This document shows positions 1 to 64,000 of a stretch of 64,000 nt of DNA, in pieces; position 1 is the first letter of the stretch; each line of letters begins with the position of its first letter. Source of the stretch: a virus. The notes beneath the pieces were generated by a model. It worked only from the letters and a program-made list of their open reading frames with translations. It did no database searches and was not told where the DNA came from. Both the position numbers and the translations under genes were made by a program. The DNA lies in the IMG/VR virus record IMGVR_UViG_3300044712_000810, positions 248,001-312,000 of that record; one strand, given 5' to 3'.

Positions 1-31
1 TAATTTTTTATTAAACCTGTCGGAGGACAAA

Positions 32-448
32 ATGGCTGAAATGATTTTTGACCCTGTTCTTGGTAAAGAAGCTGAATGCATTAAGAAAGGCACCAACTCC
101 AAGGGCGATCAAGTTTGGATGAACAAAGAAACCAAAAAGCGTTTTTCCCAAACCCAGTCAGACGATGCAAAGAAGGCCGCAAAGCCTGGTAAGGCAAAGC
201 CCAAAACCCAAACTCGTCCTACTACCGCCGCTGCTACTACTCCTGCAGCAAAGAAAGTTGTAAAGAGTCTTATTTACGTCAACAACCAATGTGTCAAAAC
301 CATCGACGGCAAAGAAGTTAGTAAAGAACAAGCATTTGAACTTATCAAAGAAAACTTCCGCGAAGTCGCACTTCAGAATGCTGAAGTTACAATGAAGAAT
401 GGTGAAACCAAGATTTATTTCACCATCATGACCGGAAACAAAGGTTAA
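32..448 (+). CDS. Ubiquitin-like modifier, PRTRC protein C-like, with N-terminal extension
   Basis: 138 aa. Residues 76-138 resemble the small ubiquitin-like protein C of PRTRC cassettes: a strand (SLIYVNNQCV), a central helix (KEQAFELIKENF), closing strands (AEVTMKNGETKIYFTIM) and a C-terminal tail TGNKG ending in glycine, comparable to the GTKG end I recall for PRTRC-C. A C-terminal Gly is what an E1 would adenylate. Residues 46-75 form a Lys/Ala/Pro/Thr linker, and residues 1-45 form an extra segment with no fold I recognise. GGAGGA lies 5 nt before the ATG. It heads a cassette with E2-like, JAB and E1-like genes, which is the main support for the call. Codon use is less AT-rich than its neighbours, which could mean high expression. 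Role as a conjugated modifier is inferred. Confidence 0.7.
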   Translation: MAEMIFDPVLGKEAECIKKGTNSKGDQVWMNKETKKRFSQTQSDDAKKAAKPGKAKPKTQTRPTTAAATTPAAKKVVKSLIYVNNQCVKTIDGKEVSKEQAFELIKENFREVALQNAEVTMKNGETKIYFTIMTGNKG

Positions 449-455
449 TCTAATA

Positions 456-476
456 GGGGGAGGGATTCCCTCCCCC
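456..476 (+). terminator. GC-rich hairpin after the UBL gene
   Basis: GGGGGAGGG pairs with CCCTCCCCC across a 3-nt loop. Only a short T stretch follows, so it may be a weak terminator or an mRNA 3' stabiliser that separates UBL expression from the rest of the cassette. Confidence 0.5.
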
Positions 477-493
477 ACTTTTGGAAGGATAAA

Positions 494-1102
494 ATGATAA
501 GATCATACAAAAAAACGTTAACAATTACAGCGGATGAAATTCCAATTGAATGTTATCCTTCATTACAATTTAAATTAGATTCACCACGTGATGGTCATTC
601 AGTTAAAATATATAATGAAACTTGGAGTTATTTAATGTCGATGAAAGTTGCAAAAGAATTTATAGAAAAATATAAAGATTCTATCAAATATGTCAACTTA
701 CAACGACTTATTATTTTTATTAAAAATGAAATTGTTGGTGTACAAACTCAAATTCGACTGTCACCTTATGATTTTAAATATCCTAAAAAAACCATAACAA
801 CAAGTTATGGTAGAGAATATGTTACAGATGATTATTCAAAAAATCCTCATAGAACTCGTGTTTTACCAATAAATGAAGAAATTGAAATATTATGGGATTA
901 CTACCGCGTAACAAATAAAGTTGCAGAGTATGAAGAAATCGATTTTACCTTCAAAAATATATATTACTTCATTAAGTTTTTGAAAAAATATAAACAAGAA
1001 TTATTTGAAGCTATTATAATGGATAAAACACATTATCGTACTCTAGTTATTATGAAAACTCAAGAGGAACAAAATGCCAATAGAATTCTTACCAATATGT
1101 GA
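494..1102 (+). CDS. Uncharacterised protein of the ubiquitin-like cassette
   Basis: 202 aa, AT-rich, rich in Lys, Tyr and Ile, no signal peptide or membrane segment. I do not recognise the family. GGAAGG precedes the ATG, and the 3' end overlaps the next gene by 29 nt, so it is translated as part of the cassette. PRTRC cassettes carry extra proteins of unknown function between the UBL and the E2-like gene, and position suggests this is one of them. No catalytic motif was seen. Confidence 0.65.
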   Translation: MIRSYKKTLTITADEIPIECYPSLQFKLDSPRDGHSVKIYNETWSYLMSMKVAKEFIEKYKDSIKYVNLQRLIIFIKNEIVGVQTQIRLSPYDFKYPKKTITTSYGREYVTDDYSKNPHRTRVLPINEEIEILWDYYRVTNKVAEYEEIDFTFKNIYYFIKFLKKYKQELFEAIIMDKTHYRTLVIMKTQEEQNANRILTNM

Positions 1103-1427
1103 CGAACCTGTAAAAAATGATCATGATCATAGTTTTTATGGTCCATTAAAAAATCATGCTACTTGTAAAAATATACGAATAAATGATTATGAATTCCTTA
1201 CAAGAAATTCAGAAAATGTTAATATCACTCCTGAAAATGCATTAAAAAAACTTAATACCCATATTGAAAAAATGGAAACTAAGTTTTTGATGTTTTCACA
1301 GTTTGATATTAGTACAGATTATTGGTATCATTCTAGGCACTCTAAACAAAGAATTTATCTTGATCCACGGGACGGTGCATTTTGGAAAGAAAAACTAAAT
1401 TTGAAGTCAACTTTACTCAGTTTATAA
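1074..1427 (+). CDS. Uncharacterised protein of the ubiquitin-like cassette
   Basis: 117 aa, starting inside the end of the preceding gene (GAGG upstream of the ATG). It has a His/Asp-rich N-terminal stretch (NDHDHSFYG) and several Tyr/Trp pairs, and no family is recognised. Its 3' end overlaps the possible TTG start of the E2-like gene by 46 nt, so either the downstream start lies further in or the two are translationally coupled. An alternative is a frameshifted single gene spanning this ORF and the next. Confidence 0.55.
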   Translation: MPIEFLPICDEPVKNDHDHSFYGPLKNHATCKNIRINDYEFLTRNSENVNITPENALKKLNTHIEKMETKFLMFSQFDISTDYWYHSRHSKQRIYLDPRDGAFWKEKLNLKSTLLSL

Positions 1428-2335
1428 ACAACGATAACAGTGAATATGAAACTATTTTATATTTTCCAAAAGATAATCCCAACACGATTATCATGGAACG
1501 TCCGGGAAGTAATACTTTTCGAAAAATAGATTCTCATCGTGCTGCGAATTTTATGAGACTTACAGAAATCAAAACCGATTGGATAAATATTCCAGGAAGT
1601 TTAGACTCTGTTTCTAAGTTTAAAATTCAAGGTGATATAATTAAATCGATTGTTCCTATCTTTGAAGATGATTATAAAGTATATAATACTACAATCAATT
1701 TTAGTTATATGTTAGAAACAAGTTCTAGAAATGATGTATATGATCCATTTCCATTGGCAGGATTTCATGATAAGAATTTCTCAATGACATGTTTTAAAGA
1801 TCCAAATGAAATGCGTAAAAATAGAATTAAGATTTCATGCAAACTTCCAGTATTCAAACCTTATGTTCGTTGCTCAAGTCAAAAGAGATCACCAATTATA
1901 ACAGTCGAAGACATGTTAATGAAAATTGGTGATAAATTCTATGGTTTCCCATACGGAAACGTTCATGCAAATGGACATATCTGTTATGGAGATGGAAAAC
2001 AAAGATTTAAAAATATGGACGATTTTAGATTGCATTTCTTTTCAACTCAATTCAATGGTCACTATCCATTTCAAATGAATTGTCACAGATATCATTTTAT
2101 GAAGTATGCAAACGCCGAAGATCTAAGAAGTAAAACTATAAGATATAGAACCACAGATTTTAATGATTATAAATTAGATATGGATTTAATCGAATCTGCT
2201 TTAGATTCAAAATACTTCGATATGTTTTCACTTAATTTGCCTCAAGCACTTTATTACTTGTCAAAAGTTGACCCTGAAAATGTAAACACTAAACTGTTTA
2301 TAGAACGTGATATATCACACTTAGAGAAGGTATAA
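1382..2335 (+). CDS. E2-like protein, PRTRC protein B / Prok-E2_D type
   Basis: Up to 317 aa. The block around residues 187-220 (FPYGNVHANGHICYGD, then LHFFSTQFNGHYPF) matches the pattern I recall for PRTRC protein B, where a Tyr-x-Asn-Val...Gly-x-x-Cys block is followed by an FF-x-S-x-F block. That family (Prok-E2_D) is considered an E2/UBC-like fold whose conserved cysteine would carry the modifier. Here the cysteine is Cys201. The gene sits directly before JAB and E1-like genes, as in PRTRC loci. The start is uncertain: the longest frame begins with TTG, no strong ribosome site is seen, and the first ATG is at 1493. Function as a transferase is inferred. Confidence 0.65.
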   Translation: MERKTKFEVNFTQFINNDNSEYETILYFPKDNPNTIIMERPGSNTFRKIDSHRAANFMRLTEIKTDWINIPGSLDSVSKFKIQGDIIKSIVPIFEDDYKVYNTTINFSYMLETSSRNDVYDPFPLAGFHDKNFSMTCFKDPNEMRKNRIKISCKLPVFKPYVRCSSQKRSPIITVEDMLMKIGDKFYGFPYGNVHANGHICYGDGKQRFKNMDDFRLHFFSTQFNGHYPFQMNCHRYHFMKYANAEDLRSKTIRYRTTDFNDYKLDMDLIESALDSKYFDMFSLNLPQALYYLSKVDPENVNTKLFIERDISHLEKV

Positions 2336-2337
2336 AT

Positions 2338-3240
2338 ATGAACATTAACGACCTCGAAGTATTAAAGAATATCAACAATGGAAGTATAACTAAAGTCATT
2401 TTCTATAATTCTGAAGATGATTTGTCACGCGAAAATCTTGATTCATTCAATATTATATTCGCAGGAAATGGTGTTTATTCGTGTATTAAAAATACTTTCG
2501 GTTGCATATTTGATAAAATTCAAGGATTTAAATATACCAATATGAATCTTCTTGAATTCGAATATGAAACCGTTGTTTATCCAAATGTACCTAAACTGCC
2601 GCTTGGAATGTTTGATGAAATAGTTCAAGCGTTTAAGTATGTAAGTAATAAAACTAAGGATGAATTGATGTTCAATGTCTATTGGGATATTGAAAATGAA
2701 GGATTCATTCTTGATTTGGTGAAACAGGATATTTCACCTGGTCATATTAAATATGAATATTCTCGTGAATTTGAATTGGACGAAAATTATATTCGTTATC
2801 TTCAGATTCATTCTCATAATACAATGACTGCAAATTTCTCCACAACAGATAACAATGATGAAACTGGAAGAATTGCATGTTATTTTGGAGTACTTGGATC
2901 ATTTAAAGATTCAACCACATGTTTAAATGTGGATAATAAATTCAGAGTTTATACTGGATCACGTTTCGTTGAAATGGATATTGCATCTATTATCGAAATG
3001 CCAAATACCGGATATGAACTTGATGAAGATTTAATTAAACAACTCGATGAAGTTATTGAAACGAGTGCAATGGCTAGAGTTGTTAAAACAACTACAAGTC
3101 CATTTTATACCGGAATGCGTACAGCAACTCCGACAGCTAATATTACAAGTGCAAAAACTGAACTTACAGATCATGAAGAAGAATTTATGAAATATCTTGA
3201 TGCTTCTGGTCCATTCACTTGGAGTGGAGCTAGTGTGTAA
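2338..3240 (+). CDS. JAB/JAMM metallopeptidase-like protein (PRTRC protein A-like)
   Basis: 300 aa. The JAMM metal site is directly visible: His158-Ser-His160, seven residues, Ser168, two residues, Asp171. This fits the zinc-binding H-x-H-x7-S-x2-D consensus of deubiquitinase-type isopeptidases. Strands and helices of the Jab1/MPN fold lie upstream (VYWDIENEGFIL), as expected for the region carrying the catalytic Glu. In PRTRC and other bacterial ubiquitin-like systems the JAB protein trims or removes the modifier. GAGAAGG precedes the ATG, and the TAA shares its last base with the start codon of the E1-like gene. The C-terminal 60 residues are Thr-rich and not part of the core fold. Confidence 0.82.
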   Translation: MNINDLEVLKNINNGSITKVIFYNSEDDLSRENLDSFNIIFAGNGVYSCIKNTFGCIFDKIQGFKYTNMNLLEFEYETVVYPNVPKLPLGMFDEIVQAFKYVSNKTKDELMFNVYWDIENEGFILDLVKQDISPGHIKYEYSREFELDENYIRYLQIHSHNTMTANFSTTDNNDETGRIACYFGVLGSFKDSTTCLNVDNKFRVYTGSRFVEMDIASIIEMPNTGYELDEDLIKQLDEVIETSAMARVVKTTTSPFYTGMRTATPTANITSAKTELTDHEEEFMKYLDASGPFTWSGASV

Positions 3241-4004
3241 TGATATTCGATCAAATTCGTAATTTACACGTATTTCAAATTGGAGTTGGCGGAACTGGCT
3301 CATGGTTAGTTGCGCCAATTGCAAAATTTCTAAATAATCTATCTCAACGTTTTGGTGTAAATACTGAAATGTCATATACAATCGTTGATGATGATACTGT
3401 CGAGGATAGAAATATCTTAAGACAGAATTTTACTCATGACGATATAGGAAGATCTAAATCCGTAGTTCATGTTAGAAAAAACTTTATGGTTTTTAAAAAT
3501 CTATTTCATGTTCCCAACAGACTTAAAACACCTGCACAAGTAAAAAACTTGTTTTATGGAGAGCTTGAAATAGATAAAGACGTAGTAGTACGTCGACAAT
3601 ATGAAAACTCATTAACAATCATATTTGGTTGTGTTGATAATAATGATGCGAGACAATTAATGTATTCATTCTTAAAAAATAGAATGGACACACCTGTTAT
3701 ATATTTTGACTGTGGGAATAACTTACATTCCGGTCAAATTGTAACTAATTGGTTTCGCATACCAGAAGAGTGGAATCTTACTGGTATTAAAAATAAACAA
3801 GTAAACTTTAAAAAAATGTTTCCAAAGAACGCAGAAGATGGTCCAACCCAATCTTGCGCATTCTTCGGTGACCAATCGCAGAGTATTAATATGTTCTCTG
3901 CAACAATGGCGTTTGCTAACTTACAAACGCTTATAATTAATAATCAAATGCCACCAGTGTTGAAAAACTTCAATAGTTCTGGTTATTCTACATTTGAAAT
4001 ATAG
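3240..4004 (+). CDS. ThiF/E1-like adenylating enzyme (PRTRC ThiF family)
   Basis: 254 aa, close to the size of PRTRC ThiF proteins. It has the ATP-binding GxGGxGS loop at residues 15-21, the second strand with acidic residues and the Asn/Arg pair typical of E1/MoeB/ThiF (DDDTVEDRNILRQ, residues 50-62), and the GCVDN block. The C-terminal PTQSCAFFGDQSQSIN stretch matches the PSCS..EAL..QD..IN region I recall for PRTRC ThiF. Expected reaction: adenylation of the C-terminal Gly of the UBL, then transfer to a cysteine. Candidate cysteines are in YFDCGN and QSCAFF. The start overlaps the JAB stop by one base, so translation is coupled. Confidence 0.82.
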   Translation: MIFDQIRNLHVFQIGVGGTGSWLVAPIAKFLNNLSQRFGVNTEMSYTIVDDDTVEDRNILRQNFTHDDIGRSKSVVHVRKNFMVFKNLFHVPNRLKTPAQVKNLFYGELEIDKDVVVRRQYENSLTIIFGCVDNNDARQLMYSFLKNRMDTPVIYFDCGNNLHSGQIVTNWFRIPEEWNLTGIKNKQVNFKKMFPKNAEDGPTQSCAFFGDQSQSINMFSATMAFANLQTLIINNQMPPVLKNFNSSGYSTFEI

Positions 4005-4015
4005 GAGCATTAAAC

Positions 4016-4354
4016 ATGGATACACTATCTGCTTTTGCAATGGGTGCAGCTACTCGTGGAAAAGAAAAAAAAGTATTTGATTGGCATAAAGCCGCGAAAC
4101 TTATAAATGAACATAATGCAATGGATGCTGTTGCTGGTTTATCTTCTGATATGGAATATACAGCAGGCGAAATCTTAAAAGATGGTAAAATTGTAGATCG
4201 TGATGAAACATATACATATTTGGCATCAACATGGGCAACACCTGTGTTGGTACTCGATAATGATGAAATTCCATGTTATGTAATGGAAAGTGAAACTAAT
4301 TGGGATGCTGAAACTTATTGGCCTGAAAGTGCCATAAAAATGCTTGACAGATAA
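4016..4354 (+). CDS. Uncharacterised protein at the end of the ubiquitin-like cassette
   Basis: 112 aa, AT-rich, mildly acidic, no family recognised. GGAG sits 9 nt before the ATG. It is 11 bases downstream of the E1-like gene and is followed by a strong terminator, so it is the last gene of the cassette transcript. Substrate, adaptor or unrelated passenger are all possible. Confidence 0.6.
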   Translation: MDTLSAFAMGAATRGKEKKVFDWHKAAKLINEHNAMDAVAGLSSDMEYTAGEILKDGKIVDRDETYTYLASTWATPVLVLDNDEIPCYVMESETNWDAETYWPESAIKMLDR

Positions 4355-4359
4355 CAAAT

Positions 4360-4382
4360 GGGGCCGAAAGGCCCCAATTTTA
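4360..4382 (+). terminator. Rho-independent terminator
   Basis: GGGGCC-GAAA-GGCCCC followed by AATTTT. Closes the ubiquitin-like cassette; a promoter motif begins 12 bases later. Confidence 0.85.
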
Positions 4383-4393
4383 ATATTTTTGTG

Positions 4394-4411
4394 TTTCATA
4401 TAGAAATGGTA
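4394..4411 (+). promoter_or_regulatory. Phage promoter motif
   Basis: TTTCATATAGAAATGGTA, directly after a terminator and about 37 nt before the next start codon. Nearly identical copies precede other operons in this window. Confidence 0.7.
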
Positions 4412-4447
4412 GGGTATATTTCTTATTAACGTTTTAAGGAGAATATT

Positions 4448-4726
4448 ATGAGTGACGACGGCGAAAAGAAAGAATTTTATGAGTCATCTGAACAAGAAAT
4501 CGAAGCAGTTGCAAATAAGATCGAGGATCTTTCATTAACATTAAAGAATCTTGCCGATAAAGGCGATCTTAATGCAAGATGTTTCCATGACATTCTTATT
4601 ATTGCATATCATTGCATACAACATGATAAACTTCTACAAGCACGTAATACTATTGTTGAATTTTATCAAAAAGAAATCGTTCATTCCGGTCAAGAAACTG
4701 AAGAAATGGACGTAGTCCTTAATTAG
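4448..4726 (+). CDS. Small acidic protein, unknown
   Basis: 92 aa, helical and acidic, with AAGGAG before the ATG. First gene after a promoter motif. No family recognised. Confidence 0.65.
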   Translation: MSDDGEKKEFYESSEQEIEAVANKIEDLSLTLKNLADKGDLNARCFHDILIIAYHCIQHDKLLQARNTIVEFYQKEIVHSGQETEEMDVVLN

Positions 4727-4728
4727 TT

Positions 4729-4950
4729 ATGAAATACTATTTTTACACCGGATCAATCCAATCAAAATGCACAACTGATATTTACATTCGTAGTAATGTA
4801 TTATCAACAGAATTGGATTATTTTCCGTTTAACGTTGCATATGATGAATACAGAACTCAAGATGTAAGATTTACTATTATGGATTGGAAATTAATAAGTG
4901 AAGAAGAATTTAAAGCATATATAAATCGTCATAACCCGGTTGAATACTAA
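4729..4950 (+). CDS. Small protein, unknown
   Basis: 73 aa, Tyr-rich, alternating strand-like pattern, two bases after the preceding stop. No family recognised. Probably translated by coupling, as no clear ribosome site is seen. Confidence 0.6.
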   Translation: MKYYFYTGSIQSKCTTDIYIRSNVLSTELDYFPFNVAYDEYRTQDVRFTIMDWKLISEEEFKAYINRHNPVEY

Positions 4951-4951
4951 T

Positions 4952-5419
4952 ATGTCTGAAAAACAAGAAACACACACTGAACAATTAATTATTACATATG
5001 AAGATTTTAGTAAATATATGGATGAAGCGGTGAAACACTTTAAAGAGAAACCATTTGCTAATTATCATCCAATAACACATATTTATGGACCTCCTAGAGG
5101 AGCATGGCCAATCGTAGCACATCTTGCAAACCATTTAAATTTAAAAGTTATAACTGACTTACATGCATTTATACGCCAAGTCGATCACGATTGTGAAAAT
5201 TATCAACATGGTATACTTATCGTTGATGATGTTGCAGATTCTGGTAGAACTTTAGCGGATATTACTCGATTTATGATTGATTATGAATTTTATAACTATA
5301 CTATTTATACTATTTGTAAAAAACCACAAACAGTAGTATGGCCAAGTTATTATAATAAAGAAGTAAGTAATTACACATGGATTTACTTTCCATGGGAGGA
5401 ATTACCAAATGATAGTTAG
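4952..5419 (+). CDS. Type I phosphoribosyltransferase
   Basis: 155 aa from the ATG at 4952 (a TTG 12 bases upstream is less likely). The PRPP-binding signature of type I phosphoribosyltransferases is clear: two hydrophobic strands, then DDVADSGRT (four hydrophobics, two acids, small residues, SGRT). An upstream IYGPPRGAWPIV segment resembles the PPi loop of purine-type enzymes. The base substrate cannot be told from sequence; purine/xanthine salvage is a guess. Neighbours are small unknown proteins and the RNA polymerase operon. Confidence 0.8.
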   Translation: MSEKQETHTEQLIITYEDFSKYMDEAVKHFKEKPFANYHPITHIYGPPRGAWPIVAHLANHLNLKVITDLHAFIRQVDHDCENYQHGILIVDDVADSGRTLADITRFMIDYEFYNYTIYTICKKPQTVVWPSYYNKEVSNYTWIYFPWEELPNDS

Positions 5420-5588
5420 TGTTGGTGACGACGCAAATGGACCTTCCAGTAAAGACGACTCAAGATTAGATAATCTTTCTTCGTTTTTATGCGGACTAAT
5501 ATTATCATTATTAGCAGTATTAGGATTGGGGTGGATAATTTATGGAATTATTTATGTGTTTCAAGAGATTTTAAAAATATTACATTAA
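5409..5588 (+). CDS. Single-pass membrane protein, unknown
   Basis: 59 aa. Overlaps the end of the phosphoribosyltransferase gene (GGGAGGA upstream). Residues 1-24 are polar, and residues 25-52 form one long hydrophobic helix (FLCGLILSLLAVLGLGWII). No family recognised. Confidence 0.6.
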   Translation: MIVSVGDDANGPSSKDDSRLDNLSSFLCGLILSLLAVLGLGWIIYGIIYVFQEILKILH

Positions 5589-5599
5589 AAGGAGTTTGA

Positions 5600-7561
5600 A
5601 TGATCTCCTCAGTTAACCTTAGCGCAATACCATTTCAATCAAACACTGACAGTACCCGACTTCAAATGGCAGCCAAGCAATTGGCACAGAGTTTATCACA
5701 TAGGAATTGTGAAGTTCCTTATGTAATTGGTAAAGATTATAATTGTCTTTCTGATAACAGTCCAATCGGTTTATTATTTGCCGAAGATTCGGGCACTGTT
5801 TATTATAATAGAGATGATGTACTCATTTATCATTATGAAACTTTAAATAAATTGGAAGTAAAGTCGATTCCACCAATTAAAAAGACTCATGGAATTTATG
5901 CTAGTAGCTTAAGATCTTCACTTCCAGTAAATATGAAGTTTAATAAAGGTGATATTCTTTATGAATATGACTGTTTTAAAAATGGTATTCCAAGTATTGG
6001 CTATAATGCATTCTCTGCAATGATGCCTTGTTTTGGATTTAACCATGAAGATAGTATTTTAATTTCTGAAAGTTTTGCAGAAAAAACTAGAGCAAATTTT
6101 GTTGATAAAGTTTATGTTCCGATTTATGAATATACTTTATTGCAACAACTATATGATCCTTCAACAAACCATTTTGGATTCTTTCCAAACATTGGTGAAG
6201 AAATCAAAAATAGTTTAATTTGTTGCACACTAACACCTAAAATTACTGATAACATGAAATATGGCGCACATGCCAATATGAAAAACAAAATGATGCTATT
6301 ACTTAAATCTATGAACTTATCTGATTTACTTAGTATTCAAAACTCTTTACCAAACATGAACGTTGAAAAGATCAAAAGTAAACTTGAACATGGTAAAGTA
6401 TCTGGTATTAAAATTCATAAACTTATGGATAACGTAAAGTTATTGGATAAGCGTTTACAAACTGTTCTTGATGGTTTATATAAACTATACACAAACGTTT
6501 TTATTGATGCATATCATGAACTTGAAACAAAGTTCATGCAAGATGTAGCAAAAGATGTATTACGTCGTCACTATGTTTACAAAGATAAAGATAGTGTTCG
6601 AGGTAAATTAGATCTAAAAAACGTTGCATATGTATTGGAAATTGAAGTTACCGATGAGTGTCAATCACATGTTGGTGATAAATTTGCAAATCGTTATGCA
6701 AACAAAGGTGTAGTATCATTGGTATTTCCAGATGATATTGCACCAATTGCAGTACAATCAAATAAACCGGTTGATATTATATTTAACCCCTTTGGTGTAT
6801 TCTCACGTATGAACCTTGGACAATTAGTTGAAGGTATCGTATCTAAAAACGTAATGCATTGTGATAGTTATATCAAAGAAGGAAATAAAAAAGATCTTAA
6901 AGCTTCTATCTGGTGGTTAAATGAATATATCATTAAAAACCTTAATGATATGGAATATTACAATCGTGTAAATTCAGAAGTGATTGCCAGATTGGATGAA
7001 CCAAAGTTTAAAGAACAATTCATTGAAGACGTTAAACAACATAACCTTTTCATTGAAGCGCCAACATTTGGTGAAATTAATGTTCGTAATATTCTTAAAA
7101 ATGGTGTAAATCCAAACGAACAAGTATATATTAAGAAAGAATTTCTTCAATATATGAAAGACAAACTGAAATGTAATATTAATATGCCAATTCAGGATGT
7201 CGTATTGCCAAATATTTATTGTGCGCCGATGTATATTGAAAAATTATATAAATTGGCTAACAAACTTATTACGGCCCGAGATCTTGGTCCAATTAAAAGT
7301 ATTACTGGACAACCAAAACGTGGACGCGCAAATGAAGGTGGATCACGTCTTGGACAGATGGAACTTGAAGGTATTCTTGCACATGGATGTGAAAGAACAC
7401 TTAAAGAGTTCTTGACAGTTAAATCAGATCAACTTGATGCAAAACGTGACTTGATTATGCAGTTAATGAAAACTGGTAATTATCGTATGCGCGATGAATA
7501 TGGTGCATCTGGTAGAACAAAGAAAGTTGTTGACACACTTTTACACTTCCTGCGAGAATAA
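5600..7561 (+). CDS. RNA polymerase beta subunit, C-terminal half
   Basis: 653 aa. Matches the C-terminal half of bacterial RpoB in order: SAIPFQ near the start (cf. the PF..H..ANRAL region), AMMPCFGFNHEDSILISE, GDKFANRYANKGVVS, VDIIFNPFGVFSRMNLGQ, and the end block GQPKRGRANEGGSRLGQME. These build much of the catalytic cleft, including Lys residues that contact the nucleotide. The N-terminal half is encoded separately and downstream at 8017-9225, so beta is split and the pieces are in reversed order. AAGGAG precedes the ATG. Phage multisubunit polymerases of this sort (phiKZ-related) transcribe phage promoters independently of the host enzyme. Confidence 0.92.
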   Translation: MISSVNLSAIPFQSNTDSTRLQMAAKQLAQSLSHRNCEVPYVIGKDYNCLSDNSPIGLLFAEDSGTVYYNRDDVLIYHYETLNKLEVKSIPPIKKTHGIYASSLRSSLPVNMKFNKGDILYEYDCFKNGIPSIGYNAFSAMMPCFGFNHEDSILISESFAEKTRANFVDKVYVPIYEYTLLQQLYDPSTNHFGFFPNIGEEIKNSLICCTLTPKITDNMKYGAHANMKNKMMLLLKSMNLSDLLSIQNSLPNMNVEKIKSKLEHGKVSGIKIHKLMDNVKLLDKRLQTVLDGLYKLYTNVFIDAYHELETKFMQDVAKDVLRRHYVYKDKDSVRGKLDLKNVAYVLEIEVTDECQSHVGDKFANRYANKGVVSLVFPDDIAPIAVQSNKPVDIIFNPFGVFSRMNLGQLVEGIVSKNVMHCDSYIKEGNKKDLKASIWWLNEYIIKNLNDMEYYNRVNSEVIARLDEPKFKEQFIEDVKQHNLFIEAPTFGEINVRNILKNGVNPNEQVYIKKEFLQYMKDKLKCNINMPIQDVVLPNIYCAPMYIEKLYKLANKLITARDLGPIKSITGQPKRGRANEGGSRLGQMELEGILAHGCERTLKEFLTVKSDQLDAKRDLIMQLMKTGNYRMRDEYGASGRTKKVVDTLLHFLRE

Positions 7562-7562
7562 T

Positions 7563-7784
7563 ATGGCTAGACCTATAATTGCAATGGGAAATCCTAGTAT
7601 GAATATGCATGGATTTAATATAACTGGTAAAAAAGAAGAGTCAGTAGCAAGTTTATTAAATGGTATTGATTTCGATAAATTATTCTCACTTCTTACTACA
7701 GATACTAAACTTAAAATTCTTGAATTACTAGAAGATGATAAATTTGTATTAAAGCTTAAAAAGTCATGTATTGAGGATATCTGA
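7563..7784 (+). CDS. Small protein with shared C-terminal tail
   Basis: 73 aa, starting one base after the beta gene stop. The C-terminal half (LFSLLTTDTKLKILELLEDD) is helical and resembles the next gene's (NLLSLLSDDAKFELIKTVIEEI), so the two are paralogues. It ends KSCIEDI, a version of the tail pattern shared by many small proteins here. Its stop overlaps the next start in ATGA fashion. Function unknown. Confidence 0.65.
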   Translation: MARPIIAMGNPSMNMHGFNITGKKEESVASLLNGIDFDKLFSLLTTDTKLKILELLEDDKFVLKLKKSCIEDI

Positions 7785-8017
7785 TGAGTACTTTACATAT
7801 TGCAGATACAACAATGTGGATAACTAGAAATCAAGAATATGATAGTGCGACTATAGCTGTTAATTATTTACAAGTTATTGTTAAAGCATTAAATGATCCG
7901 GATTTAATAAAATATATAAATGAAAACTTGAATGAACAAGGTCGAAGAAATTTACTATCATTATTAAGTGATGATGCTAAATTTGAGTTAATAAAAACTG
8001 TAATAGAGGAGATTTAA
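7784..8017 (+). CDS. Small protein with shared C-terminal tail
   Basis: 77 aa, paralogue of the preceding gene, ending LIKTVIEEI. TAATGA-type overlap with the beta N-terminal gene. The embedded GAGGAG near its 3' end doubles as the ribosome site for that gene. Lies between the two beta pieces, so a role with the polymerase is possible but unproven. Confidence 0.65.
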   Translation: MSTLHIADTTMWITRNQEYDSATIAVNYLQVIVKALNDPDLIKYINENLNEQGRRNLLSLLSDDAKFELIKTVIEEI

Positions 8018-9225
8018 TGAATCTACTCAAAAAACATACAACAATTGTTAATGAACCTGGAAAGATTATTCTAAATGATTTTAGACAGGAACAATTTAAT
8101 ATGTTAGGATACTTTCTTGATCTTTCAATGAAATATGTATCCAAACAAAATAAAAATTATCTCGATGGATATAAGATTACAATTAAAGATAAATTCTCAT
8201 ATTGTGGTTTATATAATAACGAGATTAAAGAAGTATGTATTGAAATCAATGTTGATCATATTGATAAAGATACAGGTGAAGTAAAAACTGAAGTTAAGAA
8301 ACTTTTAGATTTTTATGTTCCCAATCTTGTAGATAAACAATTTTACATATTAAATGGAACGATCTATGTTCCAACAATGTATATATTAGATAAACCAATC
8401 AGTATCAAAAAGAGCAGTTTTAAATTATATGGATTATTCAATAGTCTCACTGCATTTCTTGAAAAGAATATGGTAATCTTTACTGGTATTAACATGCCGT
8501 TTGATTACTTTTATCAACTATTTCTAAACAGTGAAGAAGATATTGAATTGTATAAGAAAATTGCTAAAGATCATAGTTTAGTTGAAAAAATACATACTAC
8601 TGATAACATTGAAAAATATTTTGATGGTATTATTAAGAAAAGTACTATTGCAGAAGCGCAAGCACATTTTGACAATCTTCTTATCGATGATTACACAAAA
8701 GAATTATATTGTGCATGTTACAATATGAAACCTGAAGATGTCACTACAAAAAACTTATTTAAAATGGCAATAGATATGTTTGTCACTGGTAAAGTTCCAG
8801 CATATATTAACTTAAATGCCAAGCGAATCATGTTCATGGAACTTATGTTAGCACCTGTATTTAAAGTAATGGCAAGAGTAGCACAACAAGCATCTATTGG
8901 ATATAAAGTCGATGAAATGAAACTCGACAAGTTTGCACTTATTAAATACTTTTTGAAAAACAAAGAAAAGAAAAGCAAAAGTCCAGAGTCTATTGGACTC
9001 AGTGGAAACTACATATATAATATTGCAAACTTGATGTCTAGTGTTATGGTACACAAAGTTTGTTTCAAAAACCCTGGAAGTGACAATCCACCAAGCACAA
9101 TATCTAATCTACATAAAAGTCATTTCCGTCGAATTTGTCCTGTTACAGTATCTAACGAAAATCCAGGCGAAACACTTAGCATCTTACCAGATATAAAACT
9201 CGATAAATTCGGTCAATTTTTATAA
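8017..9225 (+). CDS. RNA polymerase beta subunit, N-terminal half
   Basis: 402 aa. Two RpoB blocks are recognisable: the protrusion/lobe region VPNLVDKQFYILNGTIYVP (cf. IPEMT..GTFIINGTERV in RpoB) and, at the very end, HKSHFRRICPVTVSNENPGE (cf. THYGRICPIETPEGPNIG, the fork region). The protein stops just after the fork, where the C-terminal gene (5600-7561) resumes. The two genes are therefore complementary halves, but this one lies downstream. The middle is strongly diverged, as in other jumbo-phage polymerases. Confidence 0.85.
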   Translation: MNLLKKHTTIVNEPGKIILNDFRQEQFNMLGYFLDLSMKYVSKQNKNYLDGYKITIKDKFSYCGLYNNEIKEVCIEINVDHIDKDTGEVKTEVKKLLDFYVPNLVDKQFYILNGTIYVPTMYILDKPISIKKSSFKLYGLFNSLTAFLEKNMVIFTGINMPFDYFYQLFLNSEEDIELYKKIAKDHSLVEKIHTTDNIEKYFDGIIKKSTIAEAQAHFDNLLIDDYTKELYCACYNMKPEDVTTKNLFKMAIDMFVTGKVPAYINLNAKRIMFMELMLAPVFKVMARVAQQASIGYKVDEMKLDKFALIKYFLKNKEKKSKSPESIGLSGNYIYNIANLMSSVMVHKVCFKNPGSDNPPSTISNLHKSHFRRICPVTVSNENPGETLSILPDIKLDKFGQFL

Positions 9226-9242
9226 TCCAATCAAATTATCAC

Positions 9243-9264
9243 GGAGGGGAGTAAAATCCCCTCC
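9243..9264 (+). terminator. Intergenic hairpin
   Basis: GGAGGGG and CCCCTCC separated by AGTAAAAT. No T tract follows, so attenuation, RNA stability or processing is as likely as termination. Confidence 0.4.
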
Positions 9265-9278
9265 AATTGGAGATTCTT

Positions 9279-9692
9279 ATGAATTTAAAAGGTATTACAA
9301 ATGCATTAAATACCGTATTTTCAGTATCTTCAGGTGCAACATCCGGTACTGCAAATATTTCATTTTCACAACCTGTTGCAACTACTACTGCAACAACATA
9401 TTCAACAACTAGTAATGGAGCTGGACAATGGGTAACATATCCATATGGACATCCATATAATCCTGCACCACAACAACCAGCACCTGTATCAGCACCATAT
9501 CAACAAGTATACCCGACATATCCACAGTACATCCAAGTAGAACAATCAGCAGAACAGTTATTACTTTCACTTGACACTGAAAAAGTTAAAGAGAAATTAA
9601 AAGATATGTCAACTGTAAAACTTTTAGCATTTATTGAAATTCTTAACGAACTAAAAGAAGAAGCAACAAAAATGGCGGTAACAAATCTATGA
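9279..9692 (+). CDS. Ser/Thr/Pro/Gln-rich protein with shared C-terminal tail
   Basis: 137 aa from the ATG at 9279 with TTGGAG before it. Residues 15-90 are low-complexity (Ser/Thr, then Pro/Gln/Tyr), and residues 93-137 form a helical module (EQLLLSLDTEKVKEKL...LLAFIEILNELKEEATKMAVTNL) also seen in the next gene. Possibly a structural or linker protein. Ends in ATGA overlap with the next gene. Confidence 0.65.
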   Translation: MNLKGITNALNTVFSVSSGATSGTANISFSQPVATTTATTYSTTSNGAGQWVTYPYGHPYNPAPQQPAPVSAPYQQVYPTYPQYIQVEQSAEQLLLSLDTEKVKEKLKDMSTVKLLAFIEILNELKEEATKMAVTNL

Positions 9693-9988
9693 ATCAACTT
9701 GATACACTTGTTGTTGATAGTTTACATGTAACTCAACAATTTTCAGCATCTTCATATCTAACGTCCTTCAATGGAAGTGAAATACAAATATCTAATAACT
9801 TAATGGTTGGACAAAATATTAAATGTAAAACACTTGAATGTGAAGATATAAAAATGTCTAGTACTAAGATTGTTTCATTTATGGAAGATATATTAAAACA
9901 AACACCAGTTGAACAAATCACTGCATATATTTTACATTTGGAAGAACTTAAAACGATGGCACAAAAGGTAGCTTTGGAGAAACTATGA
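9689..9988 (+). CDS. Small protein with shared C-terminal helical module
   Basis: 99 aa. The C-terminal 45 residues (VSFMEDILKQTPVEQITAYILHLEELKTMAQKVALEKL, in pieces) align with the end of the preceding protein, indicating duplication. The codons for its last residues contain TTGGAG, the ribosome site of the overlapping next gene. Confidence 0.65.
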   Translation: MNQLDTLVVDSLHVTQQFSASSYLTSFNGSEIQISNNLMVGQNIKCKTLECEDIKMSSTKIVSFMEDILKQTPVEQITAYILHLEELKTMAQKVALEKL

Positions 9989-10383
9989 CAAAAAAAGAAC
10001 TAAACAAAAATCTTCGTATGCTTGGTAAATTTATTTATCATACTAAATGGAACGATGAACCAAGAAGACGATTATGTTCACATATCATGGATAAGGTATT
10101 TAATTATGGACCTATTAAAGATTTTCCAAATCAAAATACTCATGGTTGTGATATACCTGAAACTCAAGTAACACATCTTGGAAATTATGAAATTGAAACT
10201 AGAGATAATAAAAGAATTAGAAAATTTACACATGGATTTAATTTTAAATTCGCAATAAGTTTTCAAAAATGGAGAGGCAGAGATAAAGAACATTATTTAG
10301 TTGATTATTTAGAATCAAATGGTGCACTTGAAGATGAAGCATATCTTCTTGAAATTACAAAACTTATGATTGAAGCAATATAA
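9985..10383 (+). CDS. Unknown protein, paralogous tail with next gene
   Basis: 132 aa, basic. Its end (ALEDEAYLLEITKLMIEAI) aligns with that of the next gene (AHEDEDYIINLQKILIVNL). Starts and stops overlap neighbours, so it is an operon member. No family recognised. Confidence 0.65.
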   Translation: MTKKELNKNLRMLGKFIYHTKWNDEPRRRLCSHIMDKVFNYGPIKDFPNQNTHGCDIPETQVTHLGNYEIETRDNKRIRKFTHGFNFKFAISFQKWRGRDKEHYLVDYLESNGALEDEAYLLEITKLMIEAI

Positions 10384-10799
10384 TGACAGAACGACAATTT
10401 AAAATCTTATATAATAAAGTTATAAAAACTAGTTGTAAAAAGAAAACAATAAATCCCGGAACCCAATGGGAAAAACAAGTATCTGAATTTAATCATGAGA
10501 TTATTCCAGATATATTAAAATTTGGAGTTTTTAAAACATTTGAATTAGAATCTGGATATCATTGTTGTTTAATTAAACCAAAAAATATTGAAGATTTTTC
10601 ATTAAAACTTGATGCGTTCAATCTATCATTAAATATAGAAAAAATGGAAGCATATTATGTTGGCGGAACTATTAGAATTAAAGTATCAAATATGAAAAAA
10701 GTATACTTTAATTTCTTAAATTATTTAATTACAAATAAGGCACACGAGGATGAAGATTATATTATTAATCTTCAAAAAATACTAATAGTAAATCTATGA
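10383..10799 (+). CDS. Unknown protein with shared C-terminal tail
   Basis: 138 aa, Lys/Asn-rich, mixed alpha/beta. Ends NLQKILIVNL. One-base overlap with the upstream gene and ATGA overlap with the downstream one. Function unknown. Confidence 0.65.
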   Translation: MTERQFKILYNKVIKTSCKKKTINPGTQWEKQVSEFNHEIIPDILKFGVFKTFELESGYHCCLIKPKNIEDFSLKLDAFNLSLNIEKMEAYYVGGTIRIKVSNMKKVYFNFLNYLITNKAHEDEDYIINLQKILIVNL

Positions 10800-11023
10800 T
10801 GGACATTTTATATTTCATTAAAACACATCGATATATCGAACTTGATGATATACGAATAATGTTCGATGGACAAATTAGAAAAATGCATGACTATAAACAT
10901 ATATTTAGTAATAATTTATATAGGACTATGACCATTGATGAATTATTAAATAGATTTGACTTAGATTGTTTACCTGAATATTTTAGAATTGAAGTACAAA
11001 AACTTTTACTACTCGGAGTGTAA
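10796..11023 (+). CDS. Small unknown protein with shared C-terminal tail
   Basis: 75 aa, ending EVQKLLLLGV. Start overlaps the previous stop, and the stop abuts the DNA ligase start. Unknown. Confidence 0.6.
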   Translation: MMDILYFIKTHRYIELDDIRIMFDGQIRKMHDYKHIFSNNLYRTMTIDELLNRFDLDCLPEYFRIEVQKLLLLGV

Positions 11024-12286
11024 ATGTCACTAAAACATATTTATGAAGCGATACAAGATATCGCGGCCTATTCCGGACGTATTGATAAAGAAAACTGTAT
11101 TGAAAAATATAAAAATGATCCATTGTTTAAAGCAGTGGTTCATTTTGCAGTAAATCCATTTAAGAAATATAATATGACTTCAGTTGATTACATACCCGAA
11201 CATGTAACCGAAGAAGTGAAAACTCATCAAACCAATGACAATATATTTAAAATGTTGAATTATCTTGAGAGTAAGAATGGAGCTACAAACGCTGATAAGT
11301 TAAACTTGAATCTACTCGCATCAATAGATCGTGAAACTGCCGAAGTCGTTAATATGATTGTGGCCAAAGATCTACGTTGTGGTGCAAATTCAAGAACTTT
11401 TAGAAAAATATTTCCTGATATTCCCGAATTTGGACTTATGTTATGTGAGGATGAATTCAAAAAATTTGAGAAAAAAATAAAAATAGATAAAGTCGCACTT
11501 TGCGATTGTATGTGGTCTATTAAATTAGATGGTGTTCGAAACTATTGTGTTTCTTCACAAAAGATTCAACACTTATCCAGAAATGGTCGTGAATATCCAA
11601 ACTTCGGCAAAGCATTTAATGAACATATTCATGAATGGACAAAGATTTGTCGTAAACAAACTGGTATTCGTGAACCAATTATGGATGGAGAAACAATTAG
11701 CAAATGTGATAACTTCCAAAACTTGATGACTCAAGTTAAGAAGCTTAAAGATGCAGATCCTAGTATTTTCAATTTCTTTGTATTTGATCTGGCCGTACCA
11801 AACATCAAACTGAAACAAAGATATGAAATGCTTGTAAGTATATTCGACGAGTTCCAAAAACTTGGTGACTCTAATATATTTTTACTTGAACATAAAACAC
11901 TAACTAATATTAATACAGAACAAGAACTGTATGATTTTTCATATTCATATTCGGATCAAGGATATGAAGGATTGGTAATTAAAAATCCAGAAAGTTATTA
12001 TGAACCAAAAAGATCGGCCAACTGGCTTAAGATTAAGAAGTTTAAATCACTTGATCTTCCAGTAATCGGTTGGGAGTACGGCAAAGGTAAATATGAAGAC
12101 CTACTTGGTTACTTTATATGTGACTACAATGGTGTAAAAGTAGAAGTTGGTTCTGGACTTTCAGACGCTCAACGTGAAGAGTTTATGGAAGATACACCAA
12201 AACTTATCGAAGTTAAATACTTTGAAGAAACCAAAGACAAAAGTTTGCGTTTTCCAATATTTTTAAGAGTGAGAGATGATAAATGA
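11024..12286 (+). CDS. ATP-dependent DNA ligase
   Basis: 420 aa. The nucleotidyltransferase motifs are in order: motif I around the catalytic Lys167 (SIKLDGVR), motif III (FFVFDLAV), motif IV (YEGLVIKN) and motif V (WLKIKKF), followed by a C-terminal OB-fold-sized domain ending FPIFLRVRDD. The first 160 residues form a helical N-terminal domain like that of T4-type ligases. It seals nicks using ATP via a Lys-AMP intermediate. Replication or repair role in the phage is expected. ATGA overlap with the next gene. Confidence 0.93.
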   Translation: MSLKHIYEAIQDIAAYSGRIDKENCIEKYKNDPLFKAVVHFAVNPFKKYNMTSVDYIPEHVTEEVKTHQTNDNIFKMLNYLESKNGATNADKLNLNLLASIDRETAEVVNMIVAKDLRCGANSRTFRKIFPDIPEFGLMLCEDEFKKFEKKIKIDKVALCDCMWSIKLDGVRNYCVSSQKIQHLSRNGREYPNFGKAFNEHIHEWTKICRKQTGIREPIMDGETISKCDNFQNLMTQVKKLKDADPSIFNFFVFDLAVPNIKLKQRYEMLVSIFDEFQKLGDSNIFLLEHKTLTNINTEQELYDFSYSYSDQGYEGLVIKNPESYYEPKRSANWLKIKKFKSLDLPVIGWEYGKGKYEDLLGYFICDYNGVKVEVGSGLSDAQREEFMEDTPKLIEVKYFEETKDKSLRFPIFLRVRDDK

Positions 12287-12585
12287 TATTAAATTTTATA
12301 TTATATGGTATATTTTGTGTCTTGAATTATTTTGATTATGATACAACGAAACGTCTGTTAAATGATTATCCTGGCGAAGTATATGAATCAAATCCAGTAG
12401 TCGCTTATATAATTAATAAATTTGGAATGACAACATTTCAAGTTATAAAATTAGGTGTAATACCTATTATTGCCGCCTTTGTTTTAAATAATATTATAAT
12501 GACAATAATCATTGTTGCATACGCATATTTTGTATATAAAAACTATGATAATTTAAAATTCTTAGAAAGGAATGAAAATGAGTAG
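12283..12585 (+). CDS. Small integral membrane protein (DUF5658-like)
   Basis: 100 aa with three hydrophobic segments: residues 1-14, 47-68 (VIKLGVIPIIAAFVL) and 70-85. The FCVLNYFDYDTTKRLL...ESNPVVAYII pattern resembles DUF5658-type proteins, with an Asn-x-x-Asp in helix 1 and Glu-x-Asn-Pro after it. Function unknown. Coupled to the ligase gene by a 4-base overlap. Confidence 0.6.
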   Translation: MILNFILYGIFCVLNYFDYDTTKRLLNDYPGEVYESNPVVAYIINKFGMTTFQVIKLGVIPIIAAFVLNNIIMTIIIVAYAYFVYKNYDNLKFLERNENE

Positions 12586-12754
12586 ATATTGTGTAAAATG
12601 CGATAAAGACTTTGAAATTACTGATGATATTTGTCCAATCTGTAAAGCAAGATTACAAGTATCAAAAAATTGTCTTATCGTTACCGAATACGGTGATGTT
12701 GAAGATGTAATGCGAGAGAAAAATAAAAACAAAATTGAAATTTTAACAAGCTAA
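12578..12754 (+). CDS. Zinc-ribbon protein
   Basis: 58 aa from the ATG at 12578, chosen because AAAGGA is well spaced for it (an ATG 6 bases upstream is possible). Two CxxC pairs (CVKC and CPIC) form a zinc ribbon. Followed by a terminator. Confidence 0.65.
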   Translation: MSRYCVKCDKDFEITDDICPICKARLQVSKNCLIVTEYGDVEDVMREKNKNKIEILTS

Positions 12755-12760
12755 ATATAC

Positions 12761-12793
12761 GGGGAGGGAAACCTCCCCATATTTTATTTTTTT
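12761..12793 (+). terminator. Rho-independent terminator
   Basis: GGGGAGG-GAAA-CCTCCCC followed by a long T-rich stretch. Ends the polymerase/ligase operon. Confidence 0.85.
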
Positions 12794-12806
12794 ATGGAGG
12801 AATACA

Positions 12807-14072
12807 ATGGCAGGATCTACAGGATTATATGAAATCTCATTTAAAATGGGAAAGAATGATACAAATAATATTCAACATTTCTCAATTATTAGAGTACCAT
12901 TAGAAAAACATGCATCTTTTGCTATTTGTAAATTAAATCTAAGTCCGACTCAGATTAAAGCAATTCAAACGGCTTGTGGGCAAAATAAATACATTGAAGC
13001 GGTTGTTGAAATATATCAAGTTGACCGTGAAACAAAGAAAAGACAATCTCCAATAAGTCAAAAGAAATATTTAATATTATCTGCAAAACCAGATAGTGGT
13101 GAAAATATTGATGTCCGCCAAGCAAAACAAAGTGCTATATTAGTTTTGGCACACCCAGTATTATTTGAAATGAACTCAAGAAATCAATATAATATGAAAC
13201 ACAATAATATGACATGTCTTGATGCAATTAAACAATATGAATCTAAAATACCTGAATATTATGGTGATGTATTTCATATAAATCGTATTGGTGAAAATAC
13301 AAAAAAGAATGATTTCAGATATGAAGAACAATTAATAAAAGCACCAAATGATCTATATGTTCCAAGATTACTTACTGGTATGTATAAGTGCTATCATAGT
13401 TACAACTTATTCTTTTTCGATTGTTTTAATTTATCTAAAACTGCGAAAAAGGAGATTACTATACATCATTTAAACTTTTATGATCCAAAAGATTTTAAAA
13501 AGATTGACATTCATAAAAGTGATGATATCATAAAGTTTTCAATACCAGGAACTGAAACTCCATTTACAGATGTGAATCGTGAATATAACTTTACAACAGA
13601 TCCTAATATTACATATATCACAAGTAACAATCAATATATTCATGAAAAGACAAAGGAAGGTCAATCTAAACAATACGATTCAAAAGATCGTGGAACACAA
13701 AAATTAGCAGGTGATCGTGAATATACTATTACACAAACTGGAAGTGCAAAATACAAAAAAGTTAATCGCGGAACACAAACTATACAAGTAGAAGTGCCAG
13801 AAACTGATATTAAAAATGCCAAAGAAAGAATTACATGTATAAAAGAAACAAAAATTGAAAGTATTAAACAATTTGTGTTTCAAATGTGTTTACCGGACTT
13901 TCCAAACTTTGGTGAAATCTATAACTTGGAACTTGATAATCGATCTGAATATTTATATACTCCAATTGCAATATGTAATAATTTCGTTCGTGAATCAGGA
14001 ACAGATCCTTGGATGAAGCATTATTCTGAAGCAAATTTTGTAAAATATCAGTCTAAAACTACACAGGCATAA
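12807..14072 (+). CDS. Putative virion/tail protein
   Basis: 421 aa, soluble, mostly beta-rich with Lys/Asn/Gln-rich loops. Residues 275-330 are polar and repetitive (SKQYDSKDRGTQKL...YKKVNRGTQTIQ). Overall size and layout would suit a baseplate-hub or tail protein, but I see no diagnostic motif, so this is a guess from context and composition. TGGAGG precedes the ATG, and it stands alone between a terminator and a promoter motif. Confidence 0.45.
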   Translation: MAGSTGLYEISFKMGKNDTNNIQHFSIIRVPLEKHASFAICKLNLSPTQIKAIQTACGQNKYIEAVVEIYQVDRETKKRQSPISQKKYLILSAKPDSGENIDVRQAKQSAILVLAHPVLFEMNSRNQYNMKHNNMTCLDAIKQYESKIPEYYGDVFHINRIGENTKKNDFRYEEQLIKAPNDLYVPRLLTGMYKCYHSYNLFFFDCFNLSKTAKKEITIHHLNFYDPKDFKKIDIHKSDDIIKFSIPGTETPFTDVNREYNFTTDPNITYITSNNQYIHEKTKEGQSKQYDSKDRGTQKLAGDREYTITQTGSAKYKKVNRGTQTIQVEVPETDIKNAKERITCIKETKIESIKQFVFQMCLPDFPNFGEIYNLELDNRSEYLYTPIAICNNFVRESGTDPWMKHYSEANFVKYQSKTTQA

Positions 14073-14092
14073 AGTTAAATATTTGCTTTCCT

Positions 14093-14109
14093 CATATAGA
14101 AATATAGTA
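14093..14109 (+). promoter_or_regulatory. Phage promoter motif
   Basis: CATATAGAAATATAGTA, one base longer in the last spacer than most copies. 15 nt upstream of the HTH gene start. Confidence 0.65.
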
Positions 14110-14123
14110 TATAGGAGGCAAAC

Positions 14124-14753
14124 ATGAAACTTCGTTATCACGAGCACGAGTCAAACTTACACTTGTATAAGAGTGATAGGAACATGACTTGGGCACAATT
14201 GTCAGAGGCAGTTGGTATAAAGCCAGCCGTGCTAATTGGATTATCAACTGGTTCAATTTCGCCATTTAAAGAAAATGGCGAAATGCGTAAAGGTATTCAA
14301 AGTCTTATCGAATATCTTGACGTGGAGTTTGAGGATGTGTTTCCGAGGTACTTCTGTCGTCTTAATAAAGCAGAAGAATCAATGTGTAACCTAGAACTTG
14401 TAATTAGTGAACATACGCTGCGAGCAGCAATTGATCCAGAACAACATCTAATCAATGCTGAGTATGTGGATCAATTGAAAAAACTCGATGATCTCAAGCC
14501 AAGAAGTTTTGAGGTCTTAAAGTTACGTCTTAATGGGTACAACTATGAAGATATTGGTTACAAATACAATGTAACTAATACCACCGTGCATGTTGAGTTG
14601 CATAAGATGCTTGAACGCTCTAACATTCTTCCCGAAGAAGCCCACAGTCGATTATCAACTGTTGTGGAAAAAAGGAAAAAAGAAGAAGAGCGGAAACAGC
14701 GAGAAGAACGAAAAAGTGAGGAACGACTTCGAAAACTTCGCATCAATTGGTAA
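14124..14753 (+). CDS. HTH transcriptional regulator, two DNA-binding-like segments
   Basis: 209 aa. Residues 18-60 look like a Cro/CI-type helix-turn-helix (MTWAQLSEAVGIKPAVLIGLS), and residues 123-172 look like a LuxR/sigma-4-type HTH (LKPRSFEVLKLRLNGYNYED followed by IGYKYNVTNTTVHVELHKM). The C-terminus is a charged Glu/Lys/Arg coil. It has its own promoter motif and terminator. A regulator or sigma-like partner of the phage polymerase would fit, but the target is unknown. Confidence 0.65.
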   Translation: MKLRYHEHESNLHLYKSDRNMTWAQLSEAVGIKPAVLIGLSTGSISPFKENGEMRKGIQSLIEYLDVEFEDVFPRYFCRLNKAEESMCNLELVISEHTLRAAIDPEQHLINAEYVDQLKKLDDLKPRSFEVLKLRLNGYNYEDIGYKYNVTNTTVHVELHKMLERSNILPEEAHSRLSTVVEKRKKEEERKQREERKSEERLRKLRINW

Positions 14754-14780
14754 GATAACAATGCAATTAACCTATTTATA

Positions 14781-14808
14781 AGGATGCCGAAAGGCTTCCT
14801 TTTTTTTC
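14781..14808 (+). terminator. Rho-independent terminator
   Basis: AGGATGCC-GAAA-GGCTTCCT with one mismatch, then eight or nine T. Confidence 0.85.
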
Positions 14809-14821
14809 ATATTTTCTTACA

Positions 14822-14839
14822 TTTCATATAGAAATGGTA
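14822..14839 (+). promoter_or_regulatory. Phage promoter motif for the ter island
   Basis: TTTCATATAGAAATGGTA, identical to the copies at 4394 and 17030. 69 nt before the terD start. Confidence 0.72.
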
Positions 14840-14907
14840 TACGTAATCGGATGTAAAACCGACATGTGTTTCATTAAAAACAACTGAAAAACAGGAAGGA
14901 GACAATC

Positions 14908-15528
14908 ATGGCCGAAGTGTTGAACCTGACCAAAGGCGAAAACATCTCTCTCGACAAAACCGCTGACCAGCTGACCAACATCTTCGTCGGTCTGGGCTGG
15001 AACCCGCAGAAGGGTGCCGGCGCTGATTTCGACCTGGACGCCACGGTCTTGTGTCTCACCAAGGAAGGCAAGGCCCGCAACGCGGCTGACATGTGCTACT
15101 TCGGCAAACTGAGCCTGTACGACGGCGTCATCAAGCACTCCCCCGACGATCTCACCGGAGGCTCGTCCGACGACGGCGACGACGAGATCATCACCTTCGA
15201 TCTGACCAAGATGCCGGCCGATGTGGCCGAAGCCATCGTTGCGGTCACCATCTACCAGGCCAAACAGCGCGGCCAGACCTTCGGACAGGTCGACAATGCC
15301 TACATTCGCGTTGGCACCGCCGACGTGAAGGGCAACTTCGAGCTGGAAAACGTGAAGGTCCTCGCCAAGTTCGACCTCACCGAGAACGCCTCCGGCGCCT
15401 CCGCCGTCATCATGGCCAAGCTGTACAAGACGGACGAGGGCGAGTGGAAGTTCAAGGTCATCGAGGAAGTCTTGAAGGACTTCGAGATCTCGCACCTGGC
15501 CGATCGCTACGGCGTCATGCACAAGTAA
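14908..15528 (+). CDS. terD: TerD-family tellurium resistance / calcium-binding stress protein
   Basis: 206 aa, full length for TerD. Signature elements: NLTKGENISLDKT at the start, VGLGWNP, DFDLDATV, the acidic DDLTGGSSDDGDDE calcium-binding loop and FGQVDNAYIRV. TerD proteins bind Ca2+ and act with TerB/TerC at the membrane in tellurite, phage and stress resistance. GGAAGGAG precedes the ATG. GC content is far above the surrounding AT-rich genes, suggesting later acquisition or strong expression. Ter genes are known from several jumbo phages; what they do there is unresolved. Confidence 0.95.
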   Translation: MAEVLNLTKGENISLDKTADQLTNIFVGLGWNPQKGAGADFDLDATVLCLTKEGKARNAADMCYFGKLSLYDGVIKHSPDDLTGGSSDDGDDEIITFDLTKMPADVAEAIVAVTIYQAKQRGQTFGQVDNAYIRVGTADVKGNFELENVKVLAKFDLTENASGASAVIMAKLYKTDEGEWKFKVIEEVLKDFEISHLADRYGVMHK

Positions 15529-15535
15529 CACCTGT

Positions 15536-15564
15536 GGGGTCGGCTCGAAAGAGTCGGCCCCTTT
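15536..15564 (+). terminator. Terminator/attenuator after terD
   Basis: GGGGTCGGCTC-GAAA-GAGTCGGCCCC, 11 pairs including G-T, then CTTTCTA. The T tract is weak, so read-through into terC is likely. Confidence 0.65.
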
Positions 15565-15579
15565 CTACTGGAGACACAA

Positions 15580-16515
15580 ATGCAACACTACTCGTTCGCG
15601 AACATTTTGATCTTTGGATTGTGCGTAGTTTTAGCACTTTTCATTGATCTCCACACTCACAAAAAGGACGAACCAATCAGCGTTAAAAGCGCTGCACTCT
15701 GGTCTGTCTTCTGGGTAGGTCTGGCGCTCCTGTTTTCCGTCTATATTGGCGCAACACACGGAGCCGATCAATCATCGCTATTCCTCGCCGGATATCTACT
15801 CGAGAAATCTCTCTCAGTGGACAATCTGTTCGTGTTCATGGCGGTGTTTGCATCATTCGGAATTCAAGACAAATATCAGCACCGAATTCTATACTTCGGT
15901 ATTATCGGTGCTCTCATCTTGCGATTTATCTTCATTGCCATCGGCAGCAGTTTCTTGCTCATTGCCGGAAAATGGGCATTAACAGCTTTTGCCTTATTCG
16001 TTTTGTGGTCCGCATGGAAAATGTGGAAATCCACGGATGATGACAATGAAGAAATAGTCGATTACACGGATCATTGGTCTGTAAAAATCGCAAAAAAGTT
16101 CCTTCCGGTATATCCTCACCGAGACGGCCATAACTTCTTTCACAAAGGAGCTTGTACGCCGTTCTTCCTGTGTCTGATAGTAATCGAAGTCGCAGACGTA
16201 ATGTTTGCATTCGACTCTGTTCCTGCCGTCATAGCAGTAACACAGGAACCATTCTTGGTATATACATCCAACATCTTCGCCATTCTCGGCTTGAGGTCAA
16301 TGTACTTCTTGCTGTCAGCGGCTAAAAGATATCTCTGTCACCTTGAAAAAGCAGTTATCATCGTGCTGGTCTTCATCGGCGTCAAGATGCTTCTTGATGT
16401 CTTTGGGCTTGTCCACATTACTCCGGTGGCAAGCTTGATCATCGTGGCAGCTGTACTCATCGGCGGCGTCATTTCGTCATTCTGTTACCCTGAAAAAGAA
16501 GAAATCACACAATAA
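15580..16515 (+). CDS. terC: TerC-family integral membrane protein
   Basis: 311 aa with about nine hydrophobic helices. Family hallmarks: FLAGYLLEKSLSVDNLFVF, GIIGALILRFIFI, FFLCLIVIEVADVMFAFDSVPA and FAILGLRSMYFLL. The acidic residues in membrane helices (E...D and E..D...D) are characteristic and are linked to metal handling in the Alx/TerC family. CTGGAG precedes the ATG. Second gene of the ter island. Codon use is GC-richer than the phage background. Confidence 0.95.
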   Translation: MQHYSFANILIFGLCVVLALFIDLHTHKKDEPISVKSAALWSVFWVGLALLFSVYIGATHGADQSSLFLAGYLLEKSLSVDNLFVFMAVFASFGIQDKYQHRILYFGIIGALILRFIFIAIGSSFLLIAGKWALTAFALFVLWSAWKMWKSTDDDNEEIVDYTDHWSVKIAKKFLPVYPHRDGHNFFHKGACTPFFLCLIVIEVADVMFAFDSVPAVIAVTQEPFLVYTSNIFAILGLRSMYFLLSAAKRYLCHLEKAVIIVLVFIGVKMLLDVFGLVHITPVASLIIVAAVLIGGVISSFCYPEKEEITQ

Positions 16516-16526
16516 GGAGCTACATC

Positions 16527-16979
16527 ATGGGATTCTGGGACGATATCAAAGGTGCTGTTTCCAGCGGCTTTAAGTCGCTTTCGGATGAAGTGTCAAAATA
16601 CAAAAACCAGCCCTTCCTGGATGCTGTCCTTGCTGCTGCCGCAATGGTCGCAGCAGCAGATGGTAAGGTCGATTCTTCCGAAAAGAAGAAGCTCATGTCG
16701 TTCGTCACAAACAACGAACTTCTTTCGGTCTTCGAACCCGCCGTGGTCATCGAGACTTTCAAAAAATATCTCGACATCGTCGAACGCGATCCGGACTTCG
16801 GTCCAACTGAATGCATGGCAGTCGTCAAGAAGCTGAAGGGCAAACCCGAAGCTGACATTGCCATCAGCGTATGCTGCGCCATCGGCAAAGCTGATGGCGA
16901 CTTCGATAAGGACGAAAAAGAAATCGTCAAACAAATGTGCGTTGCTCTCGGCATCGATCCGGCGCAGTTCAGTCTGTAA
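16527..16979 (+). CDS. terB: TerB-like protein
   Basis: 150 aa, matching TerB length. The core AMVAAADGKVDSSEKKKLMSF and AIGKADGDFDKDEKEIV gives two acidic DG-x-x-D/E segments on helices, the TerB metal-binding arrangement. Expected to sit under TerC at the membrane. AAGGAG precedes the ATG. Last gene of the island, with a strong terminator after it. Confidence 0.92.
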   Translation: MGFWDDIKGAVSSGFKSLSDEVSKYKNQPFLDAVLAAAAMVAAADGKVDSSEKKKLMSFVTNNELLSVFEPAVVIETFKKYLDIVERDPDFGPTECMAVVKKLKGKPEADIAISVCCAIGKADGDFDKDEKEIVKQMCVALGIDPAQFSL

Positions 16980-16986
16980 CCCCTGT

Positions 16987-17014
16987 AGGGGAGGTTCGCC
17001 TCCCCTGCTTTTAT
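16987..17014 (+). terminator. Rho-independent terminator
   Basis: AGGGGAGG-TTCG-CCTCCCCT, then GCTTTTATTTTT. Ends the ter island. Confidence 0.88.
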
Positions 17015-17029
17015 TTTTATTTTCTCAAG

Positions 17030-17047
17030 TTTCATATAGAAATGGTA
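17030..17047 (+). promoter_or_regulatory. Phage promoter motif
   Basis: TTTCATATAGAAATGGTA. No ORF follows within the next 70 nt; it drives the attenuator-like RNA below. Confidence 0.72.
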
Positions 17048-17117
17048 TAGACAGAGTAGGCACACTCTCTCCCCCTGGTAAAGTGGGGGAGTTTTTCGGC
17101 TGCTCCCCCACTTTTTT
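17048..17117 (+). ncRNA. Short RNA with mutually exclusive hairpins (attenuator-like)
   Basis: Three segments: CTCCCCC at 17069-17075, GTGGGGGAG at 17083-17091 and CTCCCCCAC at 17103-17111 followed by six T. The middle one pairs perfectly with either the first (7 bp) or the third (9 bp). The latter makes a terminator. This is the layout of a transcription attenuator or of a short terminated sRNA. A second promoter motif follows at 17140, so the downstream gene does not depend on read-through. Confidence 0.6.
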
Positions 17118-17139
17118 AATTGGTTTTTATTTTTTCTAG

Positions 17140-17157
17140 TTTTATATAAAAATAATA
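17140..17157 (+). promoter_or_regulatory. Phage promoter motif, AAAAA variant
   Basis: TTTTATATAAAAATAATA, ending in the same ATAATACCCATG context as the copy at 26489. 37 nt before the nuclease gene. Confidence 0.68.
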
Positions 17158-17194
17158 CCCATGGACTCTTTTATTATTATAAATTGGAGAAAAC

Positions 17195-18163
17195 ATGCGA
17201 AAGTACATAAACTATTTAATGCCACATGAAACAATATTAAAAATTCTTGAGAGAATGAATAAAAAGAGAGTCAACTTTTTTATTGACTTACAAAGTATCT
17301 GTAAAGGATTTTATAATAAAGACATCGTAATGTATGAAATATCTGAATATGCAACAAATAATGCAATATCAGACAAATTAATCACCGAACTTAAAGAATA
17401 TCTTAATGGTCTATATTTCAAATATAAACCATATGATCCATTCTTTGTAATTTTTTATGATGATGGTTATAACTCTCAAGCTAAAACCATCAATACTGCA
17501 TATAAATCTGGTCGAACAACATTGAATATGTTCCTCGATTCAGATCATGATGCAGAATTGTTTAGGCAAATAAAGAAATATTATTTTGAAAGAATCGCAG
17601 TAGATTTTAAAAAACCTGAAATATGTGAACCTATTTATTTAAGACAGTGGGAATCAGATATGATTCCACATTATTGTATAATGAATAATTTATTTGATTC
17701 GCATGAAGCTGATGTGCTTAATATTATATTAAGTACGGATAAAGACTTATTACAGTCTTGTAAATATCCAAATACAATTCAAGTGTGTACAACATTCAGA
17801 ACAGGCCAAAGTGGGAAAAAAGAAATCCATTTTGGTTTATATGATAAAAATAATGCACCTGAATATGTATATGAGAATTTCAAAAAAGGCATCGTAACAG
17901 CTGAACATATCCCATTGATATTGGCCATTGCCGGTGACGACAGCGACAACATCAAAGGTATAAAGAAAGGTATTGGAAAGGCGCACGCTATAAAAATGAT
18001 CGAACAATTCAATATTCCAACAAAAATACACGAGATACGTCAACAACTCGACAAGATGCCAGAAGTTATACAAGAACACTTTGATAAACTTTGTGAAAAC
18101 CTAAAATTAATAGATTTTGAAGAACAAATAACTAGAGTGCCACAAGCCGCACTCAAAATCTAG
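17195..18163 (+). CDS. 5'-3' exonuclease / flap endonuclease (FEN-like, T4 RNase H-like)
   Basis: 322 aa. The PIN-like catalytic domain starts with FIDLQSI (first acidic metal ligand), and the second acidic cluster is EADVLNIILSTDKDL. The helix-three-turn-helix DNA-binding region is IAGDDSDNIKGIKKGIGKAHA. This order and size fit phage FEN/RNase H nucleases, which remove RNA primers and 5' flaps and would supply substrates for the ligase at 11024. TTGGAG precedes the ATG. Confidence 0.88.
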   Translation: MRKYINYLMPHETILKILERMNKKRVNFFIDLQSICKGFYNKDIVMYEISEYATNNAISDKLITELKEYLNGLYFKYKPYDPFFVIFYDDGYNSQAKTINTAYKSGRTTLNMFLDSDHDAELFRQIKKYYFERIAVDFKKPEICEPIYLRQWESDMIPHYCIMNNLFDSHEADVLNIILSTDKDLLQSCKYPNTIQVCTTFRTGQSGKKEIHFGLYDKNNAPEYVYENFKKGIVTAEHIPLILAIAGDDSDNIKGIKKGIGKAHAIKMIEQFNIPTKIHEIRQQLDKMPEVIQEHFDKLCENLKLIDFEEQITRVPQAALKI

Positions 18164-18176
18164 GAGGATCTGTTCA

Positions 18177-18575
18177 ATGTTACATGGAGAAATTAACGAG
18201 CTTCTGCGCATGGTCATTGATCAACTTGAGAAAGACGGATATAAACGTCGTGACATGTGCAATCTCACTCTCGGTAACCAATGTGGACCAATGTTCAGTG
18301 AATTTATGAAAGGTAAAGATCTCGGCGTAAAGCCACTTTCAAGAATCATTGATGCGTTTGGCTACGATTTACATTTAGTTCCAATTCCGAAGAAGTCTAA
18401 CGTTGAGACAGCATCTCTCGTTGATACAACTACACGCGACTTTATTGAAAACTGCAAAATTGCAATGATCGGCAACTTAGATAATGCCGACGCTGTAAGT
18501 AAAGCAAAGAATAAAGTATCTGCTGTATTTGAAGAAATTGGACAAGATCTCCTTAAAGAAGCCTTAGGCGAATAA
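18177..18575 (+). CDS. HTH-like DNA-binding protein
   Basis: 132 aa. Residues 8-60 have a Cro/CI-like pattern (KRRDMCNLTLGNQCGPMFSEF, then GVKPLSRIIDAFGYDLHL), typical of XRE-type regulators. AGGAGG is well spaced before the ATG. Follows the nuclease in the same operon. Target unknown. Confidence 0.6.
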   Translation: MLHGEINELLRMVIDQLEKDGYKRRDMCNLTLGNQCGPMFSEFMKGKDLGVKPLSRIIDAFGYDLHLVPIPKKSNVETASLVDTTTRDFIENCKIAMIGNLDNADAVSKAKNKVSAVFEEIGQDLLKEALGE

Positions 18576-18576
18576 T

Positions 18577-18852
18577 ATGAGTTATACTAATCTAGCTGAA
18601 ATAAAAAAACATTTAGCATCAGTTATGATACAATTCAAAGATGATAATGGTGAATTTAATGTGGATAAAACAAATGTGTTTGAATTACACACATTGATGA
18701 CAAATACAAAAAAAGATCTTGAAGAATATGCTTTAAAATGTTCTGATGATGAAAAACATGATTTAAATATCGGTTTGAATTTGATCAATAATTTTCTCGA
18801 AACAACAACAAAAATTATAAATAAAGATATTAAAAATATTAAATTTAATTAG
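18577..18852 (+). CDS. Small helical protein, unknown
   Basis: 91 aa, charged, probably all-helical, two bases after the HTH gene. No family recognised. Confidence 0.6.
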   Translation: MSYTNLAEIKKHLASVMIQFKDDNGEFNVDKTNVFELHTLMTNTKKDLEEYALKCSDDEKHDLNIGLNLINNFLETTTKIINKDIKNIKFN

Positions 18853-18861
18853 GAGGCATAT

Positions 18862-19569
18862 ATGCCCCAGACATGGAATAATGTTATTGAATACATCAAG
18901 ATTAATCTTGGTGGTCCATTAAATATGTTGGAAATCAATGATGAAGATTTAGTTAAATTACTTAAAAATCAAGTGTTACCATTCTTTTCACAATACTCAC
19001 CAGCACAAAAATATACTTATATTACGGACGCCGATATGGAAGTAATTGAAAAAGCAGGCGCACCAATGTATATATATAAAATACCGTTGGCAGTAGATGA
19101 AAAGATTATTGACATCATTGATGTTTATAATAGTAAACAAACAGCATTAGTTGATGCATTTGGTGGAGCAATTGTTACAGCTAGAACTGCAGAAGATTTA
19201 GTAATGAGTAACAGTTATATTGATGCCATTCGATCTTTATCAGTTCGAAATACATGGGAATTCTTTCCACCAAATAGAATAGGTCTAGATGTAGATATTA
19301 CCGGATGTACAATTGTATATAATACGGTACACGAAACACTCGATACTATTCAACCAGATATGTATGAACTAATGTTTAAAAAATTGTGTCTTGCCAACGT
19401 TAAAGTTTGGATTGCAAATATGCGTTCGAAATTTAACAACTTGGCGACACCATTTGGTCAAATGGATTTGAATTGGGATAGACTATTACAGGAAGGTCAA
19501 ACGGAGAAACAGGAAGTTATGGTTGACCTTAATTCAATTCCACCAGATCATTTCTTTGAGATTAGTTAA
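18862..19569 (+). CDS. Putative neck/head-completion structural protein
   Basis: 235 aa. The N-terminus (VIEYIKINLGGPLNMLEINDEDLVKLL) resembles the opening of phage structural proteins in which a helix and a Leu-Gly-x-Pro turn precede an acidic segment and an aromatic FFSQYSP stretch. Only that resemblance supports a virion role. AGGAGG precedes the ATG. Confidence 0.5.
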   Translation: MPQTWNNVIEYIKINLGGPLNMLEINDEDLVKLLKNQVLPFFSQYSPAQKYTYITDADMEVIEKAGAPMYIYKIPLAVDEKIIDIIDVYNSKQTALVDAFGGAIVTARTAEDLVMSNSYIDAIRSLSVRNTWEFFPPNRIGLDVDITGCTIVYNTVHETLDTIQPDMYELMFKKLCLANVKVWIANMRSKFNNLATPFGQMDLNWDRLLQEGQTEKQEVMVDLNSIPPDHFFEIS

Positions 19570-19639
19570 GGCAATTGCGGTTAATAACCGGAGAAAGAAC
19601 CGCTGAGATCCGTGAAACTATTAAATAGGAGATTTATTT

Positions 19640-20380
19640 ATGGCATCACTTACACCGCTAATGACACGAAGCATCACTGGTTACAACAAAGTTCAACTTA
19701 GTTTAGTTGAAGACAATGAAGCAGAACAATTCAAAAATAGTTTTATCGTATTCATTAAAGGAATTGAAGCACAGAAGAACCAACAAGGTGGCAATGGACT
19801 TCAATTCGATTACAAAGGTTCCATCAATATGAAGATGGATGCCGAAGATTTGTTCGCTTTAGGCTTTGCTTGTCAAAAAGCGGCTGAAGGTCAAGGACCA
19901 AACTACGAAAAAGCATTTGGATCTTACAGTAAGTTTGCTGATTCGTCAAGAAGTTCATACTCAAATGGCGATAGCGCTGCTGGAACAAAGACTCTTCGTG
20001 TCGGTCAAATGTTAAACAAAGATCAAAAAACTGTTCTTAGTATTAGTTTTAATGCCGGTGGAAAAGGTGGCAAGAACATTGCTATTTCGCTTTCACCATA
20101 TATGATGTTTGCATTCTCTAAAATTTGTTACGACTTTGCACAACGCATTCTAGATCTTGAATCTAGACGCGGTGGCGTTGCTGTAGCAAAACCTGGAGCA
20201 CCTGCGGCTAAACCACAACAATATCAAAAACCTGCATATCAGAAACCACAACAGGCTCCACAAAATACTTTTGACAGTGAACCATCTTTTGGTGGCATTG
20301 AAGATAGTTTTGCATCTGGACTTGAAAGTGCAATGGGTGGAGACGATATGCCTCCTCCGATGGATGCACCACCGTTCTAA
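19640..20380 (+). CDS. Single-stranded DNA-binding protein-like
   Basis: 246 aa in three parts: a folded domain (1-175) with repeated strand segments and a final helix (AISLSPYMMFAFSKICYDFAQ), a Pro/Gln/Ala/Lys linker (176-215), and an acidic tail ending DDMPPPMDAPPF. The acidic tip ending in Pro-Phe is how bacterial and many phage SSBs recruit partners (cf. DDDIPF). The core does not show a plain OB-fold, so a PC4-like or phage-specific SSB is as likely. AGGAG precedes the ATG, and a strong terminator follows. Confidence 0.6.
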   Translation: MASLTPLMTRSITGYNKVQLSLVEDNEAEQFKNSFIVFIKGIEAQKNQQGGNGLQFDYKGSINMKMDAEDLFALGFACQKAAEGQGPNYEKAFGSYSKFADSSRSSYSNGDSAAGTKTLRVGQMLNKDQKTVLSISFNAGGKGGKNIAISLSPYMMFAFSKICYDFAQRILDLESRRGGVAVAKPGAPAAKPQQYQKPAYQKPQQAPQNTFDSEPSFGGIEDSFASGLESAMGGDDMPPPMDAPPF

Positions 20381-20389
20381 CATAAATGT

Positions 20390-20415
20390 GGGCCTGGGAA
20401 ACCAGGCCCTTTTTT
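20390..20415 (+). terminator. Rho-independent terminator
   Basis: GGGCCTGG-GAAA-CCAGGCCC followed by six T. Confidence 0.9.
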
Positions 20416-20426
20416 AAGGAGAAGAA

Positions 20427-21098
20427 ATGGATATTAAAAAGACTACAATTCGTGCGGCTGTTGGTGTACCTGTCAAAATCACACTCGAATCAAATCCTAC
20501 AACAGGATATTCATGGAGTGAACAACATGACAGAAAGAAAATCGTATTAGAATCTAAAAAGTTTAAGACTAGTTTCCCACTTGGTGAAACAGTCGGTAAT
20601 TTATTTGGATGTGGCGGAATTGATATCTTTGATTTTATGCCAACAAGAGATGATTGTATTACTGAAATTACTTTCACATATCTTTCCCCTTGTGGTGATA
20701 TTGAAAGAAGAGAAGTATATGAAGTCATCATTGGCGAAGGTGAAGAAGTAATTGCGCCACTTGATTTTGATAAAGATGAAAGAGATGACACTCCAGTCAT
20801 TAACGAAACAGATTTAGTCAATGCAACAACAATTGTTAGTACAATGAATACATATCAGAATGATGTGAATATTCCAGGTGTTGGTATTATACCTGCTCAT
20901 ATTATTCGTGAATCTTTCCATCATTGTGATTGTGAAGATCAACCTACTCATACTCACCATTCATATGAATCACATTCTCGTTCTTGGGATGATTCATCAA
21001 GCTCAAGTTCGTCATATTCATCCGATTCCTCAAGTTCTTACTCTAGTTCTGATTCAAGTTCTTGTGGCGGTGATTCTGGTGGATGTGGCGGCGACTAA
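20427..21098 (+). CDS. Chagasin-like (I42) cysteine-protease-inhibitor domain with Ser-rich tail
   Basis: 223 aa. Residues 1-110 carry the three chagasin loops: SNPTTGYSW (the NPTTG-x-x-W signature), GCGGIDIFDF, and a closing ITFTYLSPCGD strand. Chagasin-family proteins wedge these loops into the active site of papain-like proteases. Residues 150-223 are His/Asp-containing and then almost pure Ser with Tyr/Asp, ending CGGDSGGCGGD. That tail is disordered and Cys-capped. AAGGAG precedes the ATG. A protease target, in host or phage, is not identifiable. Confidence 0.75.
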   Translation: MDIKKTTIRAAVGVPVKITLESNPTTGYSWSEQHDRKKIVLESKKFKTSFPLGETVGNLFGCGGIDIFDFMPTRDDCITEITFTYLSPCGDIERREVYEVIIGEGEEVIAPLDFDKDERDDTPVINETDLVNATTIVSTMNTYQNDVNIPGVGIIPAHIIRESFHHCDCEDQPTHTHHSYESHSRSWDDSSSSSSSYSSDSSSSYSSSDSSSCGGDSGGCGGD

Positions 21099-21109
21099 CA
21101 GGAGACATT

Positions 21110-21304
21110 ATGAACGACAACTGGTTATCACCACAAATACAAGCTTACTCAAGACTTTTACGTACTGAAATGCCTTTTATGGTTGATTATGAATCAACAT
21201 TCGATTTATCAACGTTAGGTGATAGAATTGGACTAACAAAAATAAAATCAAGACAAAAAGTTGATAAATTCAAAGATATTACTAATATATTAGATTGGGA
21301 GTAA
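21110..21304 (+). CDS. Small protein ending ILDWE (tandem family, copy 1)
   Basis: 64 aa from the ATG at 21110 (AGGAG before it). Ends KDITNILDWE. The next two genes end NIFDWE and DTLNWE. The final TGG GAG TAA codons contain the ribosome site for the next gene. Function unknown. Confidence 0.65.
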   Translation: MNDNWLSPQIQAYSRLLRTEMPFMVDYESTFDLSTLGDRIGLTKIKSRQKVDKFKDITNILDWE

Positions 21305-21306
21305 TT

Positions 21307-21501
21307 ATGGGAATTTTAGATAGTATAAGATATGAAAATGAGAAACGCATGTATGAAAGACAATTAAGTACTAGAATAGGTAATATCAAAATAGGAAACC
21401 CATGTGGTGAATTAGTTACAAAAGGATATGTAGATTGTTCATTATCACCGTACAAATATAAATCAATGTCGGAATGTTTAAATATATTTGATTGGGAGTA
21501 A
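21307..21501 (+). CDS. Small protein ending IFDWE (tandem family, copy 2)
   Basis: 64 aa, basic N-terminal half, ends MSECLNIFDWE. Starts two bases after copy 1. Bodies of the three proteins differ, and only the tails agree. Confidence 0.65.
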   Translation: MGILDSIRYENEKRMYERQLSTRIGNIKIGNPCGELVTKGYVDCSLSPYKYKSMSECLNIFDWE

Positions 21502-21504
21502 TAT

Positions 21505-21726
21505 ATGTCAATAGATGATTATTTACAAGATAGTATGTGGCAACAACCAAATAATAATTCATTATTAAATCATCCAGGTCTACAAATGATTGGACCTTTA
21601 AAGAATGATACATTACCATATGCAATGTCACATGAACAAATTGAAAAATTAAAGGAACTATTTGCAGTTCCTCAAAAGCAACCCAAAACAATGTCAGACA
21701 TCTTCGACACACTAAACTGGGAATAA
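21505..21726 (+). CDS. Small protein ending TLNWE (tandem family, copy 3)
   Basis: 73 aa, ends TMSDIFDTLNWE. The middle part contains an amphipathic helix (HEQIEKLKELFAV). Immediately precedes the transglycosylase-like gene. Confidence 0.65.
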   Translation: MSIDDYLQDSMWQQPNNNSLLNHPGLQMIGPLKNDTLPYAMSHEQIEKLKELFAVPQKQPKTMSDIFDTLNWE

Positions 21727-21727
21727 A

Positions 21728-23047
21728 ATGGATTGGAAATATGTTCACACCTTGACCAAATTTACATTTTCAGATCATGAAATTACTTTACTCAATCAAC
21801 ATGTTGATAGTTACTTAATTAGTTTAATTACAGGACTACAACAACAATCATTTGGATTTGATACTGTTACAGAAGTAGCAAAACGAATCCGTGGTTTACG
21901 CGCGAGATTTGGTCAAGATAAAGAATGGTTTATTGACTCAGGTGGATATTCCATTATTGTTGGGGATATCCACCCTAGAGATATGACAAAGTGTATTCAA
22001 TGCTATAACTATTATTTAGAAACATTCGCTGAAAAGGATTGTGATAAAATATTTAGTTTAGACATTCCAATACTACTTAAATATCCAGAATATAATACAG
22101 TTCAATATATTAAAGAACAGAATTATAAGTCTGGAGTAATGTCAAAAGAAATTTTAGACAGTAATAAATCATTATATGAAAAATTTATGTTCATTTGGCA
22201 GTTTAAAACTCTAAATCAGTATAAGATTTGGAAAGAATATTATAATGATATTTATGCAGATACGACTGAATTGCATAATTTTGGTATAGGAGGTCAAGTC
22301 GGACTTCGACAAGCTGCCGGAATTGATTTCAGTCCATTTACTGCACTGACGTATAAACTTATACAACTAATTCGAGAAAAAAACCTAAATAAAAAAAGTA
22401 CAATTCATATGCTTGGGATATATTCTTATCCTGATCGTTTTTTAATGGCGTTTTTTCAAAAGTTATTCAATCAAGTTTACTTTAAAGATCTTGCGCCATC
22501 CGTCGAAATAACATTCGATACAGTTCATCATACTATTCAAGGACATTTTCGCGGCCAAACAATGACGCCGTTTATACTTGATGAGAATAATAATGTTCAT
22601 AACAAATTTATTCCAGATTTAGTTGATAAACTTGATAATATCATACATGATCCTGATGTTCTTAATGCGGTTTTAAAACAAGTTGAAAAAATCAAAAATG
22701 GTGAACGACTTACTGATCCCCATTTGATTGCGACGTTAGAAGTTATCAAACATTCACAAATTGATAAGGTTATTGATATGGTTCTTGACCAATATAACTT
22801 TATTGATTTATTTGTGCAATCTGGTAACTTCAATAAATTTAAAAACAAAGCTACTGCAATATTTCAAACATTAGAACAAAAGTATCCAATCGCATTTAAG
22901 AATAGGACGGCTCAAAATCTACTTAATTTCCAATATGTGTATCCTTTACACAATTGGTTTGTAAATTCTGGTGATTTATCTAAATTCGAACCTATGATGG
23001 AAACATTTATCCGTCATATTAACTTCCCGTTTGACTTGAAGGAGTAG
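21728..23047 (+). CDS. tRNA-guanine-transglycosylase-like protein, DpdA-type candidate
   Basis: 439 aa. TGT-fold marks: FIDSGGYSI at residues 68-76 (the Asp70-Ser-Gly-Gly-Tyr base-binding motif), KIFSLDIPILL around Asp112, HNFGIGGQVGL around 183-193 (the Gly-Gly of the TGT barrel) and TIHMLGIYSY. In phages the diverged TGT relative DpdA swaps guanine in DNA for 7-deazaguanine bases. A QueE gene 1.2 kb downstream, which makes a 7-deazaguanine precursor, supports that reading. Which modified base is inserted cannot be told. The last 150 residues are extra and helical. Confidence 0.7.
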   Translation: MDWKYVHTLTKFTFSDHEITLLNQHVDSYLISLITGLQQQSFGFDTVTEVAKRIRGLRARFGQDKEWFIDSGGYSIIVGDIHPRDMTKCIQCYNYYLETFAEKDCDKIFSLDIPILLKYPEYNTVQYIKEQNYKSGVMSKEILDSNKSLYEKFMFIWQFKTLNQYKIWKEYYNDIYADTTELHNFGIGGQVGLRQAAGIDFSPFTALTYKLIQLIREKNLNKKSTIHMLGIYSYPDRFLMAFFQKLFNQVYFKDLAPSVEITFDTVHHTIQGHFRGQTMTPFILDENNNVHNKFIPDLVDKLDNIIHDPDVLNAVLKQVEKIKNGERLTDPHLIATLEVIKHSQIDKVIDMVLDQYNFIDLFVQSGNFNKFKNKATAIFQTLEQKYPIAFKNRTAQNLLNFQYVYPLHNWFVNSGDLSKFEPMMETFIRHINFPFDLKE

Positions 23048-23050
23048 TTA

Positions 23051-23287
23051 ATGTCTGTTGAATATGCATATCGTTGTGATTATTGTGGTGAAAAACTTGA
23101 AAGAATTAGTCATTCACCAAGTTGGGATGAAGGAGTTGAGACTACAATTTCAATGGAAACAAAAGTAGCATATAATTCTTCTCCAGAAAATTCACGACCA
23201 ACTGAAACAACTTTACATTTTCATTTAGAATGTTTAAAGAAATTTAATGAAAAATTTGAAGATTTACTTGCAAATCCAACAAAATAA
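23051..23287 (+). CDS. Zinc-binding small protein
   Basis: 78 aa. CDYCGEKL near the N-terminus and HFHLECLKKF near the C-terminus give a Cys2...His/Cys metal site. Otherwise unknown. Confidence 0.6.
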   Translation: MSVEYAYRCDYCGEKLERISHSPSWDEGVETTISMETKVAYNSSPENSRPTETTLHFHLECLKKFNEKFEDLLANPTK

Positions 23288-23298
23288 TGGAGTAATCA

Positions 23299-23472
23299 AT
23301 GTCTGATAATAAAGTATCACCGGATGAGTTTTTGGATAATTCAAAAGAATATAATCCAAATGCTGCCGATGAATCGCGTGAAAGACTTCGTAAACTATCA
23401 GATAGTACGAATATGAGTGCAAGTGAATACGCACAACATTTACGCAATATTCGTATGATTTATAGAGATTAA
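23299..23472 (+). CDS. Small hydrophilic protein, unknown
   Basis: 57 aa, charged and helical (ADESRERLRKLSDS). TGGAG precedes the ATG. Lies in the small-gene run between DpdA-like and QueE genes. Confidence 0.6.
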   Translation: MSDNKVSPDEFLDNSKEYNPNAADESRERLRKLSDSTNMSASEYAQHLRNIRMIYRD

Positions 23473-23473
23473 A

Positions 23474-23695
23474 ATGATTATAGAGCATGTAACCAATCAT
23501 GAACCTAAAAAAGCATTGTATTTATGTTTAGATAGACATGAATCAGCAGATTTTATTCAACATCTAGCATCAACATATGCAATGCAAACAGGTAAATATA
23601 GCGAAGAAGTATTTAATGACTTTGTTAAAATTATGCAAGGTCAAACTGAATTTGACGTTATCTTAAAATTCAACGACGAGAGACAAGAAAAATGA
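23474..23695 (+). CDS. Small protein, unknown
   Basis: 73 aa, helical, overlapping the next gene by four bases. No family recognised. Confidence 0.6.
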   Translation: MIIEHVTNHEPKKALYLCLDRHESADFIQHLASTYAMQTGKYSEEVFNDFVKIMQGQTEFDVILKFNDERQEK

Positions 23696-23916
23696 TTTCA
23701 CCTAATTTGGCGAGAACTGCTGCACTAGAACAGAAAATTGATTACGATCTTAAATATAGCCCAACCAAAATGATTAGAATATCATTGGATGATAATGACT
23801 TATTTCAAAAATATTTAAAAAAAGAATACGAAAAACTCGGTTGGATTATAACATATTGCAAAACAGAAAATGAAATGTATGCAATATATCGTTTTACGGA
23901 AAAATGCGATGATTAA
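23692..23916 (+). CDS. Small protein, unknown
   Basis: 74 aa, alpha/beta pattern ending in two strands (LGWIITYCKTENEMYAIYRF). Overlaps both neighbours. Confidence 0.6.
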   Translation: MISPNLARTAALEQKIDYDLKYSPTKMIRISLDDNDLFQKYLKKEYEKLGWIITYCKTENEMYAIYRFTEKCDD

Positions 23917-24097
23917 ATATCATATCGATCCTAGAAATATTGATGTGTATGATTATCCTGAATTGAAAGCAACAATCGTTGGTCATTTTCCAAAAATCTC
24001 TCATCAAGAAATGCAAAAAATAATGTTATTAGTTACCCAAACATGTCCTAATTGTTTGGCAAAAAGTAAACATTCCTGTCACTGTTCGGAGGGATAG
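23909..24097 (+). CDS. Small Cys-rich protein, unknown
   Basis: 62 aa from the ATG at 23909, with CPNC and CHC plus an extra His near the C-terminus, a probable metal knuckle. Overlaps the upstream gene by 8 bases. Its 3' end carries the GGAGG used by the next gene. Confidence 0.6.
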   Translation: MIKYHIDPRNIDVYDYPELKATIVGHFPKISHQEMQKIMLLVTQTCPNCLAKSKHSCHCSEG

Positions 24098-24099
24098 TC

Positions 24100-24267
24100 T
24101 TGAGCTCAGAAAAAACTTGCGGAAACTGTCGTTACTGGAAACTTGAGGAAATGATTAAAGATGGTGCTGATAACTTTATCGCGCCATGTGTTAACATCAA
24201 ATCCCCATATAAAAACAAGAAAAGTTCCATTGACAGTTCATGTGGTGAGTTTAAACGCGAATATTAA
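24100..24267 (+). CDS. Small zinc-ribbon-like protein with TTG start
   Basis: 55 aa. The TTG start is chosen because CGGAGGG lies 7 nt upstream and no ATG gives a sensible product. Cysteines (CGNCRYW, then APC and SSCGEF) match the C-x-x-C-x-x-W...C...C pattern of small phage zinc ribbons. Confidence 0.6.
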   Translation: MSSEKTCGNCRYWKLEEMIKDGADNFIAPCVNIKSPYKNKKSSIDSSCGEFKREY

Positions 24268-24278
24268 TGGAGAGTTAA

Positions 24279-30788: not shown

Positions 30789-30798
30789 ATAAAATTGC

Positions 30799-30889
30799 GG
30801 TGGGGTGGCAGAGCTGGCTTAATGCGCGAACCTGCTAAGTTCGTGGGTCTTAAAACGCCCCGAGAGTTCGAATCTCTCCCCCGCCGCCA
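30799..30889 (+). tRNA. tRNA-Ser (GCT)
   Basis: Type II, acceptor GGTGGGG/CCCCGCC with G discriminator, loop CTGCTAA, CCA. Confidence 0.94.
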
Positions 30890-30919
30890 TTTTTAACTAC
30901 AAACACAACAGGACACAAA

Positions 30920-31303
30920 ATGAGTAAGTATTTCTCTTTTTTTGACGAATCTTCAAACATGAGTGTAATTGGTCTTATTAGCATGACCAGTAATAAAGTA
31001 CATATGTACGAGATTGATTCGGCTTTCATTGAAGCTCATCTTAATGCTATCAAACAATCAGAAAATGAAAATCTTGACATTAATGGAATTCTTGTATTTG
31101 GAGAATGTGAAAAAAATGATAAAGATCAATTTTCATTTGGTGATGCAGTTTGTGGATTTTATGAAGGTGTAAATATGAAAGACGAATTTTTAAAAGAAGA
31201 TAATTCTAAGTTTTATAAAAAATATCTGATGGAAACTGTCAATCAATATCATGATGCGACAGATTTGATTTCCACAGGCTATGAAAATGCAACAATTAAT
31301 TAA
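30920..31303 (+). CDS. Unknown protein
   Basis: 127 aa, acidic, alpha/beta. AGGA precedes the ATG. Overlaps the HD-domain gene by 23 bases. No family recognised. Confidence 0.6.
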   Translation: MSKYFSFFDESSNMSVIGLISMTSNKVHMYEIDSAFIEAHLNAIKQSENENLDINGILVFGECEKNDKDQFSFGDAVCGFYEGVNMKDEFLKEDNSKFYKKYLMETVNQYHDATDLISTGYENATIN

Positions 31304-31805
31304 AATTATTCGAAAACAATACAAACTGGACTTCTTAAAAGGAGTTCATGGAATCTCCCATTGGGCGAGATTATATACATATGGAAACATACTCTGTGAT
31401 GGAAATAGCAATATTGATCGCAAAGTTGTGTCCATGTTTTCTATTTTTCATGATTCTTGCAGATTAAATGATCATGATGATCCAGGACATGGTAAACGCT
31501 CATGTAAATTGCTTGAAAATATTTTACCAGATCTTGGCGGATTAAATATAGAACAATATACACAACTTTATTATGCGTGTGGCAGACATACGTTTGGTAC
31601 ACCTGATGAAGTTGATGATGTGACTATACTTACATGTTGGGATATTGATCGACTTGATTTATATAGAGTTGGTAATTATCCTGATCCTAAATTACTTTGT
31701 ACACCAGCTGCAAGAGATAAAGATTTAATATGGCGTTGTAGTGAATTGGCCGAACATCATCATGTGTATCATGATGTAATAAATAATTGGGGAGTAGATA
31801 TCTAA
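31281..31805 (+). CDS. HD-domain phosphohydrolase-like protein
   Basis: 174 aa. The metal-binding HD pattern is visible: GVHGISHWARL (first His), FHDSCR (the HD pair), GHGKRSC (further His) and CWDIDRLDL (final Asp). HD proteins cleave phosphoesters of nucleotides. The small size and H...HD...D spacing fit a nucleotide phosphohydrolase, but no substrate can be given. Confidence 0.72.
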   Translation: MKMQQLIKIIRKQYKLDFLKGVHGISHWARLYTYGNILCDGNSNIDRKVVSMFSIFHDSCRLNDHDDPGHGKRSCKLLENILPDLGGLNIEQYTQLYYACGRHTFGTPDEVDDVTILTCWDIDRLDLYRVGNYPDPKLLCTPAARDKDLIWRCSELAEHHHVYHDVINNWGVDI

Positions 31806-32233
31806 TGTACGTTTGTCCTTCATGTTATGGTATTTTCAATGAATTAGATAACTATGGTGATGAAGTACTTTGTCCAAATAAACTTTGTGATGAAGTAGAA
31901 CTTGTACAGATTGATGAAGCATTATGTGATGTTATTAGCACTATGTGGCGTCAAGGAATTGAAACTAAATTCTGTTGTGCCGGTCATCTATATGAGAAAT
32001 TTTCAAGAAGTTATATAGTTTTAGAAAAACCAATGTTAGTACACGTTGCAAAGATATTTAAACATTTCCCTAATGATTTTACTAATATTAAAATCGATCT
32101 CGAAAATGCACCTGAAGAATGTTTTGCACTTCGAGTAACTGATGATGAAAACTTTAATGTATTTGAACGTATAAATATTCAAACAGAATTTTTAAAGTTC
32201 TTATACATGTTAACCGATGAATATCGGAAGTAG
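31805..32233 (+). CDS. Zinc-ribbon protein, unknown
   Basis: 142 aa from the ATG at 31805. N-terminal zinc ribbon (CPSCYGIF, then CPNKLC) and a CCAGH motif at residues 58-62, followed by an alpha/beta domain. Unknown family; CCAGH motifs occur in small phage proteins of unknown role. Confidence 0.6.
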   Translation: MYVCPSCYGIFNELDNYGDEVLCPNKLCDEVELVQIDEALCDVISTMWRQGIETKFCCAGHLYEKFSRSYIVLEKPMLVHVAKIFKHFPNDFTNIKIDLENAPEECFALRVTDDENFNVFERINIQTEFLKFLYMLTDEYRK

Positions 32234-32474
32234 GATTTATTATCCAATTGACTCCGATAGTATTGTAGTAGGTTATATTACTAAAATTACACGTGAACGT
32301 GGACATAATTTCCTTGAAATGAGTTTTGACGGATGCGAATCAAAAACTCATATACGCGAAGATCTAGTATTTGAGTATCCAGAAAATTTTACTGGAACTC
32401 CAAAAGAATTAGTCGATCGTGCAACAGCATTATCATATTTTCGCAACTTGTGCGCCCGTAGCTCAGCGGATTAG
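32217..32474 (+). CDS. Unknown protein whose 3' end runs into tRNA-Arg
   Basis: 85 aa, beta-rich. The last 23 bases, including the stop, lie inside the 5' part of tRNA-Arg, so the mRNA must be cut when the tRNA is matured, or the C-terminus was formed by tRNA insertion. Confidence 0.5.
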   Translation: MNIGSRIYYPIDSDSIVVGYITKITRERGHNFLEMSFDGCESKTHIREDLVFEYPENFTGTPKELVDRATALSYFRNLCARSSAD

Positions 32475-32528
32475 AGTACTTGGCTACGAACCAAGGGGTC
32501 GGAGGTTCGAATCCTTCCGGGCGTACCA
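32452..32528 (+). tRNA. tRNA-Arg (ACG)
   Basis: Acceptor GCGCCCG/CGGGCGT, loop CTACGAA, CCA. A34 would need deamination to inosine to read all CGN codons. Confidence 0.95.
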
Positions 32529-32549
32529 CTTTTACCTGGAGATTAACTA

Positions 32550-32852
32550 ATGTGGAAAGACAAATTCGGAAGAGATGTAAATATCGGTGATTTTATCATT
32601 TATGGCCGTGCACTCGGAAGATGTGCCGGAATATCTATTGGTAAAGTTATTGGATATAAAACATCAACTCCAAAATATTATACTAACCCAATTGAAAAAT
32701 TGCAAATTATCACAGAGGAAGGAAGCAAGACTTATCTTGAATTCCCAAGTCGTGTAATTGTAATCCCTGATTATCATCCTGACGTTCCTGTCTTAAGACA
32801 TGGAGCATGGGGTGAACCTAAATATGAACCAATAGAATGGAAAGATGAATAA
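32550..32852 (+). CDS. Unknown protein
   Basis: 100 aa, beta-rich, starting MWKDKFGRDVNIGDFIIYGRALGR in style of small SH3-like phage proteins. CTGGAG precedes the ATG. No firm assignment. Confidence 0.6.
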   Translation: MWKDKFGRDVNIGDFIIYGRALGRCAGISIGKVIGYKTSTPKYYTNPIEKLQIITEEGSKTYLEFPSRVIVIPDYHPDVPVLRHGAWGEPKYEPIEWKDE

Positions 32853-33027
32853 GTTAACCAAACAACAAAAACGAAAATTAGAAAAGATAGTAGAAAGAAT
32901 TAGAATAACTATAATGATTATTATAATATTAATAGGTATTATAGCATTTGCGCTCATCGCTGCTAAAAGTGGCGGCAAAACTGCACCATCGGGGAATTAT
33001 CCGTTGTTGTTATTCCCATTCTTCTAG
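32845..33027 (+). CDS. Small membrane protein
   Basis: 60 aa: a basic N-terminus, one hydrophobic helix (ITIMIIIILIGIIAFALIA) and a short Gly/Pro tail. Overlaps the preceding gene by 8 bases. Confidence 0.58.
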   Translation: MNKLTKQQKRKLEKIVERIRITIMIIIILIGIIAFALIAAKSGGKTAPSGNYPLLLFPFF

Positions 33028-33035
33028 GAATTAAA

Positions 33036-33359
33036 ATGACAAAATATGAAAGACTCAAACAAGAGCTAGAAACAACAGGCAAAGGTAATATGAAATGCTT
33101 CGGCAATAGTATGTTACCTATACTCGCAAATCCAACAACTAATGAATATGTAAAATGTGAAGAATATGAAGTCGGTGATATCGTCTTCTGCAAAGTTAAA
33201 GGACGATATATCGATGCTCATAAGATCACTCAAAAAGCTGCCGATGGTAGTTATTTGATATCTAATAATAAAGGTCATGACAATGGCTGGACTAGACAAA
33301 TCTTTGGCAAAGTTGTAAAAGCAACTGATAATGCCGGAAATGTCAAGGAGTTTAAATAA
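33036..33359 (+). CDS. S24/S26 peptidase-fold protein (LexA/signal-peptidase-like)
   Basis: 107 aa. Matches the minimal S24/S26 core: GNSMLPIL (the catalytic Ser-Met), EVGDIVFCKV, YIDAHKITQ in the position of the general-base region, ISNNKGHDNGW and IFGKVV. It has no DNA-binding or membrane domain, so it is neither a full LexA nor a signal peptidase. The AHK in place of a clear catalytic Lys makes activity uncertain. A protease or an inactive binding relative are both possible. Confidence 0.7.
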   Translation: MTKYERLKQELETTGKGNMKCFGNSMLPILANPTTNEYVKCEEYEVGDIVFCKVKGRYIDAHKITQKAADGSYLISNNKGHDNGWTRQIFGKVVKATDNAGNVKEFK

Positions 33360-33448
33360 TGTCATATATCGAAACTTCTGATGAAGTACTCGATCAAGGC
33401 GAACAGGAAATTCAAGATGTTCATGACGTTCCTGAAGACGAAGTTTAA
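33359..33448 (+). CDS. Very short acidic ORF
   Basis: 29 aa, 14 of them Asp/Glu/Gln, with GGAG 9 nt before the ATG and one-base coupling to the preceding stop. Plausible as a real small gene, but short. Confidence 0.45.
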   Translation: MSYIETSDEVLDQGEQEIQDVHDVPEDEV

Positions 33449-33455
33449 ATAATAT

Positions 33456-33542
33456 GCAGCTGTGGTGGAACTGGTAGACACGCTAGCTTGAGGGGCTAGT
33501 TGAAGCAATTCAGTGCAGGTTCGAGTCCTGTCAGCTGTACCA
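33456..33542 (+). tRNA. tRNA-Leu (GAG)
   Basis: Type II, acceptor GCAGCTG/CAGCTGT, loop TTGAGGG, CCA. Third Leu isoacceptor here. Confidence 0.95.
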
Positions 33543-33556
33543 CTTTTGGAGGCTCC

Positions 33557-33796
33557 ATGAAACACTTCATGGTTACACTTAAACAGAATTGGACAAATAA
33601 TATAACAACTGATGATCTTCGTAGATATCTCGAAGAAGATCATGATTGTAAAATTGATTTCATATCAAAAAGTAATAATTATGTTGCTATATTTGCGACT
33701 GATAATACTGTCGCAAGTCTTTTGATGAAGCCATCGGGGATCATCGAGACTATTTCTGAAGTGCAACCCATGAAAGCGTTGGAGACAAAATCATGA
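33557..33796 (+). CDS. Small protein, unknown
   Basis: 79 aa from the ATG at 33557 (TTGGAGG before it), ferredoxin-like alternation of strands and helices. No family recognised. Confidence 0.6.
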   Translation: MKHFMVTLKQNWTNNITTDDLRRYLEEDHDCKIDFISKSNNYVAIFATDNTVASLLMKPSGIIETISEVQPMKALETKS

Positions 33797-33969
33797 ACTG
33801 GTATGTTCTCGGCATCGTGTGTGTACTCGCATTGGTGCTTTTCTCGATTCTTATGTTCTTGAAACTAATTGTGATGAACATCAAAACTCTTGTCGTATGC
33901 GGTATTATCGTTGCGGCGGTGTACTGGTGTTATAAACGTTTCTGTTCAGGTAGCAATACCGGAAGCTAA
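33793..33969 (+). CDS. Two-helix membrane protein
   Basis: 58 aa, hydrophobic residues 4-24 and 30-46, basic C-terminus (YKRFCSGSNTGS). TTGGAG precedes the ATG, 4-base overlap with the preceding gene. Holin-like size, but no evidence of lysis function. Confidence 0.58.
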   Translation: MNWYVLGIVCVLALVLFSILMFLKLIVMNIKTLVVCGIIVAAVYWCYKRFCSGSNTGS

Positions 33970-33976
33970 ATGTTGG

Positions 33977-33996
33977 TGCGGGGTTTCGACCCCGCA
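33977..33996 (+). terminator. Terminator-like hairpin
   Basis: TGCGGGGT-TTCG-ACCCCGCA, then a short ATTTAAT. Confidence 0.6.
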
Positions 33997-34020
33997 TCCA
34001 TTTAATCCTTCGAGATTATT

Positions 34021-34317
34021 ATGCGAAATCCAGTTAAATTCAATGCAAATGAACATATATCTAGCCTTATTAAAGGCAAAGATTTTAAACATTTAAGAAT
34101 TGTATTTAATCGAATTACGGATATAGTAAAGAAAGTATCAATGGGTAGATGTTATGGTGTATCTCATAGAATGGCACCCGGAAGTATAAAATTTCAAAAA
34201 TTTACAGACAACGGCATACACTTTGTAGGATATGGCGAACGTGGACTTGTAAATTTCTACGTCATATGCGATGAAGAAAATCGGGATGAAATAATCAAAG
34301 AGGTTGCCAATGTCTAA
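34021..34317 (+). CDS. Unknown protein
   Basis: 98 aa, basic, alpha/beta. Overlaps the next small gene by 8 bases. No family recognised. Confidence 0.6.
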   Translation: MRNPVKFNANEHISSLIKGKDFKHLRIVFNRITDIVKKVSMGRCYGVSHRMAPGSIKFQKFTDNGIHFVGYGERGLVNFYVICDEENRDEIIKEVANV

Positions 34318-34450
34318 CCCACATAAAATCTGTGGAACTATATTAGCAATCATGTTGATGTTTGGAAGTATAATCATAGACGATGTAAATTGTCTTAAAG
34401 GACTATCAGCATCAGCATGGTTCTTAGTAATCTTAGCATTACTTAAATAA
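34310..34450 (+). CDS. Small membrane protein
   Basis: 46 aa with two short hydrophobic segments (CGTILAIMLMFGSIII and SAWFLVILALL). AAAGAGG precedes the ATG. Confidence 0.5.
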   Translation: MSNPHKICGTILAIMLMFGSIIIDDVNCLKGLSASAWFLVILALLK

Positions 34451-34454
34451 CAAT

Positions 34455-34531
34455 GCCAGCTTGGTGAAGTGGCCTAACACGGGGGTCTCATAAGCCCCTA
34501 TTCACTGGTTCGAATCCAGTAGCTGGTACCA
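34455..34531 (+). tRNA. tRNA-Met (CAT) or tRNA-Ile2
   Basis: Loop CTCATAA, acceptor GCCAGCT/AGCTGGT, CCA. G1 pairs with T72, so it is not a typical initiator. CAT may be Met, or Ile if lysidine-modified. Confidence 0.93.
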
Positions 34532-34550
34532 TTTAAACACTGGAGGTTTC

Positions 34551-35009
34551 GTGTTCACTGAATTACTTGGTAAAATAATAGTTGATATCGAAATAGGACA
34601 CGATGAAGAAGACAATGATGCAATATATTTCTTGTTAAATGATAAAACAAAACTCAAAATGTATCATCAACAAGATTGTTGTGAATCAGTATCAATTAAA
34701 GAAATAGTTGGAGACATAAATAATTTAATTGGGCATCCAATTCTCGAAGCGGATGAATCAGTTAAAGAAACTCGTGGCGATGATGAAGAATCTGAAACAT
34801 GGACATTTTATAAATTAAGCACGATAAAAGGTAATGTAAACATATCATGGTATGGAACATCCAATGGATATTATTCTGAATCTGTTAATATTGCATATGA
34901 AGATTTTGATATGGAAGATGAAATCTTAAGACTTTCAAAAAAATTAACAGAAATAACCAATGGTGATGTTGCATTAGCAATTAAAAAATATATAATTGAA
35001 AATATGTAA
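34551..35009 (+). CDS. Unknown protein with shared C-terminal tail, GTG start
   Basis: 152 aa. CTGGAGG precedes the GTG. Acidic alpha/beta protein (LGKIIVDIEIGHDEEDNDAIY). Ends LAIKKYIIENM; no gene overlaps the stop, so the tail is kept without the overlap constraint. Followed by a terminator. Confidence 0.62.
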   Translation: MFTELLGKIIVDIEIGHDEEDNDAIYFLLNDKTKLKMYHQQDCCESVSIKEIVGDINNLIGHPILEADESVKETRGDDEESETWTFYKLSTIKGNVNISWYGTSNGYYSESVNIAYEDFDMEDEILRLSKKLTEITNGDVALAIKKYIIENM

Positions 35010-35011
35010 TT

Positions 35012-35037
35012 GGGAGCTATATGCTCCCATTTTTTTA
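35012..35037 (+). terminator. Rho-independent terminator
   Basis: GGGAGC-TATAT-GCTCCC followed by ATTTTTTT. A 3' to 5' order of terminator then gene run suggests partial read-through. Confidence 0.8.
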
Positions 35038-35057
35038 GTTTGTTTTTTGGAGGTCTC

Positions 35058-35303
35058 ATGGATATTAAGGAAAACACAATAATCATTAGATGTGATTATT
35101 CTTTAAGTGATCAGAGTGACTGTAAATTATATAAATCAAATCCTGGACAAAATATGATGTTCAATGTGTGTGCACATATTTTAGGAACCAGATGTGATTG
35201 GTGTAATCATCCACAAAGAATTAAAGAAAAAATAGTTGAATTATATTTACAACATTTTGAAACACATGAAGAATTTCAGAAACTATTATTGGAAAAGATA
35301 TGA
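35058..35303 (+). CDS. Cys-rich tandem family, member 1
   Basis: 81 aa from the ATG at 35058. Family pattern: Cys-Asp-Tyr near the start, a Cys about ten residues on, two central Cys and a CDWC pair, then a helix ending EEFQKLLLEKI. Likely metal-binding. The last codons hold TTGGAA and ATGA overlap with member 2. Confidence 0.68.
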   Translation: MDIKENTIIIRCDYSLSDQSDCKLYKSNPGQNMMFNVCAHILGTRCDWCNHPQRIKEKIVELYLQHFETHEEFQKLLLEKI

Positions 35304-35575
35304 ATTTTGATCTACATGTCATGTGTGATTTTGATGATGACTTTAATCAATGCCCATGTTTTAAAAAAGAAGAATATGCGCGTATGCAATATTACCATGA
35401 TGAAAATGGAAAACCCGGACATAGAGAAGCGGGAGTAATAACTACTTGTGAATTTTATGATTCAGATAATAATGGTTGTTATGAACAATCACGGTATGTA
35501 CAAAGTGTTGTAGAACTATATTTACTACATTGTAAATCTGAACTGTTTCAAAAGGTATTAATAGAAAAAATATGA
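35300..35575 (+). CDS. Cys-rich tandem family, member 2
   Basis: 91 aa. MCDFDDDFNQCPCF, TTCEFYD and GCYEQ repeat the family cysteines, and the tail is LFQKVLIEKI. ATGA overlaps at both ends. Confidence 0.68.
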   Translation: MNFDLHVMCDFDDDFNQCPCFKKEEYARMQYYHDENGKPGHREAGVITTCEFYDSDNNGCYEQSRYVQSVVELYLLHCKSELFQKVLIEKI

Positions 35576-35847
35576 TAGATCTACCATTTGAACCAACATG
35601 GGTTTTATATGAATGTCCTCATTGGTTAAGTTACGCAGTATATAAATTAAATCGTAATTGTGAATTTTATGAAGAAGGTAAAGTATATGAATCAGATTTA
35701 ATGACACGTCGATGTAAATTCTCAAAAGAAATAAACCATCGTGATTGTCGGTGTACTGAAAGACAAAAACGATTAATTATTAACGAGTATTTACGTTTAT
35801 TTGAAACTCCTGAGGAGTTTCAAAAGTTGTTGTTGGAGAAAATATGA
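35572..35847 (+). CDS. Cys-rich tandem family, member 3
   Basis: 91 aa. YECPHWL, NCEFYE, RRCKFS and RDCRC carry the family cysteines; tail PEEFQKLLLEKI. ATGA overlaps at both ends. Confidence 0.68.
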   Translation: MIDLPFEPTWVLYECPHWLSYAVYKLNRNCEFYEEGKVYESDLMTRRCKFSKEINHRDCRCTERQKRLIINEYLRLFETPEEFQKLLLEKI

Positions 35848-36155
35848 GTGCACATCAAGACTTTATGACAGCATTGGATACATATTTAGATTTACTTAAA
35901 ACCACACGTATTCGAACTATTTATTTAAATGGATACATATATGAATTAGTATTAGTAGAAGGCGAGTTATTAGTATATGAATTTTATAATCATGATAAAA
36001 GTGATCATATTGTGTATGAAACAAGATCTCATGATTATCCTGGTGATTGTACAATGTTACAGACTCTTATGATGGGTGCACATATGCACTCATCAGATCA
36101 AAAAATGAAAGAATTAGAAATTGATATACAGAAACGTATAATGGAATTAATATGA
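35844..36155 (+). CDS. Unknown protein inside the Cys-rich run
   Basis: 103 aa. Lacks the cysteine pattern but ends IDIQKRIMELI and is coupled by ATGA overlaps to both neighbours. Unknown. Confidence 0.62.
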   Translation: MSAHQDFMTALDTYLDLLKTTRIRTIYLNGYIYELVLVEGELLVYEFYNHDKSDHIVYETRSHDYPGDCTMLQTLMMGAHMHSSDQKMKELEIDIQKRIMELI

Positions 36156-36439
36156 CAGATTATGATATTGATAATATTGCAGATGCATTATTAAACAATA
36201 CTCCAATAATGGCATTTAGAGTAGAATATCACTGTGACTATCAATTTTCAACAGATCGTACAGCGTGTCCATATTTTTCAAAGAGTAATTGGTCATCTAA
36301 ACGGTGTAGTCACTCGCAACATGATGATCATAAATTATGCGATAATAAAGAAAAAATTAAGAAAACAGTTGTTAAAGAATTCATTAAACATTTTGATAAT
36401 ATAACAGATTTTCAAAAACTTTTACTCGAGGAAGTATGA
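36152..36439 (+). CDS. Cys-rich tandem family, member 4
   Basis: 95 aa. YHCDYQF, TACPYFS, KRCSHS and LCDN repeat the cysteine pattern; tail TDFQKLLLEEV. ATGA overlap with the next member. Confidence 0.68.
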   Translation: MTDYDIDNIADALLNNTPIMAFRVEYHCDYQFSTDRTACPYFSKSNWSSKRCSHSQHDDHKLCDNKEKIKKTVVKEFIKHFDNITDFQKLLLEEV

Positions 36440-36672
36440 TAAAATTAGAATACAAATGCGCACACAGCACTTTAAAAGAAAAACGCACATGTTCAAAATT
36501 TAAATTAGTATATCATAATGCAGGTACCGAATATAAATATGCTGAATGTAAATGGATTAAATATGGCCAGTGTAATAATTTTGATCTTATGAAACAAGAA
36601 TTATTACAAGAATGTTTAGTCATGTTTGATGATAATGAACTAGTTCAAAAAGCAATAATTGCCGAAATTTGA
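36436..36672 (+). CDS. Cys-rich tandem family, member 5
   Basis: 78 aa. YKCAHS, RTCSKFK, AECKWI and QCNN repeat the pattern; tail LVQKAIIAEI. Last of the overlapping run before a promoter motif. Confidence 0.68.
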   Translation: MIKLEYKCAHSTLKEKRTCSKFKLVYHNAGTEYKYAECKWIKYGQCNNFDLMKQELLQECLVMFDDNELVQKAIIAEI

Positions 36673-36683
36673 ATATTGTCTGA

Positions 36684-36701
36684 TTTCATATAAAAATAGT
36701 A
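36684..36701 (+). promoter_or_regulatory. Phage promoter motif, AAAAA variant
   Basis: TTTCATATAAAAATAGTA, 20 nt before tRNA-Cys. Confidence 0.7.
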
Positions 36702-36720
36702 AACAAGTACGCGTGTAATA

Positions 36721-36800
36721 GGTGACGTGGCTCGAGTGGTCGAAGGCACGGGTCTGCAAAACCTGTATTACCGTCAGTTCGAATCTGACCGTCACCTCCA
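36721..36800 (+). tRNA. tRNA-Cys (GCA)
   Basis: Acceptor GGTGACG/CGTCACC, loop CTGCAAA, CCA. Confidence 0.95.
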
Positions 36801-36824
36801 TTTTAACTTTTTTGGAGAAACACA

Positions 36825-36995
36825 ATGAAAATGCAATTAATGGTTAAATGTCATTATTCAAACAAACGTGATTGTCCATTTTATGGCGAAACAGAATTTC
36901 ATCATACTGAAGGATGTTCACATTGTGTAACTTCATTGTGTACCAATAAGATTGCAATTAGCGATTTTTTAAAACAACTTATAGCTGATAAATAA
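36825..36995 (+). CDS. Cys-rich tandem family, member 6 (short)
   Basis: 56 aa. VKCHYS, RDCPFYG, GCSHC and LCTN give the same cysteine spacing, with a shortened tail FLKQLIADK. TTGGAG precedes the ATG. Separated from the other members by tRNA-Cys. Confidence 0.65.
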   Translation: MKMQLMVKCHYSNKRDCPFYGETEFHHTEGCSHCVTSLCTNKIAISDFLKQLIADK

Positions 36996-36996
36996 A

Positions 36997-37071
36997 GCGG
37001 GTGTAACTCAGCGGTAGAGTTCAACATTGCCAATGTTGCTGTCGTGGGTTCGAATCCCATCACCCGCTCCA
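36997..37071 (+). tRNA. tRNA-Gly (GCC)
   Basis: Acceptor GCGGGTG/CACCCGC, loop TTGCCAA, CCA. Starts one base after the preceding stop. Confidence 0.95.
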
Positions 37072-37083
37072 TCTTTCTTAAAC

Positions 37084-37159
37084 GGGTCAGTAGTTCAATT
37101 GGTAGAGCAGCGGTCTCCAAAACCGTTAGTTGTGGGTTCGAGTCCTACCTGGCCCGCCA
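37084..37159 (+). tRNA. tRNA-Trp (CCA)
   Basis: Acceptor GGGTCAG/CTGGCCC with G discriminator, loop CTCCAAA, CCA end. Confidence 0.95.
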
Positions 37160-37180
37160 CCTTTTAACCGGAGTAGTAAC

Positions 37181-37414
37181 ATGCCTGCATTAATTTGGTT
37201 GATTACAGGCGCAGCAACAGTCGTGTCAGCATTGAAGTATCTTGCCGACAAACAGGAAACCGACAACAAACAAACCGAACTTGGAAACAAGATTGTTGAA
37301 CAGAATTTGAAAATTCAACAACTTGAACAAAAGATCAAGTCCGATGCAGAAGTTCGCGCCAAGGCAGTTAAAATCATCGAAGAACACTACAAGCCTGAAG
37401 AGGACGATAAGTAA
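37181..37414 (+). CDS. Membrane-anchored coiled-coil protein
   Basis: 77 aa from the ATG at 37181 (CCGGAG before it). N-terminal hydrophobic helix (ALIWLITGAATVVSALKYL), then a coiled coil (TELGNKIVEQNLKIQQLEQK). This layout and the following lipoprotein gene, with one-base overlap, recall inner/outer spanin pairs, but the lipoprotein is larger than usual, so lysis function is only a guess. Confidence 0.6.
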   Translation: MPALIWLITGAATVVSALKYLADKQETDNKQTELGNKIVEQNLKIQQLEQKIKSDAEVRAKAVKIIEEHYKPEEDDK

Positions 37415-38136
37415 TGAAACGTTATCTTCTGCTCCTGTTTATGTGCATACTTCCTTTCATCACTGGTTGTGAACCTGGTGAAGGTGAAGTTAAGTACAAA
37501 AACAAATTCTTGCCATTACTATCTGCTCCTGAAGCAGCAATATATAAGAAAGTTCAAAAAGAATGGGATTATTCATATTTGATGCCAATCCGAAATGCGA
37601 TTTATCTTCGTCTTTCAGCGCCGGCTGATACTGATCTTCCATTCTATGATATTGCACCAACATTGGTGTTCATGAATGAGAAATATCTTAAAGAAAAAAA
37701 TAAAGATTTTAAATCCAAAAACATACTCTTTAGTGATATTAATGAATCATGGTGGGCGGCATTAGTTTCAAACGTTGAAAAAAGTGGCATCGATCTCAAT
37801 CAAATGATGGTTGATAAAGATAAACAGATTATCGTAACTATTTACGATGGTCGTCCACAAAAGAATCTGACTACTCCACAACCACCAAAGGTTGAAGTAA
37901 AGAAACCTGATATTAAAGAAACTAACATCGACAAAGTTGATGTTTCCGAATTACTTCCATATACTGAATATGAAATGCTTATGAAAGAAACCAAAACTTG
38001 CAGTTACGCGACTGAAATGCTTCTTAAGAAGCTTCGCGGTCAAAGATATCTATTCAAACAAGATAAAGATGAAATCATGCGTGAAGTTCTATTCTGTAAG
38101 AATATTGAACTTCAACAGCTGATTACAACTAAATAG
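37414..38136 (+). CDS. Lipoprotein, unknown
   Basis: 240 aa. Signal peptide with lipobox: MKRYLLLLFMCILPFITGC, cleavage before Cys19. The mature part is soluble, with a Pro/Lys linker around 150-165 (KNLTTPQPPKVEVKKPD). Overlaps the coiled-coil membrane protein by one base. Envelope location is expected. Confidence 0.7.
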   Translation: MKRYLLLLFMCILPFITGCEPGEGEVKYKNKFLPLLSAPEAAIYKKVQKEWDYSYLMPIRNAIYLRLSAPADTDLPFYDIAPTLVFMNEKYLKEKNKDFKSKNILFSDINESWWAALVSNVEKSGIDLNQMMVDKDKQIIVTIYDGRPQKNLTTPQPPKVEVKKPDIKETNIDKVDVSELLPYTEYEMLMKETKTCSYATEMLLKKLRGQRYLFKQDKDEIMREVLFCKNIELQQLITTK

Positions 38137-38144
38137 TATAGCAT

Positions 38145-38220
38145 GTTGGCGGTAGCTCAGTGGTAGAGCGCCTGGTTGTGGCCCAGGTGGTCGCGGGTTC
38201 AAATCCCGTCCGTCACCCCA
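38145..38220 (+). tRNA. tRNA-His (GTG)
   Basis: Loop TTGTGGC, T-loop TTCAAAT, encoded CCA, G-1 opposite C73 as in His tRNAs; one acceptor mismatch (T1-C72). Confidence 0.9.
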
Positions 38221-38249
38221 TTTTTACACATACCAAAGGAGACTAAACG

Positions 38250-38765
38250 ATGGCACTAGAGATCGAACGCAAATTCATGGTGAAGCGAGTTCCAACAGAA
38301 CTCAAATGCATCAAAGAGGTGCATATTTGGCAAGGCTATCTTGCCAATGCTCCCGGAAAGACCGTTCGAGTTCGAGTCATCGACTCTACTCCCGGTCCTC
38401 GTATTGGCATGTTGACCATCAAGATCAATGTGTCAGATTTGTGCAGTAAACACAACTGCCGCGAGGAACTCGAATACGAGATTCCTTTGGAAGACGCATA
38501 TCTACTCCTCAAGAACTGCGGAGGCATCGCAATCGAAAAGATCAGAAAGGTCTATGTTTGCGAACATGGTTATCATTGGGAAATTGACAATTTCCTGGAT
38601 GAAAACAACAGAGGTCTCACAATGGCCGAAGTCGAAATGAAGTCTGAACAGGATTACATCCCGGACAACAAACTTCCTGAATGGCTTGGCTATGAAGTGA
38701 CCAATGATCCCAGATATCTCAATGAGAATTTGGCAAATCGCGGATTTAACACTTGGGGAATTTAA
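38250..38765 (+). CDS. CYTH-domain triphosphatase-like protein
   Basis: 171 aa. CYTH start motif EIERKFMV (E-x-E-x-K), then QGYLANAPGKTVRVRV (charged tunnel strands), LTIKI, EELEYEIP and a late WEIDNFLDENNRGLTMAEVEM with the acidic metal ligands. CYTH/TTM enzymes hydrolyse triphosphates (tripolyphosphate, ThTP or nucleotides). Substrate here unknown. Codon use is GC-richer. AAGGAG precedes the ATG. Confidence 0.88.
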   Translation: MALEIERKFMVKRVPTELKCIKEVHIWQGYLANAPGKTVRVRVIDSTPGPRIGMLTIKINVSDLCSKHNCREELEYEIPLEDAYLLLKNCGGIAIEKIRKVYVCEHGYHWEIDNFLDENNRGLTMAEVEMKSEQDYIPDNKLPEWLGYEVTNDPRYLNENLANRGFNTWGI

Positions 38766-38771
38766 CAAAGT

Positions 38772-38849
38772 GGTCTGGTAGTTCAGTTGGTCTAGAACGC
38801 TACACTGTCACTGTAGAGGTCGAGGGTTCGAATCCCTTCCAGATCGCCA
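38772..38849 (+). tRNA. tRNA-Asp (GTC)
   Basis: Acceptor GGTCTGG/CCAGATC, loop CTGTCAC, CCA. Confidence 0.95.
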
Positions 38850-38871
38850 TTAACTTTTACACGAGGTAAAC

Positions 38872-39462
38872 ATGTTCGACCCGGCAACTGCACTTTTTGC
38901 ATCAATCATGGCTCTTACAGGTTGGGGTTTCGTAACCGCAATCGGCACTTTCGTCATCGGATGTCTCGTCATGATCTTCATGCTCGAGGAGTCGATGTAC
39001 GGTAAAGGTTCCATCACGATCATCGTGTGGTACGCAATCATCGACTGGCTTCTCCAGTGGAAGATGTCACTCTTCATCTGGAACAATCCGATGAAGTTTG
39101 GCATTTACGTCGTTGCATTCTGCTGTATCGGCCTTGTCTGGTCGGTCATCAAGCTTATGTTCTACATGAGCAAAAGACGTTCGAAGTTCCAGGAATATAA
39201 AGATTCCTGGATGAAAGCGAATAAACCAAACATGTCAGACATTGATGCTGCATGGTTGGAACACTACAAAACAAATTATGTTCAAGGCATGATTCCTTCT
39301 TTCCCGAAGGCAAAGATCATGGCGTGGATGGCCTATTGGCCGTTCTCCATTTTGGAGTCATTCCTTAGTGACGTTGTGCGTAGTCTGTTCAACGCATTGT
39401 ACGATACATTCGGAAAAATCCACAGAAACATTTACGCGTACTATCGCAAGCAATTCAATTAA
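38872..39462 (+). CDS. Multi-pass membrane protein, unknown
   Basis: 196 aa. Hydrophobic stretches at about 5-22, 25-40, 50-62 and 77-98, then a charged helical domain (SKRRSKFQEYKDSWMKANK) and an amphipathic C-terminus. GC-richer codons. No family recognised. Confidence 0.65.
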   Translation: MFDPATALFASIMALTGWGFVTAIGTFVIGCLVMIFMLEESMYGKGSITIIVWYAIIDWLLQWKMSLFIWNNPMKFGIYVVAFCCIGLVWSVIKLMFYMSKRRSKFQEYKDSWMKANKPNMSDIDAAWLEHYKTNYVQGMIPSFPKAKIMAWMAYWPFSILESFLSDVVRSLFNALYDTFGKIHRNIYAYYRKQFN

Positions 39463-39468
39463 CAACGT

Positions 39469-39544
39469 GGGAAGTTAGCTCAGTTGGTAGAGCGCAGTGC
39501 TGATAACGCTGAGGTCAGTGGTTCGATCCCACTACTTCCTACCA
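39469..39544 (+). tRNA. tRNA-Ile (GAT)
   Basis: Acceptor GGGAAGT/ACTTCCT, loop CTGATAA, CCA. Confidence 0.95.
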
Positions 39545-39568
39545 TTTTTACTAATACACGGAGAAAGC

Positions 39569-40084
39569 ATGAAACGCATCTTACCGTTGCTGTTACTTGC
39601 AGTGTTTCTCGCATCTTGCGGAGATAATAAACCTCCCAACCCTGTTCAGATTGAACAAACATCATCTGATAACGTCGTCACAAAAAAGATTGTGGTGAAC
39701 AAAAACTCACCACTATTCTACGACGTGAAACTCAGTGATGGAACAACTCGTCGGTTCGCAGCGACTTTCAAAGATGTCGAAAGACTCTCTGATGGTCGGT
39801 CAGTTCCGATTGATGTTGCATGGCAGGTTGAAGTGGCGGAAAAAGAGATCCTCAAAAACCAACTTGAGGAAAATCAACCATCAGAAGAACCTGCATACAA
39901 ATACAAGTCTCGTAATGTTGAACTGTACTATCAAGAAAAACTTGTAGCACAGTATACAACACATGCACCATTCTCAACGGATGGTTGGACGTATGTTGGT
40001 ATTGTTGGAAAAAACAATATCAATCATCACATTTACATCAACGGTGCATACCGAATGGTATTAACTTCTGATGAAAACGAATAA
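39569..40084 (+). CDS. Lipoprotein, unknown
   Basis: 171 aa from the ATG at 39569 (ACGGAG before it). Signal peptide MKRILPLLLLAVFLASC with lipobox LASC, then a beta-rich mature domain. Overlaps the SGNH hydrolase gene by 14 bases, so the pair is probably coupled. Confidence 0.68.
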   Translation: MKRILPLLLLAVFLASCGDNKPPNPVQIEQTSSDNVVTKKIVVNKNSPLFYDVKLSDGTTRRFAATFKDVERLSDGRSVPIDVAWQVEVAEKEILKNQLEENQPSEEPAYKYKSRNVELYYQEKLVAQYTTHAPFSTDGWTYVGIVGKNNINHHIYINGAYRMVLTSDENE

Positions 40085-40619
40085 ACTATATTCCGTGGCA
40101 TTGATCTGGTTTCTCTTCATGGGAGACTCGATTACCCTCGGTCTAAACAAAAAAGAAAATCGTGATCTATTGCCCCAAAACAGCGTCGTAAAGGCGATGA
40201 ATGGAGCGACCACGAATTTCATGTTGATGTACGACGAGTACATCTGGAAACCAAAACAACTCAAACGCGTGATTCTCATGTTCGGTGTGAACGAGATTTC
40301 TGCGACTTCATACAATGAGAACTTCCTTGTTAACTACGAGGCGGAACTCAAGTATATCCAGAAGTTTCGACCGGACGTTGAAGTTTACGTGATGAGCATA
40401 TTACCAGTGCGATCTAAGAAGATCAACAATATACTGGTAAGTGAAGCGAACCAACGGTTACAACAACTTGTTGAATCGCAACACAACTCCAAGATCAAAT
40501 TCATTAACTGTCATGACGCATTTGTGTCGCCTGATGGGAAGATGAATATGGCACTATCGACTGATGGTATACACCTAAATCGAAAAGGCTATGAGGTCTT
40601 GGCAACCTTTATACAATGA
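40071..40619 (+). CDS. SGNH/GDSL-family hydrolase
   Basis: 182 aa. Block I FMGDSITLG (nucleophile Ser), block III LMFGVNEISA (Asn of the oxyanion hole) and block V STDGIHLNRKGYEVL (catalytic Asp and His). No N-terminal signal beyond the first strand. SGNH enzymes cleave acyl esters; in phages they may act on cell-wall or polysaccharide acetyl groups. Neighbouring lipoprotein suggests envelope-related work, which is inferred. Confidence 0.85.
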   Translation: MKTNKLYSVALIWFLFMGDSITLGLNKKENRDLLPQNSVVKAMNGATTNFMLMYDEYIWKPKQLKRVILMFGVNEISATSYNENFLVNYEAELKYIQKFRPDVEVYVMSILPVRSKKINNILVSEANQRLQQLVESQHNSKIKFINCHDAFVSPDGKMNMALSTDGIHLNRKGYEVLATFIQ

Positions 40620-40623
40620 ACAT

Positions 40624-40653
40624 CCGGGAGGATGAAATACTCCTCCCGGTTTT
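40624..40653 (+). terminator. Rho-independent terminator
   Basis: CCGGGAGGA-8 nt-TCCTCCCGG, then TTTTC. Confidence 0.82.
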
Positions 40654-40659
40654 CTAATT

Positions 40660-40745
40660 GCGATAGTGTCCCGAGCGGCAAAGGGGGAAGACTGTAAATC
40701 TTCTGTCATTCGACTTCGGTGGTTCGAGTCCATCCTATCGCACCA
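40660..40745 (+). tRNA. tRNA-Tyr (GTA)
   Basis: Type II, acceptor GCGATAG/CTATCGC, loop CTGTAAA, long variable arm, CCA. Confidence 0.95.
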
Positions 40746-40766
40746 TTTTTAACTTTTTATTATTGT

Positions 40767-40861
40767 GCTCCAGTAGCTCAATTGGCAGAGCATCCGGCTT
40801 ATACCCGGCTTAGCGGCTGATTACCGTAAGGTTGTGGGTTCGATTCCTACCTGGAGTACCA
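40767..40861 (+). tRNA. tRNA with TAT anticodon and unusually long variable arm
   Basis: Acceptor GCTCCAG/CTGGAGT, D-stem GCTC/GAGC, loop CTTATAC (TAT, Ile), T-stem GTGGG/CCTAC, CCA. The variable region is about 25 nt and folds as CTTA-G-CGG / CCG-TAAG, although Ile tRNAs are normally type I. Confidence 0.85.
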
Positions 40862-40888
40862 TTTTTTAACTTTTCTTTGGAGGCTTCT

Positions 40889-41071
40889 GTGAGTATCGAA
40901 ATTTGTATGAGTGTTAAGAAAGCAAAGAAAATTATCGATGCGATTGATAAATACGAAGAAACACTCCCAAAACTTGAAATTCAAGATGGTAATTTACAAT
41001 CAGATACTTATGGAATTTTATCTACATTAGATGAACTTCGTAATATGATAGTAGAGGAAATGGATGAGTGA
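40889..41071 (+). CDS. Small helical protein, GTG start
   Basis: 60 aa, GTG chosen because TTGGAGG lies 5 nt upstream. Helical, acidic end (DELRNMIVEEMDE). Eight-base overlap with the next gene. Unknown. Confidence 0.6.
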   Translation: MSIEICMSVKKAKKIIDAIDKYEETLPKLEIQDGNLQSDTYGILSTLDELRNMIVEEMDE

Positions 41072-41246
41072 TATAACTGTTGGTTTATATAATGATGAAG
41101 TAGAAGATTTTATTGAAGCTATTGTTGATTTAAAACATTTAGCAGAACAAACATCTATTGAAACGATTAATGAAAAACAAAGATTACATAATATTATTAC
41201 ACGCATTGAAGTAGTTCAAGGACATATCCTTGATGAATATGTATAG
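41064..41246 (+). CDS. Small helical protein, unknown
   Basis: 60 aa, acidic and helical, with GGAAATG before the start. Similar in size and composition to the preceding protein, perhaps a distant duplicate. Confidence 0.58.
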   Translation: MSDITVGLYNDEVEDFIEAIVDLKHLAEQTSIETINEKQRLHNIITRIEVVQGHILDEYV

Positions 41247-41257
41247 GAGAAATAAAT

Positions 41258-41413
41258 ATGGCCGATGATACTTTTGATTTTATAGTTAAAAAGATCGAAC
41301 AAGTAACCGATACTGTGTCCGAAGTGGCATCAGTTGAAAGTAAAATAACGGCTAAAAAGGAAGAGTTTAAGAAACTCATTGAAGAAGTTCTAACAGAGAA
41401 GGGAGTAATTTAG
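41258..41413 (+). CDS. Small helical protein, unknown
   Basis: 51 aa, acidic/basic helix, end EEFKKLIEEVLTEKGVI resembling the shared tail pattern with extra residues. AGGAG precedes the ATG. Two bases before the vWA gene. Confidence 0.58.
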   Translation: MADDTFDFIVKKIEQVTDTVSEVASVESKITAKKEEFKKLIEEVLTEKGVI

Positions 41414-41415
41414 AA

Positions 41416-42036
41416 ATGCGTGATGATCTGACTGAAATCGTATTTATTGTTGATCGTTCCGGTTCAATGGGCATGATTCGTAATGACGTAATCGGTGGAT
41501 TCAACACATTTATCAAGGATCAAAAAGCTGTTCCTGGTAATGCAAATGTTAGTTTAATTCAATTCGATGATAAATACGAAGTCAATTATTTGACAAAAGA
41601 TATTAATCAGGTTGAAGATCTGAATGCTGCTACTTATCAGCCTCGTGGAATGACTGCTCTTAATGATGCAATCGGCAAGACTATCATCAGTGTTGGTGAT
41701 AAACTTGCAAAGATATCTGAGACTGATCGTCCTGGAAAGGTCGTATTTGTTATCATGACCGATGGACATGAAAATAACAGCAAAGAATATGTTGGTGCCG
41801 CAGGTACTGAACAGATTAAAAAGATGATCACACATCAAAAAGAAAAATATAATTGGGAATTCTTGTTCATCGGCGGAGATCTGGATGTACAGGCAATGGC
41901 CCAAACTTATAACTTTGATACAAACAAGGTCCTTTGTTTTGATAAATCAGCCAAAGGAACTGAAACCATGTACGCCACACTGTCTGCTTCAATCAGCAAC
42001 TATCGTGGTGGCGCAAAGCTTTCATTCGAAAAATAA
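41416..42036 (+). CDS. von Willebrand factor A domain protein (TerY/TerF-like)
   Basis: 206 aa, a bare vWA domain. MIDAS motif FIVDRSGSMG (Asp13-x-Ser15-x-Ser17), the conserved Thr in PRGMTALNDAIG and the late VIMTDGHEN Asp. vWA proteins of this length accompany Ter genes (TerY) in bacteria. The island at 14.9-17.0 kb carries terDCB, so a functional link is possible but not shown. AAGGGAG precedes the ATG. Confidence 0.85.
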   Translation: MRDDLTEIVFIVDRSGSMGMIRNDVIGGFNTFIKDQKAVPGNANVSLIQFDDKYEVNYLTKDINQVEDLNAATYQPRGMTALNDAIGKTIISVGDKLAKISETDRPGKVVFVIMTDGHENNSKEYVGAAGTEQIKKMITHQKEKYNWEFLFIGGDLDVQAMAQTYNFDTNKVLCFDKSAKGTETMYATLSASISNYRGGAKLSFEK

Positions 42037-42154
42037 AGGAGACCACTATGTGGTAGGTGAAAACTAGTCCACCGTAGGGTAATTCTAGAAGTCCTCCTTA
42101 ATCTAATTGTTGGTTGGTGCAATGCCATCTTAACTTTTAGACAGGAGAACTACA

Positions 42155-42499
42155 ATGTTTGGTCTTTACGATCTTAAGAATCATCAAATTCGTTTGGCAA
42201 AGGCTATTAAAAATAGTAACAACAATAAAATTGGTTATTCTGAATTTCAATCAGAACTTGAAGGTTGTAGAAAAATCTACGGCGATAAAGCTTTAAAAAG
42301 AGCTTATTATGATGCCAGTTATGAATTCAGACATCATCATATCGCATATTGTGAACTTCGCGGCAAAACTCGTGAAATGATTGAAATTCCAGCAGATAAT
42401 CATTTACCAAACGAAGACTATATTAAGGAAATCAAAAAATTTTGGCAGGAGAAGATCGATGAAGCTTTACGTGCTCGTCAGGAAAGATCTAACTCCTAG
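42155..42499 (+). CDS. Unknown protein
   Basis: 114 aa, basic, His/Tyr-rich helical protein. ACAGGAG precedes the ATG. Overlaps the Pth2-like gene by 41 bases. The 118 bases before it hold no gene, only short imperfect hairpins. Confidence 0.6.
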   Translation: MFGLYDLKNHQIRLAKAIKNSNNNKIGYSEFQSELEGCRKIYGDKALKRAYYDASYEFRHHHIAYCELRGKTREMIEIPADNHLPNEDYIKEIKKFWQEKIDEALRARQERSNS

Positions 42500-42746
42500 T
42501 CAACAAGCGGTGCAGGCAGGTCATGCAGTCGCTGAATATTTAATTAAAAATACAAACCAATGGACAAACGAAACACTCGTTTATCTTGGAGTTCAAAACT
42601 TAGAAGAATTGCATAAGTGGATGCAGAAACTAGATTCAAAAAACATTGAATACACACAATTCAATGAACCAGATTTAGAAAATCAAGCAACTGCAATCGC
42701 TATTTGCAATAACGATAAGGAATTCAAAAAACTAAAACTAATTTAA
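42459..42746 (+). CDS. Pth2-fold protein (peptidyl-tRNA hydrolase 2-like), short
   Basis: 95 aa from the ATG at 42459. KLYVLVRKDLTPSQQAVQAGHAVAEYL matches the Pth2 opening (VRxDL...Q..QA.HA), and the central strand/helix and an ATAIAI strand follow. Shorter than the second Pth2 at 48065 and lacking its TEF..G.PT block, so substrate range may differ. Ends at tRNA-Arg. Confidence 0.72.
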   Translation: MKLYVLVRKDLTPSQQAVQAGHAVAEYLIKNTNQWTNETLVYLGVQNLEELHKWMQKLDSKNIEYTQFNEPDLENQATAIAICNNDKEFKKLKLI

Positions 42747-42821
42747 CTCTGTATAGCTCAGTGGCAGAGCTGGGAACTCTAAATTCCCCGGTCGCGAGTT
42801 CGAGTCTCGCTACAGAGGCCA
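42747..42821 (+). tRNA. tRNA-Arg (TCT), copy 1
   Basis: Acceptor CTCTGTA/TACAGAG with G discriminator, loop CTCTAAA, CCA. Begins directly after the Pth2-like stop. Confidence 0.93.
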
Positions 42822-42826
42822 ATATT

Positions 42827-43093
42827 AAGTACAACTCTCCGTAAACCGCTAACATTCAACATCATAGATATTTATTGAAGAATGAAAATATACTTTTATG
42901 AAAGTATATTATATTTCTATGATGATCACACGATGACAAAATTGAATGTATATGTTTACAAGAGGTCAGGGTAACGAGGCTTTGTTGACAGCCAAAGGCC
43001 ACGGCTCGAGAAGCTAAGTGTCGACAGTTTATATAACTTAGAATTATATTAAAATTTGTCGACGGTTGGTTCGAATCCAACGTGTACTTACAA
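42827..43093 (+). ncRNA. Large structured RNA with tRNA-like closing stem and T-arm
   Basis: No ORF. AAGTACA (42827-42833) pairs perfectly with TGTACTT (43083-43089). Just inside the 3' end is a perfect T-arm (GTTGG, TTCGAAT, CCAAC at 43065-43081). Internally ACATTCAA/TTGAATGT, CATCATAGA/TCTATGATG and AATATACTTT/AAAGTATATT make a nested hairpin, and GTCGACA/TGTCGAC and CTAAGT/ACTTAG further helices. Ends A-CAA instead of CCA. It is not a recognisable tmRNA, RNase P RNA or group I intron. Confidence 0.6.
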
Positions 43094-43095
43094 CA

Positions 43096-43126
43096 CGGGA
43101 TGGTGTAAAAACCATCCCGAATTTTT
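43096..43126 (+). terminator. Rho-independent terminator
   Basis: CGGGATGGT-GTAAAA-ACCATCCCG followed by AATTTTTATT. Ends the structured RNA transcript. Confidence 0.9.
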
Positions 43127-43137
43127 ATTATTTCTCT

Positions 43138-43155
43138 TTTCATATAGAAATAATA
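43138..43155 (+). promoter_or_regulatory. Phage promoter motif
   Basis: TTTCATATAGAAATAATA, 36 nt before the HAD gene. Confidence 0.72.
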
Positions 43156-43190
43156 CGAATACAAAACCTCATATGACGGAGGTATCAAAG

Positions 43191-43601
43191 ATGACAGAAT
43201 TTACTGTCAAGAAAAAAATGAACATTATGTTCGATTTACATGGGGTAATCGGTGAATATCCCGATCTTTTTAAACCTTTTATGAAATCCTTACGGATTCT
43301 TGATCATAAAGTATTTGTTTGTAGTGGTCCAACACTTCCAAAAATCAAACAAGAACTTGAAGATTTAGGATATCGCAGAGGATGGCATTACGATGAAGTT
43401 ATTTCCGTAGTCGACTATCTCGTTGCAAATGGCACAGAATTCGAATACGATGAAAAAGGCGATCCTTGGACTGACGATGAAACATGGTTTAAGTCTAAAG
43501 GCGAAATCGCTAAATTAAACAACATTCATATTATGATTGATGATTCTGAAAAGTACAAACAATTCGTGGACAAGGAAACATTATTTTTCCTAGTTAAATA
43601 A
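43191..43601 (+). CDS. HAD-superfamily hydrolase-like protein
   Basis: 136 aa from the ATG at 43191 (GGAGG before it). Motif I is MFDLHGVIG: nucleophile Asp15 present, second acid replaced by His17. Motif II is FVCSGPT, and the acidic motif IV is IMIDDSEKY. Resembles small phage HAD phosphatases or nucleotidases. The His substitution makes activity uncertain. First gene of the NAD salvage operon. Confidence 0.72.
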   Translation: MTEFTVKKKMNIMFDLHGVIGEYPDLFKPFMKSLRILDHKVFVCSGPTLPKIKQELEDLGYRRGWHYDEVISVVDYLVANGTEFEYDEKGDPWTDDETWFKSKGEIAKLNNIHIMIDDSEKYKQFVDKETLFFLVK

Positions 43602-43675
43602 CGTGTTATATATGCCAAGTTAGAGGTTTACATAATCTCTAATGAAACATATGTGACCAAACAAAGGAGTTTGAC

Positions 43676-45097
43676 ATGTTATGTCAAGACAACATTTTGG
43701 TTAATACTGATTCGTATAAATCTTCTCACTTCCTCCAATACCCTCCTGGTACTGAGGTGGTGAGCAGTTATATCGAGTCACGTAACGCTGGCAGATGGCC
43801 TCGCACCATCTTTTTCGGTCTTCAGATGTTCATCAAAGAATATCTGCTCAGACCATTTACTCTTGCGGATATTGAATTCGCCAAAGATTTCTGGGAAATG
43901 CATGGCGAACCTTTCAATTTCGATGGTGCAAAATACATCTATGATCAATATGGCGGATACCTTCCGGTCACCATTCAGGCGGTCAAGGAAGGAACAAATA
44001 TTGAAACCAGTAACGTCCTTGTGCAACTGAGAAACAATGGTGGTGAAAAAACCTCATGGATTACCAACTTCCTTGAAACTTCATTGCTTCGTGGTGTTTG
44101 GTATCCAACTTCAATTGCAACTCTCAGTTTCATGTGTAAGAAGATCATTTACAATGCTCTTCAACTCACAGCTGACAATCCTGATGCTGAAATTCTGTTT
44201 AAACTTCATGATTTCGGTTTCCGTGGAGTCTCTTCGTGGGAATCTGCCGCTATCGGCGGTTGTGCCCACTTGGTGAACTTCATGGGTTCTGATACAGTAG
44301 CAGGCGTTTTGGCAGCACGCAATTACTACAATGAAAAAATGGCTGGATTTAGCATTCCTGCATCTGAGCACAGCACGATTACATCGTGGGGTCCAGGTAT
44401 GGAAGCAGAAGCATTCTTGAACATGATCAATCGTTTCGGAGGCAAAGGCAAGCTTTACGCTTGTGTGTCCGATTCGTATGATATTTGGAATGCCGTCGAA
44501 AACATCTGGCCATCTCTGAAAGACGCAATCATCGAGAAGGGCGGAACTCTTGTAGTTCGTCCCGATAGTGGAAATCCTGTAGCAGTTGTTGCAGGTGTCA
44601 TTGAAAGACTTATGTCGAAGTTTGGATGGACTGAAAACTCGAAAGGTTATCGTGTCCTTCCTGAATACATTCGCGTTATTCAAGGCGATGGAATCGATGA
44701 AGAATCAATTCGTGATATCTTACAAGAATTGCAATTCAGAAAGATCAGTGCATCAAACGTTGCTTTTGGCATGGGTGGTGCGCTTCTTCAACATCTGAAT
44801 CGTGATACCCTTAGATTTGCAATGAAATGCAATAGCATTAAGCGCAACGGTTCTTGGCAGGACGTAAGCAAAAATCCAGTAACGGATTCCGGAAAGGTAT
44901 CTAAGGCAGGTCGTCTTGCCCTTATAAAAATCGATCCTGAAAAGGAAGGTCGCAGAGGCGAACCATACTTCAAGACCATCCGTGAGGATGAACTTGGAGA
45001 TCGTGAAAATTGTCTCGAGACAGTTTTTGAAAATGGTGAACTGATGCGTGAACAGTCATTCTCTGAAATTCGTGAACTCGCAGCATCGAGTTTGTAA
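43676..45097 (+). CDS. nampt: Nicotinamide phosphoribosyltransferase (NAMPT)
   Basis: 473 aa, full length. Conserved blocks: NTDSYKSSHFLQYPPGTE, VSSYIESR, FHDFGFRGVS-type HDFGFRGVSSWESA, PASEHSTITSWG with catalytic-type His232, VVRPDSGNP with Asp297, IQGDGIDEESI and FGMGGALLQHLNRDT. Makes NMN from nicotinamide and PRPP. The NMN adenylyltransferase gene starts one base after the stop, giving a two-step NAD+ salvage pathway. Phage NAMPT/NMNAT pairs (NARP2) are known to rebuild NAD+ after NAD-depleting defences act. Codon use is GC-richer than the background. Confidence 0.95.
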   Translation: MLCQDNILVNTDSYKSSHFLQYPPGTEVVSSYIESRNAGRWPRTIFFGLQMFIKEYLLRPFTLADIEFAKDFWEMHGEPFNFDGAKYIYDQYGGYLPVTIQAVKEGTNIETSNVLVQLRNNGGEKTSWITNFLETSLLRGVWYPTSIATLSFMCKKIIYNALQLTADNPDAEILFKLHDFGFRGVSSWESAAIGGCAHLVNFMGSDTVAGVLAARNYYNEKMAGFSIPASEHSTITSWGPGMEAEAFLNMINRFGGKGKLYACVSDSYDIWNAVENIWPSLKDAIIEKGGTLVVRPDSGNPVAVVAGVIERLMSKFGWTENSKGYRVLPEYIRVIQGDGIDEESIRDILQELQFRKISASNVAFGMGGALLQHLNRDTLRFAMKCNSIKRNGSWQDVSKNPVTDSGKVSKAGRLALIKIDPEKEGRRGEPYFKTIREDELGDRENCLETVFENGELMREQSFSEIRELAASSL

Positions 45098-45098
45098 A

Positions 45099-45626
45099 AT
45101 GACAACTATACCAAGAGCTGGTGTATATATTGGACGTTTCTGTCCATTGCACCATGGACACATGAAAATAATCGATGAAATGATTAAACATCATGGAATT
45201 GATAAGTGTCTGATTCTTATCGGCAGTTGCAATGCCGACATATCATTCAGAGTATTATTCAAACATAGTGATAGACGTCGTTGGATAAAAAGAATATATC
45301 CAGATCTTAAACAATTAGGATTGCCCGATTATCCCAACGATGATACAGCATGGCTTACACAAGTAGAAGATATTGTATCTCTTGTATTTGGCAAAGAATG
45401 TGAACCTACGTTCTATGGCGGATGTCAAGAAGATATTGAAATCTTTTATGATGCAGGTCATCATGTAAAAATTATTGATAGAATGGAATATCCGGTAAGC
45501 GCAACAAATGTTAGACAATTACTATTAATGAATGAAGATATTAATACGTTAGTCGACACTCGTATTTCGAGTGAAGTTATCGATGTATTTCGAAAACGTA
45601 TGAAAGAACTTGACAAACTACGTTAA
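45099..45626 (+). CDS. NMN adenylyltransferase (NadM/NadR-like)
   Basis: 175 aa from the ATG at 45099. Nucleotidyltransferase HxGH site in YIGRFCPLHHGHMKII (His18-His-Gly-His21), the strand LILIGSCNADIS, and the second signature SATNVRQLL (S-x-T-x-x-R), with Tyr/Phe-rich middle as in NadM. Joins NMN and ATP to NAD+. Stop-start spacing of one base with NAMPT indicates one operon. No kinase domain is fused. Confidence 0.92.
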   Translation: MTTIPRAGVYIGRFCPLHHGHMKIIDEMIKHHGIDKCLILIGSCNADISFRVLFKHSDRRRWIKRIYPDLKQLGLPDYPNDDTAWLTQVEDIVSLVFGKECEPTFYGGCQEDIEIFYDAGHHVKIIDRMEYPVSATNVRQLLLMNEDINTLVDTRISSEVIDVFRKRMKELDKLR

Positions 45627-45633
45627 CCCAATG

Positions 45634-45660
45634 AGGAGGGGTACTATACCCCTCCTTTTT
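45634..45660 (+). terminator. Rho-independent terminator
   Basis: AGGAGGGGTA-CTA-TACCCCTCCT and TTTTT. Ends the NAD salvage operon. Confidence 0.9.
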
Positions 45661-45679
45661 AACTACAACCGGAGATACC

Positions 45680-47359
45680 ATGTCTGAAGTGAAGAAGGCT
45701 GAAATCGGAAAGAAGCAGCATCTGCGTGACTCCAAGAAAGTCGAACGCCTGAAGAACGTTCAGTTCGAGTACCATCGTGGTGATCCCTGCATCATCTTCA
45801 AGACCCATGGCGAACCTCAGAAGGTAATGAACTTTGCTCACTTTCTGAACGGCCACGACGAGATTCGTCTCGACGGCATGGGCGAACGCATTCGCGTTCG
45901 TTGCACCGAACAGAACTTTGCAGAGATTCTCGACGAGATCGCCACATGGGATGATGCAACAAAATATTCGGACTATTTCGATCAACTCAAGGTCGAACGC
46001 ACTTCTTTCCAGGAGCGCGTTGAAAAAATCCTAACCCACATCAGAAATCGTGGGCAGATTCAATTCGAGGATATCAATATCCTCCTGAAGAAGGATGTAA
46101 AAGTCCTTCTCAAGACTGGATTCGATACGGTCGAAGGCGGTGTCGTCGTCGATCTGTATCGCCAGACCTCATTCATGGGAGGCCAGTATTGGACCATCCG
46201 CGTCAATCAGATTGAATACGATGGCGGAAAATACCATGAACAGACTCATCATTATTCCATTCACGAATACAATGGATACATGAATATCACGGATCTTCCG
46301 GTCCGTCCCGTCAATGACGAAGAAATGATCTCACTTGAAGAGCGTGGCAAAAAGTTCATGACTTATGCCAACAATGCATCCTACGTTTATTGCGAAGGAT
46401 ACATGTATCGCAAAAGCTGGCTTGGCATCAACAAATGGAACTCCGAAGGGCGTGTCATGATTGACAACGAATCCTTCGGAAAATTCGATTCGAACTACGG
46501 TCGTGGATATCGCGATGATGAACACGGCACCGAAGTCTCCAAAGACATGATTTTCGCTCTTCCTTCCACTGTGAAGGGATACTCGATGAGAATCAAGTAT
46601 TGGGGCGAATTCCGCGTCGATGACCTTCGTCCTATCGAATTCCGCGAGAATGCTTTCGATCTTCTCGTTATGGACAACACCAAAAAGAAACTGGTGCGCG
46701 CTCTTGTCGAGAACAAGGCCACTTTCCGCGATCTGATCTCCGGAAAGGGCGGCGGCACCATCTTCCTGCTCTACGGTCCTCCGGGAACCGGTAAGACCCT
46801 GACCGCAGAAACCGTTTCGGAATTCCTGAAGCGTCCTCTGTACATGGTCAGCGTCGGTGAGCTCGGAACCACCGCAAATGAACTGGAAGCTCGTCTTCGC
46901 GACATTCTGGAACTCGCTACCACCTGGAACGCGATTCTCCTGATCGACGAAGCTGATATCTTCCTGGAGAAGAGAACCACAAACAACATCGAACGCAACG
47001 CCATGGTCGGCATCTTCCTGCGCCTGCTGGAATACTACTCCGGCGTTCTGTTCATGACCACCAACCGTGCGGAAACTCTCGATGAGGCATTCCTTTCGAG
47101 AATCTCCCTCGCCATGCACTATGACAAGCATGACGAAAAGACCCGCATGAAGATCTGGATTTCCCTGCTGTCCGAACAGGGCATCAAGCTGGATTCCCAG
47201 GATCTTGAAAAACTGGCCGTTTACGAACTGAACGGTCGTCAAATCAAAAACATGATCAAAATGGCCATGACTCTCGTCGCAAGCGACGGCGGTCGTGTTA
47301 CCATCGAGGTGATCGAAGAGATCATCAAACATCAAAAGCTCGAAACCAAAAAGAGCTAA
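45680..47359 (+). CDS. AAA+ ATPase (CDC48/FtsH-like fold) with unknown N-terminal domain
   Basis: 559 aa. Residues 1-320 form a phage-specific alpha/beta domain. The AAA+ module has Walker A GPPGTGKT at 366-373, Walker B LLIDEAD with Asp423-Glu424, sensor-1 MTTNRAETLD and an SRI arginine-finger region. Followed by a C-terminal helical lid. Likely a protein-remodelling ATPase; no protease domain is fused. Codon use is markedly GC-richer than neighbours, as in the ter and NAMPT genes. CCGGAG precedes the ATG. Confidence 0.88.
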   Translation: MSEVKKAEIGKKQHLRDSKKVERLKNVQFEYHRGDPCIIFKTHGEPQKVMNFAHFLNGHDEIRLDGMGERIRVRCTEQNFAEILDEIATWDDATKYSDYFDQLKVERTSFQERVEKILTHIRNRGQIQFEDINILLKKDVKVLLKTGFDTVEGGVVVDLYRQTSFMGGQYWTIRVNQIEYDGGKYHEQTHHYSIHEYNGYMNITDLPVRPVNDEEMISLEERGKKFMTYANNASYVYCEGYMYRKSWLGINKWNSEGRVMIDNESFGKFDSNYGRGYRDDEHGTEVSKDMIFALPSTVKGYSMRIKYWGEFRVDDLRPIEFRENAFDLLVMDNTKKKLVRALVENKATFRDLISGKGGGTIFLLYGPPGTGKTLTAETVSEFLKRPLYMVSVGELGTTANELEARLRDILELATTWNAILLIDEADIFLEKRTTNNIERNAMVGIFLRLLEYYSGVLFMTTNRAETLDEAFLSRISLAMHYDKHDEKTRMKIWISLLSEQGIKLDSQDLEKLAVYELNGRQIKNMIKMAMTLVASDGGRVTIEVIEEIIKHQKLETKKS

Positions 47360-47364
47360 ACAAC

Positions 47365-47395
47365 AGGGGCCGAAAGGCCCCTTATTTATTTTTAT
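47365..47395 (+). terminator. Rho-independent terminator
   Basis: AGGGGCC-GAAA-GGCCCCT, then TATTTATTTTTATTTT. Confidence 0.88.
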
Positions 47396-47407
47396 TTTCT
47401 AAATATA

Positions 47408-47425
47408 CATATAGAAATATAGTTA
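47408..47425 (+). promoter_or_regulatory. Phage promoter motif
   Basis: CATATAGAAATATAGTTA, 5 nt before the tRNA, same long-spacer form as at 14093. Confidence 0.68.
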
Positions 47426-47429
47426 ATGC

Positions 47430-47505
47430 GCGCCTGTACCTCAATTGGCAGAGGACCCGGCTCATAACCGGAGCGTTCGGGGTTCGAGTCCCTGCAGGCG
47501 CACCA
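47430..47505 (+). tRNA. tRNA with CAT anticodon (Met or Ile2)
   Basis: Acceptor GCGCCTG/CAGGCGC, loop CTCATAA, D-stem CCTC/GAGG, CCA. G1-C72 pairing argues against an initiator. Confidence 0.93.
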
Positions 47506-47526
47506 AACTTTAACAAGGAGACTGTC

Positions 47527-47832
47527 GTGGAGCAATCGCCTTTTATCTTCCTTGCCATCGGTGCAGTAATCGCACTGGCAATCGGCATAATCGAGTCGAA
47601 CCTGCAGAAGTATCGCGGATACGTTTCTCAGGAAATTCGGGAAAACTGCAAGAAAGAAGGCAGATCTGCCCCCGACCTGTCTCATGATTGGCCTGCACTC
47701 CAAAAGGCTGAAGCCGAACGGTGCATGACAATCGCAACAGACGCCAAGAAGAAGGGTCCCTGGGTGAGAACCTGGGAGCGTGACCACGAGAATGGCGGTT
47801 GGAAGAAGGCCACGGTCGCGAAAGCGGCTTAA
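47527..47832 (+). CDS. Membrane-anchored small protein, GTG start
   Basis: 101 aa. AAGGAG precedes the GTG. N-terminal hydrophobic helix (FIFLAIGAVIALAIGII), then a basic soluble part with two cysteines. GC-richer codons. Unknown. Confidence 0.6.
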   Translation: MEQSPFIFLAIGAVIALAIGIIESNLQKYRGYVSQEIRENCKKEGRSAPDLSHDWPALQKAEAERCMTIATDAKKKGPWVRTWERDHENGGWKKATVAKAA

Positions 47833-47887
47833 CCTAAAAGGCGGGGGACAGGATGTTCCCCGCTGAATTATTTTTACTTGGAGAAAT

Positions 47888-48064
47888 ATGTCACAATCAA
47901 CTGAAGAACTTGTAAATATAGCACATTATCATACAATGAAAGCAAGAATGCATGAACTAACTGCATATTCATATTTAATTCCTGAAAAATTCATTGATGA
48001 GATGATTGACGAATTAGAAAATATAAAAATAAACTTACTTAAACGCAAAATTGAGGACCTTTAA
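47888..48064 (+). CDS. Small helical protein with shared C-terminal tail
   Basis: 58 aa, ending NLLKRKIEDL. TTGGAG precedes the ATG. Directly upstream of the Pth2 gene, with GAGG in its last codons as that gene's ribosome site. Confidence 0.6.
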   Translation: MSQSTEELVNIAHYHTMKARMHELTAYSYLIPEKFIDEMIDELENIKINLLKRKIEDL

Positions 48065-48475
48065 ATGTCAGAAAATAAAGAACCAAAACAAGTTATTGTC
48101 ATGCGCAAAGATTTAAATATGCGCAAAGGCAAAATGTGTGCACAAGCAGCACATGCAAGTCTCGCTGTCATTTTAAGAAAGATGGTAGTTGAACAAAACT
48201 ACGACATGGTATCACGCATGTTAGTTACAATAAAAGATAGTCCATTCGATGAATGGTTGACTAATAGATTTAAAAAAGTAGTACTATCATGTGATAGTGA
48301 ACAAGAAATAATCGATATCGAATCAAAATGCAACGAACTTCGAATTCCAAACGCATTAATTACAGATGCAGGTCTTACTGAATTCGATGGAGTTCCAACA
48401 AAAACCTGCATAGCAATCGGTCCATGGGATCCTGATGAAATTGATAAAGTAACTGGAAACTTAAAGTTGTTGTAA
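48065..48475 (+). CDS. pth2: Peptidyl-tRNA hydrolase, Pth2 family
   Basis: 136 aa, full-length Pth2. QVIVMRKDLNMRKGKMCAQAAHAS is the catalytic N-terminal block, and VVLSCDSEQEI, PNALITDAGLTEFDGVPT and CIAIGPWDPDEIDKVTG complete the family pattern almost without gaps. Pth2 frees peptides from peptidyl-tRNA and is typical of archaea and eukaryotes, less of bacteria. It would recycle tRNA, which fits the large tRNA set. A second, shorter Pth2-like gene lies at 42459. Confidence 0.93.
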   Translation: MSENKEPKQVIVMRKDLNMRKGKMCAQAAHASLAVILRKMVVEQNYDMVSRMLVTIKDSPFDEWLTNRFKKVVLSCDSEQEIIDIESKCNELRIPNALITDAGLTEFDGVPTKTCIAIGPWDPDEIDKVTGNLKLL

Positions 48476-48476
48476 T

Positions 48477-49016
48477 ATGGAAGAAGTTATAGAATGGGTT
48501 TGTATGACATGGTTAAGAATCTTTGGAAGTAAAAAAACCAAAGAAAATATATATGCTGCTAAAAAATTAAACATGCCCATTGATGGAAGAATTTTTACAG
48601 TTGTAAATGAAGTTTTAGATACTACACTTGAACAACTTTGTACAAAAAAACAAATAACAGCATTCACACATGATAGAAATTCAGGAAATATAAAAGTTAC
48701 ATTTAACGGAAACATAATATTAACTACAATTAAATCATCTGGACGATTTTTATCATATGGAAAAATATTCCGTAATGATAAACAAATTTATGAATGGAAT
48801 TCTAACAATGATGATGGTAATATTTCACCAAGAAATCACTACTTGTTTATAAAAACTTGTAATAATTTTGTGATAAATAATATAGTCGACAATAAAAATT
48901 TTAGTTTAAAAAATTTTGTTAAAATAGAAAATGATACTGAAGTTTTACTTAACATACTTAATGAAATTGACGATGTTAAAATAGAACTACAAAAAAAACT
49001 AATACAGGAGCTATAA
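48477..49016 (+). CDS. Unknown protein, tandem paralogue 1, shared tail
   Basis: 179 aa. Shares with the next protein an MPID/YPID-preceded helix, a YEWN block and the end LLNILNEIDDVKIELQKKLIQEL in pieces (next: LTRMLDEIDEAKILLQKKIITEL). The last codons contain AGGAG for the next gene. Function unknown. Confidence 0.65.
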   Translation: MEEVIEWVCMTWLRIFGSKKTKENIYAAKKLNMPIDGRIFTVVNEVLDTTLEQLCTKKQITAFTHDRNSGNIKVTFNGNIILTTIKSSGRFLSYGKIFRNDKQIYEWNSNNDDGNISPRNHYLFIKTCNNFVINNIVDNKNFSLKNFVKIENDTEVLLNILNEIDDVKIELQKKLIQEL

Positions 49017-49520
49017 GTGTTTAACACTATACGCGAATGGTTTGCACCAAAAAATGTTCTTACTGATAAACGCGCAAGAGAAGCATTAGAATTAACAGGA
49101 AACCTTAATTATCCAATTGATACAACTCTTGATAGTGTTCTTTATAAATTATTAACAACAAGCGCATTAACAGAAGTAAAACAACAACCATATGAAATAG
49201 ATTTTGCATTCTCAAATGGAATTAAGTTTGTTAATGTTTGGAATTCAAATAAATACTATGCATGGTTAAATAAAGGTAAAATCATAAATGAATCTGAAGT
49301 TCTATATGAATGGAATGATTCGTGTGTTACTCCTATAACTATGGCCACATTGAAAGTAAAAATTGCACAATTTTGTGTAGGTAGAATATTATCACATCAA
49401 AACTTTAGTCTAATAAAACATATTGAAAATATTGATAATTTAAACCAATTAACACGAATGTTAGATGAAATTGATGAAGCAAAAATATTATTGCAAAAGA
49501 AAATCATAACAGAATTATAA
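49017..49520 (+). CDS. Unknown protein, tandem paralogue 2, shared tail, GTG start
   Basis: 167 aa. GTG start directly after the preceding stop with AGGAGC upstream. Ends LLQKKIITEL; the next gene starts 25 bases later, so the tail is not forced by an overlap. Confidence 0.65.
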   Translation: MFNTIREWFAPKNVLTDKRAREALELTGNLNYPIDTTLDSVLYKLLTTSALTEVKQQPYEIDFAFSNGIKFVNVWNSNKYYAWLNKGKIINESEVLYEWNDSCVTPITMATLKVKIAQFCVGRILSHQNFSLIKHIENIDNLNQLTRMLDEIDEAKILLQKKIITEL

Positions 49521-49545
49521 ACAGTTTAACCGGAGTTTAAGATTT

Positions 49546-50628
49546 ATGTATGTAAGTATTGTAAATGGTAAATTTCAATATGATTTAACTAAATTCAATT
49601 CTGAAACAGATTTAGAAAAACAAGAACAAATAGCAATTGAAATAGTAAAAGAAATTTACGATAAAGCATCACAAATACAAAATGAAGGAATTGTTAGTGG
49701 TAATAGAATTATTATCATGGAAGTTTCTCCAGAATTATCACCAGTGTTTCTTAAAACTATGATAAAAAATAGAGCAATATCAGAATTGCATGTTAAAAGA
49801 ATTAAAGCGCATATTGAAAATAACACTTTTAATTTAACTCCACAACCTATCATTTTTGATAGTGATTTTAAATTATCAGATGGACAACATAGACTTCACG
49901 CAATAATCAAATCTAAAAAAAGTATTCCACTCTATATATCATTTATGGATAAAAAGCATTCAGATTTAGAATATCTTGATCTTGGAAAAACAAGAACACG
50001 TTATGCAAACCATCTAATGCATACAAATGGTAATATGCCGTGGGATGAAGATGGTGATAAATTAATAAGCGTATTATATAATTTTTCAAGTGCATCTAAA
50101 AATAAAACACCATTAACATCAAACGGTTTTAGAATTAAACCATTAATGTCATACCAATCATGTATGACAATTTGGAATTATGATACAACTCTATGTGAAA
50201 ATGCCATATCCTATGCAAAAGAAATCAAAGCACAATGTATTGGTAATAATAATCATTTAAGAGTATATACAAATGTTATAGCATTTTCACATTTTATTTT
50301 AAATTGGTCATGTCAAGATAACTATTATCGTCAACATGTAAGAAATAATAAACAAGATGTTGATGATTTCTTTAATACATTATTAAATGGATATGACACT
50401 TCTGGAAGATCACCCTTAAATAATGCCGCATTAAAACTACGAGATGTATTCCTTTCAGGAATTAATGCAAAAGATGATAATCATCGAACATTTATGCAAA
50501 TAATGTTCATTTTTAAATGTTGGGATAATTATAAAAATAAGATAGATACGCCGAATGTAAGTATGTCGGCATTTAATATAAAACATGGCTCTACTGTTGT
50601 ATGGCCAATTATTGATAATTTAATTTAA
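49546..50628 (+). CDS. ParB/Srx-like domain protein
   Basis: 360 aa. The central block VKRIKAHIENNTFNLTPQPIIFDSDFKLSDGQHRLHAIIKS, given here in parts, has the ParB N-domain order: a helix, strand PQPIIF, then LSDGQHRLHA in the place of the ParB GERRxRA nucleotide-binding motif. Similar domains occur in DGQHRxxA-type phage and DNA-modification-associated proteins. No HTH is evident. PRTRC cassettes include a ParB-related protein, but this gene is 45 kb from the cassette, so a link is speculative. Confidence 0.62.
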   Translation: MYVSIVNGKFQYDLTKFNSETDLEKQEQIAIEIVKEIYDKASQIQNEGIVSGNRIIIMEVSPELSPVFLKTMIKNRAISELHVKRIKAHIENNTFNLTPQPIIFDSDFKLSDGQHRLHAIIKSKKSIPLYISFMDKKHSDLEYLDLGKTRTRYANHLMHTNGNMPWDEDGDKLISVLYNFSSASKNKTPLTSNGFRIKPLMSYQSCMTIWNYDTTLCENAISYAKEIKAQCIGNNNHLRVYTNVIAFSHFILNWSCQDNYYRQHVRNNKQDVDDFFNTLLNGYDTSGRSPLNNAALKLRDVFLSGINAKDDNHRTFMQIMFIFKCWDNYKNKIDTPNVSMSAFNIKHGSTVVWPIIDNLI

Positions 50629-50640
50629 AAAAATAATACA

Positions 50641-50665
50641 AAGGCCTTCGGGCCTTTTCTTTTTG
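50641..50665 (+). terminator. Rho-independent terminator
   Basis: AAGGCC-TTCG-GGCCTT, then TTCTTTTTG. Confidence 0.88.
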
Positions 50666-50679
50666 TTTGGAGGAAATAT

Positions 50680-51567
50680 ATGGGCGCAAGAAATGAAATG
50701 CTATTAAATATAGCAGATAAAGAATGGGAAGGATTTACACTTCCTGATTTAGATCCAAAACGTCAAGGACGTTACAGAGTTCATATTCCACAACTAATGG
50801 ATCAAATGGAAGAGAATGAAGGAATATGGTGTCGTAATCACTGTTCAAGTGGCAATTTAACACCTAGTAATCGTGGCGTTTATGGTTCCCAGTTACCGTT
50901 ACAACCCAATACAAAAGTAATTGTTAAATTTAGAATGAATAGTTTAAATTCAGGTTATATTGAAAAGATTGTATCTGATAGTGAACCAAATAGTAACGTT
51001 GATGTTGGTAAAAATGAATCAAGTACTCCAGTAATAAGTGAATTTGATAGAGACGAACAATATATAGTAATGAAGACTCCAAAACGATATCAAATCATGT
51101 ATATGAATGAAGATACTAGTACTGATCCAAATACTATCTTTATTGTATTTAATAGGGATAATGGCCCAACATCTGGACGGAGCATTACTAAGTATAGTGA
51201 GGACGGTATTCATCACTATACTAGGAACAATTATCGTGAACGTATTTTACAAGATAAAACAGTTCAAATAGATGAAAATTACATGAACAAAATTGCTGGA
51301 AAAAAGAAAACTAGTATAGGTACTAGTAATCATCTTTCAATCGGTGAAGATAATATTATTGAAATCGGTGGAAAGAAACACGAAAAAATAAAAACTGAAT
51401 ATGTAATTCAAGTTGATGAAATACAAATTCAAGCAAAAAATATAGTATTTAAAGGTTCTGAAAGTATAGTAATTGATGCACCAGTGGTTGCAATAAATAC
51501 TGGACCAAATGATAAATCAGTAGATACACCTGAACCAACACCTATAGTTCCAAAACTGGAGGAATAA
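50680..51567 (+). CDS. Tail spike / baseplate hub protein (gp5/VgrG-like OB-fold)
   Basis: 295 aa. Residues 24-95 fit the OB-fold of phage baseplate V / gp5 proteins: GRYRVHIPQLMD, then a Gly-rich loop and LPLQPNTKVIVKFRMNS with a final GYIEKIVSD strand. The C-terminal part (from about 200) is a series of short beta repeats (IGTSNHLSIGEDNIIEIGGK...IVFKGSESIVIDAPVVAI) like the triple-stranded beta-helix of spikes. Expected at the tip of a contractile tail. TTGGAGG precedes the ATG. Confidence 0.78.
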   Translation: MGARNEMLLNIADKEWEGFTLPDLDPKRQGRYRVHIPQLMDQMEENEGIWCRNHCSSGNLTPSNRGVYGSQLPLQPNTKVIVKFRMNSLNSGYIEKIVSDSEPNSNVDVGKNESSTPVISEFDRDEQYIVMKTPKRYQIMYMNEDTSTDPNTIFIVFNRDNGPTSGRSITKYSEDGIHHYTRNNYRERILQDKTVQIDENYMNKIAGKKKTSIGTSNHLSIGEDNIIEIGGKKHEKIKTEYVIQVDEIQIQAKNIVFKGSESIVIDAPVVAINTGPNDKSVDTPEPTPIVPKLEE

Positions 51568-51572
51568 AAGAA

Positions 51573-51597
51573 AGGCCGCCGAAGCGGCCCTATTTAT
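51573..51597. terminator. Bidirectional terminator hairpin
   Basis: GGCCGC-CGAA-GCGGCC between convergent genes, with TATTTATTT on one side and A/T-rich CTTTTATT on the other strand. Confidence 0.8.
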
Positions 51598-51794
51598 TTG
51601 TTATAGTGTGCACGACATCTGGCTTTATCTTCTTCTGAGAGGTATTTCCCTTCCCAGTCCAAGATTCCAAGCCGTTTATCTATCGCCCACTGTTCTTCAG
51701 GCGATAACTTCATGAAGTTTGATGGGCGTTCGAATGATTTTTCGAACATTGCACGTTCACGATCATAATCGTGTGGTTTATCACTGTTTAACAC
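51594..51794 (-). CDS. Small protein, unknown, GTG start
   Basis: 66 aa. The GTG at 51794 is chosen over the longer TTG frame because GAGGTG lies just upstream. Contains KLSPEEQWAIDKRLGILDWEG, whose ILDWE echoes the ends of the small proteins at 21.1-21.7 kb. Second gene of a minus-strand pair. Confidence 0.6.
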   Translation of the reverse strand: MLNSDKPHDYDRERAMFEKSFERPSNFMKLSPEEQWAIDKRLGILDWEGKYLSEEDKARCRAHYNK

Positions 51795-52032
51795 TTGTAG
51801 GCACCTCGTGTTCAATGATTGTAAATCTACTTATGATGTCTTCGCCATTACCGAATCGTTCCGCAAATGCCTTTTCACTGATTACGGTTATAGTGTATGA
51901 TGCGGTTTTGATGATGATTTCATCAACACCACATTCTTTAAGTCTCTGATCAGCAACAAACTTTAAAAATCCAAGGTCATTTACTAAAGAATCCATGACA
52001 GATACTACTCGATTTTTAATATCCTGAAACAT
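51781..52032 (-). CDS. Small protein, unknown
   Basis: 83 aa, alpha/beta (IIIKTASYTITVISEKAFAER). AAGGAGG precedes the ATG on the minus strand, and an inverted promoter motif lies 20 nt further upstream. Confidence 0.65.
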   Translation of the reverse strand: MFQDIKNRVVSVMDSLVNDLGFLKFVADQRLKECGVDEIIIKTASYTITVISEKAFAERFGNGEDIISRFTIIEHEVPTSVKQ

Positions 52033-52050
52033 GTTTGCCTCCTTGGTTAA

Positions 52051-52072
52051 TGATATATTTCTATATAAAAGT
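52051..52072 (-). promoter_or_regulatory. Phage promoter motif, minus strand
   Basis: Reads CTTTTATATAGAAATATATCA on the minus strand, pointing at the two minus-strand genes. It shows the motif is oriented and travels with gene direction. Confidence 0.72.
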
Positions 52073-52084
52073 GAGGAATATTAA

Positions 52085-53080
52085 ATGGGTTGCTTAATTA
52101 CATCCGGTCAAATATCCGGAAATATGGATATAGATATTAAACATTTAAAGACATTAATCAAATCAAGAATTCAAGATATGGCAATGGGATATCTTGAATC
52201 TCCACTTAACAGAGTAATGACTGGCACCAATGTACTTGGTGGAACAATGAATAGTATTAAAGATGCTATGAGTAATCCACAATTTCCATATATACCAAAA
52301 GATGGTGCTAGTATAAAACAAATGGTTAGAAATTTAGGTCAAGGAATATTACAGAATGGTCAAGGAATGGTTAAAAATATGATAACTTCTGGTATGCAGA
52401 ATATCATAATGCCATTACCCGCAATGGCCATGAATAATTCTAACTTAGCATTTGAAAACGTAAATGCATTCAGAAGTAATGTTAATAATTTACGCATACC
52501 ATTATCCGATAGAACGTCGGCACTTAATTTACCAAAAACAAAAGATGACATGAAGACTTTACTGACTGATATGTTTTGTGGTGGGGCGCAAAATCTACTT
52601 GGAATGTCTGGAAACTTCACTAGTGCAAGTCAATTTGGTAATATTACAGGTATGTTAAATCAAAATATGACACAATCATTAATGTCTGGTGCAATGGGTG
52701 CGCTCGGAGGTCTTGAAGGGAATTTATTAAGTCAAGGCATGGGTATGGAAAAACTTGCACCTATGAGTAAAATTACTAAAGTTCAAGATATGGAAATGAA
52801 TTTAGGTCGTGCACCAACAGATTTTTCAGATACACTTGGAACTGCTGGATTAAAAAGTACAGGTGCTGTTGATTGGGTAAATCCAAATCTACAACCAGAA
52901 AATCCAGTACCGATGAGTCAACAAGTACAAGATAATTATGAAATGGTAAAAGAAGAAATTAATACACATGTTAAAGATTTTGGTGATATGATTGATTCAC
53001 ATAGTGATAAAATGAAAGAGCTTTATTATAATAAAGATTTTAATTTTTCAAATTATCAACAAGAAGTTGACAACTTGTAG
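52085..53080 (+). CDS. Putative tail-associated structural protein
   Basis: 331 aa, Met/Asn/Gly-rich, with repeated GMxNxM/GxGM segments (GQGILQNGQGMVKNMITSGMQ, LSQGMGMEKL) and no catalytic motif. Position after the spike gene and before another small gene suggests a baseplate-associated role, which is inferred. GTGAGGAA precedes the ATG. Confidence 0.5.
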   Translation: MGCLITSGQISGNMDIDIKHLKTLIKSRIQDMAMGYLESPLNRVMTGTNVLGGTMNSIKDAMSNPQFPYIPKDGASIKQMVRNLGQGILQNGQGMVKNMITSGMQNIIMPLPAMAMNNSNLAFENVNAFRSNVNNLRIPLSDRTSALNLPKTKDDMKTLLTDMFCGGAQNLLGMSGNFTSASQFGNITGMLNQNMTQSLMSGAMGALGGLEGNLLSQGMGMEKLAPMSKITKVQDMEMNLGRAPTDFSDTLGTAGLKSTGAVDWVNPNLQPENPVPMSQQVQDNYEMVKEEINTHVKDFGDMIDSHSDKMKELYYNKDFNFSNYQQEVDNL

Positions 53081-53088
53081 GAGTATAT

Positions 53089-53334
53089 ATGGGTAATGCG
53101 GCAAAAAATATTGGATTTGTCTTAAATCAAGCTAAAACAAAAATCATGGGTTTTATGACATGGACATCAAAAGAACCACACAAATTAATGATGTTTAAAG
53201 AATCGTGTTGTTTTTATGTAGATTCAGAGACGAATTTACCAATGGTTAAGTGGGCTGATAGCTCGGGCAAGATATGGAAAGGACAATTACAGTTAAATAG
53301 TATTGTTCCTGATGGTCAAGTTGAGAGTGAATAA
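53089..53334 (+). CDS. Small protein, unknown
   Basis: 81 aa, beta-rich C-terminal half. AGGAG precedes the ATG, nine bases after the preceding stop. Possibly structural by context. Confidence 0.6.
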   Translation: MGNAAKNIGFVLNQAKTKIMGFMTWTSKEPHKLMMFKESCCFYVDSETNLPMVKWADSSGKIWKGQLQLNSIVPDGQVESE

Positions 53335-53351
53335 TATTTAATATTCATAAG

Positions 53352-53370
53352 TTTGATATAGAAATATTAA
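53352..53370 (+). promoter_or_regulatory. Phage promoter motif for ncRNA 1
   Basis: TTTGATATAGAAATATTAA, first of three consecutive promoter motifs each followed by a noncoding transcript. Confidence 0.72.
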
Positions 53371-53565
53371 TGAAAGCTCCGGAGAGGCATCGCCCCACCC
53401 CACGCTGGCCCGGACATGATCTGACGCCATAGCGTAGCTTCGCCACAGCGTAACCCGATAGGCAGATTTGCACACGGGCATCGGCCATCGACGCTAACTG
53501 GCGATCTGGCACATCGCCTCTCCACTCGCTTGAGGGGACCTTCGGGTCCCCTTTCTACTTTTTTT
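53371..53565 (+). ncRNA. Noncoding RNA 1 (GC-rich)
   Basis: About 190 nt with no credible ORF, much more GC-rich than its surroundings. GGAGAGGC (53381-53388) closes with GCCTCTCC (53516-53523). Contains direct repeats CGCCATAGCGTA and CGCCACAGCGTA (53425 and 53441). Ends in the terminator AGGGGACC-TTCG-GGTCCCCT followed by a T-rich stretch (53533-53566). Confidence 0.68.
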
Positions 53566-53576
53566 GTTTTCTGTAT

Positions 53577-53594
53577 TTTGATATAGAAATAGTA
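53577..53594 (+). promoter_or_regulatory. Phage promoter motif for ncRNA 2
   Basis: TTTGATATAGAAATAGTA immediately after the ncRNA 1 terminator. Confidence 0.74.
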
Positions 53595-53738
53595 AAGTAC
53601 GCATAATGGAAACGCCGGGATGCCTCCTTGGCTCTTGTGGGATTGGCTCACAAGGGTAATAAGGTCCGGTTGATCCATGCGTGGTTGGCGGGGTAGAGTC
53701 TGTATAGATTCCCCCGCTAACCGATATTTATTTTTTTA
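53595..53738 (+). ncRNA. Noncoding RNA 2
   Basis: About 140 nt without an ORF. Internal hairpin CTCTTGTG/CACAAG around 53632-53657; GCATAATGG...CCATGC outer pairing possible; terminal hairpin GTTGGCGGGG / CCCCGCTAAC then ATTTATTTTTTT as terminator. Confidence 0.66.
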
Positions 53739-53749
53739 ATATTTACTTG

Positions 53750-53767
53750 TTTCATATAGAAATAGTT
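53750..53767 (+). promoter_or_regulatory. Phage promoter motif for ncRNA 3
   Basis: TTTCATATAGAAATAGTT, directly after the ncRNA 2 terminator. Confidence 0.74.
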
Positions 53768-53970
53768 AATTAAAGAGTTCTGTTCAAAAAAAACAAAACT
53801 CATCTAAGTAGCACCACCCGAAGAAATTCGGTACTTAGATGAAACCACCACCTAAGCAGAACTCAGAGAGGCCTCCCTTCAACCTACAGCACCACCCTAC
53901 TGCTAAAGAGGGAGCCTCAAGACAACAACCAGGACAGTTTCACGACTGCCCTGTTTTCATTTCTTTTTTT
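53768..53970 (+). ncRNA. Noncoding RNA 3 with repeated CACCACC segments
   Basis: About 200 nt, no ORF. GAGTTCTG/CAGAACTC (53775-53782, 53857-53864) encloses CATCTAAGT/ACTTAGATG (53801-53809, 53833-53841); a second hairpin is GAGGCCTCCCTT / AAGAGGGAGCCTC (53868-53918). GCACCACCC lies in both hairpin loops (53811, 53889) and ACCACCACC between stems (53844). Terminator CAGGACAG/CTGCCCTG plus T run. Confidence 0.68.
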
Positions 53971-53981
53971 GGAGGATTTTT

Positions 53982-54170
53982 ATGGGATGGATTAGAGATA
54001 TAGATTGTCCATTTTGTGAACATGAGTTCGAATGGGAAGTCTGGGAAAATGGTAAATGTCCAAAATGTGGTGAAGAATTTTATTGGTCAGAAGATTGCAC
54101 TGAAGATTATTCAGATTGTTGGGATAGTTTATGGTGGAATAAATGGGATGAAGAAAGGAGAAATAAATGA
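53982..54170 (+). CDS. Zinc-ribbon protein
   Basis: 62 aa. CPFCEHEF and CPKCGEEF form a two-CxxC zinc ribbon, followed by an acidic, Trp-rich tail (CTEDYSDCWDSLWWNKWDEE). TGGAGG precedes the ATG. ATGA overlap with the beta-prime gene suggests that it acts with the polymerase. Confidence 0.7.
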   Translation: MGWIRDIDCPFCEHEFEWEVWENGKCPKCGEEFYWSEDCTEDYSDCWDSLWWNKWDEERRNK

Positions 54171-55468
54171 AACTTAATTTATTAGATATAAATGAGTTTG
54201 TGACTAAAAACAATGTTAGACAAGTAAGTACAGTTCGTGTATATGAACGTCCAAATAAACTTGATGAAACCGGTCTATTTAGTGAAGTAATCTTTGGTCG
54301 TATTGGTTCAAATGACCGTCGTAAACGCTTTGGTTATATTAATTTAAAATGTCGAGTATTACATCCAGAAACTTATAGTTTACTAGTTCGTTTAGATCCT
54401 TCAATCAGTAAGTTTATAATGCAAAAAGCAACTTATGAACTTAGTGAAAATGGTGAACTCATAGAATCTGAAAATGGTGTTAATGGTGTATATAATCTTG
54501 TTGAATTCTTACCAAAAATGAAATTTGATAAGTTCAAGAATCAAGAAATTGCAAAATTTGTAAAAAAGAATCTTGATAAAATTATCATTGATAAAATTCT
54601 AGTTTTACCTGCAGGTATTCGTGACTTAAAATTATCAAAGATATCTGGTAAATCTCAAGTACAATTTGCTGAAATTAATAAATTATATGAAGCTATTATT
54701 AAACAATCAAACTCAATTCCTGATGATTTGTCTAGTTTACCACAAGAATTCTCATCAAGTTTTGTTCAAACAATTCAAAGAAAAGTACTTGAAATAAATG
54801 AATGGATCAAATCAAAAATGAAAGGTAAGTCTGGTCTTATTCGTGGTGGACTACTTAAGAAAGTAATCGACTACTCCGCCCGTCTTATCATTGTTTCTGA
54901 TCCGACTCTTAAATTAGGTCAACTTGGTTTACCTTGGCAAGTAGTACTTAAACTTTATGAACCATTTACTTTAAATTACTTTTTACATAAAGATCAAACT
55001 TCATTAGCGCTTATTCAAGATAATCTTGGCGCAAACATGACACCAGATATTAATGATCTTAAAAGATTTATTCAAAAAATAAATGAAGATCCAACAAGCA
55101 TTAGTGAACTATTAAAAGACCATCTTATTGCTGCTGCACATGACATTAGTAAAGGTAAAACCATTTTATATAAACGTGACCCGGTTGAAGCTCGTGACAA
55201 CTATATGGGCGCTGATGTTCGTGTTGATCGTGAATCTAGTGTTGCACGTATGAATCCACTTGATCTTCCAAGATGCGGTGGTGACTTTGACGGTGACCAG
55301 ATTGCTATATTCCCACTATTTACAAAAGAAGCAAATGCAGAAGCAAGTGCGAAGTTACATCCATCAAATTCAAAAGCAATGTGGACAAGTTCTGTAAGTT
55401 TAAGCAGACAACCATATTTCTTACAACTTGATGCAGCAACAACTCTTTATGCAATTACTAAGGAGTAA
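54167..55468 (+). CDS. RNA polymerase beta-prime subunit, N-terminal part
   Basis: 433 aa. RpoC blocks in order: SEVIFGRIG near the start, LIRGGLLKKVIDYSARLIIV (cf. R..LLGKRVDYSGRSVI), LGQLGLPWQVVLKLYEPF, and the catalytic loop GGDFDGDQIAIF with the Mg-binding Asp373, Asp375 and Asp377. Diverges from the universal NADFDGD only in the first two residues. It ends soon after the active site; the C-terminal part is not in this window. Together with the two beta genes it shows a phage-encoded multisubunit polymerase. Confidence 0.93.
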   Translation: MKLNLLDINEFVTKNNVRQVSTVRVYERPNKLDETGLFSEVIFGRIGSNDRRKRFGYINLKCRVLHPETYSLLVRLDPSISKFIMQKATYELSENGELIESENGVNGVYNLVEFLPKMKFDKFKNQEIAKFVKKNLDKIIIDKILVLPAGIRDLKLSKISGKSQVQFAEINKLYEAIIKQSNSIPDDLSSLPQEFSSSFVQTIQRKVLEINEWIKSKMKGKSGLIRGGLLKKVIDYSARLIIVSDPTLKLGQLGLPWQVVLKLYEPFTLNYFLHKDQTSLALIQDNLGANMTPDINDLKRFIQKINEDPTSISELLKDHLIAAAHDISKGKTILYKRDPVEARDNYMGADVRVDRESSVARMNPLDLPRCGGDFDGDQIAIFPLFTKEANAEASAKLHPSNSKAMWTSSVSLSRQPYFLQLDAATTLYAITKE

Positions 55469-55471
55469 AAC

Positions 55472-57415
55472 ATGTCAGAAGATCTATTTAATGAAATAAT
55501 GGGATTCACAGTTGATCCACATCGTATTCAACAAACATCAATGAATCAACCACAACAAGGATATATTGCACCAACAACAATGCAACAACATGATAGACAA
55601 GACTTTGGTATTGAATTTTCACATTGCGCAACAATGGAACCATGGCAACGTAGAATTTCTGACGTTTTAAAACATGGTAAAGATGTATATGTTGTTGCTG
55701 CACCAGGAGGTGGTAAAACACTTCCAGTATTTTGTCACTGGACAAATAATATTCTTAATTTAAATACAATGATGACTGGCCCAGCAAACGATAAAGCATA
55801 TACAGAATGTGTAAAAAATATATTTTTGGAACCTAATAAAATACCAAAAATCCTATTCTTAGTTCCAACAAGATCACTCGCAATGCAAACAGAACAAGAA
55901 GTTCGTGCTGTATTTGGTGATATTATATCACAAACAATGAATCGATTTTTAAAAGTAACACAATTTGAAGAATCGATTGATAGTGAAACTTTTGGACCAT
56001 CCGCACCGGGACATTATACTCCTCATGATGCAGCACAAAGAGCTTATAATAACAATTTACAAAGACAAATATTTGAAAAACTTGGCAATAGCAATTTAAT
56101 AATGATGATGACTGAAATTGCCAGACTTGCGGAAGAACGTCGAAGTGCAACAAACGATTATGAAAAATCAAGAATTCGAAATATAATCGATTCATATAAA
56201 CGTCAATTTAAACAAGAATTAATTGAATCTTTAAGAAATTATATGAATGGAAATCTGTTACGAGTAAAAACTGGCGACTATAATATTGATGGAAATAATG
56301 CATTAGTTCATATTTCTATTTATGAATCCGCAGTAAATATAGTTAATAATATGTCTAACCTAGGATTAATTATTATTGACGAAGCGCACTTAATTCAAAA
56401 GTCAGGTGAAATTGGCGACGAATCACGTAATAGACAAATAGCAGAAGCATTATATACAGTTCTACATAAATTAAAAGGTAGTAAAACAAATATAGTTTTA
56501 CTATCTGGAACTGAACATCCAGAAAGTGCACAAGAAATCATTAAATATTTAAATCATTGTTTTGGAAGAAACTTTGAAAAATCTGATGCACTTATTCAAA
56601 GTTCCAGTGGAAACAGATCACAATTAAGTATTGTTCCAGATGATAGTTTGATGAATGATTCAAAACTTGTCGATATCGTCGTCAACGCTGTAAGGAAAAA
56701 AGATTGGGGTGAATTAATTGTATTATTTTCTGCAAGAAAAATTGTAAAAATTGCAGAAGAAGCAATTAAAAAATTAGGAACAAGAGATTTAAAAACTGTA
56801 AATACTAATGTTCAGTATGGTCATCAATTTACTAGTATTTATGGTAATATAGAAAAACAAGCTCCATCAATGTCAATATCAAGAAATGATGCACATGCTA
56901 TTTCACAACCAAAACCAGAATTATCTGATGCCTCAAATATTAAAGATCCACTATTACGCGCATGTGTATCCGCTGGTTTTGGTTTTTATTTCCGTAATAT
57001 GCCAGATGGTGGTGGCGAAGTAAGTGACAACGATAAGTTTATTGTAAGTAAATTATTTAAAGATAAAAAAATACACGCAATGCTCGCAACAGACGGTGTT
57101 GGTATTGGAGTTAATATTGACGTTAAACGTATTTATATTCCAAGAATTGAAAAATTCGAAGCTATAATTGGTGATAATAAAGAAATTCCATTACGTGACT
57201 TAGCACAAATACTTAACAGAGCTGGTCGTGGTAAAATTCCATTCGCATCAATATTTACACCATCAGGAAATGTTGAAATGGTAAGATCTGCATTATCAGC
57301 TACTGCAGAACAATTCAATGTTGTCCCCGCATATAGTAAAATTGGTTTTGGAATGATATGTCATAAGTTCGAAGCCTTCTATAGTATGTGGAAAGAAATG
57401 TCTGTCAAATTTTAA
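55472..57415 (+). CDS. SF2 DEAH-box helicase
   Basis: 647 aa. Motif I APGGGKT with Lys82, motif Ia LVPTRSLAMQTEQE, motif II DEAH at 303-306, motif III LLSGTEHPES, motif V TDGVGIGVNIDVKRI and motif VI QILNRAGRGK. An insertion of about 120 residues lies between motifs Ia and II. Nucleic-acid unwinding or translocation is expected. Three bases after the beta-prime gene, so a transcription-linked helicase is plausible. Confidence 0.9.
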   Translation: MSEDLFNEIMGFTVDPHRIQQTSMNQPQQGYIAPTTMQQHDRQDFGIEFSHCATMEPWQRRISDVLKHGKDVYVVAAPGGGKTLPVFCHWTNNILNLNTMMTGPANDKAYTECVKNIFLEPNKIPKILFLVPTRSLAMQTEQEVRAVFGDIISQTMNRFLKVTQFEESIDSETFGPSAPGHYTPHDAAQRAYNNNLQRQIFEKLGNSNLIMMMTEIARLAEERRSATNDYEKSRIRNIIDSYKRQFKQELIESLRNYMNGNLLRVKTGDYNIDGNNALVHISIYESAVNIVNNMSNLGLIIIDEAHLIQKSGEIGDESRNRQIAEALYTVLHKLKGSKTNIVLLSGTEHPESAQEIIKYLNHCFGRNFEKSDALIQSSSGNRSQLSIVPDDSLMNDSKLVDIVVNAVRKKDWGELIVLFSARKIVKIAEEAIKKLGTRDLKTVNTNVQYGHQFTSIYGNIEKQAPSMSISRNDAHAISQPKPELSDASNIKDPLLRACVSAGFGFYFRNMPDGGGEVSDNDKFIVSKLFKDKKIHAMLATDGVGIGVNIDVKRIYIPRIEKFEAIIGDNKEIPLRDLAQILNRAGRGKIPFASIFTPSGNVEMVRSALSATAEQFNVVPAYSKIGFGMICHKFEAFYSMWKEMSVKF

Positions 57416-57426
57416 TTTTGTCTTAA

Positions 57427-57443
57427 TTCATATAGAAATATTA
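57427..57443 (+). promoter_or_regulatory. Phage promoter motif
   Basis: TTCATATAGAAATATTA, 26 nt before the small gene at 57470. Confidence 0.68.
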
Positions 57444-57469
57444 CAATAACCATCGGTAAGGACAAAAAC

Positions 57470-57640
57470 GTGAAGGAGAAGACATTCGAGCAAATTGCTG
57501 ACGAATTTGATGAAGAATTCGAGAAGCAGATGTTCGCCCTTCTCGACGATGAAGAATATTTAAATTTATTGTTCAAAGTAGAAGAAGAATGTTCAGGTAG
57601 ATCTTGTCGCGCCGATAGGCGTAAAACTGACAAGAAATAA
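57470..57640 (+). CDS. Small acidic protein, GTG start
   Basis: 56 aa. Strongly acidic helical part (ADEFDEEFEKQMFALLDDEE) and a basic Cys-containing tail (CSGRSCRADRRKTDKK). GTAAGGA precedes the GTG. Immediately upstream of tRNA-Arg. Confidence 0.58.
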   Translation: MKEKTFEQIADEFDEEFEKQMFALLDDEEYLNLLFKVEEECSGRSCRADRRKTDKK

Positions 57641-57641
57641 T

Positions 57642-57719
<78 letters not shown>

Positions 57720-57880
57720 ATATTGAAAGTTGGTGGAATCCAGTAAAAGATCCTTATCAGGATCGATGCCAAACCGTGAAGTGGGTCCGAGTCTACGACT
57801 AACGGCACTATCCAACCGGGCATAAAAGAGACTGGTACTTCCACTATCTCGCGGGGGCCTGTTCGCAGGCCCTCCTTTTT
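57720..57880 (+). ncRNA. Structured RNA downstream of tRNA-Arg, with terminator
   Basis: No ORF. Contains GATCC-TTATCA-GGATC, a T-arm-like GTGG-GTCCGAGT-CTAC, and GTTGG/CCAAC that could close them, so it may be another decayed tRNA-like element. Ends in GGGCCTG-TTCG-CAGGCCC and CTCCTTTTT (57855-57880), a terminator. Confidence 0.45.
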
Positions 57881-57902
57881 AACTTTTATTATAGGAGGAT
57901 AA

Positions 57903-58349
57903 ATGGATTTAGAAACAGCAATAGCATTAGCAGTCGTTGCACATAAAGGTCAAGTTGATAAGGCTGGAAAGCCATATATTCTCCATCCTTTGCGTGTAAT
58001 GAATAAACTTGAAGATGAATATGATATGATTACCGGAGTACTTCACGATACTGTTGAAGATTGTGATGTTACTCTTGATGATTTACGTAAAGCAGGATTT
58101 CATGAAGATATCGTATATGCTGTTGACTGTGTAAGTCGAAGAACAGGCGAATCATATAAAAATTTTATTGGTCGTGTAATGACCGATAAACGCGCAATTC
58201 GAGTAAAAATTGCAGACATTGAAGATAACCTTCAAGTTTGCAGAATGGCTATGATTGATAGTGAAAAGTTTTCCAAATTCACTAACAACATCAAAATGTA
58301 TGTTGAATCTTATACGAAACTAAAAGAACGGCTAAAACTTTTAAAGTGA
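57903..58349 (+). CDS. HD-family (p)ppGpp hydrolase-like protein (SpoT/MESH1 HD domain)
   Basis: 148 aa, only the HD domain. AHKGQVDKAGKPYILHPLRVM gives the first His and the RelA/SpoT-specific HPLRV, ITGVLHDTVEDCDVT has the HD pair and ED, and VKIADIEDNLQ has the last Asp/Asn. These are the hydrolase motifs of SpoT and MESH1. It would hydrolyse (p)ppGpp or a related nucleotide and thus dampen the host stringent response, which is inferred. AGGAGG precedes the ATG. Confidence 0.87.
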   Translation: MDLETAIALAVVAHKGQVDKAGKPYILHPLRVMNKLEDEYDMITGVLHDTVEDCDVTLDDLRKAGFHEDIVYAVDCVSRRTGESYKNFIGRVMTDKRAIRVKIADIEDNLQVCRMAMIDSEKFSKFTNNIKMYVESYTKLKERLKLLK

Positions 58350-58356
58350 GGTTCAC

Positions 58357-58470
58357 ATGTTCCAATCTCTTCGTGACTACAAAGACTTGTTCGAAAATAT
58401 CGGACTTGTTGCTTTAATGATCACCGTGTGTTCACTGTTTGTTGGTTCCGGTATTTGGAAAATGTTTTAA
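58357..58470 (+). CDS. Very small membrane protein
   Basis: 37 aa with one hydrophobic helix (IGLVALMITVCSLFVGSGI). GTGAGG precedes the ATG, eight bases after the hydrolase stop; terminator follows. Confidence 0.5.
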   Translation: MFQSLRDYKDLFENIGLVALMITVCSLFVGSGIWKMF

Positions 58471-58476
58471 ACAACC

Positions 58477-58502
58477 GGCGGGGAAACCCGCCATATTTTA
58501 TT
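58477..58502 (+). terminator. Rho-independent terminator
   Basis: GGCGGG-GAAA-CCCGCC, then ATATTTTATTCTT. Confidence 0.8.
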
Positions 58503-58515
58503 CTTATGATTCTGG

Positions 58516-58533
58516 TTTCATATAAAAATAATC
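58516..58533 (+). promoter_or_regulatory. Phage promoter motif, AAAAA variant
   Basis: TTTCATATAAAAATAATC, 54 nt before the Nudix gene. Confidence 0.7.
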
Positions 58534-58586
58534 CATAATGACCGGATAACGGTTGTCAATTAAAACAATACATTAAGGAGCCTTTT

Positions 58587-59240
58587 GTGAAGAGAGAACT
58601 TATTTTGGCAGTAAAAGAATCAGATATTAAATTACCCGCGAACGGGTTTACATTAATTACGGAAGAAAATACAATTGAACTTGATGAAACAAACACATGG
58701 TTTGGTCCTAGATGCATTTTAGAAAATGATACGAGTTTCCGACAAATCATTCCATACGCGATTATCAAGAAAGATGATAGTATTCTAATGTATGAACGTC
58801 AAGTAACTGGCGGTGAAGCCCGTTTACATGGTCTTAAATCTATCGGTTTCGGTGGTCACGTAAACCTTCGTGACGACTTCCCAACTGATGATGGAATGTT
58901 CGATGCAGAATATGTAATTCCTGAAAATTTTGTATATAGTGCATATGCGAGAGAATTATATGAAGAATTGGGAGCTAATATATTTGAATACGTCAGTAAT
59001 GTCAATAGCGTTGGATACATTCACTACGCTAACGATTCTGATGTTGATGATGTAAATAAAGTTCATATGGGTATTGTATTTATTGTTGATTTATCATCTG
59101 AGAGTGATGAAGAAACTATCTCTGCAGATGAACTTGAAATCGGCAAATGTACATGGGTTCCTATCTCAGAACTCGAATCACATATTCCTGATATGGAAAT
59201 GTGGAGTAAAGAAGCAAGCAAATATTTGATCGGTCAATAA
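58587..59240 (+). CDS. Nudix hydrolase-like protein, GTG start
   Basis: 217 aa. The Nudix box is present with an insertion: IGFGGHVN starts it, and YARELYEELGANI provides the REUxEExGU core after about 25 extra residues. Flanking strands (QIIPYAIIKKDDSILMYERQ and HMGIVFIVDL) fit the fold. Nudix enzymes split nucleoside diphosphates linked to another group. AAGGAG precedes the GTG. Upstream of the ribonucleotide reductase, so nucleotide pool cleaning is a reasonable guess. Confidence 0.8.
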   Translation: MKRELILAVKESDIKLPANGFTLITEENTIELDETNTWFGPRCILENDTSFRQIIPYAIIKKDDSILMYERQVTGGEARLHGLKSIGFGGHVNLRDDFPTDDGMFDAEYVIPENFVYSAYARELYEELGANIFEYVSNVNSVGYIHYANDSDVDDVNKVHMGIVFIVDLSSESDEETISADELEIGKCTWVPISELESHIPDMEMWSKEASKYLIGQ

Positions 59241-59278
59241 TTACACTTTGATAATAAAATATAAATAGGAGTCATTTA

Positions 59279-62065
59279 ATGGCTGTTAAGAAGAATCCAT
59301 ATGAAGGTATTAACTGGACTCAAAGAGAAGCTAAAATCGTTGCAATGGACGGAACTGTCAAATTCCAAGAAACAGTTGAGTTTCCTGATTATTTTGATGA
59401 CAATTCCGTTGGGATCGTTGCTAGCAAGTATTTATGTAATAGCGCAAAAAAGAAAGAAAAAAGCCTCAAAGACTTAATTGATCGTGTTTCTGATACGATC
59501 ACTAATTGGGGTGAAAAAGACGGTTACTTTGCAAATAAGAAAGCACGTGATGAATTTAATTATAAACTAAAACGTTATCAAGTACAACAATATTTTGCAT
59601 TTAACTCACCTGTTTATTTTAACGTTGGATTAAAAGATAATCCACAAGGCAGTGCATGTTTCATTCTTGATATTCAAGACAACATGGATAGTATTTTTGA
59701 TGTAGCAAAACTCGAATCACGAATCTTTAAACAGGGTTCTGGATCGGGAATGAATATTAGCACGCTAAGATCTGCTAAAGAACCAGTTACCGCTGGTGGA
59801 TATGCATCTGGTCCAGTTAGTTTCATGAAAGCTCATGATACTGTAGCCGGTGTTATTAAATCTGGTGGTACTCTTAGACGTAGTGCTAAAATGGTATGTA
59901 TGGATGTTGATCATCCAGATATTGAAGAATTTATTAATTGTAAACAATATGAAGAAGAAAAACTTCGTGTATTAAGAAATGCCGGAATTCAATCAAAACC
60001 AGGATGTGAATTAGGCGACGAAGTATTCTATCAAAATACAAATATTTCTGTAAGACTTACAGAAGAATTTATGAATGCCATCGAAACCGATGGAGATTTC
60101 TTCACAAAGTTTGTTGCCAATGGTACTCTTTGTGATAAATTTAAAGCCCGTGATCTACTTAAACTCATTGCACAAAAGGCATGGGAATGTGCTGATCCAG
60201 GTTTAATGTATCATGATAATACAAATAAATGGCACACTTGTAAAAACAGTGGACCAATTGTCGCATCTAATCCATGTGGCGAATTTGTATTTATTAACAA
60301 CTCCGCATGTAATCTTGCAAGTATTAACTTACTTAAAGTATTTAATAAAACTAAATGTGACTTTGAAACATTTAGTGACGTGATTGAGATCGTAACATTA
60401 GCACAAGAAATTATTATCGACAATGCATCATACCCTGATTCTAGGATTCGTGAAAATAGTATTAAGTTTAGACCGATTGGTTTAGGTTATACAAACCTCG
60501 GTGCACTTCTTATGCTCTTTGGTTTCCCATATGATAGCGACGAAGGTCGTGAACTTGCGGCAACAGTAACAGCAATATTAACAGGTGTTTCATATCTTAC
60601 AAGTTCCGCAATTGCTATGCGCAAAGGTCCATTTAGTGGATTTAGTGAAAACAAAGAAGCATTTTATGAAGTAATGGATCTTCACACAAAAGCAGCACGT
60701 GAAAATTTTAGAAATGGAAAAAACAAAGAATTGTGTGAATATGCACTTGATGTTTGGGAAAAGGTCAATGATATTTGTCATAAGAAAGGACCATTTAGAA
60801 ACGCCCAAACAACATTGTTAGCACCAACTGGAACTATTAGTTATCTAATGGGTGCGGCAACAACTGGTATTGAACCTGAATTTAGTCATATCAAATATAA
60901 AAACTTATCTGGTACTGACGGTGGTTGTATTAAACTCGTTAATCCAATTCTTGAACAAACACTTAGAAATCTTGGATATACCGAAAAAGAAGTTCAACTG
61001 ATGAAAGAAGAAATACTTGCATCAGGACATCTAGAAAATAGCCAATACATTAATGATGAACATTTGGCAATCTTTGATACTAGTACTAAACCATTTGGTG
61101 GATCAAGAACGATTCATTATATGGGTCATATCAAAATGCTCGCAGCAGTTCAACCATTCCTAAGTGGAGCTATTAGCAAAACATGTAACTTGCCGAATGA
61201 AATCACGGTTGACGAGATTTATAATATATTTGTCGAAGGCTGGAAAATGGGTCTTAAAGGTATTACCGTTTATCGTGACGGAAGTAAGACTTTTCAAGCA
61301 CTTAGTACATCGTCAAAAGATGAGAAAAAAGAACAACCCACTTTCGACTTGTCCGAATATTTCGGACCCGACGAAGTGGAGGAAGTAAAAAATCAATTAG
61401 AGATTATTAAACAAAAAGTAGTTGCAAGACGTACTAGCCGTAAGAAACTCCCAGATGAAAGAAAGGCCGTAAACCACAAATTTAATATCGGAACAACAAA
61501 AGGTTACATTACATGTGGTCTTTATGACTCTGGTGAAATTGGTGAAGTATTTGTAAAGGTAGCAAAACAAGGAAGTACTCTAGCAGGACTTCTCGATGCA
61601 CTTGCAACAATTACTAGTATTAGTCTACAATATGGCGTACCACTCAAGGTACTAGTAAAGAAACTAATGAATCAAAGATTTGATCCGATGGGATTCACAT
61701 CTAATGAAAACATTAGAACAACTTCAAGTATTGTTGACTATCTATTTAAATATTTGGGAATTAAGTTCCTAAATAAAAAAGACCAAGAAGAACTTGGTAT
61801 TGCACTTAAAAAGAAAATTGTTGAAGAAGTACCAGATCAAAGTGTTGTAAAACAAGTGACTGATGAACTTCTAAATACAATTCTAGGCGATGGTGATTTT
61901 GATTTACCATCAGCTGAAGATGATGACACACAAGAATATATTGATGTATATGATTATTCTGGAGACAGCGTAGGCAGTTGTCCAGAATGTGGTTCCCTTT
62001 TAGTTCGTAAAGGATCTTGCGATTTTTGCGTAAATTGCGCATATAATGGCGGATCTTGCGGCTAA
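59279..62065 (+). CDS. nrdJ: Ribonucleotide reductase, class II (adenosylcobalamin-dependent)
   Basis: 928 aa. Class II markers: SGSGMNISTLRS and GGYASGPVSFMKAHDTVAGVIKSGG (in parts), NPCGEFVFINNSACNLASINL with the active-site Cys/Asn/Glu set, LLAPTGTISYLMGAATTGIEP, and SKTCNLP. The C-terminus has the NrdJ-type zinc ribbon and redox cysteines (CPECGSLL, CDFCVNCAYNGGSCG). Reduces ribonucleotides without oxygen dependence but needs B12, so the host must have or import cobalamin. No small (NrdB) subunit is present, consistent with class II. TAGGAG precedes the ATG. Confidence 0.94.
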   Translation: MAVKKNPYEGINWTQREAKIVAMDGTVKFQETVEFPDYFDDNSVGIVASKYLCNSAKKKEKSLKDLIDRVSDTITNWGEKDGYFANKKARDEFNYKLKRYQVQQYFAFNSPVYFNVGLKDNPQGSACFILDIQDNMDSIFDVAKLESRIFKQGSGSGMNISTLRSAKEPVTAGGYASGPVSFMKAHDTVAGVIKSGGTLRRSAKMVCMDVDHPDIEEFINCKQYEEEKLRVLRNAGIQSKPGCELGDEVFYQNTNISVRLTEEFMNAIETDGDFFTKFVANGTLCDKFKARDLLKLIAQKAWECADPGLMYHDNTNKWHTCKNSGPIVASNPCGEFVFINNSACNLASINLLKVFNKTKCDFETFSDVIEIVTLAQEIIIDNASYPDSRIRENSIKFRPIGLGYTNLGALLMLFGFPYDSDEGRELAATVTAILTGVSYLTSSAIAMRKGPFSGFSENKEAFYEVMDLHTKAARENFRNGKNKELCEYALDVWEKVNDICHKKGPFRNAQTTLLAPTGTISYLMGAATTGIEPEFSHIKYKNLSGTDGGCIKLVNPILEQTLRNLGYTEKEVQLMKEEILASGHLENSQYINDEHLAIFDTSTKPFGGSRTIHYMGHIKMLAAVQPFLSGAISKTCNLPNEITVDEIYNIFVEGWKMGLKGITVYRDGSKTFQALSTSSKDEKKEQPTFDLSEYFGPDEVEEVKNQLEIIKQKVVARRTSRKKLPDERKAVNHKFNIGTTKGYITCGLYDSGEIGEVFVKVAKQGSTLAGLLDALATITSISLQYGVPLKVLVKKLMNQRFDPMGFTSNENIRTTSSIVDYLFKYLGIKFLNKKDQEELGIALKKKIVEEVPDQSVVKQVTDELLNTILGDGDFDLPSAEDDDTQEYIDVYDYSGDSVGSCPECGSLLVRKGSCDFCVNCAYNGGSCG

Positions 62066-62072
62066 AAAAGAC

Positions 62073-62104
62073 AAGGACCGGGTATTTCTACCTGGTCCTT
62101 TTTA
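62073..62104. terminator. Bidirectional terminator hairpin
   Basis: AAGGACCGGGT-ATTTCT-ACCTGGTCCTT with T run after and A run before, between the convergent RNR and minus-strand operons. Confidence 0.88.
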
Positions 62105-62111
62105 AATTTTT

Positions 62112-62276
62112 TTATTGCGGTATCGCAAGCTGGTCATGTTCTTTGGGCGGTTTCTCGACGACAGTGTATTCATCGTGCGAAAGATCGAGGATCTTAATCT
62201 TTTCGACTTTCGCGATATACACTCCGAAGAATCCTCTGACTTGTGTGATTTCGAGCGCATCAATCTCAGTTACCAT
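62112..62276 (-). CDS. Small protein, unknown
   Basis: 54 aa, beta/alpha, ends KPPKEHDQLAIPQ. The ATG at 62276 has GGGGAAG upstream and sits one base after the preceding stop; a longer frame exists but would overlap that gene entirely. Confidence 0.6.
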   Translation of the reverse strand: MVTEIDALEITQVRGFFGVYIAKVEKIKILDLSHDEYTVVEKPPKEHDQLAIPQ

Positions 62277-62277
62277 T

Positions 62278-62556
62278 TCACTTCCCCGCTTCTTGTAAAG
62301 TTGATGGCCAAGGACCGAGGTATTGTTTACCTTCCGGATCCTTGATGTATAAGTAGCAAATGGGTCCGAATCTAGCTTCGGTGCCATATTCATGATCGGG
62401 TGAGGCTTCATTGATTTCCCGACAACACTGGATACAATACCACGCATGTGTATATTTGTTCCAGCATTTTGCACGGCGATTATCACACGCTGTGCGATTA
62501 CATTCACCGTTGTACACTTTGCCTTTATTGGGAAGTGTTTCTTCTTTTTGATTCAT
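62278..62556 (-). CDS. Cys-rich zinc-binding protein
   Basis: 92 aa. CNRTACDNRRAKC, WYCIQCC and later a CYLYI give at least seven cysteines, probably two metal sites. AAGGATG lies before the ATG, with a four-base overlap with the upstream gene. Unknown. Confidence 0.65.
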   Translation of the reverse strand: MNQKEETLPNKGKVYNGECNRTACDNRRAKCWNKYTHAWYCIQCCREINEASPDHEYGTEARFGPICYLYIKDPEGKQYLGPWPSTLQEAGK

Positions 62557-63017
62557 TGATGCATCCTTACAAATCCATCAACGACGTTATTTGGAAGCAC
62601 GAACTGATCGACTTCCAAATTGTTGTACAACGTGTCAAAATCCATACCGTCGTTAAGAGCTTCCAGAAACAGGATCAAATCCCGTCTGGTTTTGATCGTT
62701 GAAAGACGATCATACTTCTGATGGTTACCATATGCAGAACATATGGCGTACATATCGGGTCTGTCAATTGGAACCGCGTTCACAGGTTTGTGCGCATAGA
62801 TATATGAGCCAACGGCTCGACATAATATCTTAAGATTATCCGGCACACCTGTGATCTTCACACCTTTTTCGGTTTTGTCATACCGAAGGTATAAAGCATC
62901 TGAATCAAGTCGAATCACGCGATATCCATTGTCGACTAAACTGAACAGAATGGTTAAGATTTGTTCAATGTTATGAAACGTGATTGAATCATTAATCGAT
63001 GAATACATTTGAAACAT
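62553..63017 (-). CDS. Unknown protein, first gene of minus-strand operon
   Basis: 154 aa from the ATG at 63017, chosen for its GGGAGG ribosome site. Alpha/beta protein without a recognised family. GC-richer codons than the plus-strand neighbours. An inverted promoter motif lies 35 nt upstream. Confidence 0.68.
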   Translation of the reverse strand: MFQMYSSINDSITFHNIEQILTILFSLVDNGYRVIRLDSDALYLRYDKTEKGVKITGVPDNLKILCRAVGSYIYAHKPVNAVPIDRPDMYAICSAYGNHQKYDRLSTIKTRRDLILFLEALNDGMDFDTLYNNLEVDQFVLPNNVVDGFVRMHQ

Positions 63018-63052
63018 GAGGATGCCTCCCAAGTTTATAGGTTAATCTATAC

Positions 63053-63074
63053 TTAAATATTTCTATATAAGTGA
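63053..63074 (-). promoter_or_regulatory. Phage promoter motif, minus strand
   Basis: Reads TCACTTATATAGAAATATTTA on the minus strand. It shares the CACTT-x-TATATAGAAATAT context with the other minus-strand copy at 52051. Confidence 0.7.
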
Positions 63075-63105
63075 ATTGAATATTAAAATAAAAAATGAGG
63101 TAGTT

Positions 63106-63570
63106 ATGGATAATTCATCATTATTAAATAATATTCTGAATTTTTTAAAATTTAATGATAAACGTAATTTTTCTAAACCATTAAAGGAATTACCAAAAGA
63201 TGAAACAAACCCATTTGAAAGTGAAATTGATGAACAAGAATTAAAAACGGAAATAAGTAAACATTTAGACTTATTACCAACAGATGTTTTTGAAATAGAT
63301 TTTGAAAACGTCAAATTAAGTAAACAAGGTTTTAGCGCTTTATTAGAATCCATATTTGAGACTCACAAGAAATCCTTAAATTCATTAGAAGAAGGACAAG
63401 AAGATGAGTTTCATATGGACAATGTTTTTGAAAAGAGACATGTTAAAACATATTATACGATTAAAAAACAACTTGTAATATGTGCATCAATTAACATGTT
63501 ATTAGGTATATTTGAAATTCCCGAAGAACACTGGGAAGTTGACTATAATGATGAAATAAGGTGGCATTAA
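63106..63570 (+). CDS. Unknown protein
   Basis: 154 aa from the ATG at 63106 (ATGAGGT upstream). Acidic, mostly helical, no family recognised. One base separates it from the next gene. Confidence 0.62.
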   Translation: MDNSSLLNNILNFLKFNDKRNFSKPLKELPKDETNPFESEIDEQELKTEISKHLDLLPTDVFEIDFENVKLSKQGFSALLESIFETHKKSLNSLEEGQEDEFHMDNVFEKRHVKTYYTIKKQLVICASINMLLGIFEIPEEHWEVDYNDEIRWH

Positions 63571-63571
63571 A

Positions 63572-64000
63572 ATGAAAATAGCATATTCTGGAACTCATGG
63601 TACTGGGAAAACAACTAAAGTAAGTAAATTATTTAACGAAATTAAAATACAAGAACCTAAAAAAAGTGTCGGATTACTACTAGAAAATGCAAGTTTTAGC
63701 CCACTTCCAATAAATAAAGACACTTCCGAATTATCTCAGTTTTGGATTTTCACAAATCAAATGGCTGAAGAAATTCGTTTACATAATCATTATGACATAC
63801 TTGTAACTGACCGAAGCATCATGGATGCTATTGCATATAGTAAAACAATGGGTTATGATTCATGGAAAGGAATGTTTGAACATGCCAAATATTTCATGAA
63901 TACTTACAATAGAATATACTATGTAAGCATTGAAAATAACGATTATTGGCATAATGATGGTGTTCGAGATGCAGACGATTTAGAATATAGAAGAGATGTT
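63572..64000 (+). CDS. P-loop kinase-like NTPase, cut by window end
   Basis: First 143 aa of a longer gene. Walker A SGTHGTGKTT at residues 6-15, then LVTDRSIMDAIAYS, the D-R-S lid/substrate region typical of deoxynucleoside, thymidylate and NadR-type kinases (AAA_28-like). Without the C-terminus the substrate cannot be assigned. Nucleotide salvage is likely, and nicotinamide riboside kinase is possible given the NAD salvage genes. Confidence 0.72.
   Translation, partial: MKIAYSGTHGTGKTTKVSKLFNEIKIQEPKKSVGLLLENASFSPLPINKDTSELSQFWIFTNQMAEEIRLHNHYDILVTDRSIMDAIAYSKTMGYDSWKGMFEHAKYFMNTYNRIYYVSIENNDYWHNDGVRDADDLEYRRDV

Follow-up and report, generated by a model that had tools for sequence, protein, structure and literature searches.

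The analysed stretch of viral DNA (the window, 64,000 nt) corresponds to positions 248001-312000 of a phage record of 314,837 bp (G000). Between 53352 and 53981 of the window lie three units, each consisting of a promoter, a putative RNA and a terminator and containing no credible open reading frame (ORF), upstream of a run of genes for a Zn-ribbon-like protein, an RNA polymerase (RNAP) β′ part and a helicase. The features are as follows.

53337-53366, plus strand: promoter 1, with upstream element TTTAATATT and core TTTGATATAGAAATA at 53352; matrix score 34.1
53375-53565, plus strand: RNA1, ~185 nt, GC-rich, predicted to be multibranched; start predicted from promoter geometry
53532-53568, plus strand: RNA1 terminator, GAGGGGACC-TTCG-GGTCCCCTT followed by a T-tract
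53562-53591, plus strand: promoter 2, core TTTGATATAGAAATA at 53577; matrix score 31.1
53599-53738, plus strand: RNA2, ~140 nt, predicted to form a long irregular rod and then the terminator hairpin
53619-53630, plus strand: GATGCCTCCTTG within RNA2; its complement, CAAGGAGGCATC, occurs at ribosome-binding sites of the phage
53683-53740, plus strand: RNA2 terminator, a long hairpin of the 20-bp class (53683-53722) and then the T-tract ATTTATTTTTTT
53735-53764, plus strand: promoter 3, core TTTCATATAGAAATA at 53750; matrix score 38.6, one of the top values genome-wide
53773-53970, plus strand: RNA3, ~197 nt, predicted to form two long hairpins
53930-53971, plus strand: RNA3 terminator, CAGGACAGTTTCACGACTGCCCTG and then TTTTCATTTCTTTTTTT, with the T-tract adjoining the GGAGG of the next gene
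53982-54170, plus strand: Zn-ribbon-like small protein (62 aa), the first gene 3′ of RNA3; weak match to Pfam Zn_ribbon_6, under the curated cut-off
54167-55468, plus strand: N-terminal part of RNAP β′; the closest solved relative is the β′ of the AR9 non-virion RNAP (nvRNAP)
55472-57415, plus strand: DEAD-box helicase

Neighbouring signals are fused: the T-tracts of the RNA1 and RNA2 terminators double as the T-rich upstream element of the promoter that follows, and that of RNA3 runs directly into the ribosome-binding site (GGAGG) of the next gene. The initial annotation had placed promoter motifs at 53352, 53577 and 53750, which is exactly where the cores TTTGATATAGAAATA, TTTGATATAGAAATA and TTTCATATAGAAATA begin. 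Its ORF-free transcripts of 140-200 nt agree with the lengths of ~185, ~140 and ~197 nt read from the sequence, each unit being a GC-rich stretch closed by a hairpin and a T-tract, and it had correctly set the array ahead of the β′/helicase operon, where the Zn-ribbon-like gene, β′ and helicase come next.

No ribosome-binding site with an accompanying ORF was found inside the three units, in which the longest ORF is antisense (103 aa). Short frames of 20 codons in RNA1 and ~17 codons in RNA2 begin with an ATG close to the 5′ end, and a sense frame in RNA3 extends for 54 codons from the ATG at 53839 through the terminator, by eye without a ribosome-binding site. These frames would be the starting point for regarding the units as small protein genes, which we consider extremely unlikely: no frame has a ribosome-binding site, though GGAG lies upstream of 275 of the 485 called genes of this phage, and frames of this kind are ordinary in GC-rich sequence.

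The promoter motif is a genuine genome-wide signal, far above chance. With at most one mismatch, the core ATATAGAAATA occurs 27 times in the window against a chance mean of 4.9 (largest shuffle, 12) and 56 times in the 314,837-bp record against five for the reversed pattern. Alignment of the sites reveals a longer bipartite motif, TTTAATATTy-N5-wTTyATATAGAAATA, and the extended matrix finds 90 sites in the genome, nearly all intergenic, of which 86 score ≥20; the reversed-matrix control gave at most two matches genome-wide, none scoring ≥16. A purine occupies the expected start position, six bases after ATATAGAAATAWT, in 76 of the 90 sites, and across 23 noncoding units from two phages base pairing begins at a median of 21 nt. 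The predicted promoter also stands before mRNA genes and tRNA genes.

Jumbo phages with their own RNAPs each have an AT-rich motif of ~10 nt that is detectable by its overrepresentation and that, where transcripts have been profiled, marked the early promoters of the virion RNAP, centred near −10 (PMC7598289, PMC5312081); in AR9 the geometry is AAATATATATTAT-(6N)-G (PMC5312081). The motif described here resembles the virion-RNAP early promoters of AR9, phiKZ and phiR1-37 in being an overrepresented AT-rich element of 10-13 nt placed ~6 nt before a purine start, and the phage, like those three, has two multisubunit RNAPs (PMC5312081, PMC7598289), with two loci carrying a β domain and two a β′ domain. 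It differs from them in its letters (ATATAGAAATA), in its extra T-rich upstream element and in that its early timing is putative here; its 90 copies are sequence matches, compared with 41 transcription start sites in AR9. Because the promoter form matches the AR9/phiKZ early class and two sets of RNAP genes are present, we infer that the promoters belong to the early, virion-RNAP class and that the three RNAs are early transcripts.

Structure prediction gave fold z-scores of −3.5 with and −2.4 without the terminator for RNA1 (−2.4 to −4.9 overall, according to ends and shuffles), −6.5 with the terminator and −4.2 for the rod alone for RNA2, and −5.9 with and −7.8 without the terminator for RNA3. 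Of 260 segments of 150 nt drawn at random from this genome, 3.8% had a z below −3.5 and none was below −6, the lowest being −5.4; the values in this background test were −2.5, −5.5 and −7.7 for RNA1, RNA2 and RNA3, respectively. RNA2 and RNA3 thus reach or exceed the extreme of the genome background, while the fold of RNA1, the least exceptional, is only moderately better than background. The predicted 5′ ends of RNA1 and RNA2 pair with the bases immediately ahead of their terminators and that of RNA3 is paired inside the first long hairpin; ACCACC-type segments are unpaired at three places in the RNA3 fold. Mutual pairing among the RNAs yielded only long duplexes that would demand melting of their own folds, which is uninformative.

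None of the three RNAs matches a family in Rfam 15 (including ROOL, GOLLD, 6S and RNase P) at the gathering threshold, and relaxing the search to E values of up to 10 gave chance-level matches only. As the initial annotation had noted, they are unrelated in sequence: RNA1, RNA2 and RNA3 do not match one another, and blastn among the noncoding regions of six records showed them to share only promoter and terminator similarity. Single-sequence covariance models of the three found nothing credible in ~981 kb of related phages and two core-sequence scans returned no homologues; there is therefore no covariation to assess.

A search of viral contigs for the tandem-promoter pattern returned 25 matches, none with the extended motif, and a helicase-based search gave no relatives. 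Scanning with the extended promoter identified a related phage, G001 (285,572 bp), and fragments; β′ identity to G000 is 51% in G001 and 42% in G008, and in two more relatives it is 50% (G012) and 49% (G011). The β′ of G000 is ~25-32% identical to genes of jumbo phages infecting Listeria, Staphylococcus, Bacillus, Yersinia and others. The contigs of G012 and G011 were taken from genome bins that carry the labels Neomarinimicrobiota and Bacteroidetes; they are probably phage contigs put in those bins, and the labels may reflect chance binning. Throughout these relatives the promoter precedes mRNA genes, and in some it precedes tRNA genes. Noncoding promoter-to-terminator units occur in four phages with this promoter (G000, G001, G011 and G012). 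In G001, two predicted noncoding RNA genes (~335 and ~205 nt) lie directly before genes for a small CxxC protein, a MazG-like protein and β′. Their promoter and the fusion of terminator with ribosome-binding site are as in G000, and they share no sequence with RNA1-3 by blastn. Position and layout are common to these two phages while the RNA sequences differ; in G008, G011 and G012, the sequence examined holds no such unit directly before β′.

These observations bear on a further suggestion of the initial annotation, that the RNAs are components of the phage particle or of a polymerase complex, which would make them pRNA-like or 6S-like. The array does adjoin an RNAP subunit gene in two phages, and RNA2 is predicted to be rod-shaped with internal loops. 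However, components of the particle would be expected late, and the early-type promoter therefore counts against such a role; nothing in the RNAs resembles pRNA, 6S RNA or a known family, even at the lenient Rfam threshold, and two relatives with the same polymerase lack a noncoding RNA gene at this place. We regard this reading as very improbable. Somewhat less remote, but still unlikely, is that the RNAs are decoys aimed at host defences or RNA-binding factors, abundant early structured molecules that would titrate a host nuclease or protein. The early promoter class, the lack of shared RNA sequence between relatives and the repeated single-stranded ACCACC segments predicted in RNA3 are in keeping with such a role, which would explain fast sequence turnover at a fixed position; against it, comparison of the RNAs with CRISPR repeats, tRNAs and other known targets showed no similarity.

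The reading of the units as noncoding RNA genes with dedicated promoters holds, by sequence, for RNA1 and RNA2, whereas RNA3 is ambiguous. It is terminated, yet no further promoter match lies between it and the Zn-ribbon/β′/helicase genes, which leaves RNA3 as their sole candidate for an early leader. An attenuator leader has a terminator placed between the genes and their only promoter, which is the layout seen here; partial termination would make RNA3 an attenuator, at present a lead. The whole array could also be chiefly a cis-acting block of leaders or attenuators, in which three stacked promoters provide graded read-through into the nvRNAP β′ operon and the short RNAs are by-products. G001 shows the same order, the T-tract of RNA3 enters a ribosome-binding site with no intervening promoter match, other structured units of G000 and G001 adjoin genes too, and 5′ leaders of up to 491 nt occur in AR9 (PMC5312081). 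Yet RNA1 and RNA2 are each closed by a strong terminator with another promoter immediately behind it, an arrangement that would be wasteful for a leader, and we consider this explanation possible but doubtful.

RNA2 offers a candidate mode of action. It contains GAUGCCUCCUUG, the complement of CAAGGAGGCAUC; CAAGGAGGCA, along with AACAAGGAGG, is the commonest GGAG-containing 10-mer around the start codons of the phage. The 10-mer match to RNA2 is found at seven genes, and 11 of the 16 genes with AGGAGGCA sit directly 3′ of an early promoter. The duplex computed for the RNA2 site with CAAGGAGGCATC yields about −24 kcal/mol, at an opening cost of 6.2 kcal/mol. Compared with shuffled sequences, the match has an uncorrected P of 0.005-0.01, which becomes ~0.1, and hence not significant, after correction for the 23 RNA units tested. 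A role for RNA2 as an antisense RNA acting on phage ribosome-binding sites is therefore no more than a lead.

The explanation that we favour, with a probability of roughly 0.6, is that RNA1-3 are early structured small RNAs of the phage and that RNA3 is in addition a terminated leader of the nvRNAP β′ operon; the promoters, terminators, predicted folds, lack of a credible ORF and shared position and layout in one relative are read from the sequence, and transcription, early timing, read-through, regulatory role and RNA2 targets are inferred. The phage itself would be a jumbo phage and a distant relative of AR9, PBS1 and phiR1-37. Each RNA gene would be started at its early promoter, most likely by the virion-packaged RNAP that enters with the DNA, and would stop at its own intrinsic terminator, the T-tract of which continues into the following promoter or ribosome-binding site. 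Of the three, RNA1 and RNA2 would be stand-alone early small RNAs. Most RNA3 transcripts would end at the terminator, with read-through giving rise to early mRNA for the β′ and helicase genes of the nvRNAP operon. That the RNAs are abundant regulators, as originally proposed, is plausible, and their likely task would be post-transcriptional control during takeover; RNA2, for example, might mask ribosome-binding sites of the CAAGGAGGCA type in a group of early phage mRNAs. A bolder version, decidedly doubtful as a whole, is that the lineage keeps a dedicated slot for fast-evolving early small RNAs before the nvRNAP gene, such that the injected polymerase makes regulatory RNAs first and the next polymerase only by read-through, with RNA2 as an anti-Shine-Dalgarno RNA repressing an early CAAGGAGGCA regulon. 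If RNA3 does gate nvRNAP synthesis, or RNA2 does pair with early ribosome-binding sites, this would amount to timing control at the level of RNA; the switch between two RNA polymerases for which this phage group has so far been known is protein-based.

ROOL and GOLLD are large ornate RNAs of more than 500 nt, and the stable RNAs C and D of phage T4 (100-150 nt), which lie in a tRNA cluster, were long without known function. RNA1-3 share the small size of the T4 RNAs but are separate promoter-terminator units rather than parts of a processed tRNA transcript; ROOL and GOLLD are likewise noncoding, structured and phage- or prophage-borne (PMC12286853), from which RNA1-3 differ in length (140-197 nt) and in matching no Rfam model. 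Noncoding RNAs of lytic phages have already been seen by RNA-seq for phiR1-37 (misc_4; PMC12197685), phage K (PMC9241854) and phiKZ (PMC13282480). One parallel is misc_4, a 296-nt noncoding RNA from a related RNAP-encoding jumbo phage; unlike here, most RNA species of phiR1-37 are antisense and no array of three is described (PMC4848604, as described in PMC12197685). In phage K, lnc001, lnc002 and the snc RNAs are also lytic-phage noncoding RNAs, and lnc001 has its own early promoter, but the promoters are of host type, the RNAs are longer or antisense and the phage is unrelated (PMC9241854). The locus probably holds three adjacent, well-delimited, early noncoding RNA genes, new as families and of a kind already seen in lytic phages. 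Few functions have been assigned to the noncoding RNAs of lytic giant phages, and the clear predicted boundaries, strong promoter matches and recurrence of the position in a relative make RNA1-3 clean targets for expression, deletion and pulldown studies.

Several other observations were made in the related phages. In G001, the nvRNAP β′ gene (L087 15211-16640) is interrupted by an intron-like insert, whose HNH-type ORF is preceded by an early promoter of its own; Rfam did not recognise an intron there, and AR9 g270 has a similarly placed HNH gene. A conserved noncoding element is found in G000 (243265-243437; L024 3265-3437), G001 (196379-196620 and 89082-89348), G005 and G009, as well as inside the intron-like insert; it is identical over 34 of 34 bases in part, has no Rfam match and is possibly a group I intron core. 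Two neighbouring noncoding units on the minus strand of G001 (250103 and 249915) share a fold and the motif GGACGC-hairpin-GAUGyUCC, and likely represent an RNA family duplicated within one phage. An intergenic palindrome around ATCTTGCCG / CGGCAAGAT recurs in two relatives (intergenic regions of G001; L184 of G011).

Within the window, three or four tRNA-like elements in tandem occupy 28225-28560 before the tRNA cluster, with their own early promoter at 28209. Most of them end in CCA; they were not called by ARAGORN and score 18-27 bits with the Rfam tRNA model (cut-off 29); they may be degenerate tRNAs or decoys. A tRNA at 42747-42821 has the anticodon CTA, typical of an amber suppressor, even though ~79 of 495 called genes terminate at TAG. 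Large GC-rich regions that initially appeared noncoding and carry the same promoter proved to be mostly protein genes missed by the gene caller, or tRNA genes, and were left out of the noncoding RNA count for that reason. Protein genes of ~50% GC follow early promoters at 5924-6553, 35829-36361, 83404-84047, 160137-161025 and 240026-240800 of G000, in a genome of 33% GC, and are possibly recent acquisitions from the host.
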